A stretch of DNA of 64,000 nucleotides from a virus: the IMG/VR virus record IMGVR_UViG_3300033388_007730, positions 1-64,000 of that record; one strand, written 5' to 3'. The notes beneath the pieces are model-generated. The model was not told where the DNA came from. It searched no databases and saw nothing but the letters and a program-made list of their open reading frames with translations. The position numbers and the translations under genes were made by a program. Position 1 is the first letter of the stretch; each line of letters opens with the position of its first letter. This document shows positions 1-64,000 of the stretch, piece after piece.

Positions 1-3000
1 GAGAGCAAAGCTTTAGAGCATGAATCTAAGATAAGTGATGATTCTGTTTTTGATAATTTTTTTGAGGAGATAACACCAAGAGGATCTGTTGAATCTGCTG
101 ATAATACCAGATATAAGAAGGAGCAATCGTGGGTATCTATGCCTAGTATATTTGATACTAATTTTACTAATCAGGAGGGGGAAGTAGAATGTAATAGATC
201 AAAATGGGTTTATAGACATGACAAAATATCAGAAGGAAGTTATACTACTAAAGATTTAGAAGCTGATTATGATACAGCTACTTATCAAGAATATAAAAAT
301 AGTTTTGTAACTGATAAGGAAACAGGAGAAGTTAGGTTAAATCCAGATACTACTCCAGTTATAGATGTAGGAGCTGTTCAATTCCCACAACAACAAAGAA
401 CAATTGATGAACTTGGAAATGGAGTTCATTGGAGAGTAGGGAAAAGGACTCCATTATTTAGAGGAGAAGATTTTTTTATCAGATTTAATAAGACCGCTAA
501 AAATGCTACGGTTAACAAAAAAAATACAAAAATTCCTAAATTTAAGATAGGTTATTATGATTTTTTAGACGTAATGTCAGAAGAACAAATTGTGTGGGAT
601 TCAAGATTTCCAGAGATTAAAATTTCTGCTAATAATGCTGTTTTGCAACATGTGGCAGCTTCTGGTAATGAAAAAGATGATTCTGTATCTTTTGATTTTT
701 CTTCACAAGCTTATTATGTTATTGAGCTGGGTCATAGGTCAGAAAAGAATAATTTTTTCATAATAATAACAGAAAGAACATATCCTATTTGTGTTAATAT
801 ACAGAGAGGGATATCAAAAATTATGGGAAAGGCATTTAAAGGAGTTAAGGGAAAATCTTTAATAGATTCTGACTGGTTTGTTATGACTGTTAGAAATCAT
901 TTGGGTAATTTGGTAATTGAATTTGAAGGCAAAGGATTTAGGACAGATCCATGGATAATTAGTAAAGAAGAGTGGGAGATAGATACAGAAGAAAAAGGAG
1001 CTAGTTTACCAACATTAACTACTAAGCCTGCTATAATAACAGTCCCAAGGGGGAATATGACTATTTGGGGTGGAAATATAAAATGTGGATTTATATTTGG
1101 ACCATTACAATATTCTGTTGGATCAGCGGGATTTATTTATCCACCAAGAAGATTGGTAACGGGAGAAGAATTAACAGTTTCTATTGATAGTGGTGGAAGC
1201 ATTGTTATCGATGGTGACGATGGAGGGTTGTTAGCTAATCCATTTTTCTTGCCGTTAGGTACGGGACATGAATTAACATTTGCTCATCCTGCAATTAATA
1301 GATATGAATTTGCTAAAGAGATAGCTGATGATGGTAAAGATTATTTCATACCTCCAAGAGGAAGAAGACCTAAAATGTTTACGCAGGATGCTCAATATTA
1401 TAGAGATTTTATTAATCCTCCTGATAGTCGTTTTAGATATGAAGAAGAGTATGGATCATATTATTATAAAGAGACTTTGAAAGAGATAGGTTATGTAGCC
1501 AATGCAAGTGCTAAGATGCATGGAAAGACATCTGGAGTAACAGTAGCTAAATATAGGAGTCTTAATAATAGCGTATCAAATTATCAGGCTTTTGATACTG
1601 CGATACATATGTTGGTTGGAGATCATGTTTTTAACAGAAGCGGTATTACATATAATGAGAATAATCTAGATACTGGTAACGCTTTGGGGACATGGGAGAG
1701 GTATGGAGATTATTTTGATAATGAGTGGCTTTTAGGAGATTGTAAGACTCCTATTATGACAGGTTTAAGATTAGTATCTTATGAAGGAGATACTCCAAGA
1801 TGGAATGATGGAACTTCATTAAAATATGGACAGGCTCTTACTCCATTTAATAATCCTAAGAATCCTTATTTTATTGATGCAACTGATCATGTTCTTAGTT
1901 ATAGTGATTCGTGGTCTGCTACTGAATATACACAAGTAGATCATACTGGTTCTATTAATTTTTTATTAGGTGCTGAATTTCCATTTGGTCATAATGTTAC
2001 TGACAAATTATATGCTTTACAAAATAAAACATTTTATATTGAAATATGGGCTGGTTATAGAGGTTGTAATTATACTAATGTCCCAGGATTTTTTAAGATG
2101 TTTACTGGGTTGTGTCATGGAGGGGAAGTAAAATATGAGTATGGTAAGAATGTTATGAGTTGTAAGATAGTAGATTATATTGATGTTTTGAAAGATATGT
2201 TATTTTTTAATTCTCCATTTTTTGATGGGCAACGAGATATTAATGCTGTAAATGAGATATTAAGATTAGCAGGGTTTAGGTATAAAGGACCTGTTGATCC
2301 AGCTAATTTAATACATGGATTAACATTAAATTCCAATAATAATAATTCAACGGTATTTTTTAGGCATATAGATGGAAGATCTTTTAAAATGGAGCCATAT
2401 GCTTTGCCTAGTGGATACGATAGATTAGATCAACCTATGTTTAAATTCAATGAGGGATCAAGTTTTTTAGATGGGATAACGGAAATATCTAAAAAGTCTG
2501 CAAAAGTATTTTTCTTTGATCAGCTGGGAATAGCTCATTATGAAGAGTTAGCAGATTTAATAGAACAAGATTTTCAAGGGAAAATGCCATTAGTCGCATT
2601 GTATGCATTTACTACTAATCCAGAAATATTTCCAGGTCAATTAGTATTTAATAGTGTAGAGCACTCTTATGCTGTTCAAGAAGTATATAATCACATTAAA
2701 ATGATCAGCAATACTCCAGACATGCATCCGTTATTAATGGATCATATAAATTTTCCAGCAATAAATAATCCGGAAATAGAAGGATTTATAGGCTATAAAA
2801 AAACATATTATCAGCATGAGGGATTATTTGGTTCGAAGGGGGCTTTATTACATGCAACTAATAAATATAGTGTTATGTTTAGACCATATGTGATATACAA
2901 ATTTGAAACATATGGTGTTCCATTGAGAGCTAATGATATAGTGCAAATCAATGGAGAGAATGCTAGAGTAATTAATGTAAGTCATGAATTCGATCCTGTT

Positions 3001-3075
3001 CAAAATAGATGGTGGATGAGTGTAGAATGTAAGAGATATCAACCTATTGGTGTTGCTTTAGGAACACCTGGATAG
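1..3075 (+). CDS. Large tail/baseplate virion protein, 5' end outside the window
   Basis: The reading frame is already open at base 1 and ends at TAG (3073-3075), giving 1,024 visible residues. The first in-frame ATG at 139 follows 46 sense codons and has no ribosome binding site, so it is probably internal and the true start lies upstream. The protein is rich in aromatic residues and beta-strand pattern, with no signal peptide or membrane segment. The last ~60 residues (RANDIVQINGE, then VSHEFDP and WWMSVECKRYQP) look like the small beta-barrel that closes baseplate-hub or late-control-D-type proteins. It heads a long run of virion genes, which supports a tail role. A TAA follows directly after the TAG. 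The structural role is an inference from context and fold pattern; the exact component is unknown. Confidence 0.7.
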   Translation, partial: ESKALEHESKISDDSVFDNFFEEITPRGSVESADNTRYKKEQSWVSMPSIFDTNFTNQEGEVECNRSKWVYRHDKISEGSYTTKDLEADYDTATYQEYKNSFVTDKETGEVRLNPDTTPVIDVGAVQFPQQQRTIDELGNGVHWRVGKRTPLFRGEDFFIRFNKTAKNATVNKKNTKIPKFKIGYYDFLDVMSEEQIVWDSRFPEIKISANNAVLQHVAASGNEKDDSVSFDFSSQAYYVIELGHRSEKNNFFIIITERTYPICVNIQRGISKIMGKAFKGVKGKSLIDSDWFVMTVRNHLGNLVIEFEGKGFRTDPWIISKEEWEIDTEEKGASLPTLTTKPAIITVPRGNMTIWGGNIKCGFIFGPLQYSVGSAGFIYPPRRLVTGEELTVSIDSGGSIVIDGDDGGLLANPFFLPLGTGHELTFAHPAINRYEFAKEIADDGKDYFIPPRGRRPKMFTQDAQYYRDFINPPDSRFRYEEEYGSYYYKETLKEIGYVANASAKMHGKTSGVTVAKYRSLNNSVSNYQAFDTAIHMLVGDHVFNRSGITYNENNLDTGNALGTWERYGDYFDNEWLLGDCKTPIMTGLRLVSYEGDTPRWNDGTSLKYGQALTPFNNPKNPYFIDATDHVLSYSDSWSATEYTQVDHTGSINFLLGAEFPFGHNVTDKLYALQNKTFYIEIWAGYRGCNYTNVPGFFKMFTGLCHGGEVKYEYGKNVMSCKIVDYIDVLKDMLFFNSPFFDGQRDINAVNEILRLAGFRYKGPVDPANLIHGLTLNSNNNNSTVFFRHIDGRSFKMEPYALPSGYDRLDQPMFKFNEGSSFLDGITEISKKSAKVFFFDQLGIAHYEELADLIEQDFQGKMPLVALYAFTTNPEIFPGQLVFNSVEHSYAVQEVYNHIKMISNTPDMHPLLMDHINFPAINNPEIEGFIGYKKTYYQHEGLFGSKGALLHATNKYSVMFRPYVIYKFETYGVPLRANDIVQINGENARVINVSHEFDPVQNRWWMSVECKRYQPIGVALGTPG

Positions 3076-3089
3076 TAAGGAGAATGTGA

Positions 3090-3320
3090 ATGAGGAATAA
3101 AAACAATAATAGAATAGAAAATGTATGGAAAAAATTAAATAGCGAACAGAAGAAAACAGTTAATGCCGATATCAACCGCGCTATCACAACTGAAGCTAGA
3201 TCTGGTAAATTTCGCAGAGATGGCCAGATGGAGTCTGGTGCTCTTCAGCTATTTAATCTTATTGAATCAGATTATATAAGATTTGGTAGCAGTTTTGGTG
3301 GTAGTACAGTAGGCACGTAA
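3090..3320 (+). CDS. Small hypothetical protein in the tail locus
   Basis: This 76-residue protein starts at ATG 3090, 14 bp after the preceding gene, with a good AAGGAGA ribosome binding site upstream. It is basic at the N-terminus (RNKNNNR) and ends in a Gly/Ser-rich tail (GSSFGGSTVGT). No domain is recognised and no membrane segment is visible. Its place between two large virion genes suggests a small structural or assembly protein, but this is only context. Confidence 0.65.
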   Translation: MRNKNNNRIENVWKKLNSEQKKTVNADINRAITTEARSGKFRRDGQMESGALQLFNLIESDYIRFGSSFGGSTVGT

Positions 3321-3353
3321 CATAAGGTAAATTTTAAGGAAGGTAGGGACATA

Positions 3354-6300
3354 ATGGGGTCCACTAAGTACTATGCGTTGAGCTATTTTGATTTTGGAGA
3401 TCAATTAGATTCTCCTCTCAATATACAAAAAGAGATAGATCGTTTTGTTATTATAGATAAACAGTTATATGGTTTATATAGTGTTTTTGGAAGCGGTATT
3501 ATTAATGGATGGACTGTTAGGGACGCTGGATCAACTAATGGACAAGGCATAGGTATAACTATAAGCGCTGGAACTGGAATTATAAATCTTTTAGCTGCTG
3601 AAACCCATATCCCCGAATTTATATATGATTTAACACCAAATTCTATTTTGGATATTTATGCTTCGTTAACAGGTTCCTCATCTAGAGATAGAACAGTTGC
3701 TTTTGTCGTATCATCTTCTTATTTAGCAAACAATTCAATGATTAGGCTTGCTAGAATAGCTACTGGGAATAATAGTATTTTATATATAGATAATAATGTT
3801 AGAGATAGAATAAATTTTGATGATATAATAGAGGATCAAATAAATCAACATAAGCACAGAGGGACACCTTCTAAAATAGATTTACAAGAAGAAACAAGAA
3901 ATCAGTTGCCAGGGTCAAGGATAGAAGGAGTTGATGCTTCTAAAATAGTAAGTGGTCAATTTGATATAGATAGAATTCCTCTTATAGATCATAATGATTT
4001 AGAAAATAATGGGATGTTAAGTCATGCAGCATTAGATTCTTTTATTAGGACATTTTCCCAGAATAATAAAGAACTTTTAGGGGAAGTCGCTAGTGTTAAT
4101 TTGCTAAAAACTATAGCATTTCTAAAATATATGTATGCTACTGTTGATGAGCAATTTGTTAATGAGTTAGTAATTATTCCTGGAATTTCACTTAATAGTT
4201 TTATTGATTTTGAATCAAGCACTGCCAACATTAACTTGGGAGAAAATTGTATAAGTGGAACTCCTGCTCAGACTGGTATATTTACATCTGTTTTTTGGAA
4301 TAGCACATTTGCATTTGATAATGCAGTTGCAAAGGATAATGTTGTTATAGCTGATGATACAGTCAGCATAGCTAGGACAGGAGAACAGATTGATACTGTT
4401 GCTGATTTTAGTAATGGAACTTGTTTTTCTCCAGAAATGGTATTAGAAAGTAATACTCTGAGTTGTGATATAGAGACAGAGGAGGGAAATGAGTTAGGTA
4501 GGCTTAGCGGTGGAGGAACTTTGCAATATTATTATAGATTGAATTTAGCAAGTAATGATCATAAAGATTGGGCAGATGATTTTGATGAATTAGTAATTAA
4601 AGTTAAGACTAATCAGGCTACTCATGAACCAGTTTATATGTATGTTGTTAATGGATCTAATTTAACAGAAGATGGACAATCTTTTGGTAGCATAGAAGCA
4701 AATAATATTGAAGGAGTGCAAAAGCCAGCGACTCCTTGGAAAATTTTGGGACAAGATGAGAGTATGTCTGAATTCGAAGAAAAGGTTCTTGATATTACTA
4801 GTTTAGAATTAAATGATGTAAGTCAAATTACTATTTTTACTAATGATTCTTTTACTTTTGACATAGATGATATTCATGCTAGAAGAACTAATTTATTATC
4901 TGATAGTGGCACAATTCGTTTCAGATATGAAACAGAAGCGAATGTTGTTTTTCATTCAATTTTTTATAGTGTGGAAACACCAGAGGATTCTTCTGTATCA
5001 TTAAGAGTTAAAGGTGCTGCTTCTGTTGATTTGTTATCAAGATCTTCATATTCTTTACCGCTTAACTCAGGAGATATTTTTGCTATACCTGGAAGAGCAT
5101 CAGAAATAGAAGTCGTTTTAACTCCTAACAATGAAAAAAGTGTTTCTTCGGTTCTGAATAGTGTTGAACTAAGAATATTAACTGATGCAGATTTTAATGG
5201 GTTTGTTATAGATAATGGAAGTGATTGGGAAAGAGGAACATTAGAGAATATAACTATACAACCTGTTGCTGATCAAAATCTTGATGATTTGGTTATAACT
5301 GCTCCAATTAATGTTGGTGGAAGGCATTTTGTAAAAAATAGCGCTGTTAGCGAAATTAATGATGACAATATAGGTGTCTATGGATTTAGTGGTGTTGAGA
5401 TGCCATTATCTCCTAATCAAACTAGAGACTGGAATTCTTCTTTGTCAAGAGGATTTGATAATTCTTATTCGGCAGTAAGAAAATTTAATAATAATTTTTT
5501 AATTGCTGATACATATAACAATAGAGTATTAGAAGTTGATAGCACAGGTGAATTAGTAAGGGGATTTGGCTCTACTTATAGCATAGATACTAATTTTTAT
5601 CCATTATCAGCAATTTATAATTCTGTTACGAAGATTTTAACAATAGTTTTTACAAAAGTAGCTGTTATAAGTGATATAACTAAGATATCTTTCTTTATCG
5701 GCGCTGCTAAATTGCCATTAACTACTAATGATGTGCCTTTGACAACAGAAAAAGGTGGTGGTAAGGTTGTTGAGATACAGTTGGATGATGACACAGCTAT
5801 TAATCTAGTTGGTGTCACTAGTGATTTGTCTGTGAATTTTGAAACAGGTGCTTTTACTGAAAATATAACTGTAAATGAAGGAATGTCTGCGATTGGAAAT
5901 AGTATTTTTAGTCCATTGAGAGGGTTAATTTGTTTTGTCGGAGAATTCATATATACAGATAATATAAGACACCCAATTTTTGTTGATGAAACTGGAAGTA
6001 GTGGGAACTGGATAATATGTAATTCTTCAATTTTTTCCGTACCGATAGATGCTACTAAAGAAGAAAGCCCAAAAGTTCCTGATATAATAGAAATTAATCC
6101 AGATGATTTGACTGATACTGATAATAAGCTAACTTCTACTGATATACAATTTTCAGATTATTCTCTTGGTAGCATATGGGAATACGATGATGAACAATTT
6201 ATGGTTGCTGGACTTATTGATCATTCTTCTCCGTTGCCAGGGATAACTGGTGAGAAATTTATAGAAGATAATGGTGGGGCAGATGCAACTGCTAATATAT

Positions 6301-6602
6301 TGTTTAGAGCTAGTGCCATTGATGATTTAAAAGACAAAATGGGAGTTGTTTTTTTAATAGATAAACCAAATGGGAGAAATCAAGTTTTTTACATTTCAAA
6401 TGATGGAAATTTCCCAAGCGATATTTCCCAATTCTCTAATGGAGACTTTAGTGTTTCAGAGTCTAGTTTTGCTAGTAGTTCTGGAAGAATAATAAGATTG
6501 GATTCATATGGAAACGTTACTAGAGTTTTTGCGGAGGGAACGCTTTCTGTGGTAAATGATGCTAAGGTCTTGAATAATGATAATATAATAGTAAGTGTAT
6601 AA
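3354..6602 (+). CDS. Tail fibre/adhesin-type protein with N-terminal anchor domain and NHL-like repeats
   Basis: The 1,082-residue protein begins at ATG 3354 after a GGAAGG-type site. Residues 1-110 form a domain with the pattern F-x-F-GD, RF..ID.QL, G-x-GIINGW and ISAG-x-GII, shared with the gene at 28107, so it is probably the virion attachment domain. Residues ~165-235 carry HKHRG, an IEGVDASKIVSGQFD stretch and a DHNDL segment, a style seen in phage tail-fibre proteins. An NHL-like propeller repeat (NNFLIADTYNNRVLEVD) lies near residues 712-740, and the last 40 residues look like a final propeller blade. The end (KVLNNDNIIVSV) is repeated, with changes, at the end of the downstream HNH gene, so this gene's 3' end marks an insertion site. 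The precise role is inferred. Confidence 0.75.
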   Translation: MGSTKYYALSYFDFGDQLDSPLNIQKEIDRFVIIDKQLYGLYSVFGSGIINGWTVRDAGSTNGQGIGITISAGTGIINLLAAETHIPEFIYDLTPNSILDIYASLTGSSSRDRTVAFVVSSSYLANNSMIRLARIATGNNSILYIDNNVRDRINFDDIIEDQINQHKHRGTPSKIDLQEETRNQLPGSRIEGVDASKIVSGQFDIDRIPLIDHNDLENNGMLSHAALDSFIRTFSQNNKELLGEVASVNLLKTIAFLKYMYATVDEQFVNELVIIPGISLNSFIDFESSTANINLGENCISGTPAQTGIFTSVFWNSTFAFDNAVAKDNVVIADDTVSIARTGEQIDTVADFSNGTCFSPEMVLESNTLSCDIETEEGNELGRLSGGGTLQYYYRLNLASNDHKDWADDFDELVIKVKTNQATHEPVYMYVVNGSNLTEDGQSFGSIEANNIEGVQKPATPWKILGQDESMSEFEEKVLDITSLELNDVSQITIFTNDSFTFDIDDIHARRTNLLSDSGTIRFRYETEANVVFHSIFYSVETPEDSSVSLRVKGAASVDLLSRSSYSLPLNSGDIFAIPGRASEIEVVLTPNNEKSVSSVLNSVELRILTDADFNGFVIDNGSDWERGTLENITIQPVADQNLDDLVITAPINVGGRHFVKNSAVSEINDDNIGVYGFSGVEMPLSPNQTRDWNSSLSRGFDNSYSAVRKFNNNFLIADTYNNRVLEVDSTGELVRGFGSTYSIDTNFYPLSAIYNSVTKILTIVFTKVAVISDITKISFFIGAAKLPLTTNDVPLTTEKGGGKVVEIQLDDDTAINLVGVTSDLSVNFETGAFTENITVNEGMSAIGNSIFSPLRGLICFVGEFIYTDNIRHPIFVDETGSSGNWIICNSSIFSVPIDATKEESPKVPDIIEINPDDLTDTDNKLTSTDIQFSDYSLGSIWEYDDEQFMVAGLIDHSSPLPGITGEKFIEDNGGADATANILFRASAIDDLKDKMGVVFLIDKPNGRNQVFYISNDGNFPSDISQFSNGDFSVSESSFASSSGRIIRLDSYGNVTRVFAEGTLSVVNDAKVLNNDNIIVSV
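6564..6602 (+). repeat. Upstream copy of a 39-bp gene-end duplication flanking the HNH insertion
   Basis: The last 39 bases of the tail gene, including its stop codon, match 7660-7698 at 30 of 39 positions by my hand alignment. The encoded peptides are KVLNNDNIIVSV here and KVLNDDKVIVSV downstream. Confidence 0.75.
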
Positions 6603-6662
6603 TTTTTATATTTTTCTCAGAAAATAAAAGGTATTTTTAATTTATTTTATAATATAATAATA

Positions 6663-6735
6663 GATACTTGATCTCAACTATTAGAGTATCGAAAAATAAA
6701 ATATTTTAAGGATATTATTGAATTCTGAGTTGAGA
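6663..6735 (+). other. Possible H-type RNA pseudoknot upstream of the HNH gene
   Basis: Two perfect complementary pairs interlock. GATACT (6663-6668) pairs with AGTATC (6685-6690), and TCTCAACT (6672-6679) pairs with AGTTGAGA (6728-6735). The order is stem 1 left, stem 2 left, stem 1 right, stem 2 right, which is a pseudoknot. It lies in the 180-bp gap between the tail gene stop and the HNH start. The spacing is too tight for a group I intron P3/P7 core. Its function is unknown and chance cannot be excluded. Confidence 0.35.
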
Positions 6736-6783
6736 CGGAATTTGATTTTATCCTTTTTTTATTGGTATTGGGAGAATAGAAAA

Positions 6784-7698
6784 ATGAGAAAATTAACATA
6801 TAAACAAGTGAAAAGGATATTTGAGGATGGTGGATGCGAATTATTAGGAGAATATATAAATTGTGATATTAAAGTTAAATATAGATGTAGCTGTGGAAAT
6901 ATCTCAAAAATATTGTTACATAATTTTAGAACAGGACAAAGATGTAAAGAATGTAACAAAAATAAACATTCATATAAATATGTTAAAAAGTTTTTTGAAG
7001 ATAATGGGTTTGAATTATTAGAAAAAGAATATACAAATAATTATATTAAAATGAGATATAAATATTCTTGTGGTGACATAAGTAAGACAATATTTAATTC
7101 TTTTAAACGAGGGCATAGATGCCAAAAATGTGGGCACAAGAGACAATCAAATCTTAAAAAATTAACTTATGAAGAGGTGAAGAAAACTTTTGAAGATAAT
7201 GGATGTGAATTATTAGAAACAGAATATATAGATAGCAAAACAAAAATGAAATATAGATGTAGTTGTGGGAATATATCAAAAATAAGATTTGGAGATTTTA
7301 AAAGAGGATATAGATGTAGAAAATGTTCAATTGAAAAAGTTTTTGGTAAAAATCATTATAACTACAATCCTAACCTTACAGATGAAGAAAGAAAAATAAA
7401 AAGAAATTATCCTGAATACAAACAATGGATCAAAGATATTTACAAAAAAAATGATTATACTTGTCAATGTTGTTTTCAGCGAGGCGTTTATTTAAATGCT
7501 CATCACATTCAAAATTATTCTTCCTACAAGGATCTCCGTTTAGCAGTTTCAAATGGTATTACATTATGTGCCCCTTGTCACCAAAAATTTCATTCAATTT
7601 ACGGCAAAAATAGCAATACTTCTTTACAATTAGAAGAATTTCTATCAGACTTTTCAATGAAGGTGTTAAATGACGATAAAGTAATTGTAAGTGTTTAG
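6784..7698 (+). CDS. HNH homing endonuclease with three zinc-finger-like repeats
   Basis: I chose ATG 6784 (304 residues), which has GGGAGAAT upstream; a longer TTG start at 6718 would run through the putative RNA structure. Three tandem repeats of about 60 residues fill positions 1-180. Each has a pattern like YEEVKKTFEDNGCELLE followed by Y-x-C-x-CGNISKI, then FKRG-x-RC-x-KC, a probable DNA-recognition zinc module. A linker (GKNHYNYNPNLTDEER) leads to the nuclease at ~208-275, with CQCC, the catalytic AHHI motif (~239) and CAPCHQKFH (~262). Such enzymes cut DNA to spread their own gene. The last 12 residues (KVLNDDKVIVSV) do not belong to the nuclease but copy the end of the upstream tail gene. 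The gene is a free-standing insertion in the virion locus. Confidence 0.9.
   Translation: MRKLTYKQVKRIFEDGGCELLGEYINCDIKVKYRCSCGNISKILLHNFRTGQRCKECNKNKHSYKYVKKFFEDNGFELLEKEYTNNYIKMRYKYSCGDISKTIFNSFKRGHRCQKCGHKRQSNLKKLTYEEVKKTFEDNGCELLETEYIDSKTKMKYRCSCGNISKIRFGDFKRGYRCRKCSIEKVFGKNHYNYNPNLTDEERKIKRNYPEYKQWIKDIYKKNDYTCQCCFQRGVYLNAHHIQNYSSYKDLRLAVSNGITLCAPCHQKFHSIYGKNSNTSLQLEEFLSDFSMKVLNDDKVIVSV
7660..7698 (+). repeat. Downstream copy of the 39-bp gene-end duplication
   Basis: This partner of 6564-6602 is fused in frame to the HNH nuclease and supplies its stop codon. It probably represents the displaced original 3' end of the tail gene. Confidence 0.7.
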
Positions 7699-7718
7699 TT
7701 TTATTAAATTGCTGAAGT

Positions 7719-8819
7719 ATGGACGAAAAAATCAAATTAAATTATGCTTGTTTCTTAAATCAATCTGGATATAGCCAGGCAGCGAGAGATATTATAGTAT
7801 CTTTGCATAATAGTGGTAATTATGATTTAAAATTAACTGTTTTTGGTGGGAAACCGTCGAGAGCAGTTATAAGCGATGAAAAATATGAACTTTTTATGCC
7901 TATGACCAGAAAAGACACTGGTCCTGATCGTATTTTGATATATCATTGTATTCCTACGATGCAAAAACGAGAAAAAAAGGTAAAAAACAGTATTGGGTTT
8001 GCAACTTTTGAAACTTTTCAGCCACCGGATAAGTGGATCGAGATATTAAATAAAAATGATGCTATTGTGGTTCCTTCTAAATTTAATTATAAGATTTTTG
8101 CTCATGCTCCAATAAAAAAACCACTTTTTCATATACCTCATTCAATAAACACTAATTTACACAATATTGGGATAAAACCACTAAATATTTATAATAAATT
8201 CACATTTTTGTTTATGGGAACCTGGAAAAAAAGAAAAGGATATGATCAGCTTCTTGAAGCATTTTATTCAGAATTTAGTGATAAAGATAATGTACAATTG
8301 ATAATTAAAACTGATAAACCGAAACAGGCAGAGGTTTATGCCAGTAATAAGAAAAAACAAATAGGAATAAACAAAGGAATTGCCCCAATTCTATTTGAAA
8401 ATAAGGTATTCAATGAAATGATGTTGCCTAGATTTATAAAATCAGCTCATTGTTTGATATCCCCTCATCTTGGCGAGGGATTTGGATATCCTGGATTGCA
8501 AAGTATGGCACTTGGTGTGCCAGTTATTATAACTAATTTTTCGGGATGCCAAGATTATGCTAACGAAGATACTGCTACATTGTTAGAACCAAATGGATTT
8601 ATATTTCATAAAGATATGGATGGGATACCACAGTTTCGTAGTAAAAAGTGGGCATTTGTAGAAGTTAGTAGCATAAGAAAGTCCATGAGATATGTTTTAA
8701 ATAATCCACAAAAAATTAGAGAAAAAGCAAAAAATGCATATTTATATGTTATTGAAAAATTTAATTATAAAGTAATAGAAGATTTATTCACAAAAATGAT
8801 TAGAGAAATATATGGCTAA
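7719..8819 (+). CDS. GT4-type (GT-B fold) glycosyltransferase
   Basis: The 366-residue protein begins at ATG 7719, 20 bp after the HNH gene. It has the layout of a GT-B family 4 enzyme: an N-terminal acceptor half (SGYSQAARDI near residue 16), a central F-x-GTWKKRKGYDQLLEAF segment opening the nucleotide-sugar half (~165), and the typical C-terminal signature PHLGEGFGYPGLQSMALGVPVI (split across ~248-270) with the conserved E-x-FG and G-x-PVI elements. There is no signal peptide, so it acts in the host cytoplasm. It overlaps the next tail gene by 8 bp, so the two are translationally coupled. It may glycosylate virion proteins or modify the host surface; the substrate is unknown. Confidence 0.85.
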   Translation: MDEKIKLNYACFLNQSGYSQAARDIIVSLHNSGNYDLKLTVFGGKPSRAVISDEKYELFMPMTRKDTGPDRILIYHCIPTMQKREKKVKNSIGFATFETFQPPDKWIEILNKNDAIVVPSKFNYKIFAHAPIKKPLFHIPHSINTNLHNIGIKPLNIYNKFTFLFMGTWKKRKGYDQLLEAFYSEFSDKDNVQLIIKTDKPKQAEVYASNKKKQIGINKGIAPILFENKVFNEMMLPRFIKSAHCLISPHLGEGFGYPGLQSMALGVPVIITNFSGCQDYANEDTATLLEPNGFIFHKDMDGIPQFRSKKWAFVEVSSIRKSMRYVLNNPQKIREKAKNAYLYVIEKFNYKVIEDLFTKMIREIYG

Positions 8820-9090
8820 GTTGGTATTAAAACCTCAATTCGGAACAACAACTGATTCAAAAAAGATTAAGTATGAGATAGAAGGTCTAGAGTCATTATC
8901 TGATGGAGAGCAATATAGAATAGATTTTGAAAATACTACATTTGCTTGCAAAATAGATAAAGATGATGAATATCTTAACTTAAATATTCCACCTCACTCA
9001 TCACAATCAGCGATATCTGTTTTTGCCAATGTTTTTGTAGTTGATGATCATGGAACATATTTAAAAGAAATATGTCCAGCAATATTTTGA
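8812..9090 (+). CDS. N-terminal part of a tail protein, probably joined to the next frame by +1 frameshift
   Basis: The 92-residue reading frame starts at ATG 8812 inside the end of the glycosyltransferase gene and stops at TGA 9088. It encodes a beta-rich piece without a known domain. The next frame (+1) is open from before 9068 and continues without a stop through 9230 to 12874. Reading TTT then GAA instead of TGA would join them into a 1,353-residue protein. The sequence after the junction (EVSKKFEGDIQINPVF) looks coding and is not otherwise explained by the downstream ATG. Either this is recoding, a mutation, or a one-base sequence error in a run of four T. Confidence 0.7.
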   Translation: MAKLVLKPQFGTTTDSKKIKYEIEGLESLSDGEQYRIDFENTTFACKIDKDDEYLNLNIPPHSSQSAISVFANVFVVDDHGTYLKEICPAIF

Positions 9091-9091
9091 A
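9085..9091 (+). other. Candidate +1 frameshift site (UUU UGA A)
   Basis: The codons are ATA TTT TGA. A phenylalanyl-tRNA on TTT can slip one base onto the overlapping TTT, placing GAA in the A site. This is the same logic as the prfB site (CUU UGA C). I see no strong prfB-like Shine-Dalgarno stimulator just upstream. The downstream frame is open for 47 codons before its first ATG. Confidence 0.5.
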
Positions 9092-9229
9092 GTATCAAAA
9101 AAGTTTGAAGGTGATATTCAAATTAATCCTGTTTTTGCTAGCCCTAAAGATCTGTGCAACATCAAAATATCATCTTGTGAACCAAACAGTAAAACGATTT
9201 TCTCTGTTAATGATAGAAGATTTTCTATT

Positions 9230-12200
9230 ATGTCAAATGATGATGGCAATGGATCAATACACTTTTTAGGAAAGGATGTATTAGATAAAGATGCTACATC
9301 GGTTCAAAAAATTCCTATTAATTTTTATTCTAAAGATGATAATTATATTAAGAAGAACTTTACAGGTTCTTATATTAATTTACTTCCACAAGAGATTGCT
9401 TCTTTCGCAGATGCTCCAGTGGATCCTAGATGTTTAGATCCTAATTATGTTCCTGGTGGTTGGAATTATGATGATGATGCACCAACAGAATGTTTCCCAG
9501 ATGTTAATGTTCCAGATATCGCTGGAACTCCTATTGGCATAACTGTTCCATCAGTTGGGCTTCCAACAACACAACATTGTAGCGGAGAAGATTATATGTC
9601 TGTTCAAAATGGATGTAAAGTTAATAATCATTCTATGGCTATTCTTAATAATGGCAGAATTGTTCATGCTTATACTTATGTGGATAGATTGATAACAGAT
9701 ACTGATTCTACGTTTTATAATATAAACAAAGTAACTGTTCTTGACAACAACTCATCTGTTACAGTCCCTATAATCGCCAATAGAGATGTAGCTATTGCTC
9801 CAAAAACTCGTTATGGAGATTTTGACATATATGTTGAAAAAGATTTATATGATGCTTTAGAAGAAGTTGGAGATAATCCATCGGCTGCTGATATCTCTGT
9901 TTTATTCTATGATCAATCTATTGGATATCAATCAGCTAAAGTGATAGGAAGGAAAATAGAATATGCTATTCCTTCTGACAATCCATCATTACCTGGTGGA
10001 GAAGGAGAATATTATGTAATCATTGCCGAAGATGAGTATATTAGAGCGAAGATAGATGGTTGGATGTTTTGTGTTAATGTATCTTTTTATAAAAGATTAG
10101 AAAATTCAAAGACTATCATCGGTGCTAATAGTGGTATTAACCTAGCATTGGGATATGTAAAAGATGGTAATGGTAATGTTCTTCAAACTAATAATGTATC
10201 AATAGCTTCTAATAAATATTATTTAAGTACATATGATGAATCTTTCATTTATCTTATTGCGGAATCGTTTAAAGATGGTGAGTCTCATTTGTTTTTTGCT
10301 TCAGCTGCTGTTGGGACAGAATATGAAGATAGCACAGAAGACGATTTGTATTATGGGTGGAAACAAATAACGTTTACTGGTAATAATATAAATCCTGTAG
10401 CTTATATTGACGATACTAATACTCTTCATGTATTTTGGGAAAGTGATAGATCTGGAACTTGGAAAATATACTATGGTTGTCTTGGACTTTCAAATGAATC
10501 TATGACTAATTCCGTATTTGCTTCTATGATAGATAAGCAAGCGGAGTTATTTGACAATGATGATAAATCATCAAATTATTTATCTCAGAATTTATTAGAA
10601 AATAGAACTACTGATGAACCTTCTGCTGAGCAAATACCAACATCTTTTACTACAGACATTTTAACAGTGACTGAATGGCAAGATAGCGATAATAATAATG
10701 GGACAATAACTCATACAGCATCTCAAACTGATTTGCAGAATGTTCAAATTGTTGCTAATGCTGTAGAAGATGAAGCTATATCTTTTGTTAAAGTACCTAT
10801 CTATGAAGGTGATAGAGTGGAAGGAAGTGGTAGTCCTCTTCCGTATTCTCAAATTAATTATCAAACTTCATTTGGGTTAACAACTTCTTTAACTCAGCCT
10901 AGCTTATTAATGTCCGATTGGGATGGCAATTTTTTAGATAAAAAAGATATTGATATTCTTTTTAATAATTGGAAAAATGAATTTACAGAATATATCGATA
11001 TAGATATGTCTAATATTTCAGCATACTCAAAAGTTGGCAACATATTCTCAATAGGTAGACAGGATGAGATATTTGATAAGGTGGTTCCATTTTATGGAGC
11101 GTATGATACAGAGCCAAACCCTTCAGTGATTGTCAATTTTACAGCGAAGATATTGAAAGAAGATAACACATTAAAAGATTTTATGTTTGGATTTATGCTT
11201 GAGAAATCTCGCTTTAAAGCTACTAATGTTAGATCCAAAGAAGAGCATGAGAGTATTAGTGATGATGAATATATATCAGAAGAAGAACATATAATTTTTA
11301 CTGGTAGAGCAAAATTAATTGCATTTGTAAGGACTGAAGATGATAATGATGAGAGAGCTAATTATTGCATATTAAGAGAGTTCTCGAAAGTATTTGATTT
11401 GATGGGAACTAATTCTTATGATATAATAACTAATTACACAAAAATAGATTCTGATGAAGTCAAAAATGTTCATGATTCGTTTAATGACTCTTATCCGAAT
11501 AGGTTTGCAGGAAGAGTAACATTGCTTATTGATGGAGCTGCTAAGTTCTCACAATCATTTGTATCTAATTTATCTTATGATGATACTTACTTCTCTATTG
11601 GATTGGGAATCCCTTTTGGTGGATATCTAGTTGCAGATAAAATGACACCTAGCACTAGTGGGTTATTTGATAATGTTAGTGTAGATATGTCTTATAGGGA
11701 TATACAAATAACATCACCTGTTTATTCTTATAATGAAGATGTTGTTTATTTAGCTGCGTCTATCACAGATATGACAGAGTTTAGAGTGCAATCTGTGGAA
11801 TATAATCCTTCTGAAGGATTCCCTTATACATTATTAAATTTGGGGATAAAAGAAGTTGAAACAATAGTGTCATCACAACAAATACTTAGATGTAGTGATC
11901 TTGGCATTTGTCCAGAAGGGAATGGAGAATGGAATGAAGATTATGATGTTAGTGATATTGAAAAATTAACATTTACACTAGATTCTGGTACAGGAGCAGC
12001 AAAAGATGGGCTTGTTGTTACAAATACTGATACTAACATAGAAATTTATAGATTGCCATTAACGAGAACTACTTCTCTTCCTGGTGGGATATTTACAACA
12101 GATGTTAGTTTATTGGGGCATAATAATATTAATATAGCATTGTTGAGAGAGGATCCCAATACAGCATTTGTTGATTTGAATTTGTACTTCATATCAATTG

Positions 12201-12874
12201 ATTATGAAAATTTATTTTCTCAAATACCTATTTCTATGGAAGGCATTTGTAAATCTCCTAGCATAGCATATGGAACTTGTAATGATGCTCATTTAGTTTG
12301 GCAATCTAATTTGAACAATTACTGGGACGTTTATTACTCTAATGCTGCTGATAAATTAAAACCATTTAGATTTGATACTAGAATAACTAATACAAAAAGC
12401 AATAGTATAATGCCATCAGTATCAGTAAATAAAAATGGGAAAAGAATGATAGTTTGGCATGATGATAGAAATAAAAACTTTGATATTTATTCTGCTAGAT
12501 CTTTTAACGGCTATACTTGTGATGAAGATCATTGTCAGAATAAGATGGTAGATGCTTATGAGAGTGAGATAACTCAATGCTCTTTATCGTTTAGTTACAC
12601 TACTCTAGAGACTGGTTATTATAATTTTTCTATCAATTTTTATAGTGATAGTGGTTTAGTGAATTTGTTTAAGACTATATCATCTGGAGACGATCCTACT
12701 GGGTGGTTTGTAGATAGCGTAGATTTAAACGCAATATCAACTTATTCTTCTGATGGTAATCTTGGTACTCAATTAACTATCGGTGATGTTGTTGTTATTT
12801 CTTATACGCCAGATAAAGAAGATGGTATTTTTGATAAAATGTTATATACTCAATTAGTTGGTACAGTTGTTTAA
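9230..12874 (+). CDS. Large tail/adhesin protein with W-x-DR propeller-like repeats and a C-terminal YSD module
   Basis: From ATG 9230 the frame encodes 1,214 residues. This ATG lacks a convincing ribosome binding site and the frame is open upstream to 9089, so the true product probably begins at 8812 through a frameshift. Strands of the form HVFWESDR-x5-IYYG (~398), HLVWQSN-x6-VYYSN (~1020) and MIVWHDDR-x5-IYSAR (~1072) resemble sialidase-like beta-propeller blades. Residues ~1127-1204 contain a module with FYSD, GWF and a YTPD end, shared with the genes at 12925 and 22277. No signal peptide or membrane segment is visible. It is probably an extended host-binding or baseplate-associated structural protein. 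Confidence 0.75.
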   Translation: MSNDDGNGSIHFLGKDVLDKDATSVQKIPINFYSKDDNYIKKNFTGSYINLLPQEIASFADAPVDPRCLDPNYVPGGWNYDDDAPTECFPDVNVPDIAGTPIGITVPSVGLPTTQHCSGEDYMSVQNGCKVNNHSMAILNNGRIVHAYTYVDRLITDTDSTFYNINKVTVLDNNSSVTVPIIANRDVAIAPKTRYGDFDIYVEKDLYDALEEVGDNPSAADISVLFYDQSIGYQSAKVIGRKIEYAIPSDNPSLPGGEGEYYVIIAEDEYIRAKIDGWMFCVNVSFYKRLENSKTIIGANSGINLALGYVKDGNGNVLQTNNVSIASNKYYLSTYDESFIYLIAESFKDGESHLFFASAAVGTEYEDSTEDDLYYGWKQITFTGNNINPVAYIDDTNTLHVFWESDRSGTWKIYYGCLGLSNESMTNSVFASMIDKQAELFDNDDKSSNYLSQNLLENRTTDEPSAEQIPTSFTTDILTVTEWQDSDNNNGTITHTASQTDLQNVQIVANAVEDEAISFVKVPIYEGDRVEGSGSPLPYSQINYQTSFGLTTSLTQPSLLMSDWDGNFLDKKDIDILFNNWKNEFTEYIDIDMSNISAYSKVGNIFSIGRQDEIFDKVVPFYGAYDTEPNPSVIVNFTAKILKEDNTLKDFMFGFMLEKSRFKATNVRSKEEHESISDDEYISEEEHIIFTGRAKLIAFVRTEDDNDERANYCILREFSKVFDLMGTNSYDIITNYTKIDSDEVKNVHDSFNDSYPNRFAGRVTLLIDGAAKFSQSFVSNLSYDDTYFSIGLGIPFGGYLVADKMTPSTSGLFDNVSVDMSYRDIQITSPVYSYNEDVVYLAASITDMTEFRVQSVEYNPSEGFPYTLLNLGIKEVETIVSSQQILRCSDLGICPEGNGEWNEDYDVSDIEKLTFTLDSGTGAAKDGLVVTNTDTNIEIYRLPLTRTTSLPGGIFTTDVSLLGHNNINIALLREDPNTAFVDLNLYFISIDYENLFSQIPISMEGICKSPSIAYGTCNDAHLVWQSNLNNYWDVYYSNAADKLKPFRFDTRITNTKSNSIMPSVSVNKNGKRMIVWHDDRNKNFDIYSARSFNGYTCDEDHCQNKMVDAYESEITQCSLSFSYTTLETGYYNFSINFYSDSGLVNLFKTISSGDDPTGWFVDSVDLNAISTYSSDGNLGTQLTIGDVVVISYTPDKEDGIFDKMLYTQLVGTVV

Positions 12875-12924
12875 TAGGAAAAAATATGAATTTATATAAT
12901 ATTATATTGGTAGAGGTGGAGTAA

Positions 12925-15900
12925 ATGGCTGAAGTATTATTACAATTAACTCCTATTGATAGAGGAACAGTTTCTCCTACTTCAAGTTATATAAAATCTC
13001 TTTCTTTTCAGCCTATTAATCAGGAAATTATTTTTGGAGTAGATTTAGTTCTTGGTAACGAAGTAGTTACATGGGAGTTTAGAGGAGACACACAAAAGAC
13101 CAGAGATATATCATCTAATACTATTGGATTTAGAATAACAAAAGAAGGAGGAACGGAGAATAGAATAATAGCTCATATTCAACTTGTAGCACCGTATTTG
13201 CCGTTTTCTCCATATCCTACAAATAACGCTACAGGAACAGAATTAAGTCCTCTTTTGCAATGGAAAAACGGTGATGGTAGTGGATATATTCAAAATACCC
13301 ATTATTATAACATTTATTGGGGTACAACTCCTGATCATCTTCTTGAAAGAAAAGGAATAGTATACAAGAGTCAAAGTGATCCACTTGAATCATCTATTAG
13401 AATGGTTAATTATCCATCTGAATTAAATAAGAATCAAATATATTATTGGAGAGTAGATGCTGTAAACGTTGATAATGTTGTAACGACTGGTACAGTATGG
13501 AGATTTACAACTGGATCTGGTAGTACGGTATTGAGTGCTCCTGTAACACCTTCTCCATCTAATGGAGCAACTAGTGTAAATATTAATGACACTACAAAAA
13601 TTTTAAATTTAAACTGGGTAGATGGTAGCGACAATAATACTGCTGATCATTTTAAAGTTTATTTTGATACTATTAATCCGCCTACCGATGTCCTCGTAGA
13701 TAACTTAGTATCAACAAATATCGACACAGGCATTCTAAGTTATGATACAACATATTATTGGAGAGTAAAAGCTTATAAAGGAAGTGCTCAATCGGTGAAT
13801 GGAAATGTTTGGAGTTTTACAACTGAAAGTGCTGCAACAACTATTCTTCCAACTTCGACATTTACCCATTGCTTAACCACAACTACGTATGATGTTGGTG
13901 GAGTAATAATGCAGCAGCATTGCTCATTACCAGATGGTGCGTGGGAGGGAAAAAGCAAAAATGAATCTTGTACTTTTAATGGTGTTAGTGCTGGTGATGT
14001 GATTGAGTTAAGAGCGTCAGCAGATTCTGGATATACTATAGGAGATTGGAATTATAATGTATCTACTAATCCATTTGTGTTGTCTAACGGGACTTCTGTT
14101 CCTGCTAACTTTTATGATGGAGAAGCAGTAGCTTATGTAAAAATGCCTAATGGAGATGTCACTATTTCTGTCGGATTTAATGGGGATATCACTCAATTAT
14201 CATACTCTGTTGCTGGAGGATTTGGTAGTTTATTAACTCCTGGTCATCCTACAGTTGAATATGGTGATACTCCGGTATCATTTAATACAAGTTCAACATC
14301 AGTTAGATTTAGTTCTGTTGCAAATTCTGGTTGGGATGTTTTGAGGTGGGTAGTTAATGGAATAACTACTACTGCTAGTGGGATTAATAATGGAAATGAA
14401 TATTTAGACGTTCTTACTCAGGGTGGTTCTAATTTCGATGTTGAAATATTTTTTGAAGAATTAAATGAAGAAGAATGTACTAAAAATACATTAACAGTAT
14501 TTATTGAGGGAGAGGGCAGCGTATCGTCTCCTTCTGGAGATTATTGTGATTATGAAGAATTTATTTTAAATCCTATACCTTCAAATGGATATTGTTTTAA
14601 AGAATGGGTATATGGAGATGTTACTATAACCTTAAATGGTATATCATTAGAATTTGATATGTCTAAGAATAGGACAGTAACTGCAGTATTTGAGAGGATT
14701 GGCGGATATGTAGAAGAAGATTTTTCATTGTTTTATTGCCCATCTAGTGTTAGCAGAACTAATACAGTAGATTTTGACTATACTAATTCAGGTGCTGAAG
14801 GAGATTTTCATTTTGTAGTAACATTTTATTCAGATGCTGATAAAACAGAAACACTTTTCTCTGCGTCAAGTTTATTAGATAATAAAAGATGGTTTTATAA
14901 TGATGGATCTTTTAAACAGATACCAACAAATGGGGTTACTATAGAAACCAGTGAAGAAATGGATATAGTTTATTCTCCAGAAGTTTTATCATCTAGATTA
15001 TCAGAGACAAAAAGAGAAGAATTTTATTTAGTTTGCGGGGTAAGATATTATATTGATATAGAAGCACACAGGGGTTCATCTGATATCATTTCCCTTGTAA
15101 AATCCATATCACTAATTGTTGATTGTGATGATGTCGATTCTTTTTATAGATCTAATAATAATGATAAAAATAATTGGATTTGCAGTGGTCAAGGTAATTC
15201 TGATTTATTAGTGACTGGAGATATTGGTCAATCTTTGTTCCCAGCAATAGATTCAAATATTTTTGGTATTTTTAATATAGTTTGGCAAAGTAGAAGAAAT
15301 AATATTAGTACTGTTTATGCTGCTATGTGGGATAGTGATAATGATTTATTATACTCATCTGGTCAAGGATTAAATGACACTAAGATATTTGATAGCGGCT
15401 TTAGTCCTATTATTATAGAGGATCCAGTAGGGTCGTTTTATGTGTCATCTTATATCAATACTAAACTTAGATATTATGTTTGTCCTATAAAAACTTTTTC
15501 AACATGTACAACTTATCTTGAGGCAGGAGAGTTGACAGAAAGGCTATGTTATCCTGGGCAATCTACTAGATTAAGTTCTACTATAGATGATATCATAGTT
15601 AGAGTTTATGAAGAGGACACAGATGATAATATTGTTATAAATAAAGATAAAGTTATTCCAATTACTACTAAAACAAATATAAGGTTGGATATAAGTGGCA
15701 CTAATGCTTTGTACGCTGTGCGACTTCGGGATAGCAATGATTCTGAGTGGAGTGATTGGATAAATATAGATACTGCTCTATATAAGACAGAAGGTATGGA
15801 TATTACATTAAATGCTTATAAAATAAGTGATTCTAGAATTATAGTTCCTTGGACTTTAGATAAAATTAATGGAGTTAGAAGAATATGTTGTCAACTTCTT

Positions 15901-16584
15901 ACATTATACGGGATAAGTCCTACTGTTTGTATTGATATATTTATGAATGTTAATATAATTCAATATATATTTAAGTTTTATAAAGATGAGGGGATGGTTG
16001 ATGGTAGTGAAGTTCCTAGTTATAATGGCTTACCAGTTGTATCACAAGTTAGAGATATTAGTACTGGAGAAGTTGTAGGAAATGTTACAGGAACTACTGA
16101 TACTGTTATTTACTTTAAAGTTTTATTTAGTGAGGATATAATAACTAGTGATGGTCTGTACAACGGAGTACCTTATATTGAGGGAGATTTTACATTTAAT
16201 TTAGTACAACAGGGAATAGATGATATTTGGGGAGGAGTTTTGGAAAAAGAAGATAATAGAACATTTAAAGGAAGCTTTAATATTTATGAACAAGATGGAG
16301 TATTTAATAGAGATGGCAATGCGTTCATACAAGTTCTTGCACCCAACTCTCTTGGATCTTCTTTCTGTATATCTGATATCTCAGATCCTTATAATTTAAT
16401 GCAAAATAGTAATGATGCTGGAAGATATCATGATTTAGTTCCAGAAGAAATTTTTAATCAATATAAAACTAGTCAAATAGGCAAAGCATTAAATACAACT
16501 GATTTTAAACAATATTATAGAATAGATGATGATAACTTTAGGTTTGGTAATCCAGATTTTTTCAGAAATGATAAACAAGGATAG
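12925..16584 (+). CDS. Multi-domain tail/adhesin protein (FN3-like, InlB-type repeats, YSD module)
   Basis: The 1,219-residue protein has an ATG preceded by AGAGGTGGAG. Two fibronectin-III-like domains (~89-197 and ~205-302) each end in a YYWRV then VWxFTT pattern. Residues ~312-590 contain divergent InlB B-type repeats, best seen near 525-592 with GEGSVSSPSG, GYCFKEWVYGD and NRTVTAVFER, a fold common in surface adhesins. Residues ~612-722 carry the YSD module (FYSDAD, RWFYNDG, IDIEAHRGSS), and a W-x-SRR-type blade (FNIVWQSRRNN) is near 785. The protein is unusually cysteine-containing for this locus. It lies 50 bp after the previous gene and 3 bp before the next. Adhesion is inferred from domain types. 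Confidence 0.75.
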   Translation: MAEVLLQLTPIDRGTVSPTSSYIKSLSFQPINQEIIFGVDLVLGNEVVTWEFRGDTQKTRDISSNTIGFRITKEGGTENRIIAHIQLVAPYLPFSPYPTNNATGTELSPLLQWKNGDGSGYIQNTHYYNIYWGTTPDHLLERKGIVYKSQSDPLESSIRMVNYPSELNKNQIYYWRVDAVNVDNVVTTGTVWRFTTGSGSTVLSAPVTPSPSNGATSVNINDTTKILNLNWVDGSDNNTADHFKVYFDTINPPTDVLVDNLVSTNIDTGILSYDTTYYWRVKAYKGSAQSVNGNVWSFTTESAATTILPTSTFTHCLTTTTYDVGGVIMQQHCSLPDGAWEGKSKNESCTFNGVSAGDVIELRASADSGYTIGDWNYNVSTNPFVLSNGTSVPANFYDGEAVAYVKMPNGDVTISVGFNGDITQLSYSVAGGFGSLLTPGHPTVEYGDTPVSFNTSSTSVRFSSVANSGWDVLRWVVNGITTTASGINNGNEYLDVLTQGGSNFDVEIFFEELNEEECTKNTLTVFIEGEGSVSSPSGDYCDYEEFILNPIPSNGYCFKEWVYGDVTITLNGISLEFDMSKNRTVTAVFERIGGYVEEDFSLFYCPSSVSRTNTVDFDYTNSGAEGDFHFVVTFYSDADKTETLFSASSLLDNKRWFYNDGSFKQIPTNGVTIETSEEMDIVYSPEVLSSRLSETKREEFYLVCGVRYYIDIEAHRGSSDIISLVKSISLIVDCDDVDSFYRSNNNDKNNWICSGQGNSDLLVTGDIGQSLFPAIDSNIFGIFNIVWQSRRNNISTVYAAMWDSDNDLLYSSGQGLNDTKIFDSGFSPIIIEDPVGSFYVSSYINTKLRYYVCPIKTFSTCTTYLEAGELTERLCYPGQSTRLSSTIDDIIVRVYEEDTDDNIVINKDKVIPITTKTNIRLDISGTNALYAVRLRDSNDSEWSDWINIDTALYKTEGMDITLNAYKISDSRIIVPWTLDKINGVRRICCQLLTLYGISPTVCIDIFMNVNIIQYIFKFYKDEGMVDGSEVPSYNGLPVVSQVRDISTGEVVGNVTGTTDTVIYFKVLFSEDIITSDGLYNGVPYIEGDFTFNLVQQGIDDIWGGVLEKEDNRTFKGSFNIYEQDGVFNRDGNAFIQVLAPNSLGSSFCISDISDPYNLMQNSNDAGRYHDLVPEEIFNQYKTSQIGKALNTTDFKQYYRIDDDNFRFGNPDFFRNDKQG

Positions 16585-16587
16585 TAA

Positions 16588-18159
16588 ATGGCACAAAGAA
16601 TATTTAATATAGCTGTTGATGGATTGACATTAGTATCTCCAAATGGGGGAGAGCAATTTTATGGCTCTACAATACCTATCATATGGGAAGAACCAACTAA
16701 CATATCTACTACTAGTGATATTCTTTGGTATGAATTATTCATTACAGAATCATATGGAGTTGATAGTTTAGATAATTTGATACAAATTGCTACTTTACCT
16801 TCTGGGACAACATCTTTTACATATAATATTAATAAAAATTTGAAAGGAAGTTCTTGTAGAGTTGGTGCTAGAATTGTTAATCATAGAGGGCAGCGTAGTG
16901 AAATTTCTTTTTCGGCAAATGATTTTTTGATATTAAATAGAAAATTACCAATACCAGCTGTTTTTAGCCCCACAAAAGATTCTACATATTTTGCATATAT
17001 TCCTATTATATTAGATAAGAATGGAGTTTTAGGCAGGTGTTCGCAAAGAGCTTTTTATCAGATATATTATAAATCAGATAACCAGGGGATTGACTGGACA
17101 CTTGCTTTAAAGAATATACTGGTGGGTTCTAAGCCTATTAATTGGGACGTTAGCAACTTCGCTACTGATTCTGATTATTCTTTGAAGGTTGAATTAATTG
17201 ATGGCGATAATGTATCTAGTCCGGTATTTATACATAATGTTACAATAAATAATATTAATTATTTTACCATAGACACAGTTGCTCCGAGAGGGGAAATAAA
17301 AATACAAAATGAGGAGGAGTATACTAGAAACAATAATTTAATTTTGTCATTAAAATCATCAGATGTCTCTACTGCCGTTAAAGATTATAGAATATATCAA
17401 ACTAGTGTATCTTCGGATGGAACAAGGGTTGAAGATACAACTGACTCTAATTTTTCGAGAATGGCTGATCTAGCTACATGGGACTTGTCAATAGGGGGAG
17501 TTGTTGGTGATGGTGAAAAGATAATTGAAGTAGAATATAGAGATTATGGAGATAATGTTATAGTCGATTCCAATAATAAATTTTTTAGAACATATAAATC
17601 TGTTGATAATATGGATGTTGCTGGTATCGTATTAGATGGTGCTAATGTATGGACAGCGTATAGTAATGAAAATAATCCTAGTTTAGTCTCTAGCTTGTAT
17701 AGGAATCACACTTTTGTTTCTAGTCTGAGTGGAGAGCCTACTGCTTTGGAGTTGTATGAAGACACTATATATATCGCTATAAGGGATGATGAGAATAAGG
17801 GAATATTGCAAAGGTATGCTGGTGATGCTGTGGAATCTGTAGCAGATAATGAAGATCAATATCTTGATGATGATGATTCTGTCATTAATTCTTTATATTC
17901 ATCTGATTCTGTTATTAATTCTATGGAGGTATTTGATGATACTCTATTCCTAGGTTTAGAGAATGGTGAATTATTGCGTTTTAATGGCTCAACTGTTTCG
18001 TCTGAGAATAATACTTTTGTTAATGTCAAAAGTATTAGGAAGATAAAGACTGATGGTAATTTATTGTATATATTTTTCTATAATACAACTGAGATGATGA
18101 TTATGAATAAAATAGGAACTGGAAATTATAATTTTTCTATTGTAGATTCAGAGGGATAA
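16588..18159 (+). CDS. Tail-associated protein with KNH-like and Ig-like domains and a propeller-like C-terminus
   Basis: The 523-residue protein starts 3 bp after its neighbour, with AAGGATAG upstream. The N-terminus carries LVSPNGGEQFYGSTIPIIW (~15-33), the signature of the Kre9/KNH-type extracellular beta-sandwich. Ig-like segments follow to about residue 310 (for example FTIDTVAPRGEI). From ~340 there are repeated strands such as VWTAYSNE, IYIAIRDDENKG and LFLGLENGELLRFNG that look like propeller blades. No catalytic motif is seen. It belongs to a run of closely spaced virion genes and is probably co-translated with the next, 1 bp downstream. Confidence 0.7.
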   Translation: MAQRIFNIAVDGLTLVSPNGGEQFYGSTIPIIWEEPTNISTTSDILWYELFITESYGVDSLDNLIQIATLPSGTTSFTYNINKNLKGSSCRVGARIVNHRGQRSEISFSANDFLILNRKLPIPAVFSPTKDSTYFAYIPIILDKNGVLGRCSQRAFYQIYYKSDNQGIDWTLALKNILVGSKPINWDVSNFATDSDYSLKVELIDGDNVSSPVFIHNVTINNINYFTIDTVAPRGEIKIQNEEEYTRNNNLILSLKSSDVSTAVKDYRIYQTSVSSDGTRVEDTTDSNFSRMADLATWDLSIGGVVGDGEKIIEVEYRDYGDNVIVDSNNKFFRTYKSVDNMDVAGIVLDGANVWTAYSNENNPSLVSSLYRNHTFVSSLSGEPTALELYEDTIYIAIRDDENKGILQRYAGDAVESVADNEDQYLDDDDSVINSLYSSDSVINSMEVFDDTLFLGLENGELLRFNGSTVSSENNTFVNVKSIRKIKTDGNLLYIFFYNTTEMMIMNKIGTGNYNFSIVDSEG

Positions 18160-18160
18160 T

Positions 18161-19168
18161 ATGGCTGATTTAAAAATGTATTTGACAAGTTTAGAACCTA
18201 ATATGTCTCAGTCTATTTTCTCGCAATCTATAGGTGGTCACATTAGTAATACTTTGCTTTATCCTGAAACCACAGTTGATAGCATTGCAGGACTATATGA
18301 TGATACGATAGCTTTGAAAACGCCTTCTATTGGTAACTGGTCGGCATGGGAAGGAGTTACTTATATAAGCATTAATGATGAGTTGATACAAGTCGATTCT
18401 GTAGTTGATGGTTCTATATCTGTTGTTCAAAGAGGAGTTAATGAAAAGGTGAAAGTTCATATAGTAAATGATGTTGCTAGAGGATTGTCTGAAAGAGAAT
18501 TGTTTAATGATGTTTTAAATGATGATTATAAGCAATATAGATGTATAGCAGTTAAAAATGATTCATCAGTAGCTGACCCATCTAATGAAGTTACTGCTAA
18601 TAATATATCAGTTTATTTGGGGGGCAATAGCAGGAGTTTAAATTCTAAGGTAAAAATTGCTATTGAGTCGCCAAAGAGTCAATACATAAGCGGAATAGCT
18701 GATAGTATAATATCTGATTCTTCTACTGGCACATCTAATTTAGTTGATACTTCTTTAGCTGGTATATATGCTAATAATTTATTTAGTGGCGCTTATCTAA
18801 AGATTTTAAGTGGAGAGAATTCAGGACAGGGAAGAGTTGTTCAATCATTTTCTTCTTCTGGAATTTTTTATTTTGAAAGTGCTTTGTCTAATGATACTAA
18901 TGCTTCTTATGAAGTTTTGCCATCTCCATCGCAGAGGATTAAAAATGGAATGATATCTCCAAGTGTTGGCACATTTGTAGATAATAGCAGTTCATCGCCG
19001 TTACTAGTAGATTTGGTTTTAGGTGATAATGTTAGTTTTGAACGTGGCTCGTTGGGAATTAATGATATTTTTTATATATGGCTGGAGAGAAATGTAGATA
19101 AAGGTTCGTCAGCTTTTGAGAATAATAGCGCATTAATAAATATACAATATGATTCTGTTATAGGATAG
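18161..19168 (+). CDS. Hypothetical virion protein
   Basis: The 335-residue protein has a GAGG site just before ATG 18161. It is beta-rich and Ser/Asn/Asp-rich with no membrane segment or recognised domain. One stretch (YISINDELIQVDSVVDGSI then VVQRGVNEK, ~68-100) resembles segments found in phage tail-fibre proteins. It ends with TAG, then a second stop six bases later. Its size and place between adhesin-type genes suggest a structural or connector subunit; the function is not known. Confidence 0.65.
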   Translation: MADLKMYLTSLEPNMSQSIFSQSIGGHISNTLLYPETTVDSIAGLYDDTIALKTPSIGNWSAWEGVTYISINDELIQVDSVVDGSISVVQRGVNEKVKVHIVNDVARGLSERELFNDVLNDDYKQYRCIAVKNDSSVADPSNEVTANNISVYLGGNSRSLNSKVKIAIESPKSQYISGIADSIISDSSTGTSNLVDTSLAGIYANNLFSGAYLKILSGENSGQGRVVQSFSSSGIFYFESALSNDTNASYEVLPSPSQRIKNGMISPSVGTFVDNSSSSPLLVDLVLGDNVSFERGSLGINDIFYIWLERNVDKGSSAFENNSALINIQYDSVIG

Positions 19169-19173
19169 AAATA

Positions 19174-20184
19174 ATGAATATTGGATCGTTAAAATTATTG
19201 ATAAAATTTAATAATGAATATTTGTTTGAAGAGGTTAGTTCTACTTATCTTGCTGTTAATGATGATGAAGTTTCTCCCAGCAATGCAGTCGGTGGAGGAT
19301 CTGCTACCTTACTTCCTGGTGGGTCAGGTTATGTAATGAAGGATGATCAATATTTATTGGGGACAGGGGTTGGCAATAATGGTTATAATATTGGCGTTAC
19401 GGATCAGATGACCGTTGGATTCTGGCTGTATCCTATTAATCATGGTCTTGCTACCAGTCCTGCTGGAGTTGTAGAGTCTATATCTATGCCTCTTTTATCA
19501 TTGACGGATTCTAGCACATATTCTCCAGTTATTAAGTTTAGAGAGCATACAGATGAAAATAATGAAAATTACTTAACTGTTGAATTTAATGGATCAGAAT
19601 TTACATTAACATCTAATAATTATGTTGCTGATCTATGGCATTATGTGTTATTGTCTTGTGATAGGAGTAGAGGTAATTTTAGTATTAATATAGATGGTAA
19701 AAATGAGACTACTAGCATCTCTGGCAATTCATCTACGATTGTTAGTGCTACTAATATGGATTTATATGTGAATTTCTCACACGAAGGATATGCTTATAAT
19801 AAAGCAAAAAATTATGGTTATATTGATGATATATTCGTTATGGATGAAATTATTAGTAATAAGGATATGCAAACTGTCATTAACAATGGCATAGATTATT
19901 TGGTAAATACTAGTTTTAATACAAAAGAAATTGAAGGATATAGCATTTATTTTAATGATCCTACTACTATAACTATCAACTCTATTGTTGATGATATGAG
20001 TTATGTATATATAGGGAGAAATGATGGAAAAATACTTAGAGGTTCTCCTTTATTTTGGGAAGCTAGAAAAATATATGCTGATGAAAATGAAACAGATGTG
20101 TTGGGTTTGACAGAAGATGAGTTGCTTACTAATAAGGTAGAGGATGGATTTCTAAAATTAAGAAATACCACTATAAGGTTATAA
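19174..20184 (+). CDS. LamG/concanavalin-like virion protein
   Basis: The 336-residue protein begins 5 bp after the previous gene. Residues ~40-230 follow the LamG jelly-roll pattern: MTVGFWLYP, then a central YLTVEFNG strand, LWHYVLLSCDRSRGNFSINIDG (split) and a final YGYIDDIFVMDE. In other proteins this fold binds carbohydrate or protein surfaces. The remaining C-terminal ~100 residues have no recognised domain. There is no signal peptide. It ends 1 bp before the next start. A glycan-binding tail component is the likely role, by inference. Confidence 0.7.
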   Translation: MNIGSLKLLIKFNNEYLFEEVSSTYLAVNDDEVSPSNAVGGGSATLLPGGSGYVMKDDQYLLGTGVGNNGYNIGVTDQMTVGFWLYPINHGLATSPAGVVESISMPLLSLTDSSTYSPVIKFREHTDENNENYLTVEFNGSEFTLTSNNYVADLWHYVLLSCDRSRGNFSINIDGKNETTSISGNSSTIVSATNMDLYVNFSHEGYAYNKAKNYGYIDDIFVMDEIISNKDMQTVINNGIDYLVNTSFNTKEIEGYSIYFNDPTTITINSIVDDMSYVYIGRNDGKILRGSPLFWEARKIYADENETDVLGLTEDELLTNKVEDGFLKLRNTTIRL

Positions 20185-20185
20185 T

Positions 20186-22264
20186 ATGAGCTTAAAATTA
20201 ATAATAAAAATAGATAATCAATTTGCATATGATCATGATGCTTCTTTATTGCCAACGAGAGTATCTAATGAATATCCTATGATAACTTGGAGTATAGATG
20301 CGGAAGATAGGGCTTCTGTAAATACTTCTACTGGAAGTGTTGTTCAGGAAGGTGCTTTTGGACAGTCCAGTTATGATATAAGGATGTCTACTAATGATTC
20401 TGGTATCGGTAATGATTCTTTTTTTGGTAATGTAGCCCAGACAGGAGTCGTGGAAAGTCAGAATAAATTTTGGCAGTATAATGGAATTCCATTGATAAGA
20501 GGGATTACATATTATGGTCAGATAAAAGTTGTCGATGAGGCTGATAGAAATAGTGGTTGGGATACATTCATATTTTCTTATAATAATTTACCATATATTT
20601 CTAATATAATTATTTTACCTTCATCTCCTTCTGTTAATGATGATTTGCAATTATCTTATGATTTTTTTGATGCAGATGGAGATCTAGAAAATGGTTCTAT
20701 TATAAGATGGTTTAAAAATGGAGTATATCAAAAACAACATGACAATAATACAATTGTTGATAGTAGATTCATGCAGAACGGCGACAAATGGATGGTCGAT
20801 ATTTATCCTAATGATGGGTATGAGTTTGGTATTAGAGTTTCTTCAAGAGAGGTGATGGTGGAGAAGACAGCAGTTACTGTTTCTAATGTAAATGTTTTGC
20901 CAAAAAATCCAACTGTTAATAATATATTAATGGCTGATTATAGAATTAGTAATGAAATTGAGGAAGCAAATGTATTTATTAAGTGGTATATAAATAATCA
21001 GTTAAATTCTACATTAAATAATAAAAAGTTTGTTAAGCCATCTTTAACTGTTGGTGATTCTGTTAGGTGCGAAGTTAAACACATCAATGAAATAGCATAC
21101 GTGTCTTCTTCTAATGAGATTGTAGTAGATAGTTATTTTGTTGTCAAAGATATAATGGTTGATGGTAGAATTGAACCTCTTGATGTGTCTAGTATTAAAC
21201 CGTCTGTCAGATGGAGAACATATATCCCAGATGGTAAGGAAATTAATTATATTTCTATTAAAATAGGAAAATTTTATGATGATGACAGTATCTATTCTAC
21301 TATGTTGAATACTAGTAAAGAAGTTTTTTCTGTTCCAGGAGGTTTATTGCAAACGGGAGTTGATTATTATATTTCAATAGCAGCCAGTGATACCACGACA
21401 TTTGATAAATATTCTAGCAGCCATTTCAGAGTCAGAGGCTCTAGATGGGAACAGCTTGTCGATAATAGCACAGGATGGACTATCGAAGCGCTTTTACTTA
21501 CTAACGAGGTCACTAATAGCAACCATGTTCTTAGAATAAGTGATGGAGCAAAATTTGCAGAAATAAAAATAAACAAAGATGGATTATCTCTTATATCAGG
21601 AGACGTGATAGAGTATACCCTAGTAGATTTATTTTTTAATAAATCTAGAATATTAACAATAGCAGGGATAAGAAATGATATAAAAATTTATATAGATAAG
21701 GTCTTAGTGATAGATGGTAGTGGAATATTTACGCAAGGGTCTAGTTCTAAGTTTTTAGAGTTAGGAAGAGTAATTAGCGGCGATTATACTTTTAATTATA
21801 AATATTTGTTTTATACAGTGAGCGGTTATTTCCTTCCAGGAGATAGCAGCGAATATACCAATATGAAATTTCACACATTTATGGAATTTGAGGACAATGA
21901 AGTTATTGCGTTGAGTGAATATGTTCAAGGAGAAAATGTTTTTGGATTGAATCCAGATAATGAAAATGATAATGGAGCTGTTTATACTATAAGACCAAAA
22001 GGAAGCATAAATGGTAGTACTGTTGCTAGGACATTTTCACCAATAAACAACATAAATATTTCTAATGATAAAAGCAAAATTGTTTGTTCTCATTCTAGCG
22101 GGGCTACTATTATAAATGGATATACTATTGATCAGTTTGACAAAGAATTAATTTTTGTCGGTAGCGATGTTCTTCCAGATAATGATGGATGGGAACTTGT
22201 TCAAAGTGCAAGAGGTGAATCTGCTTATTTTGATGATAACGGTTTTAATATAAATACATTGTAA
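20186..22264 (+). CDS. Virion protein with PKD/Ig-like domains and a LamG-like domain
   Basis: The 692-residue protein starts at ATG 20186 with AAGG upstream. An FN3/Ig-like first part includes MITWSIDAEDR and GITYYGQIKVVD. Residues ~140-330 contain PKD-like pairs with the pattern Y-x-F-x-DADGD-x-EN..IRWFKNG, closing with GDKWMVDIYPNDGYE; similar modules occur in the gene at 41600. A LamG-like domain follows at ~415-580 (WTIEALLLTNE, IKIYIDKVLVIDG). No catalytic motif is visible. It sits in the same closely spaced set as its neighbours and probably contributes to an extended fibre or baseplate appendage. Confidence 0.7.
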   Translation: MSLKLIIKIDNQFAYDHDASLLPTRVSNEYPMITWSIDAEDRASVNTSTGSVVQEGAFGQSSYDIRMSTNDSGIGNDSFFGNVAQTGVVESQNKFWQYNGIPLIRGITYYGQIKVVDEADRNSGWDTFIFSYNNLPYISNIIILPSSPSVNDDLQLSYDFFDADGDLENGSIIRWFKNGVYQKQHDNNTIVDSRFMQNGDKWMVDIYPNDGYEFGIRVSSREVMVEKTAVTVSNVNVLPKNPTVNNILMADYRISNEIEEANVFIKWYINNQLNSTLNNKKFVKPSLTVGDSVRCEVKHINEIAYVSSSNEIVVDSYFVVKDIMVDGRIEPLDVSSIKPSVRWRTYIPDGKEINYISIKIGKFYDDDSIYSTMLNTSKEVFSVPGGLLQTGVDYYISIAASDTTTFDKYSSSHFRVRGSRWEQLVDNSTGWTIEALLLTNEVTNSNHVLRISDGAKFAEIKINKDGLSLISGDVIEYTLVDLFFNKSRILTIAGIRNDIKIYIDKVLVIDGSGIFTQGSSSKFLELGRVISGDYTFNYKYLFYTVSGYFLPGDSSEYTNMKFHTFMEFEDNEVIALSEYVQGENVFGLNPDNENDNGAVYTIRPKGSINGSTVARTFSPINNINISNDKSKIVCSHSSGATIINGYTIDQFDKELIFVGSDVLPDNDGWELVQSARGESAYFDDNGFNINTL

Positions 22265-22276
22265 AGAGAGAATATA

Positions 22277-25200
22277 ATGAGTATTGAATATGGTGCTGAT
22301 GCTAGAGGTGGAAAGTGGTATTATACCAATAATAAATTTGGCACAAAATGGTTTGATAATGTTAATAATAACAAAGGGTGGACAGTAGATTTTAGCTTGA
22401 TGGTAGTTGATGTGCAAAATAATGACAACATCTTAGATAAAAATACTAAAGCAAGAGGGATTGGAGTATATGTTAACGATGGCGCAAAGCAAGAAGAAAT
22501 AAATTTCTTAACTCAAGAAATATCATTTGTTAACGCTGACAAAAATATTGTTTATGATACAACTGGAGATATAGATTATAGGCTCATAGGCAAAAAAGAC
22601 AATTTAAAATTGTTTGCTAGGGCTTCTGGTGATGCAACTTATTCTAATATAGCTAATGTTAACTTTACAAGGAAGGCTACTAATAATGGAAACGGGTTAA
22701 AACCAGCAGTTTTTGAAGATGCTGGAGGTAATGTTCATGTTGCATGGCATGATGATGGCAACGGAGCAGGTAATATATATTATGCCAGATATTCGAGTGG
22801 AGTATGGTCGGATCCGGAACTTGTAGTTAATAATGATCATGGTAATCAATTTGTAGATATAATCGTTGATGTTGATGAAAATGTATATTTAGTATATGAA
22901 GCCAAAGAAGACGATGGAAGTTTAATTGGATTAGTTTTTAGAAATTCTATTGGATGGAGCAAACCATATTATACTAGTGTTGGTGATGGATATTGTAAAA
23001 ATCCAAAATTAGTTTTTGATAGTAGATCTAATGTCTGTGTTGTTTGGTCTGATGGAAGAGATATTCATCCGCAGATATATTTAAATTCTTTTTCTAATGA
23101 AGATGTTAATTGGACTGGAGAAGTAAAATTATCTAATAGCGAGTACGGGGCATACAGGCCATCTATATCTTCGTATTTGGATGATGTATTTATTTCTTGG
23201 ACAAAAAAGAATACTGATGGTTCTTCAGTTATTGAAATAATTAAATATAATTCAGCCACTAGTCTATTGGGATCTTCTGTTCAAGTTAGCAACATTGTTA
23301 ATAATTCTGATTATTCTGATACTTTGGTTAATGTTAGTGGCAAGGTATTTGTGGCGTGGAGTGATAATAGCCCTGGAGATTATAATATTTATTCTAAGAT
23401 TTTATCTCCTTCTCTGGCTACTGTGGATGATGAAGGGTTAATAGTTGATGGATATGGTGCTGCTAGATATCCATCTCTTTCTGAACAAACTTCCACAGGA
23501 GATATTTATGTCACATGGCAAGATTACAAGAGTGATTATGATAGAACTACTCCTATTACAGATCCATCAGGAACTCCTCTTACATTAACACAAGAGCCAT
23601 TGAATTCTGCTTTATATGTTGCAGTTTATCAAGATAATTCATTTTCATCTAGTGTGAATATATTATTTGAGGATAATAGAAACACATATTTTCCAGATAC
23701 TCCAGCATTTTTTGGTGGAGAGTTGCCAATTTTATATGAATCATATTCTGTTAATGAATATGGCTTTTTAAGTGAGAATGGATTATTGTCGCAAATAAAA
23801 TGTGCATTTTATAATCTATCTAGAAGCGAGTCTACTTATACTCCTACTTATGGATCAAATAATGATGGGCAAAATATTAGTACTGAAGTAGGTTTAGATA
23901 GAGATGTGTTGTTGAATAAAAATGCGTCAACAAAAGAGATAAGATTCGGTGATTTTTCTAATGTCATGAATGCGCATTATATATTTAAGAATTTTAAATA
24001 TTATACCAATGATGCTGTTGAACCATTTAGCATTACTGAAATAAATTCTTCTACTTTTCCTGTTGGTAAAATGTCTTCTTTTGATGCTGTTATTAACAAC
24101 TATGGCGATGTGTGGATGGCTGGTTCTTGTGGTGTTAATTTTTATGTAGATAGGCAGAGTAGAGTAATATCTGTAGGAGAAAAAGGTGAAATTGCAGGAT
24201 TTGTAAATATTAGTGGGGATAGGGTAGAGGATGAAGAAGATTTAAAGAAAATTAAAGCAATTGCATTTGATAAATACAATAATATGTATATAGGAGGGGA
24301 AAATGGAGTAAGATATGCAATTGATCACATTAATGGATTCAAAATAGTACCAGGTGATTCTTCTAGTTTAATTACATCAATGATATTTGATAAAGAAAAT
24401 AATTTGTTCATTGGAACAGCAAATGGTTTAAGATCTTATTCTGTAAGTTATAATGATGATGGAGAACCATCACTATCAGAAATAATTTATGAAGGTGCTC
24501 CTGTTGGAGTCAATATAACATCTTTAAAAGTTGATGATAATAACTGTGTTTGGATTGGTTCTGATAACAGTGGTTTGTATAGATTTTATAAAGGAGTGTT
24601 CTTTAATTTTTTGGTAAGGGATGGATTATCGTCTAATATTGTTAATGACATTGCTATTAGGAATACTGCAATAAGATATATAGCTACTTCTAATGGAATA
24701 AATAAAATGATAGGATTTGGTTTTGATGCTGATGATATAATCTCAGATAATGATGATATATGGAATAATAATGTGAAGAGTATATTGTGGAAAGATCCAA
24801 ATCTTATTATAGCAGGAACACTTTCTAGAATAAATCAGATATTAGTTGATGATATTAATGAGGAATATAGCACATTAATTTATGAGCCTAGCTCTTCTGT
24901 AATAAGTAATGATGATTTCCAAGTATATTATGTAATTGGAGAAAACGATATAGACATAGAAAGCAATGAGATATTGGAAGTTTATATAAATGGAACACTT
25001 GTTAGTTATGGCTATGATATAGGTTTCGATAAAATAACTGATCCTTCAAACCCAAGAAGAATTATTAGATTTAAAGTATCTTTGAGCCATAATGATATTG
25101 TTGAGACTGTTATTAGAAGGGACATTGCGAAGTTATCAGAATTCAGCAAAACATTTGCGGAGAAATCTGATCTTGGTTTTTCATCTATAAAAATAAAAGA

Positions 25201-28102
25201 TTTTGTATTAGATTCTACAGATATTTCTAATCCTAAATTATATACTACAACTAGTGGTGAAGAAAAAGGGGTAAATATAAATGATAGTACTAGTTTGCTT
25301 CCATTTGATAAAATTCATTTAGACACTACTCCTCCTACATTTACAGAAGTAGCAAATGCTGGAATCAATATAGGAGATCAGGTAGATAGAGGAATAGTAG
25401 AAATTAATATAATAGGGGCAACTGATGGAGACAGTGGTTCAGGCATAGATACAATGATAGTTTCTAATAATAGTGATTTTGTAGATGATCAAGGAACAGC
25501 ATTACCGTCTGTGCCATTCTCGACTCCAGTTAATCATAGTTTGGGTGTTACACTAGAAGATATTACAGTTCCATTGTTATTTACCACAGGCGATGGTAGT
25601 AAAATTGTATATTTTGCAGATGTTAATGAGCTGTATGCGTCTACATCTCAACCTGCAATAGTATATAAATATAATTGGACTACAATTGCATGGGAGGAAG
25701 TTTATTCTTATGGCGATGATTTCTTTGTTGATTTTATAACTAAGTATAATGAAAAGCTGATTATAAGCGTTGGGCATTCATCTAACATAGCTAGATTATA
25801 TACTTATAATTATAATATTTCTGACAATATCGTTGAGAGTATAGTTTTTTCAGACATATTAAATGTATCTGAGTCTAGAGCTTTTTGCAATTATGAATTA
25901 AATGGAAAGTTATATGTTGGAACTGGTGTAGGACCAGGCGAAGGATCGGCTACAGGAGCTGGTAATAATGGTGTTCTATATGTATATGATGGCAGTGGTA
26001 CTATGGTTGAAGTTGTGAATGGAATAGACGATAATATATACTCATTAACAAATATTACGGGGAATGATAATTTATTAGCGGGGACTGGTAATAGTGGATT
26101 TATTTATGAAATTGATATAAGTGGTGAAGCTGCTTTTATAATTCATAATAATAATGAATCTATTGTTTCAATGGCTTATTTAGATTTAAATACAGAAGGT
26201 TTTGTTTTTGCTGGCGGATCATCTATGGGAGTTATACGAAGATCTTCTACTAATAATAACTCTTATGATGTATCATTCAGAACTATTCCTAGTAGTATTA
26301 GTGCTTTAGAAACTTTTATAGAGACTGTAGATGGTGTAGCGATAAATAGATTATACGCAGCAGTTGGAAGCGTTATTTATTATTTATCTGAGAGCAGATC
26401 CTGGGTATGGAGATATACTCATACTGAGAATATTAATGATATTGCATTTGATAGCAATAAAAATGATTTATATGTAATTTCTAATTCTAATATTACAAAG
26501 ATTAGTGAGTTAGCAGAAGAAAAGACTGTTTATTTAAAACTTATTGATAGAGCAGGAAATGAGAGTGAAATAGATGCTGCTTTGACAGTAGATGAGAATA
26601 AGTTTGTTGACAGTATTGATATAGATACTCTTATGGATTTCATAAATGAGAATAAGATATTTGAATTAAACGAATTCGGAGAAACTATATATACCTTAAA
26701 AGGCGATAATAAATTTTATTCGGCAAATAAGATAGAACAAGAAAAAGGAGAGTATTTAAGTGAAATATTTAATGGTACTAATGATTTAGTAAAGTGGGAT
26801 AATTTATCTTGGGTAGCTACAGAATTGTACGATACAAGTGTCTTAATGTATGTTAGAACTAATAGCTTTAATAATGATATACTTACGACAGACTGGATTG
26901 GACCGTATACGACAAGCGATTCTGCTGGTGTTGATTTAAGCAGTTTCTCAGGTCAATATATACAATTTAAAGTTGAATTGATAAGCACTGTTAAGGGAGT
27001 CAGTCCTTCTTTCCATAGAGCTAATATAAGAGCAGTTACAAGCGAAGCAATTCACTTCTTTACTACTAATTTTGTTATGCCTAGCAGGGTACAAAAAGGG
27101 ATTGTTACTAGCCAAAAGGTAGTTCCTGTATCTGCTGATGTTGTTTTTGGAATGAATACTACTAACTCTGTTGATTGGGCTGATTATCAAGAGGTAGACG
27201 AAAATAGATTGTTTAATATTAATCAATCAGGTACTAATCTTAGAGTAGGTATAAAATTAATTAGTCCTAGCAGATCTTTGGTTGAATCGACTGGATTTGA
27301 TGAGTATGGTCCATACAATTCTGAATTATTTGTTAATACTGTTAGTTTTACGATGGAGAATAATACATCTACTACAAATGATTATCATTTTAGAGTATCA
27401 TTGTATAGTGATGTCAATTTAACAAACGAAGTATTTTCTGCTTATTCATCTGATAGTTCTGATGGATTTAATGCTGATGGGATTGCTATACCAGAGGATG
27501 GAGTATCTATTATTGCTAATGGGACTTCAGATGTTTTGTTCTCTGTCCCTGGGTCTGCCAACATAACGTGTAATACTTATTATTATGTGAAAATAGAATA
27601 TATTTATGATGTTGATTTTATTGTTCTTGATGATAATAATACTTTTGTATCTGGTTGCACAGCCTCATTCATCGACAATATAGATTTTGATTTTATTAAT
27701 AATGAATCAACTGCCAATTATTATCATTTTAGAGTTAAGTTTTATAGTGACTTAGAAAGGACGAGTGAATATTTGACAGAATTCAGTGGAAACGATAGGT
27801 CTGGTTGGTTTATAAACGATGTTCAGATTCCAGAAGCGGGAGCACTAGTAGAGTCTGGGGAAACAGTGAATGTGGTATTTAGACCAGACTCAGATGACTT
27901 CGATGTCAATAAAATTTATTATCTATCTATAGAAGCTCATGATGGTAGTAGTTATGTGTTTGAAGATAATTCATATACATTTCAGTTGAGAGATGTTCAA
28001 TCGACAGAATCCTGCGGGGGATATGATGATGTCCCTATTGTAAAGAATTTTGGAGTTATGATAGAATTAGAAGATAATGAATTTGTTACTTTAAATATAT
28101 AA
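22277..28102 (+). CDS. Giant tail/adhesin protein with several beta-propellers and two YSD modules
   Basis: The 1,941-residue protein starts at ATG 22277 after AAAGAGAG. A LamG-like start (~1-130) is followed by sialidase-like blades (~135-450) such as VHVAWHDDGNGAGNIYYAR and VFVAWSDNSPGDYNIYSK. Residues ~655-812 repeat NNMYIGGENG, NNLFIGTANGL and NCVWIGSDNSGLYRF, the pattern of two-component-regulator propellers. A further propeller-like part spans ~1090-1420 (YVGTGVGPG, LLAGTGNSGFIYEID). Two copies of the YSD module (~1684-1780 and ~1801-1900; HFRVSLYSD and HFRVKFYSD) are near the end. No membrane segment is present. Such stacked propellers suggest a long extracellular binding appendage; the receptor is unknown. 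Confidence 0.75.
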   Translation: MSIEYGADARGGKWYYTNNKFGTKWFDNVNNNKGWTVDFSLMVVDVQNNDNILDKNTKARGIGVYVNDGAKQEEINFLTQEISFVNADKNIVYDTTGDIDYRLIGKKDNLKLFARASGDATYSNIANVNFTRKATNNGNGLKPAVFEDAGGNVHVAWHDDGNGAGNIYYARYSSGVWSDPELVVNNDHGNQFVDIIVDVDENVYLVYEAKEDDGSLIGLVFRNSIGWSKPYYTSVGDGYCKNPKLVFDSRSNVCVVWSDGRDIHPQIYLNSFSNEDVNWTGEVKLSNSEYGAYRPSISSYLDDVFISWTKKNTDGSSVIEIIKYNSATSLLGSSVQVSNIVNNSDYSDTLVNVSGKVFVAWSDNSPGDYNIYSKILSPSLATVDDEGLIVDGYGAARYPSLSEQTSTGDIYVTWQDYKSDYDRTTPITDPSGTPLTLTQEPLNSALYVAVYQDNSFSSSVNILFEDNRNTYFPDTPAFFGGELPILYESYSVNEYGFLSENGLLSQIKCAFYNLSRSESTYTPTYGSNNDGQNISTEVGLDRDVLLNKNASTKEIRFGDFSNVMNAHYIFKNFKYYTNDAVEPFSITEINSSTFPVGKMSSFDAVINNYGDVWMAGSCGVNFYVDRQSRVISVGEKGEIAGFVNISGDRVEDEEDLKKIKAIAFDKYNNMYIGGENGVRYAIDHINGFKIVPGDSSSLITSMIFDKENNLFIGTANGLRSYSVSYNDDGEPSLSEIIYEGAPVGVNITSLKVDDNNCVWIGSDNSGLYRFYKGVFFNFLVRDGLSSNIVNDIAIRNTAIRYIATSNGINKMIGFGFDADDIISDNDDIWNNNVKSILWKDPNLIIAGTLSRINQILVDDINEEYSTLIYEPSSSVISNDDFQVYYVIGENDIDIESNEILEVYINGTLVSYGYDIGFDKITDPSNPRRIIRFKVSLSHNDIVETVIRRDIAKLSEFSKTFAEKSDLGFSSIKIKDFVLDSTDISNPKLYTTTSGEEKGVNINDSTSLLPFDKIHLDTTPPTFTEVANAGINIGDQVDRGIVEINIIGATDGDSGSGIDTMIVSNNSDFVDDQGTALPSVPFSTPVNHSLGVTLEDITVPLLFTTGDGSKIVYFADVNELYASTSQPAIVYKYNWTTIAWEEVYSYGDDFFVDFITKYNEKLIISVGHSSNIARLYTYNYNISDNIVESIVFSDILNVSESRAFCNYELNGKLYVGTGVGPGEGSATGAGNNGVLYVYDGSGTMVEVVNGIDDNIYSLTNITGNDNLLAGTGNSGFIYEIDISGEAAFIIHNNNESIVSMAYLDLNTEGFVFAGGSSMGVIRRSSTNNNSYDVSFRTIPSSISALETFIETVDGVAINRLYAAVGSVIYYLSESRSWVWRYTHTENINDIAFDSNKNDLYVISNSNITKISELAEEKTVYLKLIDRAGNESEIDAALTVDENKFVDSIDIDTLMDFINENKIFELNEFGETIYTLKGDNKFYSANKIEQEKGEYLSEIFNGTNDLVKWDNLSWVATELYDTSVLMYVRTNSFNNDILTTDWIGPYTTSDSAGVDLSSFSGQYIQFKVELISTVKGVSPSFHRANIRAVTSEAIHFFTTNFVMPSRVQKGIVTSQKVVPVSADVVFGMNTTNSVDWADYQEVDENRLFNINQSGTNLRVGIKLISPSRSLVESTGFDEYGPYNSELFVNTVSFTMENNTSTTNDYHFRVSLYSDVNLTNEVFSAYSSDSSDGFNADGIAIPEDGVSIIANGTSDVLFSVPGSANITCNTYYYVKIEYIYDVDFIVLDDNNTFVSGCTASFIDNIDFDFINNESTANYYHFRVKFYSDLERTSEYLTEFSGNDRSGWFINDVQIPEAGALVESGETVNVVFRPDSDDFDVNKIYYLSIEAHDGSSYVFEDNSYTFQLRDVQSTESCGGYDDVPIVKNFGVMIELEDNEFVTLNI

Positions 28103-28106
28103 TATC

Positions 28107-31100
28107 ATGCCTATAAAAACACCACATTATGGATTAGAAGCCTTTGGCTGGGGAGACATCTACTCTGCAAGAGTAGATGCTAGAAGATTTTCAACTATAG
28201 ATAGCCAATTGGCTTTCGTGTCTGATTTAATTGGACCTGGAGTCATAACTGGTTGGGATTTAACAACTGACAGCAATAATCGTATAATAGCTAGTGCTGG
28301 AATGGGCATTATAGGAAGAAATGTGCTTAAAACTTTTGGATCTTCTGAAATACTTGTTGACAGTAACTCTGAGAATTATATTTACATGAAGGAAAAAAGT
28401 AATGATGTAGGAGAAATAAGTGGCAATTCTGAAATAACTAGTATAGTTGGTGTTAATTTAATTCCTCCATCTAGCCCAACTGGGTTGCAACAAGAAAGCA
28501 GTATTATTTCTTATTTAGCAGGATTGGGAATTTATGATCCTGAGTTGATTACTTATTTAAAAAGACTTTTAAGCAGAGAAGATAATGATGATGATGTAGA
28601 GATAATAGGTTATAAAGAAATTGCTTTTAGTTGGGATGAGAACACAGAAGTAGATCTTAGTCATTATAAAATTGTAAAAATAGATGGTAATAGTACTTCT
28701 GATTTTATAACAACAGAAACTATTTATGCTGACACTAATTTAATTCAAAATAATGATTATAGTTATCAAATAATTGCTATCGATTTAAGCGGGAATGAAA
28801 GCTCAGTATCTGAAATAACAGTCAGAACAGATGTAGATACCAGAGTCCCGTTACCGCCAACTTTCATAGAAACTTTTCCAGGAGATGGATCATTTGAACT
28901 CATATGGGATGCATCTTCTTCTGATAATGTTAATAAATATGAAATAATTATACAATTATTGACTGATAGTTATGAAATAGATGGATCTCCTTCTACGCAT
29001 TATGTTTCTGTTATTGATGATTTATTTGACTCTACGTATGCGATTTTTACAGGGCTGAATAATAATAGAAATTATAGAATTACTATATCTTCTGTAAGTT
29101 TGGCAGGAATAAAATCTGAGAGCATATATGTGACTACTAAATTAGTTTTCTTCGCAGGAGCCGGAGAAGTCAATAGTTTAGATGTTTCTTTTGAAATTAG
29201 TGATTTTGAGAACATTGGGATAGAGACTGATGTATCTTGGAGATATCTTCCTAGCAATCCATATCTACTAGATGCAGAATTATTTTTAATAACATTTATA
29301 GAAAATGGAACGAGATTGTCTGATCCAATAGAAGTTTTGCCTAGTGTAGCTGCGTTGGCATCTTGTCCAGATGGCAATGATAGTAATGGAGTGTGTTATA
29401 CTACTCACATAAAGTATATTCCTTTTGAAAACGATGGTATTATATCGTATGAATCTATAAAAGAATATACTCCTTATATTGTGTTGATACAGACGAAAGA
29501 CGTAGATGGGAATATTAGCAGTGGTTTTATTTATAGGGTTAATAGAACTCCTGTATCTGTTAAAGTTTCATCTATAAGCAATTTTACTCTAACAAGAAGA
29601 ACGGACAATACAATACATCTGATTTGGGATAATCCTGAAGATGATTATTTTTCATATAATGTAATAAATATAGCTATTACAGATTTATCTGCTACCACAT
29701 TTAACCCATCTGCTGAAGAAGAGTTTACATATTTAGATGATGTTAGGATTGGTAGAACAAATGAATATATAATTCCTTCTAGTTTATTCAATGTTGCTTC
29801 TAGATATACGACAACAATTACATCTTATGATATATTTGGAACAGGAGGTGGATCTTTTCAATATGCTCATCAATTCACAGATCAGTTAGGAGTGATATTC
29901 CCACCATCTCCAGGTAATTTACTAGTTACCGCTGGTGATAGTGAAGTTAATTTAAAATGGGATCCGATAGGCGATGAATTCGATGTGGCTTATTATAGAA
30001 TCTATAGAGCTGATTATCAATTTTATCTTAGATCAGATGATTTTAGTATTATTAATACTATTCCATCATCTTTGACATATTTTACTGATTTTACAGTCAG
30101 TAATGGTAGTGTTTATAATTATTTTGTTACGTCTATAGATATATATGGGAATGAATCATTGAATCCTTCTTTTTATGGGTATATCTCTATAAGTTCTTTT
30201 GCGGCAGAACCAAGATCTAACAGCTCTATAAGTGTAGCAGAGGGATTAGAGGTTAATGTGGGAAGCAATGAAGTTGATGCTGAATTGTCATGGACTATTT
30301 CTTATGGGAATTTTGATGGATATGAAATATTAAGATCAGATGAAAATAATTATTCTTTTGAAACAACAGGGTATGCTTTTCCTGGCGATACAACATTTGT
30401 GGATCAAAATGCTATATTAAAGGATAATGTTAATTATTATTATATGATTAGAAAATTTAAAAATGATACGACATTAGCTATAACAAGCTCATCTGTTGCT
30501 CCATCTAAGTCTATTTTTATAGGAAAAGTTATTTCTTTAAATGGTATAATAACTTTTGATACATCAAATGTAGTAAATTTAATAAATTTTGAAGATCCAA
30601 TAAGGGAAAGAACAGAAGCTAAAGTAATAATTCATAATCATAAATTTGAAAATAATATTGATAGAAGAATAGAGTTAAGATCTAATTTGATAGTAGACTC
30701 GTGGTTAACTAATGATTTCTCGATATATCAAACTGTTCAAGACATTGAAGGTGCTACAAATTATGTTGTTAAAATTAGTGGCACTGTGAATAAAGATTAT
30801 TTTACTGATAGTAAAGGAAATGTTGATGTTACCCGTTTGAGAAAAGCACAAATAGGAGAATCTCCTGTAGAGTATGAAATAGATGTTAATGAAGGTATTA
30901 TCACTTTTAATGAGCCGTTGTATACAACTTGTGTTCCTTCGGAAACATCTCCAGTTGTAGTTTGTCCTGTTACACCATATACTTCATCAGCGCCATCTAT
31001 TTCTTTAGAGTTGATAGGATTATCTGAAGTCGATGGACTTCTAGTAGAAGATAAAGTAAAATCGTTCAGCGCAACGCAAGTGTCTAATGGATTAATAAGA

Positions 31101-33980
31101 TCGTCGCAGATGCCAGCTATTTATCATAAGGGTAGGGTTAATGAGAGTCTTATTCCATTGAAGCTTCCTATGCAGACTTTTGATAATATAGCTTATAGTT
31201 TATCTGAGTCTTATGATGATGAAGATAGAAACAAAATGGGAAATGCTGTTACATTTTATGATATAATTCCTACAGGAGAGAATATTCAATTGTTAGCAGC
31301 TACTAGTAGTGGGATATGGGTTAGCGATGATTTTGGTAATAGTTGGAGTTCGAGGGAAACATTTCCCAATGCTGTTCATAGAGTTTATAGATCTGCTGCT
31401 GGAGATTTTTATGCTATAACAAATTACAATATTTATAAAAGTAATGGAACTAGTTTTCGTTCCTGGAGAAGGATGACGGGACTAGAATATGTTAAAATTA
31501 TTAGAGATATAGATGAAGATAGTAGTGGTAATTTATTCATTAGCACAGATTTAGGAGTGTTTAGATTAAATAGTGAGGAAGTTCCTTATATCCTTGACTC
31601 ATGGGAGAAATTATCTATTTTTGGGGCAAGAAGTAATGAGGCTTATGCAATTATAGTAGATGAAGATTTTGTGTATGGTTCTGAAGGAGGAACAGGAAGA
31701 ATATTAGCTAGTAATGAATTAGGATTGGTAGAATCTGTTGATGATGGCAGTAGTTGGTCATATGTTGGTGATTTAGAATCGAATGTCAAAATAAGAAAAT
31801 TTATTAAGAGTGGTAACTTTACATTCGCTTTGGCAGATAATAAATTATATAGACAAGAAGATAATAATGAAATATTTGATGAGATAGCATCGTTTGATGT
31901 TAATTTATCTAGGAAAATAGAAATATTTAATGAGAAAATTTATATATCTACTGATGATGGAGCTAAAGTTTCTGTTTCACCAAACATTTATACAGATACT
32001 GATATAGAATTTGTTCCTGTTTGGTCTTCTATGAATATAAAGAATGATATCTCTGTAACTACATCATTAAATATTATAGAAGAAATCTTGTTTATAGGAA
32101 CAGATAGAAGATTATTTATATTTGATGAAAATAGTGAAATATGGCTTCAATATGAACAGGTTGGAACAGCAATACCTACATTTTATATTGATGACGTTGT
32201 TCAGAATTTAGGATTTTATTACAATAATGAAGGTGGCAGTCATAATATTCAATTTGATGAGATATTGGCTGCTGATTCATTGGTTAAAGTAGCGAATAAA
32301 TATGATATTTATGTTGCGGAAAGAGGAGGATGGGTAGAAAATAAGTATGATGCTGAATTTCATGTATTCCAAAATGGAGTAGAGTTTGGAAGGTCTAAAG
32401 AATCTATCTCTATTGATGTTAATGAATTTTTAAATCTTACTTTTCCTGATTATACAGATTTAAATTCACATAAAGAGAAAGCAGATTTGTATAAAGCTGA
32501 TTTAGACGAATATCTTAAAAGTGTTGCTACTATTGCAGAGTCGTCTGGTGAAGAAGTTGTTGAACTAATGAAGAATGTGTATAAAAATATAGAATTATTC
32601 TTTTCTCAATTATATTCTTCTCTTACTGATGGTTATATATATCCTTCTGTTAACGCTACTATGATAAAAACTATTAATATATTCTCGAATATTGGAGTGG
32701 TGGAGACACAGGATGTTTCTGTTTATTATGAAGAGAATCAGGATAAAGGAACAGATTATTCAGCTTCAATAAACACAGTAGATGGTTTGGCAACATTTGA
32801 TATACCATTCGATAAATATGACGACTTAACAATAGATATTAAGGGTGTTGGAATTTTAAATTCTGGAGAATTGTTACATAGAGAAGTAGAAGATAATTTT
32901 GAACTTGCATATTCTGGATTCCCATCATATTTGTCACAAGTTCAACAAATCAATATATCAAAACTTGGATTATTTACGGAGAGGCAGTGGGCTGGACAGC
33001 AAGATGAATTAAGCACACCTTATCAAATGAAAAATATAATACCAGTTGATAATAATTGGTATGATACTTTAAATTCTACTATTAATTATTCAGAACAGAG
33101 TGCAGCAGGATCTCCATCATTATCTTTGCAACATGTTACTTCTATATTACATGTTTCGGAGGCAGGTAGTATTTTTGTTGGGGGACAAGGTGGTTGTTTG
33201 TCAATAGATACTGATAATTTAAATATATCAGAAATTGATTTTACAAGCATTGCTGATCAAAGAGTAAGACAGATATTTAGAGAAAATGATAATATATATA
33301 TACTAACTGATAGCTATATTTATTTATCTCAAGATTTTGGAGTTACGTGGGAAGATTATAGTAGAGATGGTCTTCCTAATCAGTTATATTCTATTGGATA
33401 TGTTGGAAATAATTTAGTTATTGGAGCATCGGATGGAATTTATACAAAATCATCATTAGTGTTTGACTGGGATAGATCTGTTGAAACTTCTTCTCCAGTT
33501 ACTGTTATGATGACTTCTAATTTGTTATATGCTGTTGTGAATGGAACAATACAAGGAACTTCTAATGGGTACTCATTCTTTGATACTGGCTTAGGCTCTG
33601 ATTTAGATATAATAGAATTAGTAAGATACAATTATATAAATATGTATGTTGCTACAAAGCAGGGATTGTATTCAGATAATGGTAGTCTTAATAGCACAAA
33701 TCCTGTATTGACAGAAATAGATATTAGTAGTTTCGTAGATGATGATGATACTATTAACGATGTAGCTACTGATGATTTAACGAAAATAATTGTTGGCACT
33801 AGTTCTGGGACTTATGTACTTATAGAAAATGATATCATAAGCGATGGAGGTACTACTTCATTGGATGCTGTGCATAAATTAATTATAGTTAATGATGAAG
33901 TATGGTTATTCGGATATAATTTGTTGAAAGTTCCTTCTCTGAATTATCCGATAAGGTTATCAACTGGAGTACCTATTTAA
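28107..33980 (+). CDS. Giant tail fibre-type protein: anchor domain, FN3 repeats and Asp-box propellers
   Basis: The 1,957-residue protein starts at ATG 28107, 4 bp after the previous stop and without an obvious ribosome binding site, so coupling is likely. Residues 1-115 match the anchor domain of the gene at 3354 (FGWGD, RFSTIDSQL, GPGVITGW, ASAGMGII). Fibronectin-III-like domains follow between ~168 and ~810, with typical NDYSYQIIAIDLSGNES and YYRIYRAD pieces. Asp-box motifs S-x-D-x-G-x-x-W occur at ~1070 (SDDFGNSW), ~1207 (SVDDGSSW) and ~1739 (SQDFGVTW), marking two sortilin/sialidase-like propellers. No sialidase active-site set is evident. It is probably a second fibre attached like the 3354 product. 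Confidence 0.75.
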   Translation: MPIKTPHYGLEAFGWGDIYSARVDARRFSTIDSQLAFVSDLIGPGVITGWDLTTDSNNRIIASAGMGIIGRNVLKTFGSSEILVDSNSENYIYMKEKSNDVGEISGNSEITSIVGVNLIPPSSPTGLQQESSIISYLAGLGIYDPELITYLKRLLSREDNDDDVEIIGYKEIAFSWDENTEVDLSHYKIVKIDGNSTSDFITTETIYADTNLIQNNDYSYQIIAIDLSGNESSVSEITVRTDVDTRVPLPPTFIETFPGDGSFELIWDASSSDNVNKYEIIIQLLTDSYEIDGSPSTHYVSVIDDLFDSTYAIFTGLNNNRNYRITISSVSLAGIKSESIYVTTKLVFFAGAGEVNSLDVSFEISDFENIGIETDVSWRYLPSNPYLLDAELFLITFIENGTRLSDPIEVLPSVAALASCPDGNDSNGVCYTTHIKYIPFENDGIISYESIKEYTPYIVLIQTKDVDGNISSGFIYRVNRTPVSVKVSSISNFTLTRRTDNTIHLIWDNPEDDYFSYNVINIAITDLSATTFNPSAEEEFTYLDDVRIGRTNEYIIPSSLFNVASRYTTTITSYDIFGTGGGSFQYAHQFTDQLGVIFPPSPGNLLVTAGDSEVNLKWDPIGDEFDVAYYRIYRADYQFYLRSDDFSIINTIPSSLTYFTDFTVSNGSVYNYFVTSIDIYGNESLNPSFYGYISISSFAAEPRSNSSISVAEGLEVNVGSNEVDAELSWTISYGNFDGYEILRSDENNYSFETTGYAFPGDTTFVDQNAILKDNVNYYYMIRKFKNDTTLAITSSSVAPSKSIFIGKVISLNGIITFDTSNVVNLINFEDPIRERTEAKVIIHNHKFENNIDRRIELRSNLIVDSWLTNDFSIYQTVQDIEGATNYVVKISGTVNKDYFTDSKGNVDVTRLRKAQIGESPVEYEIDVNEGIITFNEPLYTTCVPSETSPVVVCPVTPYTSSAPSISLELIGLSEVDGLLVEDKVKSFSATQVSNGLIRSSQMPAIYHKGRVNESLIPLKLPMQTFDNIAYSLSESYDDEDRNKMGNAVTFYDIIPTGENIQLLAATSSGIWVSDDFGNSWSSRETFPNAVHRVYRSAAGDFYAITNYNIYKSNGTSFRSWRRMTGLEYVKIIRDIDEDSSGNLFISTDLGVFRLNSEEVPYILDSWEKLSIFGARSNEAYAIIVDEDFVYGSEGGTGRILASNELGLVESVDDGSSWSYVGDLESNVKIRKFIKSGNFTFALADNKLYRQEDNNEIFDEIASFDVNLSRKIEIFNEKIYISTDDGAKVSVSPNIYTDTDIEFVPVWSSMNIKNDISVTTSLNIIEEILFIGTDRRLFIFDENSEIWLQYEQVGTAIPTFYIDDVVQNLGFYYNNEGGSHNIQFDEILAADSLVKVANKYDIYVAERGGWVENKYDAEFHVFQNGVEFGRSKESISIDVNEFLNLTFPDYTDLNSHKEKADLYKADLDEYLKSVATIAESSGEEVVELMKNVYKNIELFFSQLYSSLTDGYIYPSVNATMIKTINIFSNIGVVETQDVSVYYEENQDKGTDYSASINTVDGLATFDIPFDKYDDLTIDIKGVGILNSGELLHREVEDNFELAYSGFPSYLSQVQQINISKLGLFTERQWAGQQDELSTPYQMKNIIPVDNNWYDTLNSTINYSEQSAAGSPSLSLQHVTSILHVSEAGSIFVGGQGGCLSIDTDNLNISEIDFTSIADQRVRQIFRENDNIYILTDSYIYLSQDFGVTWEDYSRDGLPNQLYSIGYVGNNLVIGASDGIYTKSSLVFDWDRSVETSSPVTVMMTSNLLYAVVNGTIQGTSNGYSFFDTGLGSDLDIIELVRYNYINMYVATKQGLYSDNGSLNSTNPVLTEIDISSFVDDDDTINDVATDDLTKIIVGTSSGTYVLIENDIISDGGTTSLDAVHKLIIVNDEVWLFGYNLLKVPSLNYPIRLSTGVPI

Positions 33981-34006
33981 AGTAAATATATTTGAGATAA
34001 AATAAA

Positions 34007-35557
34007 ATGGCAACAAGCTACACTCAAGTTCATTATAAGTTTGGTGAAAATATTGGTAATAAGTCTGATCCAGATAACATAACATTTGGAGCATTGGATA
34101 CAGCACCAGAAGAAGCTATAGTAGAAGAACCACTTCACATAAGAATACAGTGTGTCAATTATGGTGTTGATGCTGCGTCTGATTATGCTTGGCAACTATA
34201 TTCTAATACCACTAGCAACGCTGCCACTGCTACTAAAGTAACCACAAGTTCAACTTATGTTCAACTTGTTGATGATACAGATATAGCAAATGATACAAGA
34301 ACAACTGTTGATGATATAGTGTATGACCAATCAGGTTCTTACGCTTGGCAAGATGGTTGGTTTGCTGATGTAGATGTGACAGGCACATTAGATTTACAAG
34401 GTGAGAGCTATACAGACCATCAATTCTCTATTAAGTTTACAACAGCCGCTATAGGTAGCACTCATTATTTATTTTTAAGATATTATGAATATGAATTAGA
34501 TGGTGGTTATGATGTAACTATTTCTGTTAATATATCAGCGTCAAGCTCAAGCTCTACAAGCAGTTCAAGTTCTCAAAGTAGCAGTTCAAGTTCTCAAAGT
34601 AGCAGTTCAAGTTCTCAAAGTAGTAGTTCAAGTTCTCAAAGTTCAAGTTCTCAAAGTTCAAGTTCAAGCTCAGATACTTATGAAGATTTTTCCGTCAAAT
34701 TAAGGTTGGCACAAGAATTTAATGTTGATAGCGAATTTGTCCCATCAAAAGCAACAGTTTATTTAAAAAGAAATGGTAAAAATGCTGCTGATTATTGGAC
34801 AATTTATAATGATAGAGCAAATGTAATTGATGCTACTAATTTTTCTAATATAACAGAAGCATCAAATAGAGTTTATTTTGATGATACTATTAATGACTCT
34901 ACAGGTAATGGGTATATGCTACTAGATAATTCTTCTGGATCTACATTTGATACCATAAATTATCCAATAAGAGCTTTAGAAGATGATATTTTTAATTTGT
35001 GGATAAGGTGCATAGCATTGCAGTCTAATTATTTTCAAGCTGATATTTTGATTGATGGAAATGTGTTTAGAACAATAAATATAGAGGTTAACGAGCCATC
35101 TGCTTTAGATTGGTTTTGGACTTCTACTGCATTAGTTATTCCTGATACATCAAATCATATTTTAGGAATTAGAATAAAGGAGAGTCAGTCAGCTATTGAT
35201 AAGATATATATAGAGGCTGATAGCACAGCTCCAAGTTCTGTTGGACCAGAGTATAGTTTAAGTCCCTATGTTACCACACATGTTAAATTACATAAAACTA
35301 ATAGTGTCGGTTCTCCTACTGATCAATTATTTGTTTATGATTATAAAAATACTGTAGATCATATCGTTGAAGATGGTTGGTATAATTTTGATATTAGTGT
35401 TATGGATGACAATCATGGATATATCTCTTCAGGAGATTTTATTGGGAATTATGCTATAGTCATGTCAACATCTGGTGGAAATTTTGATAACTTTATTACT
35501 TGGGAAATGGTAGATAATGATGAATATCTTTCGTTACCATCTGCTATAAAAATGTAA
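34007..35557 (+). CDS. Virion protein with a serine/glutamine-rich repeat linker between two beta domains
   Basis: The 516-residue protein starts at ATG 34007, 26 bp after its neighbour. Residues 1-175 form one beta-sandwich-like domain (IRIQCVNYGVDAASDYAWQL). Residues ~177-222 are almost only serine with regularly spaced glutamine, coded by a 21-bp tandem repeat. Residues ~225-516 form a jelly-roll-like part (FSVKLRLAQEF, VYLKRNGKNAADYW, HVKLHKT). Ser-rich linkers of this kind commonly separate carbohydrate-binding domains in secreted enzymes. The linker is an obvious candidate for O-glycosylation by the phage's own glycosyltransferases, which is inference. Confidence 0.7.
   Translation: MATSYTQVHYKFGENIGNKSDPDNITFGALDTAPEEAIVEEPLHIRIQCVNYGVDAASDYAWQLYSNTTSNAATATKVTTSSTYVQLVDDTDIANDTRTTVDDIVYDQSGSYAWQDGWFADVDVTGTLDLQGESYTDHQFSIKFTTAAIGSTHYLFLRYYEYELDGGYDVTISVNISASSSSSTSSSSSQSSSSSSQSSSSSSQSSSSSSQSSSSQSSSSSSDTYEDFSVKLRLAQEFNVDSEFVPSKATVYLKRNGKNAADYWTIYNDRANVIDATNFSNITEASNRVYFDDTINDSTGNGYMLLDNSSGSTFDTINYPIRALEDDIFNLWIRCIALQSNYFQADILIDGNVFRTINIEVNEPSALDWFWTSTALVIPDTSNHILGIRIKESQSAIDKIYIEADSTAPSSVGPEYSLSPYVTTHVKLHKTNSVGSPTDQLFVYDYKNTVDHIVEDGWYNFDISVMDDNHGYISSGDFIGNYAIVMSTSGGNFDNFITWEMVDNDEYLSLPSAIKM
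34571..34663 (+). repeat. 21-bp tandem repeat coding the Ser/Gln linker
   Basis: Three 21-bp units (TCT CAA AGT AGY AGT TCA AGT) at 34571-34591, 34592-34612 and 34613-34633 are followed by two shortened 15-bp units. Units encode SQSSSSS. The third differs at one base. Length variation by slippage would change linker length without a frameshift. Confidence 0.85.
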
Positions 35558-35568
35558 TTGGAATTATA

Positions 35569-38500
35569 ATGGCAATATTAAATTTAATAGATTATTATAA
35601 AGCTATAAATGGAACATCATCTTTAGAGTCTGGTGTGTGGCATACTAATTTTGATAAGAGACATGCTCTTAAAGTATATTCAGATTTAGAGGCTGTGGAC
35701 GAACATAGTGATACTATGGTGTTATCATCTACACCAAGTTTGACAGAATCTATAGATGTATTTTCTGAAAAATTGGGGCAAAAATTAAATAATACAAAAA
35801 TTACTACTCAAGGTGATGGTAGTGAGATAGTAGAATTAGAATTAGATGATAGAGTTGTAACTTTTATTATTGATCAAAGTGGGAGTATGAGTTGGTCTGA
35901 TAATGGCAATTTTAGGCATGTTATCGCTCAGGATATTGCCGATAAAATTCAAAATAATTATCCAGGAGATATTAAATATAATTTATTAGAATTTGGTTCT
36001 AAATTTGTGAATGTTGTTTTGTTTGGAGTTATAGAGGAGAGCATGGATGCTGATGATCCAAACGTTGTTGAAAACGCTCTTACTATTGATAGTGATGAAA
36101 ATTTTAGAGGCATAAGAGTTGTTAGAACAACTGAAGATATTGATCTTAGTTATAATCCTGCTGGTGGAGATTTAATGTCAGATGGTTTTCTTGGGAAGAT
36201 GTTAGATCAAGACGTAGTGGAAGGAACAACATATTATTACTGGGTTTATACTTATGATGCCAATCTTAGTATGAGTAAAGGAAGAAGAATAAAAGTTACT
36301 CCTAGAGATAGAATTGTTCCTAGAGGAGTTTCTATTTTTAGAAGTTTTGAAAAACATGATGACATAACTAAAGGTCTTCCTTTGATTGGGACAGGTATAT
36401 CTAGAGATGATAATACATTAGGTATATGGCATTTTAATGAGGGTACAGGAACTAATGTATTTGATTTTAGTTCAACTAATGCTGTTTTAAATATAAATGA
36501 TACAGAACCAACATGGTATGATAGTGAATTTGTTCCAACTGGGACTTCGGGAATATATCTGAATGGAGTAAATGATTATGTAAACATTATTGGGCAAACT
36601 GATTTGTATCGTGATTTTGTTACTCAACCAGAACTTACTATTATGGCATGGGTTTTTCCTTATAAAAATACAGGTTTACAAAATATAGTATCATCAACTT
36701 CAGATACTGGTGAAAATTATTATTTTTGTTTCACAAATGAAAAATTAACGTTTTGGGTAGATTCTCCAAATGAAATTTTTAATACAGTTGATGATGTGTT
36801 GGAATTAAATAAATGGCAGCATGTATGTATGACGTACAATCAGGGCGTGGTATCATTTTATCATAACGGCATATTAAGAGACACTATTTCGCCGTTTCCA
36901 TCAGTTCCTGTAGCAGTGTCGGAATATTCTTTTAATATTGGCGTTTCTTCAACTGGTATTGGTTATTTCTACGGAAAGATAACAGAAATTAGTGTTCATG
37001 ATGTTGCTCGTAGTTCTGTTTATATTAATGCTCAATTAACTACTAATTCTATAACTGATAGTGATGGAGTTGAAATTGATACCGAGATTACTGGTATCAA
37101 AGATGATAACGGTGATAGAATCAATGTACTTAGATATGAAGTTTCAGAAGACTATAATTTTATCGGCGGAAATGTAAAGATAGTAAGGAATAATGAAAGA
37201 ATACCTACTTGGGAAGAAGATGGAGAGGATATATTTAATGGAACTGTTGCTCCTGGTATGTATTATGTTGCTGATGTAAATGATTATGTTCTTGGAGACA
37301 ATGTATATTATAGAATATTTTCTCAAAATACTTTGGGTAATTTTAGCTTCGTTTCTGATTCTTTATCTTTAACATTTGAACTTGAAAAACCATCTTCAGA
37401 TGTTGGTTTCCCTACATTAGATTCTGCAATTCCTCCTCCAATTTTAAGAAGTGGTGTTCCGCTTGGGACTGCGGGAAATATGAAGACTGCTATAAAGTGG
37501 GCACAGACTTCTCCAATAGATGATAGGATAAAAAAAGTTAAAATATTTTATTCCAGAACAGGATATCCTACTGTCAATGATGATGGTGGCAGTGATGGAG
37601 AGCTAGTATTTAATGGAACTACTTCTGATAATGTTTTTGTGCATAGAGATTTAGATAATGATGTGGAGGCTTATTATACTATAGTTAATGTTGATAGATA
37701 TGGCAGATCTTCTAATTATGATAGTGATGGAGTCAGAATTCAAGATTTTTTACAGACACTTATTGTCCCAGTAAGTGATGCCGATGATGTCGCTATCCCA
37801 TTAGTAGATGTAGAAAATTTACATTATGAATTAATTGATGATGACTCTGTTAGTGTTATATGGGATCAACCCTCTAAAAATCCTGAAAATATAAGTGCTT
37901 ATTTTGATCAGACTGTTGTAGTGTATACTTCTATTACTGACCAATTTGGTAGTGCTCTTTCAGAAGATACTCTTTTGAAAATGTTCATAAGTTCAGAAAT
38001 AATTAGAGATGATCAAGCTGATGATGTATTTGGTGGCATAGCAGCAGCTGATTTTGAAGATAGAGATGCTTATACTTTTAATGTAATTAGAACAGATGAT
38101 GGTATATTAAAAGCTAGTTTAACTATGACTACTAATACTAGTATAATGGCTAGTGTTAAAGAGGCTACTTTTGAAATTCAAGTAAAAGCATTTGTTCCAA
38201 AAGAGGGATATATTTCTCCTACTAACAACACCACAGTAACGACTCCTTTAGAAGAATATAGTCAAGCTGTTGCAGATTTAATTGATGAAATTGAGGGAGA
38301 AGATACAGTATCTAGTACAGTTACTGGTGAGAATATTTTTGAATATTTTTCTAAAAAAATAACAATTAATTTTACAAATCCTTGGGAAGTAGAGTTAATA
38401 AACAAAGAAAATATGATGGTTTCTGAAAGATGTTATGTTCAAAAAGAAGATGAGATTACGAAAGAAGAATATTTAGTAACTTCTGCCCAATCATTCAATG

Positions 38501-41500
38501 GTATTTATATGAAAGCATCTGCACCATTTATTGCCAGGGCAAAGGTAAAATATAAAGGCAAACCAATCAATACGGGATCTGTACAAATAGCAGTTTGGGA
38601 TGCTGATTCTAATAATCTTTGTAGGAATGCTGGGACAGAAGGTTCTACGCCTTATGAAGGAGAAAAAATACAAGTTAGTACTACTGTTCTTCCTCCAGCT
38701 GGTTCTCTTCCTATTTTATCGGGAGAAGAAGAAATTGAAAGTGGAGGAGAAACAATTGTCATCCCTATATCATATGTTGATATACCATTATATGCTCCTG
38801 ATATGCCACAAGCTGTAAGATTGTTTGTCAAGGGGAGTAGAGCAGGATATGATTCAGTAAAAGATTTGTATATATTATTCCAAAATATATTAAAAATTGA
38901 TATACAAGCTTTTAGTCCAAATGTTGATGGAACTCATTTGGCAGAGCAACAGGCTCAGGTTTACATAGTCCATCCAGATTATCCTAACACGAATTTGCTA
39001 TATGATAGCTCGTTGGTGACGTATCCTGACGATGATACCGTTGTGCAATGGGAAAGTAAACCAATAGAAGGTGATCCTAGAGATATATATTCAATAGATA
39101 ATGTTCCTATCCCAAATGGAATATATTCATATACTAGAAATGGTGTTGCTAGAAATGTATTTATGGGTCCGATTGAAAGAGGGACAGAAAAAATAGATGA
39201 AACGCATGAGATTACAGCAACAGTTGTTTTTAGTGGGCTATCATCTCAAGCTAAACAATTTATATACATAGAATATGAACCTGATGAGTATAATAAATTT
39301 GCAGCAAGATTTTTGATGGAAGTTGATGGAGGGTGGATAGGAGATGGTTTAGATTCTAGATGGGGTGGTGCAGGATGGTTAAATGTTAGAAGTGGATTGT
39401 TGTGGACAGATGGATCTGATTACAGAAGAGTTAAAGTAAGTAGGAATCCTAGAATAGCTGCTAATTCTGATTTTGGTTCTGCCTCATGTTTCAGAGATTG
39501 TGCTAGTCAAGAAGATTCTGAAGTTTTAGAATTAAGTTCAGGACAGATAGTACATATAATTACTGGAGATGATAATTTAGAAATTTTGCACGGAGATATA
39601 ACAGAAGAAACAGATCCATATACAGGGGAGCATACTCTTACTGTTGAAGAAAATGGTTCTATAGCTAATGGAGAGGCTTATATAGAATTAAATGATCAAG
39701 AAGATACAGATATGACATATTTTTATATTAGAGCAAATAAATTTGTACCAAATGCTGGAGGTATTAATCCAGATTATTTACGAGATGAAAATCCCATTAA
39801 TGAATGTTTGTGTTTAAAAGGATCTGCAGGCTTGTTCAAAAAAGATTTGCCTAAATGGGAACCTGTTGTTTATATAAATGGCACTACAACTTTATTTGTT
39901 AATAATAGACCTCTTACTTTAAAAGGAGGAGGAGATTTTTACAATGGAATACCTCCATGTCCAATTGGATTAAGAGAACCATTGAGCATGTCAATTGTTG
40001 ATAGAAGAGTGATTACAAATAATGAAACATTTTGGGTTAATAATGATCAATTTTTAGATTCTGATGGGCATACATTGGTGAAAGATGATTCTGATGTTTT
40101 TGTTAAGGTAAGAATTAATTGGAAAAGAGGAAATGTTCCAGTAGGAACAATAATAAGTGTCTCTGTGGGTGATGGATCGGCTTCTAATTTATTCGTAGCT
40201 AGTCAAGATAGATATTTTGCAGAAATTGATTCAGATGATGGATTTAGTTATGTAACAGTTCAATTAGCAGCTTCTAGAGTGGCAGAATCAACTACTACTG
40301 AAAACATTAGAATATTTTCTGTATATGATGAAAATGGAAAGACAGAAAGAAATGTAGGAGTTGTTGTAAGTTTGACTATAGATAAAGAAAATGAAGATGT
40401 AACAGTAATTACGTCAGGTGTTATTGAAGATGTAGATGCTCCTGTTGAAACTCCTTATTCCAGAACATTGGATAGGTATGATATTTTGTTGAATGAGTGG
40501 AACACTGTTAGTAGCATGTCAGAAAGTAGGGGAGATATGTTTTCTGGTGGTGTAGGAGATTATATTTATGCAATAGGTGGATTGAAGGATAATGACATGA
40601 ATATATCTTCTAGAAATGAGAGATATGATACTGTAACAGATACATGGAGCGATATGGCTACTATGATAACACCTAGGTTTGGAGGATCTTCTATAACAAT
40701 TGGTAATGATATATACACTATTGGAGGAGTAGGTATAGACTCTTCTGAAGGAGGAGAATTAGATGTTAGTATCGCTATGGAAGTTTATCATGCAGATATA
40801 GATGAATGGGAAATTTTGTCAAGTATGCCAATAAACAATCAAGGGGAAGCAGCAGAAGAAAAATTTGGGGTTGCTTTTGGTACTGCTAATGTTGTTTTAG
40901 TTAATAATAATGGTTACATTTATGTGTTATGCGGAGCAAAATCTGTAACCAATGCCAGTGGAGAAGTGAAAGTTGAAGATTATAATAATGTTATTTTAAG
41001 ATATCATATAGAAAATGATTCTTGGGAGATATCAGATGAATTGTATAGTGATGAGATGGCTACTTACGCTAGAATATCTCCATTATCTATATATTATGAA
41101 GATAAGATAATAGTATTTAATGGTGGCGTAGATAATGGAAGTGAAATAGTATTCTTTAATGATGAGTTCACAGTGGATATGGATAGTTCATTAGTTAGAG
41201 TCGTTAATAATAGGTATATTAATTTTGGTAGTGCATTATTTTCCAGTGCATTAGTTCCTAAATATTTATCATCATTTGCTGAATATGATATCAATCCATC
41301 TGATTATGATGCTAATTATTATATTTTGGGAGGATCTAATAATGATTCTTCTAGTTTAGATGTAATGGAAAGAATAATAACATCTTATGATCCTTTTGAT
41401 TATGATAGTTCGTATATAATTAGTGATCCTTCAATACAACTACCAGCATTGCCAACTGCTAAACATGGTGCTAGTGCTGTTTATGCTGAAGCTCTCCGTG

Positions 41501-41589
41501 GATCTGATCTTGTTCCTTACATATATTTAATGGGAGGATATACATCAGCCAAAGGAGAAGATTCAGTAGAGATAACTTTTGATATATAA
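35569..41589 (+). CDS. Giant virion protein with VWA-like MIDAS, LamG and Kelch domains
   Basis: The 2,006-residue protein is the longest in the window. Near residues 94-106 it has VVTFIIDQSGSMS, the D-x-S-x-S metal-site motif of von Willebrand A domains, but the fold seems to break off at about residue 160 and passes into an FN3-like segment. A LamG domain lies at ~290-497 (LTIMAWVFPYKN, KWQHVCMTYNQGVVSFYHNG). More beta-sandwich material fills the middle, and a Kelch propeller with IYAIGG-type strands (IYAIGGLKDN ~1666, IYTIGGVGID, YYILGGSNN, IYLMGGYTS) forms the C-terminus. No signal peptide or membrane segment. Probably a host-contact appendage protein. Confidence 0.75.
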   Translation: MAILNLIDYYKAINGTSSLESGVWHTNFDKRHALKVYSDLEAVDEHSDTMVLSSTPSLTESIDVFSEKLGQKLNNTKITTQGDGSEIVELELDDRVVTFIIDQSGSMSWSDNGNFRHVIAQDIADKIQNNYPGDIKYNLLEFGSKFVNVVLFGVIEESMDADDPNVVENALTIDSDENFRGIRVVRTTEDIDLSYNPAGGDLMSDGFLGKMLDQDVVEGTTYYYWVYTYDANLSMSKGRRIKVTPRDRIVPRGVSIFRSFEKHDDITKGLPLIGTGISRDDNTLGIWHFNEGTGTNVFDFSSTNAVLNINDTEPTWYDSEFVPTGTSGIYLNGVNDYVNIIGQTDLYRDFVTQPELTIMAWVFPYKNTGLQNIVSSTSDTGENYYFCFTNEKLTFWVDSPNEIFNTVDDVLELNKWQHVCMTYNQGVVSFYHNGILRDTISPFPSVPVAVSEYSFNIGVSSTGIGYFYGKITEISVHDVARSSVYINAQLTTNSITDSDGVEIDTEITGIKDDNGDRINVLRYEVSEDYNFIGGNVKIVRNNERIPTWEEDGEDIFNGTVAPGMYYVADVNDYVLGDNVYYRIFSQNTLGNFSFVSDSLSLTFELEKPSSDVGFPTLDSAIPPPILRSGVPLGTAGNMKTAIKWAQTSPIDDRIKKVKIFYSRTGYPTVNDDGGSDGELVFNGTTSDNVFVHRDLDNDVEAYYTIVNVDRYGRSSNYDSDGVRIQDFLQTLIVPVSDADDVAIPLVDVENLHYELIDDDSVSVIWDQPSKNPENISAYFDQTVVVYTSITDQFGSALSEDTLLKMFISSEIIRDDQADDVFGGIAAADFEDRDAYTFNVIRTDDGILKASLTMTTNTSIMASVKEATFEIQVKAFVPKEGYISPTNNTTVTTPLEEYSQAVADLIDEIEGEDTVSSTVTGENIFEYFSKKITINFTNPWEVELINKENMMVSERCYVQKEDEITKEEYLVTSAQSFNGIYMKASAPFIARAKVKYKGKPINTGSVQIAVWDADSNNLCRNAGTEGSTPYEGEKIQVSTTVLPPAGSLPILSGEEEIESGGETIVIPISYVDIPLYAPDMPQAVRLFVKGSRAGYDSVKDLYILFQNILKIDIQAFSPNVDGTHLAEQQAQVYIVHPDYPNTNLLYDSSLVTYPDDDTVVQWESKPIEGDPRDIYSIDNVPIPNGIYSYTRNGVARNVFMGPIERGTEKIDETHEITATVVFSGLSSQAKQFIYIEYEPDEYNKFAARFLMEVDGGWIGDGLDSRWGGAGWLNVRSGLLWTDGSDYRRVKVSRNPRIAANSDFGSASCFRDCASQEDSEVLELSSGQIVHIITGDDNLEILHGDITEETDPYTGEHTLTVEENGSIANGEAYIELNDQEDTDMTYFYIRANKFVPNAGGINPDYLRDENPINECLCLKGSAGLFKKDLPKWEPVVYINGTTTLFVNNRPLTLKGGGDFYNGIPPCPIGLREPLSMSIVDRRVITNNETFWVNNDQFLDSDGHTLVKDDSDVFVKVRINWKRGNVPVGTIISVSVGDGSASNLFVASQDRYFAEIDSDDGFSYVTVQLAASRVAESTTTENIRIFSVYDENGKTERNVGVVVSLTIDKENEDVTVITSGVIEDVDAPVETPYSRTLDRYDILLNEWNTVSSMSESRGDMFSGGVGDYIYAIGGLKDNDMNISSRNERYDTVTDTWSDMATMITPRFGGSSITIGNDIYTIGGVGIDSSEGGELDVSIAMEVYHADIDEWEILSSMPINNQGEAAEEKFGVAFGTANVVLVNNNGYIYVLCGAKSVTNASGEVKVEDYNNVILRYHIENDSWEISDELYSDEMATYARISPLSIYYEDKIIVFNGGVDNGSEIVFFNDEFTVDMDSSLVRVVNNRYINFGSALFSSALVPKYLSSFAEYDINPSDYDANYYILGGSNNDSSSLDVMERIITSYDPFDYDSSYIISDPSIQLPALPTAKHGASAVYAEALRGSDLVPYIYLMGGYTSAKGEDSVEITFDI

Positions 41590-41599
41590 GGTGATAGTA

Positions 41600-44500
41600 A
41601 TGTCAGAAGAATATAAAACAGTTAAATTAAAATTAGATGGCAAGCAATCTTTGTCTGTACCTGTTGATATAAAGAAAAATGGTAGATATATAACTGAAGA
41701 TGTTGATATTATCGTTAGAGGATTTTTAAAATTTAATGACGAAGCAACAACAGATACAACTTTATATGAAAGTAACAGTTATCAGAGACAATCTGCTAAT
41801 AAATTGGATGACAAAACAGTTGTTCATCCGGTACTTTTCGTATCAAATAGAATAAGAGTTCTTAATGGTAGGGGCGTTTTTACTCTTCTTCCCAGATCAG
41901 AAGATGTTTTAGAGGATACAGAAACTGTTCAAGATAGAGCTGGTTCTGATATAACTGATGATCAGATAGTATCTTCTGGAGGTATATCTAAAGATGAGCA
42001 AATTACAGAACCAAATAGTGATCCAGCTACTATAATAATAGAGACAGGAGAAATTAGAACACCATATAAAATATCTATTGAAATTACTATTGTTCCTCTT
42101 GTTGCTGGGGGATTATATGCTCAGACAATTGATAGAGGAACTAATCCAACAGTAGATGATGACACTAGTGATTCTTCTTTATTCTCAAAATATAAAACGA
42201 GAACAAGTAGTAATTTAGTAGTTGAATGTTTTGGAGAGGACGACTGGGTTCCTGTTATCACACCTATACTCGGAACAAACAATAGCAGTTATGATACTTT
42301 CGTTAGTGAATTAGAAGACTTATCTAACAGTACTCCTATGGGTGCTTCTACATTATATGATGCAATTGTATCTGGTGCTGATATAGTATCTGATAACGAG
42401 ATAGACACTTCAAGAAAAATAATATATACATTTACAGATAATGAATCTAGTGCTTCTACAGCTTCAGCTGATAATGTTATTAATGAAGTAAATAATATTG
42501 ATGGTGTTAAAAATACTCCTTTGATGATTGCTAATATGGCTATTGTAGAACCAGTTACTTTATCTGTCAAAGCTAATACTACAGATACTAGAGATTTAAA
42601 TAAAATGTCATTTGAGACGGGAGGTCAAGCTGTGACAGTAGTATCTGAAGATTTTTTGGATGATATTGTTGGTATATTTTACAGTGAAGCTGTTGGAGCC
42701 ATGGGTTATGGAACATATGAATTTATTGCTGATTTAGGAGAGGAGTCAACAGTAAACAATATTACAGCTTATTTTGATATAACAGTTGATAATGCTAGTG
42801 CTACATGGGAAATTGAAACTAGTATTGATGGGTATAATTACACAGCATTAAATAAGGATTATGTTGCTGATGAGACAGTTGAATTTGCTGATCTTTTAGC
42901 TAGATATATAAAATTTAAAATTATTTTGATAACTGGATTTATTGACACCACTACTCCAAGCCCTTCTATATTTCCTGATTCGCCAGCATTAACTTCTATA
43001 TCTATAGTTTACAACCAGGCTAACATAGCTTATTTGTATTTGAATAAAGAAGAAGAAGATATTATTCCGTATCATATTACTTTAGCTGTTGACTCTAATG
43101 AAATTGCTAATAATGAAATTAGTGTTGGAGTTGCTAAGTCAGATTCTGGCACATGGGCTGATTATTCTACTCCATCTCAATCAATTGTTAACCAGAATGG
43201 CAAGATAGTTATTCCAATAAGATTTTCTCAAGACATTGGAGAATTTCAGCAAGAACCTCTTAATAAGGTTGACAGTTTTACATTGAAAATGGAATATGGT
43301 TCTTTTGATCCATTTGCTACAGTACTCTTATATGATAAAGATGATGAGATAATTACTAGTGATAAGTATAAACTTTATCCTAGAGATGGAGTTGTTGTTC
43401 TATCTTTTGCTGTTGATACTGACTATCAAGATGGTGATTTTAAAATAGGTCTTCTTAATGGAACTGATTACAAAGTTGGACTTAAATTAACCAACAAATC
43501 AGATTCGGAGCAATTATTATTATATGGAGTAGGATATTTATATACTACTGGAAGAGATTTGTTACCACCAGTTACTAAGATTCCTCCAGAAGCAAGTAAT
43601 GTGATTATAACTAATGAAAATCCTAATAGATTTACTATAATGGAAGTTTCTTATACTTATACAGATTCTAATTTTGATCCAGAAGATGAAAGTGCTACTA
43701 GAATAATTTGGTATATTAATGGTTCTTCTATTGATTATTTGGAAGGAGTGAGAAAGTGGAATGATACAACCGATCCATTAGATCCAGTCTATTCTCAAAC
43801 ATCTTTAGAGTATCCAGACAGCGATGATTTAACAGGAGATACAATAGATGTGTGGATTAAGAAACAGGAAGATTCTATATTGCAAGTGAATGATGCGATT
43901 TATTATGAAGTTCAGGTTAGTGACGGAGAATTGTTCGGGGTAAAAGAAAAATCTAGCACTGTTAAAGTAACAGAAGCAATACCTGTATTAAAGAGTCAAA
44001 TTTTTGTAAAGGCTAAAGATGAGAATGGCAATATTGGAGATAGACTTTCTGCTGATAAAATTGCTGTGATATATCCTCCATTAGATGAAATATTTGCTGG
44101 AGATGGAGAGGATGTAAGTGAAATACAATGGATAATAAATGATGTATCATTTAAATCAGGAATTGTAGGAGATGTATCTTCATCTGGAATTCCTATTGAA
44201 GAAATTAGAATTAATGAAATAGGAAATGAAGAGTATACTGATTATGGATTAAGAATTAATAATAGTGTGACGGTTCAAGTGACTCCTAGAACTAGTGGAG
44301 TAGTTGGAGAGATAATCACTAGTAGAACAGTGATAGTAGAAAATTCATTGCCGCGAGTGTATAATGTCGAGTTTGTTGGATCTAGTCATTCAGATAGAAA
44401 TGATTTAGTATTGAGTTGGGATTGGTGGAATTTTGAATCGATTGCCCTTGCTGACACTGACACTACCGGGCAAAAAGATGTTACGACAGTTTCGTGGTTC

Positions 44501-44758
44501 GTAAAAAATCCAGGGGATGATAATTTTACTGAGATTTATAGATTTAATGATCAAACAAATAATCTTGAAGAAACATTTATAGATCCTTTCTATAATGGAA
44601 AAATTACAATTAGTTTAATTAACCACAATTCAATAATATCTTCTAGTGTTTTGTTCGTAGGTCAGAAATGGCAGTGTGTTATCACACCAAATGACACAAT
44701 TGACAATGGGACCACATATACTACCGAAGAAATTACTATCACCGCTTCTGCTAATTAA
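41600..44758 (+). CDS. Virion protein with VWA-like, discoidin-like and PKD-like domains
   Basis: I chose ATG 41600 (AAGGTGAT upstream) over an upstream TTG at 41579 that overlaps the previous gene; this gives 1,052 residues. Residues ~205-360 resemble the second half of a VWA domain, with TPMGASTLYDA (~243) carrying the threonine MIDAS element and a following IIYTFTDNESS strand, but no D-x-S-x-S motif is visible before it. Residues ~370-450 look discoidin-like (GTYEFIADLGEES, WEIETSIDGYNY, ARYIKFKI). From ~660 PKD-like pairs recur (RIIWYINGS, EIQWIIND, TVSWFVKN), similar to the gene at 20186. It closes the virion locus; a promoter and a change of gene type follow. Confidence 0.75.
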   Translation: MSEEYKTVKLKLDGKQSLSVPVDIKKNGRYITEDVDIIVRGFLKFNDEATTDTTLYESNSYQRQSANKLDDKTVVHPVLFVSNRIRVLNGRGVFTLLPRSEDVLEDTETVQDRAGSDITDDQIVSSGGISKDEQITEPNSDPATIIIETGEIRTPYKISIEITIVPLVAGGLYAQTIDRGTNPTVDDDTSDSSLFSKYKTRTSSNLVVECFGEDDWVPVITPILGTNNSSYDTFVSELEDLSNSTPMGASTLYDAIVSGADIVSDNEIDTSRKIIYTFTDNESSASTASADNVINEVNNIDGVKNTPLMIANMAIVEPVTLSVKANTTDTRDLNKMSFETGGQAVTVVSEDFLDDIVGIFYSEAVGAMGYGTYEFIADLGEESTVNNITAYFDITVDNASATWEIETSIDGYNYTALNKDYVADETVEFADLLARYIKFKIILITGFIDTTTPSPSIFPDSPALTSISIVYNQANIAYLYLNKEEEDIIPYHITLAVDSNEIANNEISVGVAKSDSGTWADYSTPSQSIVNQNGKIVIPIRFSQDIGEFQQEPLNKVDSFTLKMEYGSFDPFATVLLYDKDDEIITSDKYKLYPRDGVVVLSFAVDTDYQDGDFKIGLLNGTDYKVGLKLTNKSDSEQLLLYGVGYLYTTGRDLLPPVTKIPPEASNVIITNENPNRFTIMEVSYTYTDSNFDPEDESATRIIWYINGSSIDYLEGVRKWNDTTDPLDPVYSQTSLEYPDSDDLTGDTIDVWIKKQEDSILQVNDAIYYEVQVSDGELFGVKEKSSTVKVTEAIPVLKSQIFVKAKDENGNIGDRLSADKIAVIYPPLDEIFAGDGEDVSEIQWIINDVSFKSGIVGDVSSSGIPIEEIRINEIGNEEYTDYGLRINNSVTVQVTPRTSGVVGEIITSRTVIVENSLPRVYNVEFVGSSHSDRNDLVLSWDWWNFESIALADTDTTGQKDVTTVSWFVKNPGDDNFTEIYRFNDQTNNLEETFIDPFYNGKITISLINHNSIISSSVLFVGQKWQCVITPNDTIDNGTTYTTEEITITASAN

Positions 44759-44771
44759 AATCATTTTTCTT

Positions 44772-44799
44772 TTGAAAGTGATTAATAATATGGTAAAAT
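44772..44799 (+). promoter_or_regulatory. Sigma-70-type promoter for the GT2 gene, possibly leaderless
   Basis: TTGAAA (44772-44777), 16-bp spacer starting GTGA, TAAAAT (44794-44799). It shares the GTGA after the -35 box with the promoters at 47878 and 52142. The expected start of transcription falls at or next to ATG 44806, leaving almost no leader. Confidence 0.6.
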
Positions 44800-44805
44800 G
44801 AAATT

Positions 44806-45516
44806 ATGAAAAATCTAAATGTTGTAATCTTAACACACAATGAAATTGATACTATAAAAAAATGTCTAAAAGCATTATGCACTTACACAAAAAATTTTAA
44901 TTTAGTTGTGATAGAAAATACTTCTACTGATGGAACTGAGCAATTTTTGTCAAGAGTTGAAAATGAATATGTGAATATTACAGTAGAATTTAATAAAGAG
45001 AATAATGGAGTTATTGAGGGAAGGAATCAGGGTTATTCTATTGCCCAAAAAAAATATCCAGATGCTGAATATGTTATGTTTATAGATTGCGACCAGGAAG
45101 TTTTACCAGGATGGCAAGAGAGTTATATGAATCTATTTGATCAAAAATATGATTTGATCGGTTGTGAAGCCTGGAAAATGAGAAAAAAAGATTTTTATCC
45201 TGAAAGAAAAGTGTCATGCTCAATAGACTCATTTAGTTATATCGGGGCGGGAGGGATGATGGTTAAAAATAGTGTTATAGAAGATATAGGATTGTTTGAT
45301 GAGAGATATGAGAAGTATTATTGGGAAGATCCTAGTTTTTGCTTCAGAGCACATCAAGCAGGATATAAGATAGGTTGGAATTATAAAAGTTCAATAATTC
45401 ATCAAAAGCATAATTTATCTTTAAGTGGAGATAGAAAAAAATATTTTATGAAGAACTGGAAGAAATTTCAGGAGAAGTGGAAAGGATACGAGATCCCAGT
45501 TCTTAAGATGGATTAA
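44806..45516 (+). CDS. GT2-family (GT-A fold) glycosyltransferase
   Basis: The 236-residue protein has the layout of a family 2 enzyme: NVVILTHNE start (~4-12), a nucleotide-binding VVIENTSTDGTE stretch (~34-45), NNGVIEGRNQGY (~65-76), and FIDCDQEV (~93-100) containing the D-x-D metal/UDP-sugar site. The acceptor half includes YIGAGGMMVK and FDERYEKYYWEDPSFCFRA, the latter providing the usual ED catalytic-base region. No membrane segment follows, so it is soluble. Its stop overlaps the stop of the convergent - strand gene by three bases. The sugar and acceptor are unknown; glycosylation of virion appendages or DNA are both possible. Confidence 0.85.
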   Translation: MKNLNVVILTHNEIDTIKKCLKALCTYTKNFNLVVIENTSTDGTEQFLSRVENEYVNITVEFNKENNGVIEGRNQGYSIAQKKYPDAEYVMFIDCDQEVLPGWQESYMNLFDQKYDLIGCEAWKMRKKDFYPERKVSCSIDSFSYIGAGGMMVKNSVIEDIGLFDERYEKYYWEDPSFCFRAHQAGYKIGWNYKSSIIHQKHNLSLSGDRKKYFMKNWKKFQEKWKGYEIPVLKMD

Positions 45517-46109
45517 TAATCTTTAGCATCTAATTTTCCGTATTCTTCTTCGAACTCTTTATGAAACTTATCAGACGCTCTTCTCTCCAATCTAATATCT
45601 AGACAAATATTCCCAAGAAGAGCATCTAAATCTATAAAATCATAATCAGGATCTGGTTTTTCAGAATCTCTAGATACAAACTGTATCTCTACCTTTCCCT
45701 TCTTAGATTTATTCCAATTATCAAAATAAGTAAAACCTTGCTCATATAAAATGTTATATAACAATTTACTAATATCACATAAACTAAGTTCTGCTATACC
45801 ATGACTCCCCCAATCAATCTCTTTTTCCAGGCAAGCGTCAAGATATTTAATTACATCTTCTAAATTATCAGGACAAGGATAAGGAGATTGAGAAACAGCA
45901 GCTTTTGCTAACCCTTTCGTTATCTCTGTTTTAAATGTCCATTTCTTATCTAACCACTCAGAATCACCATCATGTCTTCTCTCATGAGGCTTAGGTGTAT
46001 TCTGAATTGCTTTACTCAACTCATTCATACATGCCTCATTAAGAAATCCCTCTTCTGTCATAAGAGGTTGTGATAGCATTTCTATATTTTTAAATGGATC
46101 TTTTTTCAT
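45513..46109 (-). CDS. Hypothetical acidic protein, last gene of the minus-strand cluster
   Basis: The 198-residue protein starts at ATG 46109 on the - strand with an AGAGAGGAAT ribosome binding site. It is acidic and soluble. Residues ~40-70 (HERRHDGDSEWLDKKWTFKTEI) and a C-terminal helix rich in charged residues are the only notable stretches. I recognise no domain. Unlike several of its upstream neighbours, its frame is intact. Its stop codon shares bases with the stop of the convergent glycosyltransferase gene. Confidence 0.7.
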   Translation of the reverse strand: MKKDPFKNIEMLSQPLMTEEGFLNEACMNELSKAIQNTPKPHERRHDGDSEWLDKKWTFKTEITKGLAKAAVSQSPYPCPDNLEDVIKYLDACLEKEIDWGSHGIAELSLCDISKLLYNILYEQGFTYFDNWNKSKKGKVEIQFVSRDSEKPDPDYDFIDLDALLGNICLDIRLERRASDKFHKEFEEEYGKLDAKDY

Positions 46110-46174
46110 AACTATTCCTCTCTAATTAAATAGAATCAATTTCATCACGATATTTTTTAAGTTTTTCAGAAACA

Positions 46175-46510
46175 TTATAAGGAGAGATATTCTTTTTTTT
46201 TACTAATTTCTATATCTACCGCTGCAAAAATATATTTTCTAATATCTATAAGTCCTCCATTAATTATATCTATCCACTTTTTATTATACATTATTTCATC
46301 ACCACTTAAAATAGCATAATATCGTATAGGAATATTTACTAATACTTTTATAATACAATTTTTTATATTGCGAATAATTGCCCCTCCATGTTCTTCAGGA
46401 GTAGGCATAATAAAATATCTCGTTATAATATCTTCTCCTTCTTCTATATTGATTTCTGTATTAGCATGATATGGTTTGGGTTCAACTAAAATATTAATTT
46501 CTTTTTGCAT
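46175..46510 (-). CDS. Hypothetical protein, probably truncated by a poly-A frameshift
   Basis: The - strand frame encodes 111 residues from ATG 46510, preceded by AGAGAGGAAAGGG. It ends shortly after nine consecutive A (KKKEYLSL). If that run had eight A, the frame would continue to TAA at 46126 and add a natural-looking end (NISPYNVSEKLKKYRDEIDSI, split at NISPYNVSEK). So the intact gene is probably 46126-46510. No domain is recognised. It directly follows the ribbon-helix-helix gene by 5 bp, so the two may form a functional pair. Confidence 0.55.
   Translation of the reverse strand: MQKEINILVEPKPYHANTEINIEEGEDIITRYFIMPTPEEHGGAIIRNIKNCIIKVLVNIPIRYYAILSGDEIMYNKKWIDIINGGLIDIRKYIFAAVDIEISKKKEYLSL
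46193..46201 (-). other. A9 homopolymer at a frame break
   Basis: Nine T on the + strand (nine A in the mRNA) lie exactly where the coding frame of the 46510 gene is lost. Removing one base restores an open frame to 46126. Transcriptional slippage, mutation or sequence error are the options. Confidence 0.5.
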
Positions 46511-46515
46511 AATTT

Positions 46516-46671
46516 TTATTCCCTTTCCTCTCTAATCCTTTTTAACATTAACTCTCTCAACATTACACTGATTGTTTTTTGTTCTTCTTCACAAATTTTT
46601 ACAAATTCTTTGTAAAAAGATGGTTTCACAATAAATTGTATTATTCTATCATTTTTTTCTTTTTTAGTCAT
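46516..46671 (-). CDS. Small ribbon-helix-helix DNA-binding protein
   Basis: This 51-residue gene was found by direct translation of the - strand. ATG 46671 follows AGAGGAATA. After a short basic start, RIIQFIVKPSFYKEF forms the strand and first helix, and KTISVMLRELMLKRIREE the second helix, matching the ribbon-helix-helix (Arc/CopG) pattern: a strand with alternating residues, then helix-turn-helix with a small residue at the turn. Such proteins dimerise and bind operator DNA, often repressing their own operon or serving as antitoxins. It may control the divergent promoters at 47840-47906; that is speculation. Confidence 0.65.
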   Translation of the reverse strand: MTKKEKNDRIIQFIVKPSFYKEFVKICEEEQKTISVMLRELMLKRIREERE

Positions 46672-46700
46672 ATTATTCCTCTGGGGTGAAGAAATAAATG

Positions 46701-46931
46701 TTAAAAATTCTCCTTATTAACTGTATCAATAATAAATTCTAAAATCTCATCTCTTCCTTCTAATATTGTTTCAACAACTTTTGTCCATTATCATTTTCGT
46801 GAACAACTCCTATGATATGTCCATAACCTCCATAGTGTCCTTTATCTGCGTGTTCTTGCATTTTCTCCGGACTTTCTATATCATTTGTTCCTAATCCGCT
46901 TGGATCGTACTAGCATCTTATAATTTGTCAT
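46701..46931 (-). pseudogene. Broken small gene with two compensating frameshifts
   Basis: On the - strand a protein of about 77 residues can be read only by changing frame twice. It starts MTNYKMLV at ATG 46931, continues in a second frame with DPSGLGTNDIESPEKMQEHA and GHYGGYGHIIGVVHEND, and returns to the first frame for VVETILEGRDEILEF up to TAA 46701. Each piece looks coding, and the second and third meet sensibly. The start and stop are in the same frame, so the two indels cancel. The family is unknown. It lies in a region with several other broken genes, which points to decay. Confidence 0.5.
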
Positions 46932-46944
46932 TTTGATGTATCCA

Positions 46945-47106
46945 TTAGTCTATCTCCATCAATTCAAATCTTGTAATTATTATTTCAGGTTCATTACTCA
47001 ATATTCTATTTATATTTACAATTTCTATTTCTTTTATAATATCTTCTGTTTTTTCATGAATTTTTATAATTTTTTTTACATTTTTTTTAGATTCTTTTAG
47101 TGTCAT
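46945..47106 (-). CDS. Small protein with the RFELMEID C-terminal tail
   Basis: The 53-residue frame begins at ATG 47106, has no ribosome binding site and overlaps the previous small gene by 20 bp. It is a lysine-rich helix-like protein (ESKKNVKKIIKIHEKTEDII) ending in ITRFELMEID. The ending is shared with at least four other products in the window. With one A fewer at the nine-A run at its start, it would be fused to the 47239 frame, giving a single ~97-residue protein, which I think is the original gene. Confidence 0.5.
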   Translation of the reverse strand: MTLKESKKNVKKIIKIHEKTEDIIKEIEIVNINRILSNEPEIIITRFELMEID

Positions 47107-47239
47107 TTTTTTTTATTGTTGAATTATTCCTATCTCTAACAGACCATGTATCGTCTTTTGACATTTTAATGAAGTAGTCCCATCCATCTATAATTGTGTA
47201 ATTAAATTGATATCTTATTATATATTTTTTTTCGCTCAT
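47087..47239 (-). CDS. Small hypothetical protein, likely the N-terminal half of a frameshifted gene
   Basis: The 50-residue frame begins at ATG 47239 overlapping the preceding gene's TGA. It contains YIIRYQFNYTIIDGWDYFIK and then a short charged end after a poly-A tract. It lacks any known domain. The next frame starts exactly in the poly-A run, so the two frames were probably one gene ending in RFELMEID. Confidence 0.5.
   Translation of the reverse strand: MSEKKYIIRYQFNYTIIDGWDYFIKMSKDDTWSVRDRNNSTIKKNDTKRI
47106..47114 (-). other. A9 homopolymer at a frame break
   Basis: Nine A in mRNA sense join the 47239 and 47106 frames. Eight A would put them in one frame. This is the same situation as at 46193-46201. 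Confidence 0.5.
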
Positions 47240-47565
47240 AATTCCATCAACTCAAATATAGATATAGGTTCTCTGTTTAGAAATTCTTTTTCTTCTCGCT
47301 CTTTTAGCTTTAACTTTGTTATATTTATTTGGCTACCATCTTTATTAAACTTATACCAACTTTCTTCACCATATAGATTTTTGTAATGTGCTTCTGTCCA
47401 TTTGTTTTCTTCATTGTATCCATATCAGGCTTCACGACCGATAGAATTTCTAACATGAATTAGATGACTATTCTTATTATACTTCCACCAGTATATTAGA
47501 TCATTAGGCTCTTCACGATAAATAAGATTCCCTTTTTCATCATGTTTTTCTATCTCTTCATTCAT
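47236..47565 (-). pseudogene. YD-repeat-like small protein gene interrupted by TGA
   Basis: The - strand frame from ATG 47565 (overlapping the upstream TGA) to TGA 47236 would give 109 residues but has one internal TGA at 47425-47427, within GREA-stop-YGYNEENKW. The aligned position in its upstream paralogue is a tryptophan (TGG), so a single base change explains the stop. The sequence has YD-like repeats (KHDEKGNLIYRE, WWKYNKNSHLIHV) and ends in REPISIFELMEL, the shared tail. TGA ends several intact genes here, so routine readthrough is unlikely. Confidence 0.65.
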
Positions 47566-47831
47566 ATGTCCATCAATCTAAATCTAGAAATTGGGTTCCT
47601 GCTTAAAAATTCTTTTTCTTGTTTTTTAAACTCTATTTCTTTTAATTTTTGTTCTGTTATTTCTATTGCCCAATTATCCTCACCATATTCCCACCATTGT
47701 TCTTCTCCTACAGAATTTTTCCAATGAATTATCCTATTGTTTTCGTCATATTCAGACCAATATTCATAGCCATTAGTTTTGAGATAAACACAATTGCCTT
47801 TATTATCATATTCTTCTATTGGTTCACTCAT
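47562..47831 (-). CDS. YD-repeat-like small protein, first gene of the minus-strand cluster
   Basis: I chose ATG 47831 (89 residues); an earlier in-frame ATG at 47849 lies inside the promoter. The sequence is built from repeats such as EYDNKGNCVYLKTNGYEYW and EYDENNRIIHWKNS, reminiscent of YD/RHS-type repeats, followed by a charged helix and the tail RNPISRFRLMDI. It has two paralogues nearby (47236 and 49009). With the predicted start of transcription only 1-3 bases before ATG, the mRNA would be leaderless. Function unknown. Confidence 0.65.
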   Translation of the reverse strand: MSEPIEEYDNKGNCVYLKTNGYEYWSEYDENNRIIHWKNSVGEEQWWEYGEDNWAIEITEQKLKEIEFKKQEKEFLSRNPISRFRLMDI

Positions 47832-47839
47832 AGTCTGCC

Positions 47840-47868
47840 ATTCTACCACAAAAATTGCTAAATGTCAA
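47840..47868 (-). promoter_or_regulatory. Near-consensus promoter for the minus-strand cluster
   Basis: On the - strand: TTGACA (47868-47863), 17-bp spacer ending TGTGG, TAGAAT (47845-47840). This is one of the best sigma-70 matches in the window. Transcription should begin at about 47832, right at ATG 47831. Confidence 0.7.
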
Positions 47869-47877
47869 GAATAAATG

Positions 47878-47906
47878 TTGAAAAGTGATTATATTTGTTG
47901 TATTAT
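47878..47906 (+). promoter_or_regulatory. Divergent promoter for the GT4 gene
   Basis: TTGAAA (47878-47883), 17-bp spacer starting AGTGATT and ending TTG, TATTAT (47901-47906). Its -35 box is only 9 bp from that of the - strand promoter, so the two can be co-regulated. A leader of about 20 bases contains AAAGGGG before ATG 47933. Confidence 0.65.
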
Positions 47907-47932
47907 AGAAGATATTTCACAAAGGGGTTATT

Positions 47933-49012
47933 ATGAAACTGGGAATATTGTGTAATTTTGGTCCACCTTCAGTTGGAGGGTCGGAGTCCGTAATCAAAAA
48001 TATCTCTACACAGTTAATTAAGGGGTATAAGTACGAAATAAGTGTCTTTTCTTTCAATTATGATAGAATAAGTGTCTTTGAGGGTATGAACCTAATCCCT
48101 TGTCCAAAAGGGGAGAAATTGGTTCAAGAATTGAATAATTTTGACCATTTGATGGTCTACAGTGATGGTTTTTGGGAATGGGAGACAATTCTCAAGAATA
48201 TTGACAAAATCAAGCCAAATGTGACAATATCGATGGTTGGGATGTATCATATGATAGCAAATAACGAGCTATATGGCTTATTTAAAAAGAATATTGATAG
48301 GTATAGTATTATCACCCATTTTGAGGGGAATGATTATAATAAGTGCCTCTTTGACGGTCTAACGGTCAATGTGATACCTAATGGAGTTGATTTAGATGAG
48401 TTCAGAAATAATATTATAAATTTCCGCGAAAAATACAATATTAAAGAGAAATATGTCATTTTGAATTGTGCAAATTTTTTCTTCGGGAAAGGGCAAAATG
48501 CCCTTGGATTGATAAATAAAGAATTAAAAAAATATTTAAAAGATTTTATAATTGTTCAAATATCAAGTTCTATAAAGTATCCTTATGAACAAAGATTTTT
48601 AGAAAGAGCAAAGAGAAATTTTGATGGTGATAAGTGTTTGTTTTTAAGGAATATTCCCAGAGAAGATGTAGTAAGTGCATTCAAAGGCTCAGATATTTTT
48701 TTAAATGTTTCTGGGAAAGAAGTCAATCCTATTGTTATTCTTGAAAGTTTAGCTTCTGATTTGCCTTTTGTATCTTTATCAGTAGGAGATGTAAATAATT
48801 ATCCAGGAATAATAGTTAATACTGCCATAGAAGACAAAAAAGGATATAAGATAATAGATGAAAGAACTGTAAAAGTGTATGTAGATAGTATTATAAAACT
48901 TTTAACTAATAATGGGTTAAGAGAGGAGTTGATTATAAGGGGTCAAAATGTGATTGAGAAGTTAGATTGGAAGAATATTGTTCCAGAATATGATAAGGTG
49001 TTTAGAGGATGA
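47933..49012 (+). CDS. GT4-type (GT-B fold) glycosyltransferase
   Basis: The 359-residue protein starts at ATG 47933 with AAAGGGG upstream. The N-terminus LGILCNFGPPSVGGSESVI (~2-20) carries the GG-x-E acceptor loop of family 4 enzymes. VNVIPNGVDLDEF (~145) starts the second half, and the C-terminal GSDIFLNVSGKEVNPIVILE segment (~260-280) gives the conserved E-x7-E-type nucleotide-sugar site. There is no membrane segment. It is the third glycosyltransferase in the window and is followed with a 4-bp overlap by a small YD-like gene. The acceptor is unknown. Confidence 0.85.
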   Translation: MKLGILCNFGPPSVGGSESVIKNISTQLIKGYKYEISVFSFNYDRISVFEGMNLIPCPKGEKLVQELNNFDHLMVYSDGFWEWETILKNIDKIKPNVTISMVGMYHMIANNELYGLFKKNIDRYSIITHFEGNDYNKCLFDGLTVNVIPNGVDLDEFRNNIINFREKYNIKEKYVILNCANFFFGKGQNALGLINKELKKYLKDFIIVQISSSIKYPYEQRFLERAKRNFDGDKCLFLRNIPREDVVSAFKGSDIFLNVSGKEVNPIVILESLASDLPFVSLSVGDVNNYPGIIVNTAIEDKKGYKIIDERTVKVYVDSIIKLLTNNGLREELIIRGQNVIEKLDWKNIVPEYDKVFRG

Positions 49013-49239
49013 GCGTAATGAGAAGAGAATATGATGACAGAGGTAATACTATTTATAGAAGATTTATTAATGGTTTTGAAGCTTGGTATAAATATGATGA
49101 AAATAATCATTTAATATCTTCCATAAGTTCTCATAATAATATATATTGGTTTAGTCGAAAAATTGCAAAGGAAGAATTTGAGCAAATTAAATTCAATAAT
49201 AGAGAACCAATTTCTAGATTTGAGTTAATGGAATTATGA
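49009..49239 (+). CDS. YD-repeat-like small protein with RFELMEL tail
   Basis: The 76-residue protein overlaps the glycosyltransferase stop (ATGA). It has the same repeat style as the - strand paralogues (REYDDRGNTIYRRFINGFEAW, split as REYDDRGNTIYRR and FEAWYKYDENN) and ends in NREPISRFELMEL. Coming from the opposite strand and a different transcript, it shows that the tail is conserved for the protein and not by local DNA duplication alone. A second possible start is ATG 49018. Function unknown. Confidence 0.6.
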   Translation: MSVMRREYDDRGNTIYRRFINGFEAWYKYDENNHLISSISSHNNIYWFSRKIAKEEFEQIKFNNREPISRFELMEL

Positions 49240-49814
49240 AAAAATCATTAAAAAAAGAAATAAGATGGTTGATGTTTAAAATTGATCCTTTTAGGATTAA
49301 TTATTCAATAAAAAGATTTTCAAATAAAATGCATATGTACTATATTCTAAAAGATCACAAAGTTTCTGAAGATTTTATCAGAGAGTTTATGAGCAGAATA
49401 GGAGGACCAGAATGGAATATGCTATCTTCTAGTCAAGATTTGTCTGAAGATTTTATTAGAGAATTTCAGAGTAAGTTAGATTGGATGTAGATTTCTCTTT
49501 GTCAAAATTTATCAGAATCTTTTATTGTTGAATTTAAAGAAAAAATTCTTTGGAATTATGCTTCAGAAGGACAGGAACTCACTGAAGATTTTTTATTAGA
49601 GTATAGGGACAATCTTAATTACTATTGTCTGGTTAAGAATAAGAAGATCAAAGTCTCAAAAGAATTCAGGGAAATCATTAACAGAGTTAAATATGAAGAA
49701 TGGACAGATGTAGGGACAAATAATTGTGAGGTTATAAGGGAAAGATTAGGAGAGTATGAGCAAAAGAAGAGAGAAATGAATAAATATACTAGATTTGAGG
49801 TAATGGATTTATGA
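49236..49814 (+). pseudogene. LSEDFI-repeat protein gene interrupted by an amber codon
   Basis: The frame from ATG 49236 reaches TAG at 49488 after 84 residues, but stays open after it for 107 more codons in the same frame to TGA 49812. Both halves carry one repeat: KVSEDFIREFMSRI, DLSEDFIREFQSKLDW, NLSESFIVEFKEKILW, ELTEDFLLEYRDNLNY. The TAG falls inside a W-x-x-IS-x-x-Q linker. Similar LSEDFI...W..IS..Q repeats occur in large DNA viruses and phages. The end, KYTRFEVMDL, carries the shared C-terminal tail. Either the gene is inactivated or amber readthrough makes a 192-residue form. Confidence 0.7.
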
Positions 49815-50545
49815 GCACACCAATAGTAAGTGTTATTATGACTGTTTATAATTGTGAAAGATATATAGAAAAATCTTTACAATCAATTTCTGATCAAACT
49901 TTCAAAGATTTTGAAATTGTTATTTATGATGATTGCTCTACAGATAATACTGTTGAAATTATTACTGATTTTTTACGATATTATAAAGGTGATTATTATT
50001 TTATTTTTGGCGAAAAAAATGTTGGATGTGGAGAAAGTAGAAGCAAAGCGATAAGAAGGTCACATGGTAAATACCTGGCTATTCAAGATGCTGATGATAT
50101 CAGTCTTTCAAATAGATTAGAAAAAGAAGTCAACTTTTTAGAAGATAATAACGATATATTCTGTGTAGGAAGCTTTGTTATTAAGATTGATGAAGATGGA
50201 GAAGATGGTGAGAAAATAGAGTATCCACCTGAGAATAATGATGAAGTAATTAAAGCTATAACAGAAAAGTGTATGAATCCTATTTTAGATCCAAGCACAA
50301 TGTTCAGAAGAAAGGATTTTGATGAGATAGGAGGATATACTTCAGATAAGAGCATATGGACAGTTCCAGACTTTGATTTATGGCTTAGAGCACTATCAAC
50401 AGGAAAAAAGTTTTCTAATATCCAGGAATCATTAGTCAGATATAGAGTCAATGAAGAAGGAGTAACGAGGAAACATAAAGAAGAGATGATAAGACACCAT
50501 ATGATAGTATGGAATAGCTTTATGAAGGATAGGGGACTGAAATAG
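49811..50545 (+). CDS. GT2-family (GT-A fold) glycosyltransferase
   Basis: The 244-residue protein begins in the ATGA overlap with the previous frame. Family 2 features are clear: VSVIMTVYNCERYIEKSLQS (~6-25), IYDDCSTDNT (~38-47), the AIQDADDISLSNRLE stretch (~92-106) with the D-x-D site, and a late W-x-x-PDFDLWLRAL segment (~195) typical of the acceptor side. Residues 120-135 form an acidic insertion (EDGEDGEKIEYPPENND). No membrane segment. It is the fourth glycosyltransferase of the window and closes the accessory region. Confidence 0.85.
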   Translation: MSTPIVSVIMTVYNCERYIEKSLQSISDQTFKDFEIVIYDDCSTDNTVEIITDFLRYYKGDYYFIFGEKNVGCGESRSKAIRRSHGKYLAIQDADDISLSNRLEKEVNFLEDNNDIFCVGSFVIKIDEDGEDGEKIEYPPENNDEVIKAITEKCMNPILDPSTMFRRKDFDEIGGYTSDKSIWTVPDFDLWLRALSTGKKFSNIQESLVRYRVNEEGVTRKHKEEMIRHHMIVWNSFMKDRGLK

Positions 50546-50602
50546 AGGTTTTATTTTTTTTAATAAGAATATATATAACAATGCTATATTAGGAGTGCAA
50601 CT

Positions 50603-51079
50603 ATGAAAGATTTACCACATTGGGTTAAGAAAATATTAAATAATGATAATTTAACATGCGGAGTATGCGATAAAGTAGTATCATTAAAAGATCTGTTTTC
50701 TATGGGTATTCAAAAAAGTAGTGTAAAACCGTTTAGGGAGGTTCTATTTATAGGAATTGTATGTAAGCATTGTAAAGAGATGACGCTTTTTGAGTTAAAA
50801 GAAATGACTTTACTTGATTTCGCTTTTGAAATATTGGAAGAACAATCAAAATCGCAAGCCAAAAGTAGTAAGAAAAAATTAGATAAAAAGATGAAAGTTA
50901 CTTCAAATGATAAAAATGTCAAAAAAACAAAAAGCAAGATAACTCTAAAAGAGATTAAAAACAGTGTATCGTTCCTCAATCAGATAGAAACACATGATGA
51001 TTTTTTGATTGCTCTTGGAATGTCAATAGAACAGATAGAAAGTTATAAGATTAAAAAGAATAAAAGAAAGACAAAATAA
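50603..51079 (+). CDS. Putative zinc-ribbon protein with a basic tail
   Basis: The 158-residue protein starts at ATG 50603 with AGGAGTG upstream. CGVC (~20) and CKHC (~54) form two C-x2-C knuckles, spaced as in a zinc ribbon. Residues ~85-130 are extremely lysine- and serine-rich (SKKKLDKKMK) and probably disordered. The last 30 residues form a helix-like end. It overlaps the next gene by one base. The zinc ribbon and basic tail fit a nucleic-acid-binding role, but the function is unknown. Confidence 0.65.
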   Translation: MKDLPHWVKKILNNDNLTCGVCDKVVSLKDLFSMGIQKSSVKPFREVLFIGIVCKHCKEMTLFELKEMTLLDFAFEILEEQSKSQAKSSKKKLDKKMKVTSNDKNVKKTKSKITLKEIKNSVSFLNQIETHDDFLIALGMSIEQIESYKIKKNKRKTK

Positions 51080-52137
51080 TGAAAGTAAGTGATTTTAGAT
51101 TAGCAGCTTCGATATTAAAAAGGGTTTGTTTGAATAGTGGATTAGCATTCCAGGATGTGAATATCACTTTTGATGAGAATTCGACAGATAGTGCTTTTAT
51201 TATTGGTGGGACAAAGAATGTTGTTCATACTATATATAGAATAGTTGATAAGTATATTTCTAATTCTATTGATATATTTGGTCAAAAATTATTTCAGAGT
51301 CCAGAGGAAGAAGAGAATTTTTTATTAACTCTTGCTTCTAAATTAAGAACATTTTTATATCCTGACGATAGCATTTATGACAAAATTGAAGAAACTACTA
51401 AACAGAGTTTATATAGTATGCCATTAGTATGGATTTTAATGAAAGATATTGTATGTCCTATAAATGATGTCGCTCTTCAAAATATTGATATATTTTTAGT
51501 AGATAGAAATGATATAGACATAGCACAGTATTGTAGTGATGTTAAGAATATAAATAATATTGAATCTTCTTTCATATTCATTAATGATATAAGTAATAAT
51601 GCAGTTAAAAATGCACTACTGTTTATTGAAGTTCTGGAAGCACATGATTTATCACCAACAGAAGTTATTAAAGAGATATATGAAAGTGACTTATATGAGA
51701 AATTTTATGGATTATTAGAGCTTTCTTTGAATGATAGTGAAATAAATGATTTTGAAGGAATTTTGATAGATATTACTGGTATAGATTTATTTGATTTAAT
51801 CCCATATCAGATAGATGCTATAAGAGATCATAAGGTGGCACAAAGTACAAAATATGATACGCATGCAGGAATGCCATTCTGGTTTATGGGTCTTACTGAA
51901 GAGATGCTGGAACCTATGAGAGGTTCAAATTGGACAGTATATGAGGGATTACAGCCTTATGTAAAAGAATTTTGGGATAAAGTTGAAGAAGTTAAATCAA
52001 AAAGAATAAAAAAGGGTAAGGATGTGGGAGTTCCATTTAATATGTTATTGGGACTAAAAACAAAGCAACTAGATGGTGGAGAAACTGATACAGAAACTAC
52101 TCTTCAAGGATTGTTATCATCTAATAGAATATGGTAA
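51079..52137 (+). CDS. Hypothetical protein
   Basis: The 352-residue protein starts on the last base of the previous stop. It is acidic and mostly helical, with no signal peptide and no recognised domain. A notable Trp/Met-rich stretch lies at ~262-300 (GMPFWFMGLTEEMLEPMRG). The C-terminus is hydrophilic (GGETDTETTLQG). Its coupling to the zinc-ribbon gene suggests they act together. Possible roles include a virion-assembly or DNA-transaction accessory factor, but nothing in the sequence decides this. Confidence 0.65.
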   Translation: MKVSDFRLAASILKRVCLNSGLAFQDVNITFDENSTDSAFIIGGTKNVVHTIYRIVDKYISNSIDIFGQKLFQSPEEEENFLLTLASKLRTFLYPDDSIYDKIEETTKQSLYSMPLVWILMKDIVCPINDVALQNIDIFLVDRNDIDIAQYCSDVKNINNIESSFIFINDISNNAVKNALLFIEVLEAHDLSPTEVIKEIYESDLYEKFYGLLELSLNDSEINDFEGILIDITGIDLFDLIPYQIDAIRDHKVAQSTKYDTHAGMPFWFMGLTEEMLEPMRGSNWTVYEGLQPYVKEFWDKVEEVKSKRIKKGKDVGVPFNMLLGLKTKQLDGGETDTETTLQGLLSSNRIW

Positions 52138-52141
52138 TATC

Positions 52142-52170
52142 TTGAAAAGTGAAAGATAATGTTGTAAAAT
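52142..52170 (+). promoter_or_regulatory. Sigma-70-type promoter upstream of the helicase gene set
   Basis: TTGAAA (52142-52147), 17-bp spacer starting AGTGA and ending GTTG, TAAAAT (52165-52170). It closely resembles the promoters at 44772 and 47878. The expected start at about 52177 leaves a leader of only ~6 bases before ATG 52183, cutting into the GAGGTGAT ribosome binding site. Confidence 0.65.
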
Positions 52171-52182
52171 GTATGAGGTGAT

Positions 52183-52506
52183 ATGATGAATAATGAAGAA
52201 TATGAATTATTTCTTAATAAGACTTTGAACTTAATTGAAAATGCTGTTAATTTTTTAAATAGAGGTAAACATATTGTAGCATATAATAAGATGCTTGGAA
52301 TATACCAAAAATTAACATCATTGGAAGGGGACAAGAGGGTTGAATTATCATTGGAAGAATTGAGTTGTAGGTCTGTTTCTTATTATATGTTAGATGGTAG
52401 ATACGATGATGCGATGGTTGTTATTAAAAAAATAAGATTAGATTTATATCAAGTTTATGGTAAGGTAAAAAAAGAAAATGAAAAAAATAGAAACGAAAGC
52501 GTTTAA
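52183..52506 (+). CDS. Small helical hypothetical protein
   Basis: The 107-residue protein starts at ATG 52183 (or the adjacent ATG 52186) after GAGGTGAT. It is predicted helical throughout, with a TPR-like look (AVNFLNRGKHIVAYNKMLGI, then YYMLDGRYDDAMVVI). It ends in a charged tail. It is the first gene after a promoter and leads into the helicase gene set. A small protein-protein adaptor is plausible, without direct evidence. Confidence 0.65.
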   Translation: MMNNEEYELFLNKTLNLIENAVNFLNRGKHIVAYNKMLGIYQKLTSLEGDKRVELSLEELSCRSVSYYMLDGRYDDAMVVIKKIRLDLYQVYGKVKKENEKNRNESV

Positions 52507-52657
52507 AAAAATATCAGCAGATGAAGTTACTCATCCACCAGTTCCAGGTGAGGGAGATGGTGCAAAATCTAAGAGTAGTGGTAAAAAGAAAAAGAAGAAA
52601 AAGTTACCTACATTGAATAGAGTAGTAGATGATGTAAGTATAAATGATTTAAGATAG
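52478..52657 (+). CDS. Lysine-rich 59-residue protein nested in the preceding gene end
   Basis: ATG 52478 lies within the last 29 bases of the preceding gene in another frame, and the product runs to TAG 52657. It has a PPVPGEGDG turn, a run of seven lysines and a helical end (LNRVVDDVSINDLR). It fills what would otherwise be a 160-bp gap directly before the helicase. Composition suggests a disordered nucleic-acid-binding peptide. Function unknown. Confidence 0.5.
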   Translation: MKKIETKAFKKISADEVTHPPVPGEGDGAKSKSSGKKKKKKKLPTLNRVVDDVSINDLR

Positions 52658-52667
52658 AGGAAGTATT

Positions 52668-54200
52668 TTGAGTTTAGTATTAGAAGTAGATCATAACGTG
52701 ACTTATGTTAAAGGTAAGTTGCAAGGAGAGTTGTATAAAGGTCTTAAAAGAGAATTGGGATATTTACCAGAAGATTCTTTTTGGATGAAGAAGAAGAATT
52801 CTAGCAATTCAAAGCAGAAGTGGAAAAAAGAGTGGGATGGAATAATTACTACTGTTTGTTGGAATAAAGCATTTTGTAGATGTCATGTCAAAAAAAATGG
52901 AATGCACTTTCATACAGGACTTGTAGGAAGAGCTTGTAAATATTTTAAAGATAATGGTGTTCAATATAAAGTTGTTGATATACGTAGCAAAACTGAAAAG
53001 ACTGATAGATATTCTATGTCTGACGAATTTGAGTATAGAGATTATCAACAAGATATAATAAAAACAGTTGTTGGTGATGAGTCTGTTAAAGGTACTGATA
53101 GAGGTATCATTAAAGCAGCAACTGGTTCTGGGAAAACTTCTATTGCTTGTGCCGTTATCGCTAATATAGGTGTCTCTCCAACAATTTTCTATGTCACTTC
53201 TGTTGATCTTTTGAAGCAGGCTAGAGATGAAATTAGCAGGTTTATTAGAGAGAATGATTTGCCAGTTGATATCGGTGCTGTAGGTGGTGGATATAAAGAT
53301 ATAAGAGATATAACTGTTATGACAGTTCAAACTGCTGTGAGAGCATTGGGTGGCGTTTGGGTAAAATATGATGATGAGAGTTATGAAAAAGATGATACAG
53401 ATATTGAAGATATCAGAAATGATATTCGGGATCTTATACATAATTGTAAACTTATGATTTGCGATGAGATTCAGCATTGGGCTGCTGAAACTTGTCAAAT
53501 AATTTCTGATGCTTCAGTTTCTTGTCAGTACAGATATGGATTTAGTGCGACTCCATGGAGGGACAAAGGAGATGACATTCTTATAGATGCTTGTTTTGGA
53601 AAGTGTTTGGCAGATATAAATGCTTCATATCTTATTAGAGAAGGATACCTCGTTAGACCAAATATATATTTTTGGACAGTTAATAATATGAGAGGAATAG
53701 GAAAAGTTCCGTATCAGACAGTATATAAAAAAGCGATAGTTGAGAATGAAGAAAGAAATGAGATAATAGCAAACTTAGCAGAACATTTTTTAGAACAGAA
53801 GAGAAAGATTCTTATATTAGTAAAACAGATAGCTCATGGTAAGACATTAGAATTAATGATTCCTGGAAGTACTTTTCTATATGGAGCAACTTCCAAAAAG
53901 AAGAGGGAAGAACATCTTGAGCTTATGAGAAATGGAGAGGCTAGAATAACGATAGCTAGTGTTATATTTGATGAAGGAATTGATTGTAAGCCACTTGATA
54001 CATTGATATTAGCAGGTGGTGGGAAATCTCCTACAAGGGCATTACAAAGAATTGGTAGAATATTAAGACTGTATGAAGGTAAAACAGATGCGATAGCTGT
54101 TGATTTTATGGATAATTGTAAATATCTTCAAGGACATAGTAAGAAAAGGGAAAAAATGTATAGGAGTGAAGATGAATTCATCATTAAAAGGCAAAAATGA
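52668..54200 (+). CDS. SF2 DNA helicase, UvsW-like
   Basis: The 510-residue protein starts at TTG 52668, which has GAGGAAG upstream and no better ATG nearby. Superfamily 2 motifs are in order: motif I ATGSGKTS (~150), motif II CDEIQHW (~264), motif III GFSATPWR (~291) and motif VI ALQRIGRILR (~458). An N-terminal part of ~115 residues precedes the helicase core, as in T4 UvsW, which unwinds branched DNA and promotes fork regression during recombination-dependent replication. Its position before other replication genes agrees. The name is by similarity of layout only; other phage SF2 repair helicases would look alike. Confidence 0.85.
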   Translation: MSLVLEVDHNVTYVKGKLQGELYKGLKRELGYLPEDSFWMKKKNSSNSKQKWKKEWDGIITTVCWNKAFCRCHVKKNGMHFHTGLVGRACKYFKDNGVQYKVVDIRSKTEKTDRYSMSDEFEYRDYQQDIIKTVVGDESVKGTDRGIIKAATGSGKTSIACAVIANIGVSPTIFYVTSVDLLKQARDEISRFIRENDLPVDIGAVGGGYKDIRDITVMTVQTAVRALGGVWVKYDDESYEKDDTDIEDIRNDIRDLIHNCKLMICDEIQHWAAETCQIISDASVSCQYRYGFSATPWRDKGDDILIDACFGKCLADINASYLIREGYLVRPNIYFWTVNNMRGIGKVPYQTVYKKAIVENEERNEIIANLAEHFLEQKRKILILVKQIAHGKTLELMIPGSTFLYGATSKKKREEHLELMRNGEARITIASVIFDEGIDCKPLDTLILAGGGKSPTRALQRIGRILRLYEGKTDAIAVDFMDNCKYLQGHSKKREKMYRSEDEFIIKRQK

Positions 54201-55125
54201 GATGAGTAGTGCAGATAAAATAATGAAAAATATCTTTAGTGGTGAGTTTGAGGATGTTAGAACTGCAAAAAGGAAAAAAAGCAAAAAAATAAAAAAAAAT
54301 GTTGACATAGAGAAAAAAGATGGTATAATAACATCAAATGATGAGGGTACAGAAATCATTAATGATGGCCCTAAGTTTGTGAGCTGGAAAGATAAGAATA
54401 AAAGAAAAACGTGGCAATTTGATCCTAATAAACCAGTATCGGATTGGAAAGCCTGGGATTTATTTGAATTTGCTCACAATTTGTATGTTAAAAAGTATAA
54501 TGAAGATTGGGATTTGAGAAGGCAGGGTAACTCTTTGGTCATCTTGCAGATCTTTGAAAAATTAGAGAGAGAGTTAGGCAGTAATAACTATTTAATGATG
54601 CGAGATTATGTTATTTATTTCTTTGAGAAACATATAGATAAGTTTAAAAGAAGAAAAACACATAATGATGGTTTCTTCGATCATATGAATAGAAAAGATG
54701 TTATTAGATCATTTTGTCATTCTTATGATTATCGAAAAAACTTTAAAAGGTATGAAGGATTGAGAAAAAAAGATATAAATAAAGTTATTACAAATGCAGA
54801 TTTAGAAAATGCTTATATTCTAAGTATTGGAACATTAGTATCTGATTTTGGTATAGTCATCGCCGCTAATTGGTTAGTTGCGAAAAAGAAGTTCAAAAAG
54901 AAAGATACTGTTAAAATGATTTTTAATGCTTGTAAGTCAATGTATGATAAAGATGTATTTCATATAGTTGTAAAATCTACTGAGAAAAACTCTCCTTATC
55001 CAGATTGGCTAATGTTTAAAGACCCTTCTATTATTACTAATAGGATAGATAAGAATATAAAAATAAATGTAGAATTTTTAGAAAGTGGAAAAAATAAGCT
55101 TGCTTTTTTGAAAGGAATATGTTAA
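54172..55125 (+). CDS. Hypothetical protein between helicase and IF3
   Basis: I chose ATG 54172 (317 residues) because AGGAGTG lies just upstream; an upstream alternative start at 54100 lies deep inside the helicase gene. The first ~75 residues are highly charged and probably disordered (KRKKSKKIKKN). A folded helical part follows, with KPVSDWKAWDLFEFAHNLY (~105) and NNYLMMRDYVIYFFEKHI (~150). A hydrophobic stretch near residue 235 (SIGTLVSDFGIVIAANWLVA) is followed by a Lys-rich patch. No domain is recognised. Overlap with the helicase suggests a replication- or repair-linked role. Confidence 0.65.
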   Translation: MNSSLKGKNEMSSADKIMKNIFSGEFEDVRTAKRKKSKKIKKNVDIEKKDGIITSNDEGTEIINDGPKFVSWKDKNKRKTWQFDPNKPVSDWKAWDLFEFAHNLYVKKYNEDWDLRRQGNSLVILQIFEKLERELGSNNYLMMRDYVIYFFEKHIDKFKRRKTHNDGFFDHMNRKDVIRSFCHSYDYRKNFKRYEGLRKKDINKVITNADLENAYILSIGTLVSDFGIVIAANWLVAKKKFKKKDTVKMIFNACKSMYDKDVFHIVVKSTEKNSPYPDWLMFKDPSIITNRIDKNIKINVEFLESGKNKLAFLKGIC

Positions 55126-55135
55126 ACTATGAAAG

Positions 55136-55648
55136 ATGAAAATGAGTAAAGAGTATAGTATCAATTACAAGATTCAAGCTAGCATAGTTGATGTTGTGAC
55201 TCCAGAAGGAGAAATGAAAAAGAATGTATCATTCGATGATGCGATGGATATGACGGAAGAATATGGGTTGGACTTGGTAGAGGTTTCACCAACAAAAGAA
55301 AATAAAAATGCAGTATGTAAGATACTAGATTTTGGGAAATTAAAATATAAAGATAGTAAAAGGAAGAAGACTCACAAACAGGTTGTGAAAGAAATTAAGT
55401 TTAATTTTAATATCGATAACCACGATTTAGAAGTAAAAAATAAAAAAGTAAAAAAGTTCCTTGACAAAAAGTATCAGATAAGGTATAGTATAGAACTAAG
55501 AGGCAGAGAAAAATCGTTAATCTCTGCCGCGAGAGAAAAAATGGAAAAAAGTTTGGAACAGTTCAAAGAAGTAGCAAGTTGGACTCCTATCAAAGTTTTT
55601 TCTGGTGGAAGAATGGTAAGAATAACAACGGTTATATCTGCTGTATAA
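55136..55648 (+). CDS. infC: Translation initiation factor IF-3
   Basis: The 170-residue protein matches bacterial IF3 along its whole length. The N-domain has INYKIQASIVDVVTPEGE and YGLDLVEVSPTKE (~38-50), with VCKILDFGKLKYK (~60) leading into the basic linker helix. The C-domain has VKEIKFNFNIDNHDLEVK (~84) and IELRGREKSL (~120). In bacteria IF3 binds the 30S subunit, prevents subunit joining and checks the start codon. A phage copy could redirect host ribosomes toward phage mRNAs; phage IF3 genes are reported from huge phages. Two possible starts exist, ATG 55136 and ATG 55142. It ends 39 bp before the AAA+ ATPase. Confidence 0.9.
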   Translation: MKMSKEYSINYKIQASIVDVVTPEGEMKKNVSFDDAMDMTEEYGLDLVEVSPTKENKNAVCKILDFGKLKYKDSKRKKTHKQVVKEIKFNFNIDNHDLEVKNKKVKKFLDKKYQIRYSIELRGREKSLISAAREKMEKSLEQFKEVASWTPIKVFSGGRMVRITTVISAV

Positions 55649-55687
55649 ATGTGAAGTGTTTAATTAGATGTATGAAAGGAACCAGCA

Positions 55688-57346
55688 ATGGCAACAGAAG
55701 TATCAACGGAAGATAGTGAAAAAATCCTAGCGGAGATGACAACAGAAGAGTTTAAGACTGATTTCTCAACTATTTTGAGAACTCGTTATCCTCTTCTTTA
55801 TGTTAGTGTAAAAGAAGAAAGACGTTATCTCCGTTTCATGGAACATTTTTGCAGGGTGAATGGTTACGAATGCAAAATCTGGGATACATATAATGGCTTG
55901 ATCGATCTTGAGACAAAAGAGAAAGATGGTTCCATTTCAGATGACATGAAGAATGAGCCTATCGCTATTCTGGATCATGTCATAGCACAGGGCAAGATAT
56001 ATGTGAATAAGAAAGAGTCTGTTACAGACAAAAGAGCTCAAGGTATCAAGGGGATTATTTTTGTGCTTCTTGACTATTTCAGGTTTCTTGATGAGGCTCC
56101 TGATATTGAGAGAAGATTGAAAGCAATCTCCAGTCTTAATGGAATCGTAACTTGCATTCTCACAGGTCCGGATTATCTTGCTACGGATGTTATCGAAAAT
56201 TTGATGCCTAACATCGATTTTCCTTATGCTAACAAGAACGAGATAAAGACAGCACTGTATCAGGTTGTTGCTGGTGTCGATGATAAGCTTCCGGGGATTA
56301 AAAAGTCAACAAAAGCATTAGAGGAAGAGCTTATTAACTCTGTGCAGGGATTGACATTGATGGAAGCACAAACTGCTTTTTCAAAGTCTTTGGTTTCCAA
56401 AAGGGCATGGGACATACCAATTATCCTTAAGGAAAAGAAACAAATCATCAGAAAGAGTGGTATTCTTGAATACTATGATAGAACAGTTTCGATGGATGAT
56501 GTGGGTGGATTAAAGGAATTAATTGAGTGGATTAAACAAAGAAAGACCTGTTTCTCTCAAGAGGCAGAGGACTATGGGCTTAAGAAACCAAGAGGATTGC
56601 TTACTATTGGTATGCCAGGATGTGGTAAGTCCCTTGTCTGTAAGGCTATTAGTAGTTCATGGAATATGCCGTTGCTTAGGCTTGATTTCGGTAAGCTTTT
56701 TGGTTCGCTTGTCGGAGATTCCGAAAAGAACGCAAGAGAGGCTATTACTCAAGCTGAGGCTGTTGCTCCTGCTATTCTTTGGGTCGATGAAATCGAAAAA
56801 GCGATTTCAGGCGGAAGATCCAGTGGTCAAACTGACGGTGGGACTACTAGCAGAGTTCTTAGCACGTTTCTTACGTGGATGCAGGAAAAAGAGAGTCCGG
56901 TATTTGTGGTTGCAACGGCGAATGATCATGAGTCTATTCCTCCTGAGTTCTTGAGATCTGGACGTTTTGACGAGATTTTCTTTGTTGATCTTCCAAATTT
57001 AGATGAAAGAAAAGAAATCATTGAGGTTCATCTTAGGAAGAATGAGTTGAAAATCAAAAGTTTTGATATTGAAGCTATTGCTCAACACATTGAAGGGTAC
57101 AGCGGTGCAGAAATCGAAAAGTGTGTTGATTGTGCTATGCTCAGGGGCTTCGTAGAGAAAAAGAGAAAGATTAATACGCAGGATATCATTAAGGCATCGG
57201 GAGAGTTTGTACCGTTGTCAGTAATGAGAGAGGCTGATTTCGATGGTATTAAGGAATGGGCTTTGACGAGGTGTCGAAATGCTAGTTCGGGTCCTGTAGA
57301 AGTAGTTGATCTTGGAACTGATGGGAACAAAGATTTGGATATATAG
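55688..57346 (+). CDS. AAA+ ATPase, Ycf46-like
   Basis: The 552-residue protein has GAAAGGAACC before ATG 55688. An N-terminal ~270-residue part includes a second, motif-poor P-loop-like fold (TRYPLLYVSVKEERR, IKGIIFVLLDYFRFL). The AAA+ core starts at DDVGGLKELIEWI (~272), with Walker A GMPGCGKS (~307), Walker B ILWVDEIEKA (~361), and arginine-finger segment FLRSGRFDE (~421). This layout fits the Ycf46-type ATPases known from cyanobacteria, plastids and large phages; their role is unclear. The gene is visibly less AT-rich than its neighbours, using ATC, TTC, CGT and CTT codons more, which suggests high expression or a recent foreign origin. Confidence 0.85.
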   Translation: MATEVSTEDSEKILAEMTTEEFKTDFSTILRTRYPLLYVSVKEERRYLRFMEHFCRVNGYECKIWDTYNGLIDLETKEKDGSISDDMKNEPIAILDHVIAQGKIYVNKKESVTDKRAQGIKGIIFVLLDYFRFLDEAPDIERRLKAISSLNGIVTCILTGPDYLATDVIENLMPNIDFPYANKNEIKTALYQVVAGVDDKLPGIKKSTKALEEELINSVQGLTLMEAQTAFSKSLVSKRAWDIPIILKEKKQIIRKSGILEYYDRTVSMDDVGGLKELIEWIKQRKTCFSQEAEDYGLKKPRGLLTIGMPGCGKSLVCKAISSSWNMPLLRLDFGKLFGSLVGDSEKNAREAITQAEAVAPAILWVDEIEKAISGGRSSGQTDGGTTSRVLSTFLTWMQEKESPVFVVATANDHESIPPEFLRSGRFDEIFFVDLPNLDERKEIIEVHLRKNELKIKSFDIEAIAQHIEGYSGAEIEKCVDCAMLRGFVEKKRKINTQDIIKASGEFVPLSVMREADFDGIKEWALTRCRNASSGPVEVVDLGTDGNKDLDI

Positions 57347-58169
57347 AGTGAGAGATATAGAAAAACTAAAAGAAGAATATCTAAATAAGTTCGCAAGGAA
57401 GTATTATAATGAGTCCCCACAAAATATCAGTGGGGACTCATTTTACAGATGTTCTATTCTTGCGGAGATTTGGGCGTATATGAAAAATATCCTTCCAAGG
57501 GATGTTTCTAAGTATACAATTTTTGATTTTGATGGGAGAAGTAAATCTGGAGAAATTCTTATACCTCCAGAGATTGCTCTAAATGCTAAGAATCTAATTA
57601 GCAGATATTGTTGGGGCAAGACATGGAATCAAATTGTTGATTATTATAAGAATGATGAAATTAAAATAAAAATATTTTTGAACAAGCGTTCTGAAATGAT
57701 GCTTCGTTTAAAGAATGGTAATAATATGCTCATTTTTGGGGAATCTATAGATCATCCAATAGGCAGAACAATGGTGGCATCCATTGTTATGAAAGAAGCT
57801 ATTAAGCTCAGAGCACAATATGGGCAAAGAGGACAAACTTATGAGTGGATTGATTTTGTGGCTTTGAAGAATGCTATTACAGAAGATTCTGATAAGGTTA
57901 CTGATTATAGGAGTTGTAGTTGGCTTGTTGTTGACAATATTTTTCAACCAGAATATTGGACAATACAGCAAAAGGTATATATGTCTGATATTATAGATTC
58001 TTTTTTCATAAATAGATTGAATGACAAATTACCTACTATTTTTGTTTTTAAGTTTGATATTAGAAACAAATCTTTTAATGCAGAGGAAGAGATGGGAACG
58101 GGGATATCAAAAATTATTCATAGCAAAGCAACCTGTAAGATCCCATTGTGTAAAGAGTTTAAGGCATAA
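57321..58169 (+). CDS. Degenerate DnaC-like helicase loader (putative)
   Basis: I place the start at ATG 57321, overlapping the ATPase gene by 26 bp; GTG 57348 is an alternative. The 282-residue protein has the order of elements of DnaC/IstB-type AAA+ loaders. An FGESIDHPIGRTMVAS segment (~138) sits where GxxxxGKT is expected, followed by a helix, a WIDFVALKNAI strand (~175) and SWLVVDNIF (~198) as a Walker B-like element. The P-loop lysine is replaced (GRT), so ATP use may be altered or lost. Its place 1 bp before the DnaB-type helicase is the main support. Other AAA+ roles are possible. Confidence 0.6.
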   Translation: MGTKIWIYRVRDIEKLKEEYLNKFARKYYNESPQNISGDSFYRCSILAEIWAYMKNILPRDVSKYTIFDFDGRSKSGEILIPPEIALNAKNLISRYCWGKTWNQIVDYYKNDEIKIKIFLNKRSEMMLRLKNGNNMLIFGESIDHPIGRTMVASIVMKEAIKLRAQYGQRGQTYEWIDFVALKNAITEDSDKVTDYRSCSWLVVDNIFQPEYWTIQQKVYMSDIIDSFFINRLNDKLPTIFVFKFDIRNKSFNAEEEMGTGISKIIHSKATCKIPLCKEFKA

Positions 58170-58170
58170 T

Positions 58171-59706
58171 ATGAGTCAAAGTATCATTGATATAGAACAA
58201 CAGTTTATTTATCTTTTACTTCATGATAAGAAACTGGTTGGGGAATTTTTAGAAAGCATGTTGCTTTCTAAAGATTTTGATGAAAGTCATCAATTTATAT
58301 TAAAATGTATAATAGAGTGTTATGATGATGATGTTCTATTAACAAGAGATTCTCTTAGAAATAAAGCAAAGTCTAAAATACCTATTGAGAGAGTTGCATT
58401 AGAAACAACAATCAATAGGTGTTATAATGCACAAACAGATTCAAATAATTTTCCTACATTGGTCAATCAAATTTATGATCACAAGCTAGGAAAAGTTATT
58501 AATTTTGGTTTAGCGGAGTTTAATAAGAAACTTAAAGATGATAAATTTGAAGCTATTAAATATTTAGTGGAGAATTTTGAAAGCACTTTATACCAGAATA
58601 ATTCTTTTGCAAGTAAGACTTTTTATGATGATGTAACAATCATTTTTGATAAGAATATCCAATATTTAAAAGATGTTAGATCTGGTAAAATTGAAGAAAT
58701 TCCACCAATTATATGCGGGATAAAAGAAATAGATGATACAATGATAACCGGATATGAAGCTGGAACATTGACCTTATTTATCGCTGATGTTGGCGGATTT
58801 AAAAGCACAATGATGATGAATGTAGCTCTTAATGTATGGAGATATGGACATAATGTTCTTTATGTTCCGTTAGAAATGGATAAGGATCAAATGTGGAAGA
58901 GACTTTGTTCCAGAGAAAGTTGTATTCCTTATGAGATGTTTGCGAGAGATGTGAAAAGATTAACTGATGAACAGATGGAAAAGATAGAAGCTATTAAAGC
59001 AGAATTTGAAAGTGGAGAATCAAAATTCTATATAATGCAAGAATCTAAAAGAACTAATGTATTCACTATACAAAAGAATATAGAACGGAGAATTGAGGAA
59101 TTTAAACCAAAGCTAGTCGTAATTGATTACATAGCTAATTTAGATCCGGATCAGAAAAGAAATGGAAGAAATGATTTGGAAATAGGCGATATGCTCAAAT
59201 CTTTAAGACATAATGGTAAGACTCTTGGACATGCAGTCGTGTCAGGCGCTCAGCTTGGTCGTGCAGCTCTTAATAGGATTAGATTGGCAGGAAGGAATAG
59301 GGATAAGACAGCGATTAACTCAGAGGACGTGAGAGGTTCTCATGAATATTCTGCTGATGCTGATAATATTTATGCTCAGTTGAAACATGTTTCTCAACCA
59401 AATCAATTATTAGATATATATTGTGTTAAAGCTCGTAATGGGCCTAATACTTTTCCTAATGGAGAATTAAGAGCAACATTGGAAGTTCGTCCTGAGATAT
59501 TTTTAGTTCAGAGTCAAGGTCAGGGTGGGATGGGAGAAGTATCTACTGATGATATATTAAATGATTTAAATGATCTTGAAGAAGAGGATTCAGTTGTTGT
59601 TAAAAGTGATGTTGCAGAGGGAAGTTCTTCTGCTGCTGTTTCTACTGTTTCTACTGTTTCTACTGTTTCTATTGTTTCTGATGAAGAAGATGATTGGGAT
59701 TTCTAA
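58171..59706 (+). CDS. Replicative DNA helicase, DnaB-type (SF4)
   Basis: I chose ATG 58171, directly after the loader stop, giving 511 residues. The N-terminal ~130 residues are helical like the DnaB primase-contact domain. The RecA-like core begins at ICGIKEIDDTMITGYEAGTL (~180). The P-loop is ADVGGFKSTM (~204) and so lacks the usual PSxGKT form but keeps K-S/T. Walker B-like KLVVIDYIANLD (~312) and SGAQLGRAALNR (~358) follow, as in other phage DnaB helicases. The C-terminus is a low-complexity VST repeat followed by an acidic SDEEDDWDF tip. It unwinds DNA at the fork and should work with the loader and primase domain beside it. Confidence 0.85.
   Translation: MSQSIIDIEQQFIYLLLHDKKLVGEFLESMLLSKDFDESHQFILKCIIECYDDDVLLTRDSLRNKAKSKIPIERVALETTINRCYNAQTDSNNFPTLVNQIYDHKLGKVINFGLAEFNKKLKDDKFEAIKYLVENFESTLYQNNSFASKTFYDDVTIIFDKNIQYLKDVRSGKIEEIPPIICGIKEIDDTMITGYEAGTLTLFIADVGGFKSTMMMNVALNVWRYGHNVLYVPLEMDKDQMWKRLCSRESCIPYEMFARDVKRLTDEQMEKIEAIKAEFESGESKFYIMQESKRTNVFTIQKNIERRIEEFKPKLVVIDYIANLDPDQKRNGRNDLEIGDMLKSLRHNGKTLGHAVVSGAQLGRAALNRIRLAGRNRDKTAINSEDVRGSHEYSADADNIYAQLKHVSQPNQLLDIYCVKARNGPNTFPNGELRATLEVRPEIFLVQSQGQGGMGEVSTDDILNDLNDLEEEDSVVVKSDVAEGSSSAAVSTVSTVSTVSIVSDEEDDWDF
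59638..59679 (+). repeat. 9-bp tandem repeat in the helicase C-terminus
   Basis: GTTTCTACT occurs three times, then GTTTCTATT and a partial GTTTCT. It encodes VSTVSTVSTVSIVS, just before the acidic tip. Slippage by whole units keeps the frame. Confidence 0.85.
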
Positions 59707-59708
59707 TA

Positions 59709-60338
59709 ATGGAAAAAACAAAACATCCACTTATAGAAGCGATTTTAAAAGAGAAAAAGATAACAGATTTTTTAGAATCCAGGGGAATACATCCTACTCG
59801 CAAGAGTGGTGATAGGCTGGTATATCTATGCCCAATTCATAAGGGAGATAGTATTCCTTCATTCATTGTGTCTAATGATAGGAAAGAGTATCAAACTTAT
59901 AAGTGTTTTGGATGTCATTCAGGTAATGATATAATAAATTTAGTATGTGATCTGGATAATGTATCTATTAAACAAGCAATTAGAATATTGTCTAAGGGCA
60001 TAAGTGTTGAACAAGGGGATATAACTGATTCTTTTGTTAGTGAATCTGCTAAAATTATTGAAAGGGAATTGAAGGATTCTAAAGAATTAGAAATATCTAT
60101 GTTAAAAACAGGTGTTTTTTGTAGAGATCATTTAAGTAAATGGTACGATGAAGAAGAGGTTGAATTTTGTCTTAATATGTATAAAATATTAGATAAGGTT
60201 ATTAGACTTAATGATATTGAAGACTTAGAAAGAATGTATAAAATATTATGTGAAAAAGGTTTTCCGGAAAGAAGGAAATTTTGTCTGGAAAGAAAAGAGA
60301 AGAGAATTTTGAATAAGGTTAAAGCATGGAAAATATAG
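59709..60338 (+). CDS. Stand-alone DnaG-type primase zinc-binding (CHC2) protein
   Basis: I chose ATG 59709 (209 residues), two bases after the helicase stop. Residues ~30-95 hold the CHC2 zinc finger of bacterial primases: LCPIHKGDSIPSFIV (~39) and YKCFGCHSGNDIINLV (~64) give C-x2-H and C-x2-C zinc ligands. There is no TOPRIM catalytic domain; the remaining ~110 residues are helical and do not resemble a polymerase domain. The zinc finger normally recognises the primer start site on template DNA. A separate primase catalytic subunit is therefore expected elsewhere in the genome. The gene overlaps the next by 13 bp. Confidence 0.8.
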   Translation: MEKTKHPLIEAILKEKKITDFLESRGIHPTRKSGDRLVYLCPIHKGDSIPSFIVSNDRKEYQTYKCFGCHSGNDIINLVCDLDNVSIKQAIRILSKGISVEQGDITDSFVSESAKIIERELKDSKELEISMLKTGVFCRDHLSKWYDEEEVEFCLNMYKILDKVIRLNDIEDLERMYKILCEKGFPERRKFCLERKEKRILNKVKAWKI

Positions 60339-60745
60339 AAATAAGAATAGATTTTTCAGACATTACTTTATCTGAGACAGATGGAGTATATGAAGATGTT
60401 AAAAAGATAATGGCAGAAGAAAATATTAATTATGACAAGTGGGTTCTTAGAAGTGATATAACTATTATGAGTCCTAGCGGAGTGGGTTCTATGGAAATTC
60501 AATGTCATGGAGATGGTAGCGTACATATTTTAAAATATGTTCCATCAATAGCTGATGTATTTTATAATAATGATATCCAGGCTATTTCTTCATGGGCACA
60601 AGAAAATGGATGGAAAATTCCTCAACCAAAATATACATTAGTGGAAGATAATAAACAATTTTGGAAATATTTCTGGGATACATTGGTAATTGATAGCGAT
60701 TATCTCGATAAGTTATATGGGAAGAGGGAACAATTAGGAGCTTAA
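60326..60745 (+). CDS. Hypothetical protein following the primase domain
   Basis: The 139-residue protein starts at ATG 60326 inside the end of the primase-domain gene and stops one base before the next ATG. It has a mixed alpha/beta pattern (IRIDFSDITLSETDG, SMEIQCHGDGSVHILKYV, WAQENGWKIPQPKY). No known domain or motif is recognised. Tight coupling on both sides suggests that it belongs to the replication gene set. Confidence 0.65.
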   Translation: MENIEIRIDFSDITLSETDGVYEDVKKIMAEENINYDKWVLRSDITIMSPSGVGSMEIQCHGDGSVHILKYVPSIADVFYNNDIQAISSWAQENGWKIPQPKYTLVEDNKQFWKYFWDTLVIDSDYLDKLYGKREQLGA

Positions 60746-60746
60746 G

Positions 60747-61090
60747 ATGATAAAAAAAGAAGTTGAAGTTGTAAAAAAACTAGTTTATCAAGATGTTGTG
60801 ATAAATGTCATGTCAAAATATATGAAGTGCAAAGCAGTGCTTTTCAGTATCCAGGAACATTTTGTAAAATGTGTAAAATTGATTTATGCAAGATACATAG
60901 GAATGAAGATCCTACATTAGAGGAATATGAAAGAAAAAAAACTGAAGAAATTTATTGTGATGATTGTTTTAGAATTGTAGAAAAACCTCTATATAAATTA
61001 AAAGAGTTGAAAGAAGAATATGATCAGAAGGTTCAGGTAATACGTTTAAAAATGAGAAGAGAATGTGATAAATTAAAGGAAGAGAAATGA
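60747..61090 (+). CDS. Zinc-ribbon protein read through a -1 frameshift
   Basis: ATG 60747 has a strong AGGAG site upstream, but its frame ends early at TAG after 63 codons of poor coding character beyond residue 11. The -1 frame is open from 60767 to TGA 61090 and holds the zinc ligands: CDKC, CKMC, C-x2-H and CDDC, then a helical Lys/Glu-rich end. A shift at A AAA AAA (60773-60779) joins MIKKEVEVVKK to TSLSRCCDKCHVK, making a 114-residue protein. Without it, only a GTG start at 60827 would be left and the first CxxC lost. Probably a small nucleic-acid- or protein-binding zinc protein. The end overlaps PRPP synthetase by 4 bp. Confidence 0.6.
60773..60779 (+). other. A AAA AAA slippery site, candidate -1 frameshift
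   Basis: The codons are GTA AAA AAA CTA. The heptamer A AAA AAA fits X XXY YYZ and allows both tRNAs to re-pair after a -1 slip, giving ACT as the next codon. One extra A in the sequence would have the same effect. Confidence 0.5.
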
Positions 61091-62073
61091 GTAATCTTGC
61101 GATATTTTGTGGTTCAGCAAATCCGGAGTTGGTAAAAGGAATTTGTGATTCAATTGGTGTTCAAATGAGAAATGCTAAAATATCTCATTTCCCAGATGGA
61201 GAGACAATGGTGAAAGTTGAAAATGATGTAAGAGGAAATGATTGTTTCATTATACAATCTACATCTCCACCAGTTAATGAGAATATTATGGAATTATTAA
61301 TTTATATTGATTGCTTGAAGAGAGCATCTGCTAAGAGTATTACTGCCGTGATACCTTATTTTGGATATGCTCGACAGGACAGAAAAGCAGAAGGTAGAAC
61401 ACCTATTACTGCTAGAATGGTGGCTGATCTCTTGTCCCAATCTGGAATAAATAGAGTTCTTACAATAGATTTACATGCTAAACAGATAGAAGGATTTTTT
61501 AACATACCAGTTGATCATCTTACAGCAAGACCTGTTTTTATGAAGTATCTTAAATCTTGGGATATGACAGATACTGTTGTATTGTCTCCTGATGTTGGGA
61601 ATATGAAAATAGCTAATGATTACGCACAAGAGTTGGGTACTGACATTGCGGTTATAGATAAAAGAAGAGTGAATGGAGAGAAAGTAGAGTCTTCTACTAT
61701 TGTTGGAAATGTATCAGGTAAATCTGTATTGATATTTGATGATATGATATCAACTGCTGGAACAATTGTTGCCGCAACTGAACTGGCTAAGAAAAAAGGG
61801 TGTGTAAGAGTCTCTGTAGTTGCTACTCATGGATTATTTTGTGGTGGCGCGATAGAAAAAATAACAGAATCCTGTATCGACACAATCATCGTTTCTGACA
61901 CAATACCGTTGAATAAGGCGATGAAAGATATGATAGAAAGTGGAAATAATGAAAAATTTCCAAAAATAAAAATAATTTCTCTTGCAAAATTGCTAGGAGA
62001 GGCTATAATACGTATATATGATGAAAGATCAATAAGCGTATTGTTAGAAAGTGATTATGATTTTGGTGTGTAA
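61087..62073 (+). CDS. prs: Ribose-phosphate pyrophosphokinase (PRPP synthetase)
   Basis: The 328-residue protein makes PRPP from ribose 5-phosphate and ATP, the shared precursor of nucleotides and NAD. It is full length and has the family landmarks: HFPDGETMVKV near residue 35, the ATP-binding loop PYFGYARQDRK (~87), TIDLHAKQIEGFF (~126) with the metal-binding D and H, and the PRPP-binding loop LIFDDMISTAGT (~214). It starts in an overlap with the zinc-ribbon gene. In other large phages prs often accompanies a nicotinamide phosphoribosyltransferase for NAD+ synthesis; none is seen in this window. Confidence 0.95.
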   Translation: MSNLAIFCGSANPELVKGICDSIGVQMRNAKISHFPDGETMVKVENDVRGNDCFIIQSTSPPVNENIMELLIYIDCLKRASAKSITAVIPYFGYARQDRKAEGRTPITARMVADLLSQSGINRVLTIDLHAKQIEGFFNIPVDHLTARPVFMKYLKSWDMTDTVVLSPDVGNMKIANDYAQELGTDIAVIDKRRVNGEKVESSTIVGNVSGKSVLIFDDMISTAGTIVAATELAKKKGCVRVSVVATHGLFCGGAIEKITESCIDTIIVSDTIPLNKAMKDMIESGNNEKFPKIKIISLAKLLGEAIIRIYDERSISVLLESDYDFGV

Positions 62074-62094
62074 TAATATATAAGGAGGCAGAAA

Positions 62095-62685
62095 ATGTCT
62101 ATAGAAGAAAAAAAGAAACCATTGGAGTTTATTTTCACTCCAGATAATGTTCCTGGACCTATAGGCTCAGGGGATTATGAAATAGTTTATAATCCAGATT
62201 ACCAATCTAGTGGTAGTATTATGGATTTGTATCCACTCAACATAACCAACAGTGGACAAAGTATTTGTTGCCCAATTGAGTTATTTACTGAGGTGATTGA
62301 TTTTTTAACAGAGAAAGGAATTATAGAGGGGAAGGTAAAGGAAACGAATCTTGTTCAGACTAAAATTATTTCTACAATTCCATTACCAGTTATAGATGGT
62401 GTTGGTGAGACAGTTCTTGGTCAAGAAGGTTCATCTTCTGTACAACCTTTTACATCTTTTGATGAGACTGATACTGAAATGAATGATATATTGACACCTG
62501 ATGATGAGTCTGTTAAAGATGTAGCATCTATAAAAGTTGGAGATAAAGAAGCAGCTTCTGAAGAAATTGTTTCTAGACCAGTAATACGAACTAGAGTTGG
62601 TGATAGTGAAGATCCTCAACAGGCAGAGAAAGATGCTGCTGTTATGAGGGGTAATGCAGAAAGTAATTTTAGAAGGACTGATTAA
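62095..62685 (+). CDS. Hypothetical protein with strong ribosome binding site
   Basis: ATG 62095 follows a full AAGGAGG site, one of the best in the window, so this 196-residue protein is probably well expressed. A folded N-terminal part of ~85 residues (FTPDNVPGPIGSGDYEIVY, ICCPIELFTEVIDFLTEKG) is followed by a long acidic, probably disordered region (DETDTEMNDILTPDDES). No domain is recognised. It overlaps the next start by one base. Confidence 0.7.
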   Translation: MSIEEKKKPLEFIFTPDNVPGPIGSGDYEIVYNPDYQSSGSIMDLYPLNITNSGQSICCPIELFTEVIDFLTEKGIIEGKVKETNLVQTKIISTIPLPVIDGVGETVLGQEGSSSVQPFTSFDETDTEMNDILTPDDESVKDVASIKVGDKEAASEEIVSRPVIRTRVGDSEDPQQAEKDAAVMRGNAESNFRRTD

Positions 62686-62900
62686 TGGAGTACAAATGTA
62701 CGACAGTTCCTATTAATAAACTTATTTCTACGCCATCTGGCTTTGTAATGCCAATGTGTCAAGAATGTAAAACAATTGATTGTGATAATCCAATAGAGTC
62801 TAAGAATATTAGTGTACTAGGCGTTAATAAAAATATAAAAGTGTTCGTAAGAGGAACCCAAATTTCTTTTGTTGTTAATTGTAATGGATACACAAAATGA
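62685..62900 (+). CDS. Small cysteine-containing hypothetical protein
   Basis: The 71-residue protein starts on the last base of the previous stop. CQEC and a nearby C (KTIDCDN) suggest a partial zinc knuckle, and the C-terminal half is beta-rich (ISVLGVNKNIKVFVRG). The stop overlaps the next ATG (ATGA). Coupling to the metallopeptidase gene is the only functional hint. Confidence 0.6.
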   Translation: MEYKCTTVPINKLISTPSGFVMPMCQECKTIDCDNPIESKNISVLGVNKNIKVFVRGTQISFVVNCNGYTK

Positions 62901-63703
62901 GTGCAAGAATTAGTAAAGCTAGACAAACAAGTAGAATTGGAAAGCAAAGAGAAAAAAAACAAGATGAATTCTCTAAGCATCAAAAAAGTATGGCTAAAAT
63001 TAAAGCGAGTCCTAATACTCAAAAGATAAGTTATCCCATATATAAGGAGGCTTATGAATATGTGGATAATTTGTTTCCAGGTTCTGAAGTAAAGAAAGTT
63101 GGTATCTATAAAGTGAGTCCTACTTATCTCACTAAATTGGGATATGGTGGTTGCGGTGGTTTTTATTGTAGGTACTCGAAGGTGATTGTAATTTCATCCT
63201 GGTTTCCAGTGGATAAAAGAAGATATCCATCTAGATATAATTTTAGTATCAAAGCTAAAATAACTAAAGATGAAGTGATAGCACATGAATTGCTTCATTA
63301 TTGTTTTGTAGAAGAGGGTGGCAATTCTAATAGTAGAGAAATAAATGAAGAGTTTGCTTATGGTTGGTCAATTGGATATTTAAGATTTAAAGGACATTCA
63401 GACGATTTTATTATAACAAAGAATTTTTATCCATTCTTGGTAGAGATTATGTCTAAACAGGCTTTAGATTATGTTTTACATTTGGATGGTAGTACCAGAG
63501 CTGAATATAATAAATTTTCTAAATTCAAGCAAAGGGAATTTTTTAGAAAATATGGAATAAAATGGCATAATAAAAGAAAAGAATTAGCATATGAATATGG
63601 GGAAGATCTCATTGAGTTATATGATAGAAAAGCATCAGAGGGAACTCACTGCACTAAAGAAGTTACAAAAACTGACCGATTTGATCTAATGGATCTAGAT
63701 TAG
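62897..63703 (+). CDS. Putative SprT-like zinc metallopeptidase with RFDLMDLD tail
   Basis: The 268-residue protein begins in an ATGA overlap. A basic N-terminus (~1-45) precedes a compact domain with a glycine-rich GYGGCGGFYCRY segment (~80) and the zinc-protease motif H-E-x-x-H in VIAHELLHYCF (~126-136), followed by EINEEFAYGWSIGYLRF (~148-164), whose Glu could be the third ligand. This layout resembles SprT/WLM-type metallopeptidases. The target is unknown. It ends in TKTDRFDLMDLD, the same C-terminal peptide as small proteins at 46-50 kb, although the rest is unrelated. Confidence 0.65.
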   Translation: MSARISKARQTSRIGKQREKKQDEFSKHQKSMAKIKASPNTQKISYPIYKEAYEYVDNLFPGSEVKKVGIYKVSPTYLTKLGYGGCGGFYCRYSKVIVISSWFPVDKRRYPSRYNFSIKAKITKDEVIAHELLHYCFVEEGGNSNSREINEEFAYGWSIGYLRFKGHSDDFIITKNFYPFLVEIMSKQALDYVLHLDGSTRAEYNKFSKFKQREFFRKYGIKWHNKRKELAYEYGEDLIELYDRKASEGTHCTKEVTKTDRFDLMDLD

Positions 63704-63727
63704 AAGGTCTTCATATCGGAGACAACT

Positions 63728-64000
63728 ATGAGCTACGAACATAATTTTGATGAAAAAATTGTGGTATTTCCAGATGAAGAAAATTATCTAAAATGTAAAT
63801 TAGCATATTTAGAATATGAAAAGGGATTTGAAGAGAGTGAGACTCATTTTTCTTTTTTGGAATATATACAAGGTTCTTGGCAGAGTAATTTAATGGGTTG
63901 GGTGGTAGAAGAGATTAAAGATAATGATACAGCTTTTCAAACTTACACTTTTTCTGTAGATTGGTCAGATTCAGCAAATGATAGTTGGAGTAGCTCTTCA
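63728..64000 (+). CDS. Hypothetical protein, cut by the window end
   Basis: An ATG at 63728 after ATCGGAGAC opens a frame that runs to the last base without a stop (91 residues). It is acidic and Trp/Tyr-rich (FLEYIQGSWQSNLMGWVVEEI). No domain is recognised. Its C-terminus, where the shared tail might appear, lies outside the window. Confidence 0.6.
   Translation, partial: MSYEHNFDEKIVVFPDEENYLKCKLAYLEYEKGFEESETHFSFLEYIQGSWQSNLMGWVVEEIKDNDTAFQTYTFSVDWSDSANDSWSSSS

Follow-up and report, generated by a model that had tools for sequence, protein, structure and literature searches.

An HNH nuclease gene inserted in the 3' end of a phage tail gene appears to carry a substitute gene end

A gene for a free-standing HNH nuclease interrupts a tail gene near its 3' terminus in the 64,000-nucleotide stretch of viral DNA analyzed here (the window). 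We consider it likely that this gene belongs to a homing-type nuclease cassette made up of a substitute gene end with its stop codon, a leader, and the HNH open reading frame (ORF), with the original end of the tail gene displaced behind it. The substitute end would complete the tail protein, and the original end, pushed about 1.1 kb downstream, would now close the nuclease ORF. The features of the region, with the evidence used to assign each, are as follows.

3354..6602, plus strand: tail gene, 1082 aa, with a C-terminal NHL-type propeller (ORF, homologs, and fold)
6555..6607, plus strand: putative foreign patch enclosing copy 1 (52 of 53 nt identical to contig L002)
6564..6602, plus strand: copy 1, the apparent replacement 3' end KVLNNDNIIVSV-stop used by the tail gene (end comparison)
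6603..6783, plus strand: non-coding leader of the nuclease gene (folding test and Rfam search)
6784..7659, plus strand: HNH nuclease ORF, three treble-clef zinc-finger-like repeats followed by an HNH domain (Pfam and PHROG)
7660..7698, plus strand: copy 2, apparently the tail gene's own 3' end in displaced form, making up the final 12 codons of the nuclease ORF (identity to the native ends of contigs L009 and L008)
7719..8819, plus strand: glycosyltransferase gene (at empty sites, the next gene after the tail gene)

The tail ORF (3354-6602) terminates in KVLNNDNIIVSV-stop and the HNH ORF, which ends at 7698, terminates in KVLNDDKVIVSV-stop. The original prediction had put the match between these ends at 30 of 39 bases, and this is what we find with the stops included (77%), equivalent to 28 of 36 coding nucleotides and 9 of 12 amino acids. 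These values are far above those of the 779 other gene-end pairs in the window, which, when anchored at their stop codons, share a mean of 11.1 and a maximum of 22 of 36 nucleotides and no more than 5 of 12 residues. The best plus-strand match of copy 2 within the window is copy 1. Aligned without anchoring, the DNA of the two ends is weakly significant (z 3.3) in this AT-rich sequence, and unanchored repeat scoring was rejected as a test for being too noisy in such DNA; the weight is thus borne by the stop-anchored comparison and by the relatives. The recurrence of the tail gene end at the C-terminus of the HNH protein is real.

The nuclease ORF starts at ATG 6784, with a longer alternative start at TTG 6718, and encodes three CxC...CxxC repeats (6840-6954, 7017-7131, and 7212-7326) ahead of HNH residues located at roughly 7462-7593. 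Its product matches Pfam HNH at 2e-5, above the cutoff, and phrog_559 at 1e-27; its PHROG matches, 559 and 681, are endonucleases. The HNH residues are conserved and the intact nuclease domain is accompanied by a DNA-binding part, as in a free-standing HNH homing endonuclease. In HNH relatives the domain stops at a position equivalent to (Q)LEEFL; the final 12 residues of the window protein are therefore foreign to the HNH family, in keeping with the earlier proposal that this peptide has nothing to do with a nuclease. The ORF has no stop codon of its own and abuts copy 2, which closes it and is followed by the native spacer and the glycosyltransferase gene. The 181-nt leader folds more stably than shuffled sequences (z -2.8) and partly pairs the ribosome-binding site. 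The record that carries this nuclease is a 219-kb virus record, not organelle DNA. The nuclease gene is the single gene of the insert, which holds no integrase and no near-identical att repeats. The original prediction had likened the region to gene-end restoration by integrating elements; the element is better described as a free-standing homing-type nuclease cassette than as one of integrase type.

Searches of the tail protein against Pfam, PHROGs, and a phage collection gave no match. An AlphaFold model of residues 683-1082 (pLDDT 85) has NHL-type propellers as its best PDB matches, and in this model the propeller-like fold closes with two short strands built from the copied stretch; the earlier suggestion was that the peptide fits the last propeller strand. 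Because the stretch builds the last two strands in a confident model, loss of this end would probably harm the tail protein. The insertion point falls between the codons for Ala-1070 and Lys-1071.

Full-length homologs of the tail gene were found in 11 other viral or metagenome-assembled genome (MAG) contigs, namely L002-L010 (viral), L017 (found through its glycosyltransferase), and the MAG contig L023. Eight of these (L004, L005, L007, L008, L009, L010, L017, and L023) have an empty site, with one gene end followed directly by the glycosyltransferase gene, as expected if an element of about 1.1 kb had entered near the 3' end of the tail gene. The site is occupied in the window, in L002 by a remnant, and in L003, so the nuclease gene is present or absent at one site among related phages. 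In L002 both gene ends flank a 37-codon C-terminal HNH remnant, LRTDVNNGITLC...QLEKFF, fused to AKVLDDDSIIVSV-stop. L003 carries an HNH nuclease 54% identical to that of the window after a single tail gene end, with no recognizable copy 2, indicating that the duplication is not obligatory. An HNH gene bearing this terminal peptide with no homologous tail gene beside it, the arrangement that would have spoken against the original prediction, was not seen among the relatives.

Several other features of these contigs were recorded. In L003 (9330-9490), the nuclease gene is preceded by a 52-aa ORF (MRKEKYTEEIRIVVPPSLY...) that has its ribosome-binding site within a strong 13-bp hairpin; the ORF product has no Pfam match and may regulate the nuclease. 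In L006 (9530-10260), this tail/glycosyltransferase junction holds a different HNH nuclease, and the sequence before the HNH gene repeats the glycosyltransferase start (MTPIEYI / MIPIEWI); this repeat is not significant in unanchored scoring and is suggestive only as a parallel case. The L023 tail and glycosyltransferase genes lie in a Patescibacteria MAG contig, which could be a hint to the host or a binning error. The 548-kb contig of the empty-site relative L008 has a nuclease of the same family elsewhere (locus L125), between genes on the opposite strand. In the window, the gene after the glycosyltransferase is frameshifted at 9072-9230 (ORFs 8812-9090 and 9230-12874), through a sequencing error or in reality, and is a single unbroken ORF in L002, L008, and L009.

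Comparison of the two copies with these relatives indicates which of them is foreign. The window's copy 2 shares 83% identity with the native end of L009 and 81% with that of L008, and is 72% identical to copy 2 of L002, a value like that of native ends among themselves. Copy 1 is somewhat less native-like than copy 2 (78% to L008 and 67% to L009). Between the window and L002, the 53 bases from 6555 to 6607 differ at a single position, and the last 16 codons of the tail gene are 98% identical in nucleotides and 100% in third positions, against 66% overall and 52% in third positions for the tail genes as a whole. No other stretch of the same length reaches the value of the end, and the other nine pairs among five relatives show no such spike. 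Judged by this near-identity and by the native-like copy 2, copy 1 was acquired by lateral exchange, and the native end is the one now displaced as copy 2, which accords with the earlier reading that a replacement end was brought in and the old one pushed downstream. The HNH C-terminal 37 codons of the window and L002 are only 59% identical in DNA (32% in third positions). For this reason, a single recent event that brought in both copy 1 and the nuclease was rejected as an explanation; copy 1, at 98%, has a history of exchange apart from the nuclease genes now present and can be moved or converted independently of them. A separate short-patch conversion of copy 1, for example by short-patch repair, is therefore needed, and this is the main qualification to a one-step history.

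The same layout is found at other HNH loci. Two scans yielded 160 loci, many on the same contigs, and about 120 distinct loci (122) were tested; in viral contigs, a single HNH protein query returned one locus and alignment queries returned many. The stop-anchored test compared the ends of upstream genes with the sequence at or just behind the HNH domain, and 14,762 cross-locus pairs served as its control (99.9% level 23, maximum 38). The window and five other loci (L174, L109, L194, L024, and L196) scored above the 99.9% level, where 0.12 would be expected among 122 loci. The paired gene ends are DREVVAVSFDYS and DREVVGVSLDYS in L174 (the second fused to the nuclease), FWHRILKLS and FWHKVLRLK in L109, RILNIQWRCDLDN and RVISMQAKSDINN in L024 (the second behind the nuclease stop), and ISHAKHT in both positions in L196 (the second fused to the nuclease). 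L194 was set aside as weak by eye despite its score. Two additional cases reach lower significance, L162, where the second end is fused to the nuclease, and L195, where a methyltransferase end lies beyond the nuclease stop. A gene end, an HNH gene, and a diverged second end thus occur in this order at about six unrelated HNH loci, and the signature is present in about one in twelve HNH loci of the sample. The target genes bear no relation to the tail gene, and the DNA-binding parts vary among the HNH proteins. Ahead of the HNH ORF, the spacer measures 2 nt in L174, 10 nt in L162, 11 nt in L196, and 12 nt in L109.

A mirror image, with a displaced gene start before the nuclease and the complete gene behind it, is found at three loci. 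L043 (2802-3930) has a duplicated start, 40 aa, of a gp25-like baseplate gene; in L067 (2590-3510) a second copy of the downstream gene's start precedes the nuclease; and in L181 (1967-2990) an old gene start is fused to the N-terminus of the nuclease. The direction of displacement at the parallel and mirror-image loci is inferred from their layout rather than from relatives with empty sites. Other candidates were discarded. The seeming start duplication in L161 (1801-2217 and 2907-3857) consists of two whole paralogous tail-tube-like genes flanking an HNH gene, the L054 match and the first L109 match look like paralogous domains or shared nuclease motifs, and L053 looks like an intron-type HNH gene. 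In L056 a terminator-like hairpin occurs with small changes on both sides of the HNH gene (766-789 and 1529-1552). In L025, from Sporosarcina phage Lietuvens, a short ORF (MSLLDKVKSR, 2913-2945), which may resemble the start of a portal protein, precedes the HNH gene, and the portal gene lies behind the nuclease.

Sequence comparison provides the insertion, the empty sites, the foreign patch, and the native-like displaced end, as well as a case in which the nuclease was lost but the two ends persist (L002) and the reappearance of the layout at genes of no relation. From this anatomy we infer how the cassette might spread. Most probably, during mixed infection the nuclease would cut or nick the native gene end of cassette-free phages, and repair of the cut would copy the cassette in. 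The substitute end, if diverged enough to escape cutting, would no longer present the cut site, so that the invaded gene would be both functional and protected. Cleavage at the native end, the position of that site, resistance of the substitute end, and transfer by coinfection are all steps of this proposed model.

A rather unlikely alternative is that the duplicated end is a scar and has no function in a cassette. An ordinary intergenic HNH gene, located after an intact tail gene in a donor, would have homed into a phage of diverged sequence. On the left, recombination inside the tail gene would have brought the donor end along; on the right, short or illegitimate homology would have made the junction upstream of the end native to the recipient, so that this end stayed in place. 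Such a course is consistent with L003, where the nuclease follows a single tail gene end with no clear copy 2, with the short microhomology AAGGT at the junctions, and with the differing histories of the HNH gene and copy 1. It sits poorly with the recurrence of the layout at unrelated genes with different HNH relatives, often as in-frame fusions, and with fungal elements that carry a gene end in the same way (PMC3630166).

The remaining explanations fare much worse. That the tail gene duplicated its own end locally and the HNH gene then inserted between the copies would account for a nuclease gene flanked by two similar ends. This is very improbable and already contradicted by the pattern of identity across phages, in which copy 1 is 97% identical to copy 1 of another phage but 78% to its own copy 2, with the rest of the gene at 66%, and by the empty relatives with one copy. 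HNH genes often reside in phage introns, and splicing of a group I or II intron with copy 2 as its downstream exon would likewise restore the tail protein. We regard this as less probable still, as a permissive Rfam intron search (E up to 5) found no match to a ribozyme core, the leader spans just 181 nt, there is no non-coding 3' part, and copy 1 already contains a stop; at L174, L196, L109, and L162 the 2-12 nt spacers leave no room for a ribozyme. The least probable reading, again already contradicted, holds that the peptide serves the nuclease as a functional DNA-binding tail, or that the match is due to chance. The HNH ORF does end in frame with the peptide, but the peptide is absent from HNH relatives, the stop-anchored test lies far above its controls, and in every independent case it is the neighboring gene that the tail resembles.

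The closest known parallel to the proposed cassette is provided by the mobile ORFs (mORFs) of fungal mitochondria, which form gene hybrids and are described in PMC3630166 for Glomus atp6, atp9, cox2, and nad3 and first reported in Allomyces macrogynus atp6. There, an endonuclease ORF lies in the 3' part of a gene, a foreign C-terminus is used, and the native one is displaced behind the ORF; the gene-end copies are diverged in DNA and the native copy groups with relatives (PMC3630166). The window has the same order of foreign gene end, endonuclease ORF, and displaced native end. The phage cassette would work like these elements, but with HNH nucleases and zinc fingers in tailed phages in place of the LAGLIDADG or GIY-YIG enzymes of mitochondria; unlike what is described for mORFs, the nuclease ORF here continues in frame into the displaced end, and phage mirror-image cases occur at gene starts (PMC3630166). 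The seg and mob free-standing nuclease genes of T4 are described in intergenic regions and share with the window gene an intron-less position between phage genes, presence or absence among relatives, and a structured leader near the nuclease ribosome-binding site; a term search of that review gave no instance of a carried replacement gene end (PMC2988022). Zinc-finger (CapR-like) phage nucleases and HEG islands, located at exchange boundaries beside structural genes, likewise join repeated zinc fingers to a nuclease domain, and a term search of that paper gave no instance of gene-end replacement (PMC10448857). A limited literature search, confined to papers available without subscription, brought to light no phage example of a carried gene end.

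As a rule, homing nuclease genes occupy introns, inteins, or intergenic gaps and so leave the invaded gene unbroken. A carried substitute end, if this reading is true, lifts that limit and may allow a nuclease to target conserved coding sequence. We lean somewhat toward the existence of a general class of phage HNH cassettes that invade either end of a gene with a diverged substitute, leaving the target intact and immune to cutting; the gene-end swap looks like a general, so far undescribed trick of phage homing nucleases. It offers an easily searchable signature, a preceding gene's end that recurs at the C-terminus of a nuclease ORF or in the 60 bases that follow. If true, foreign gene ends would remain behind as scars, providing a route for small-scale exchange in conserved phage genes.
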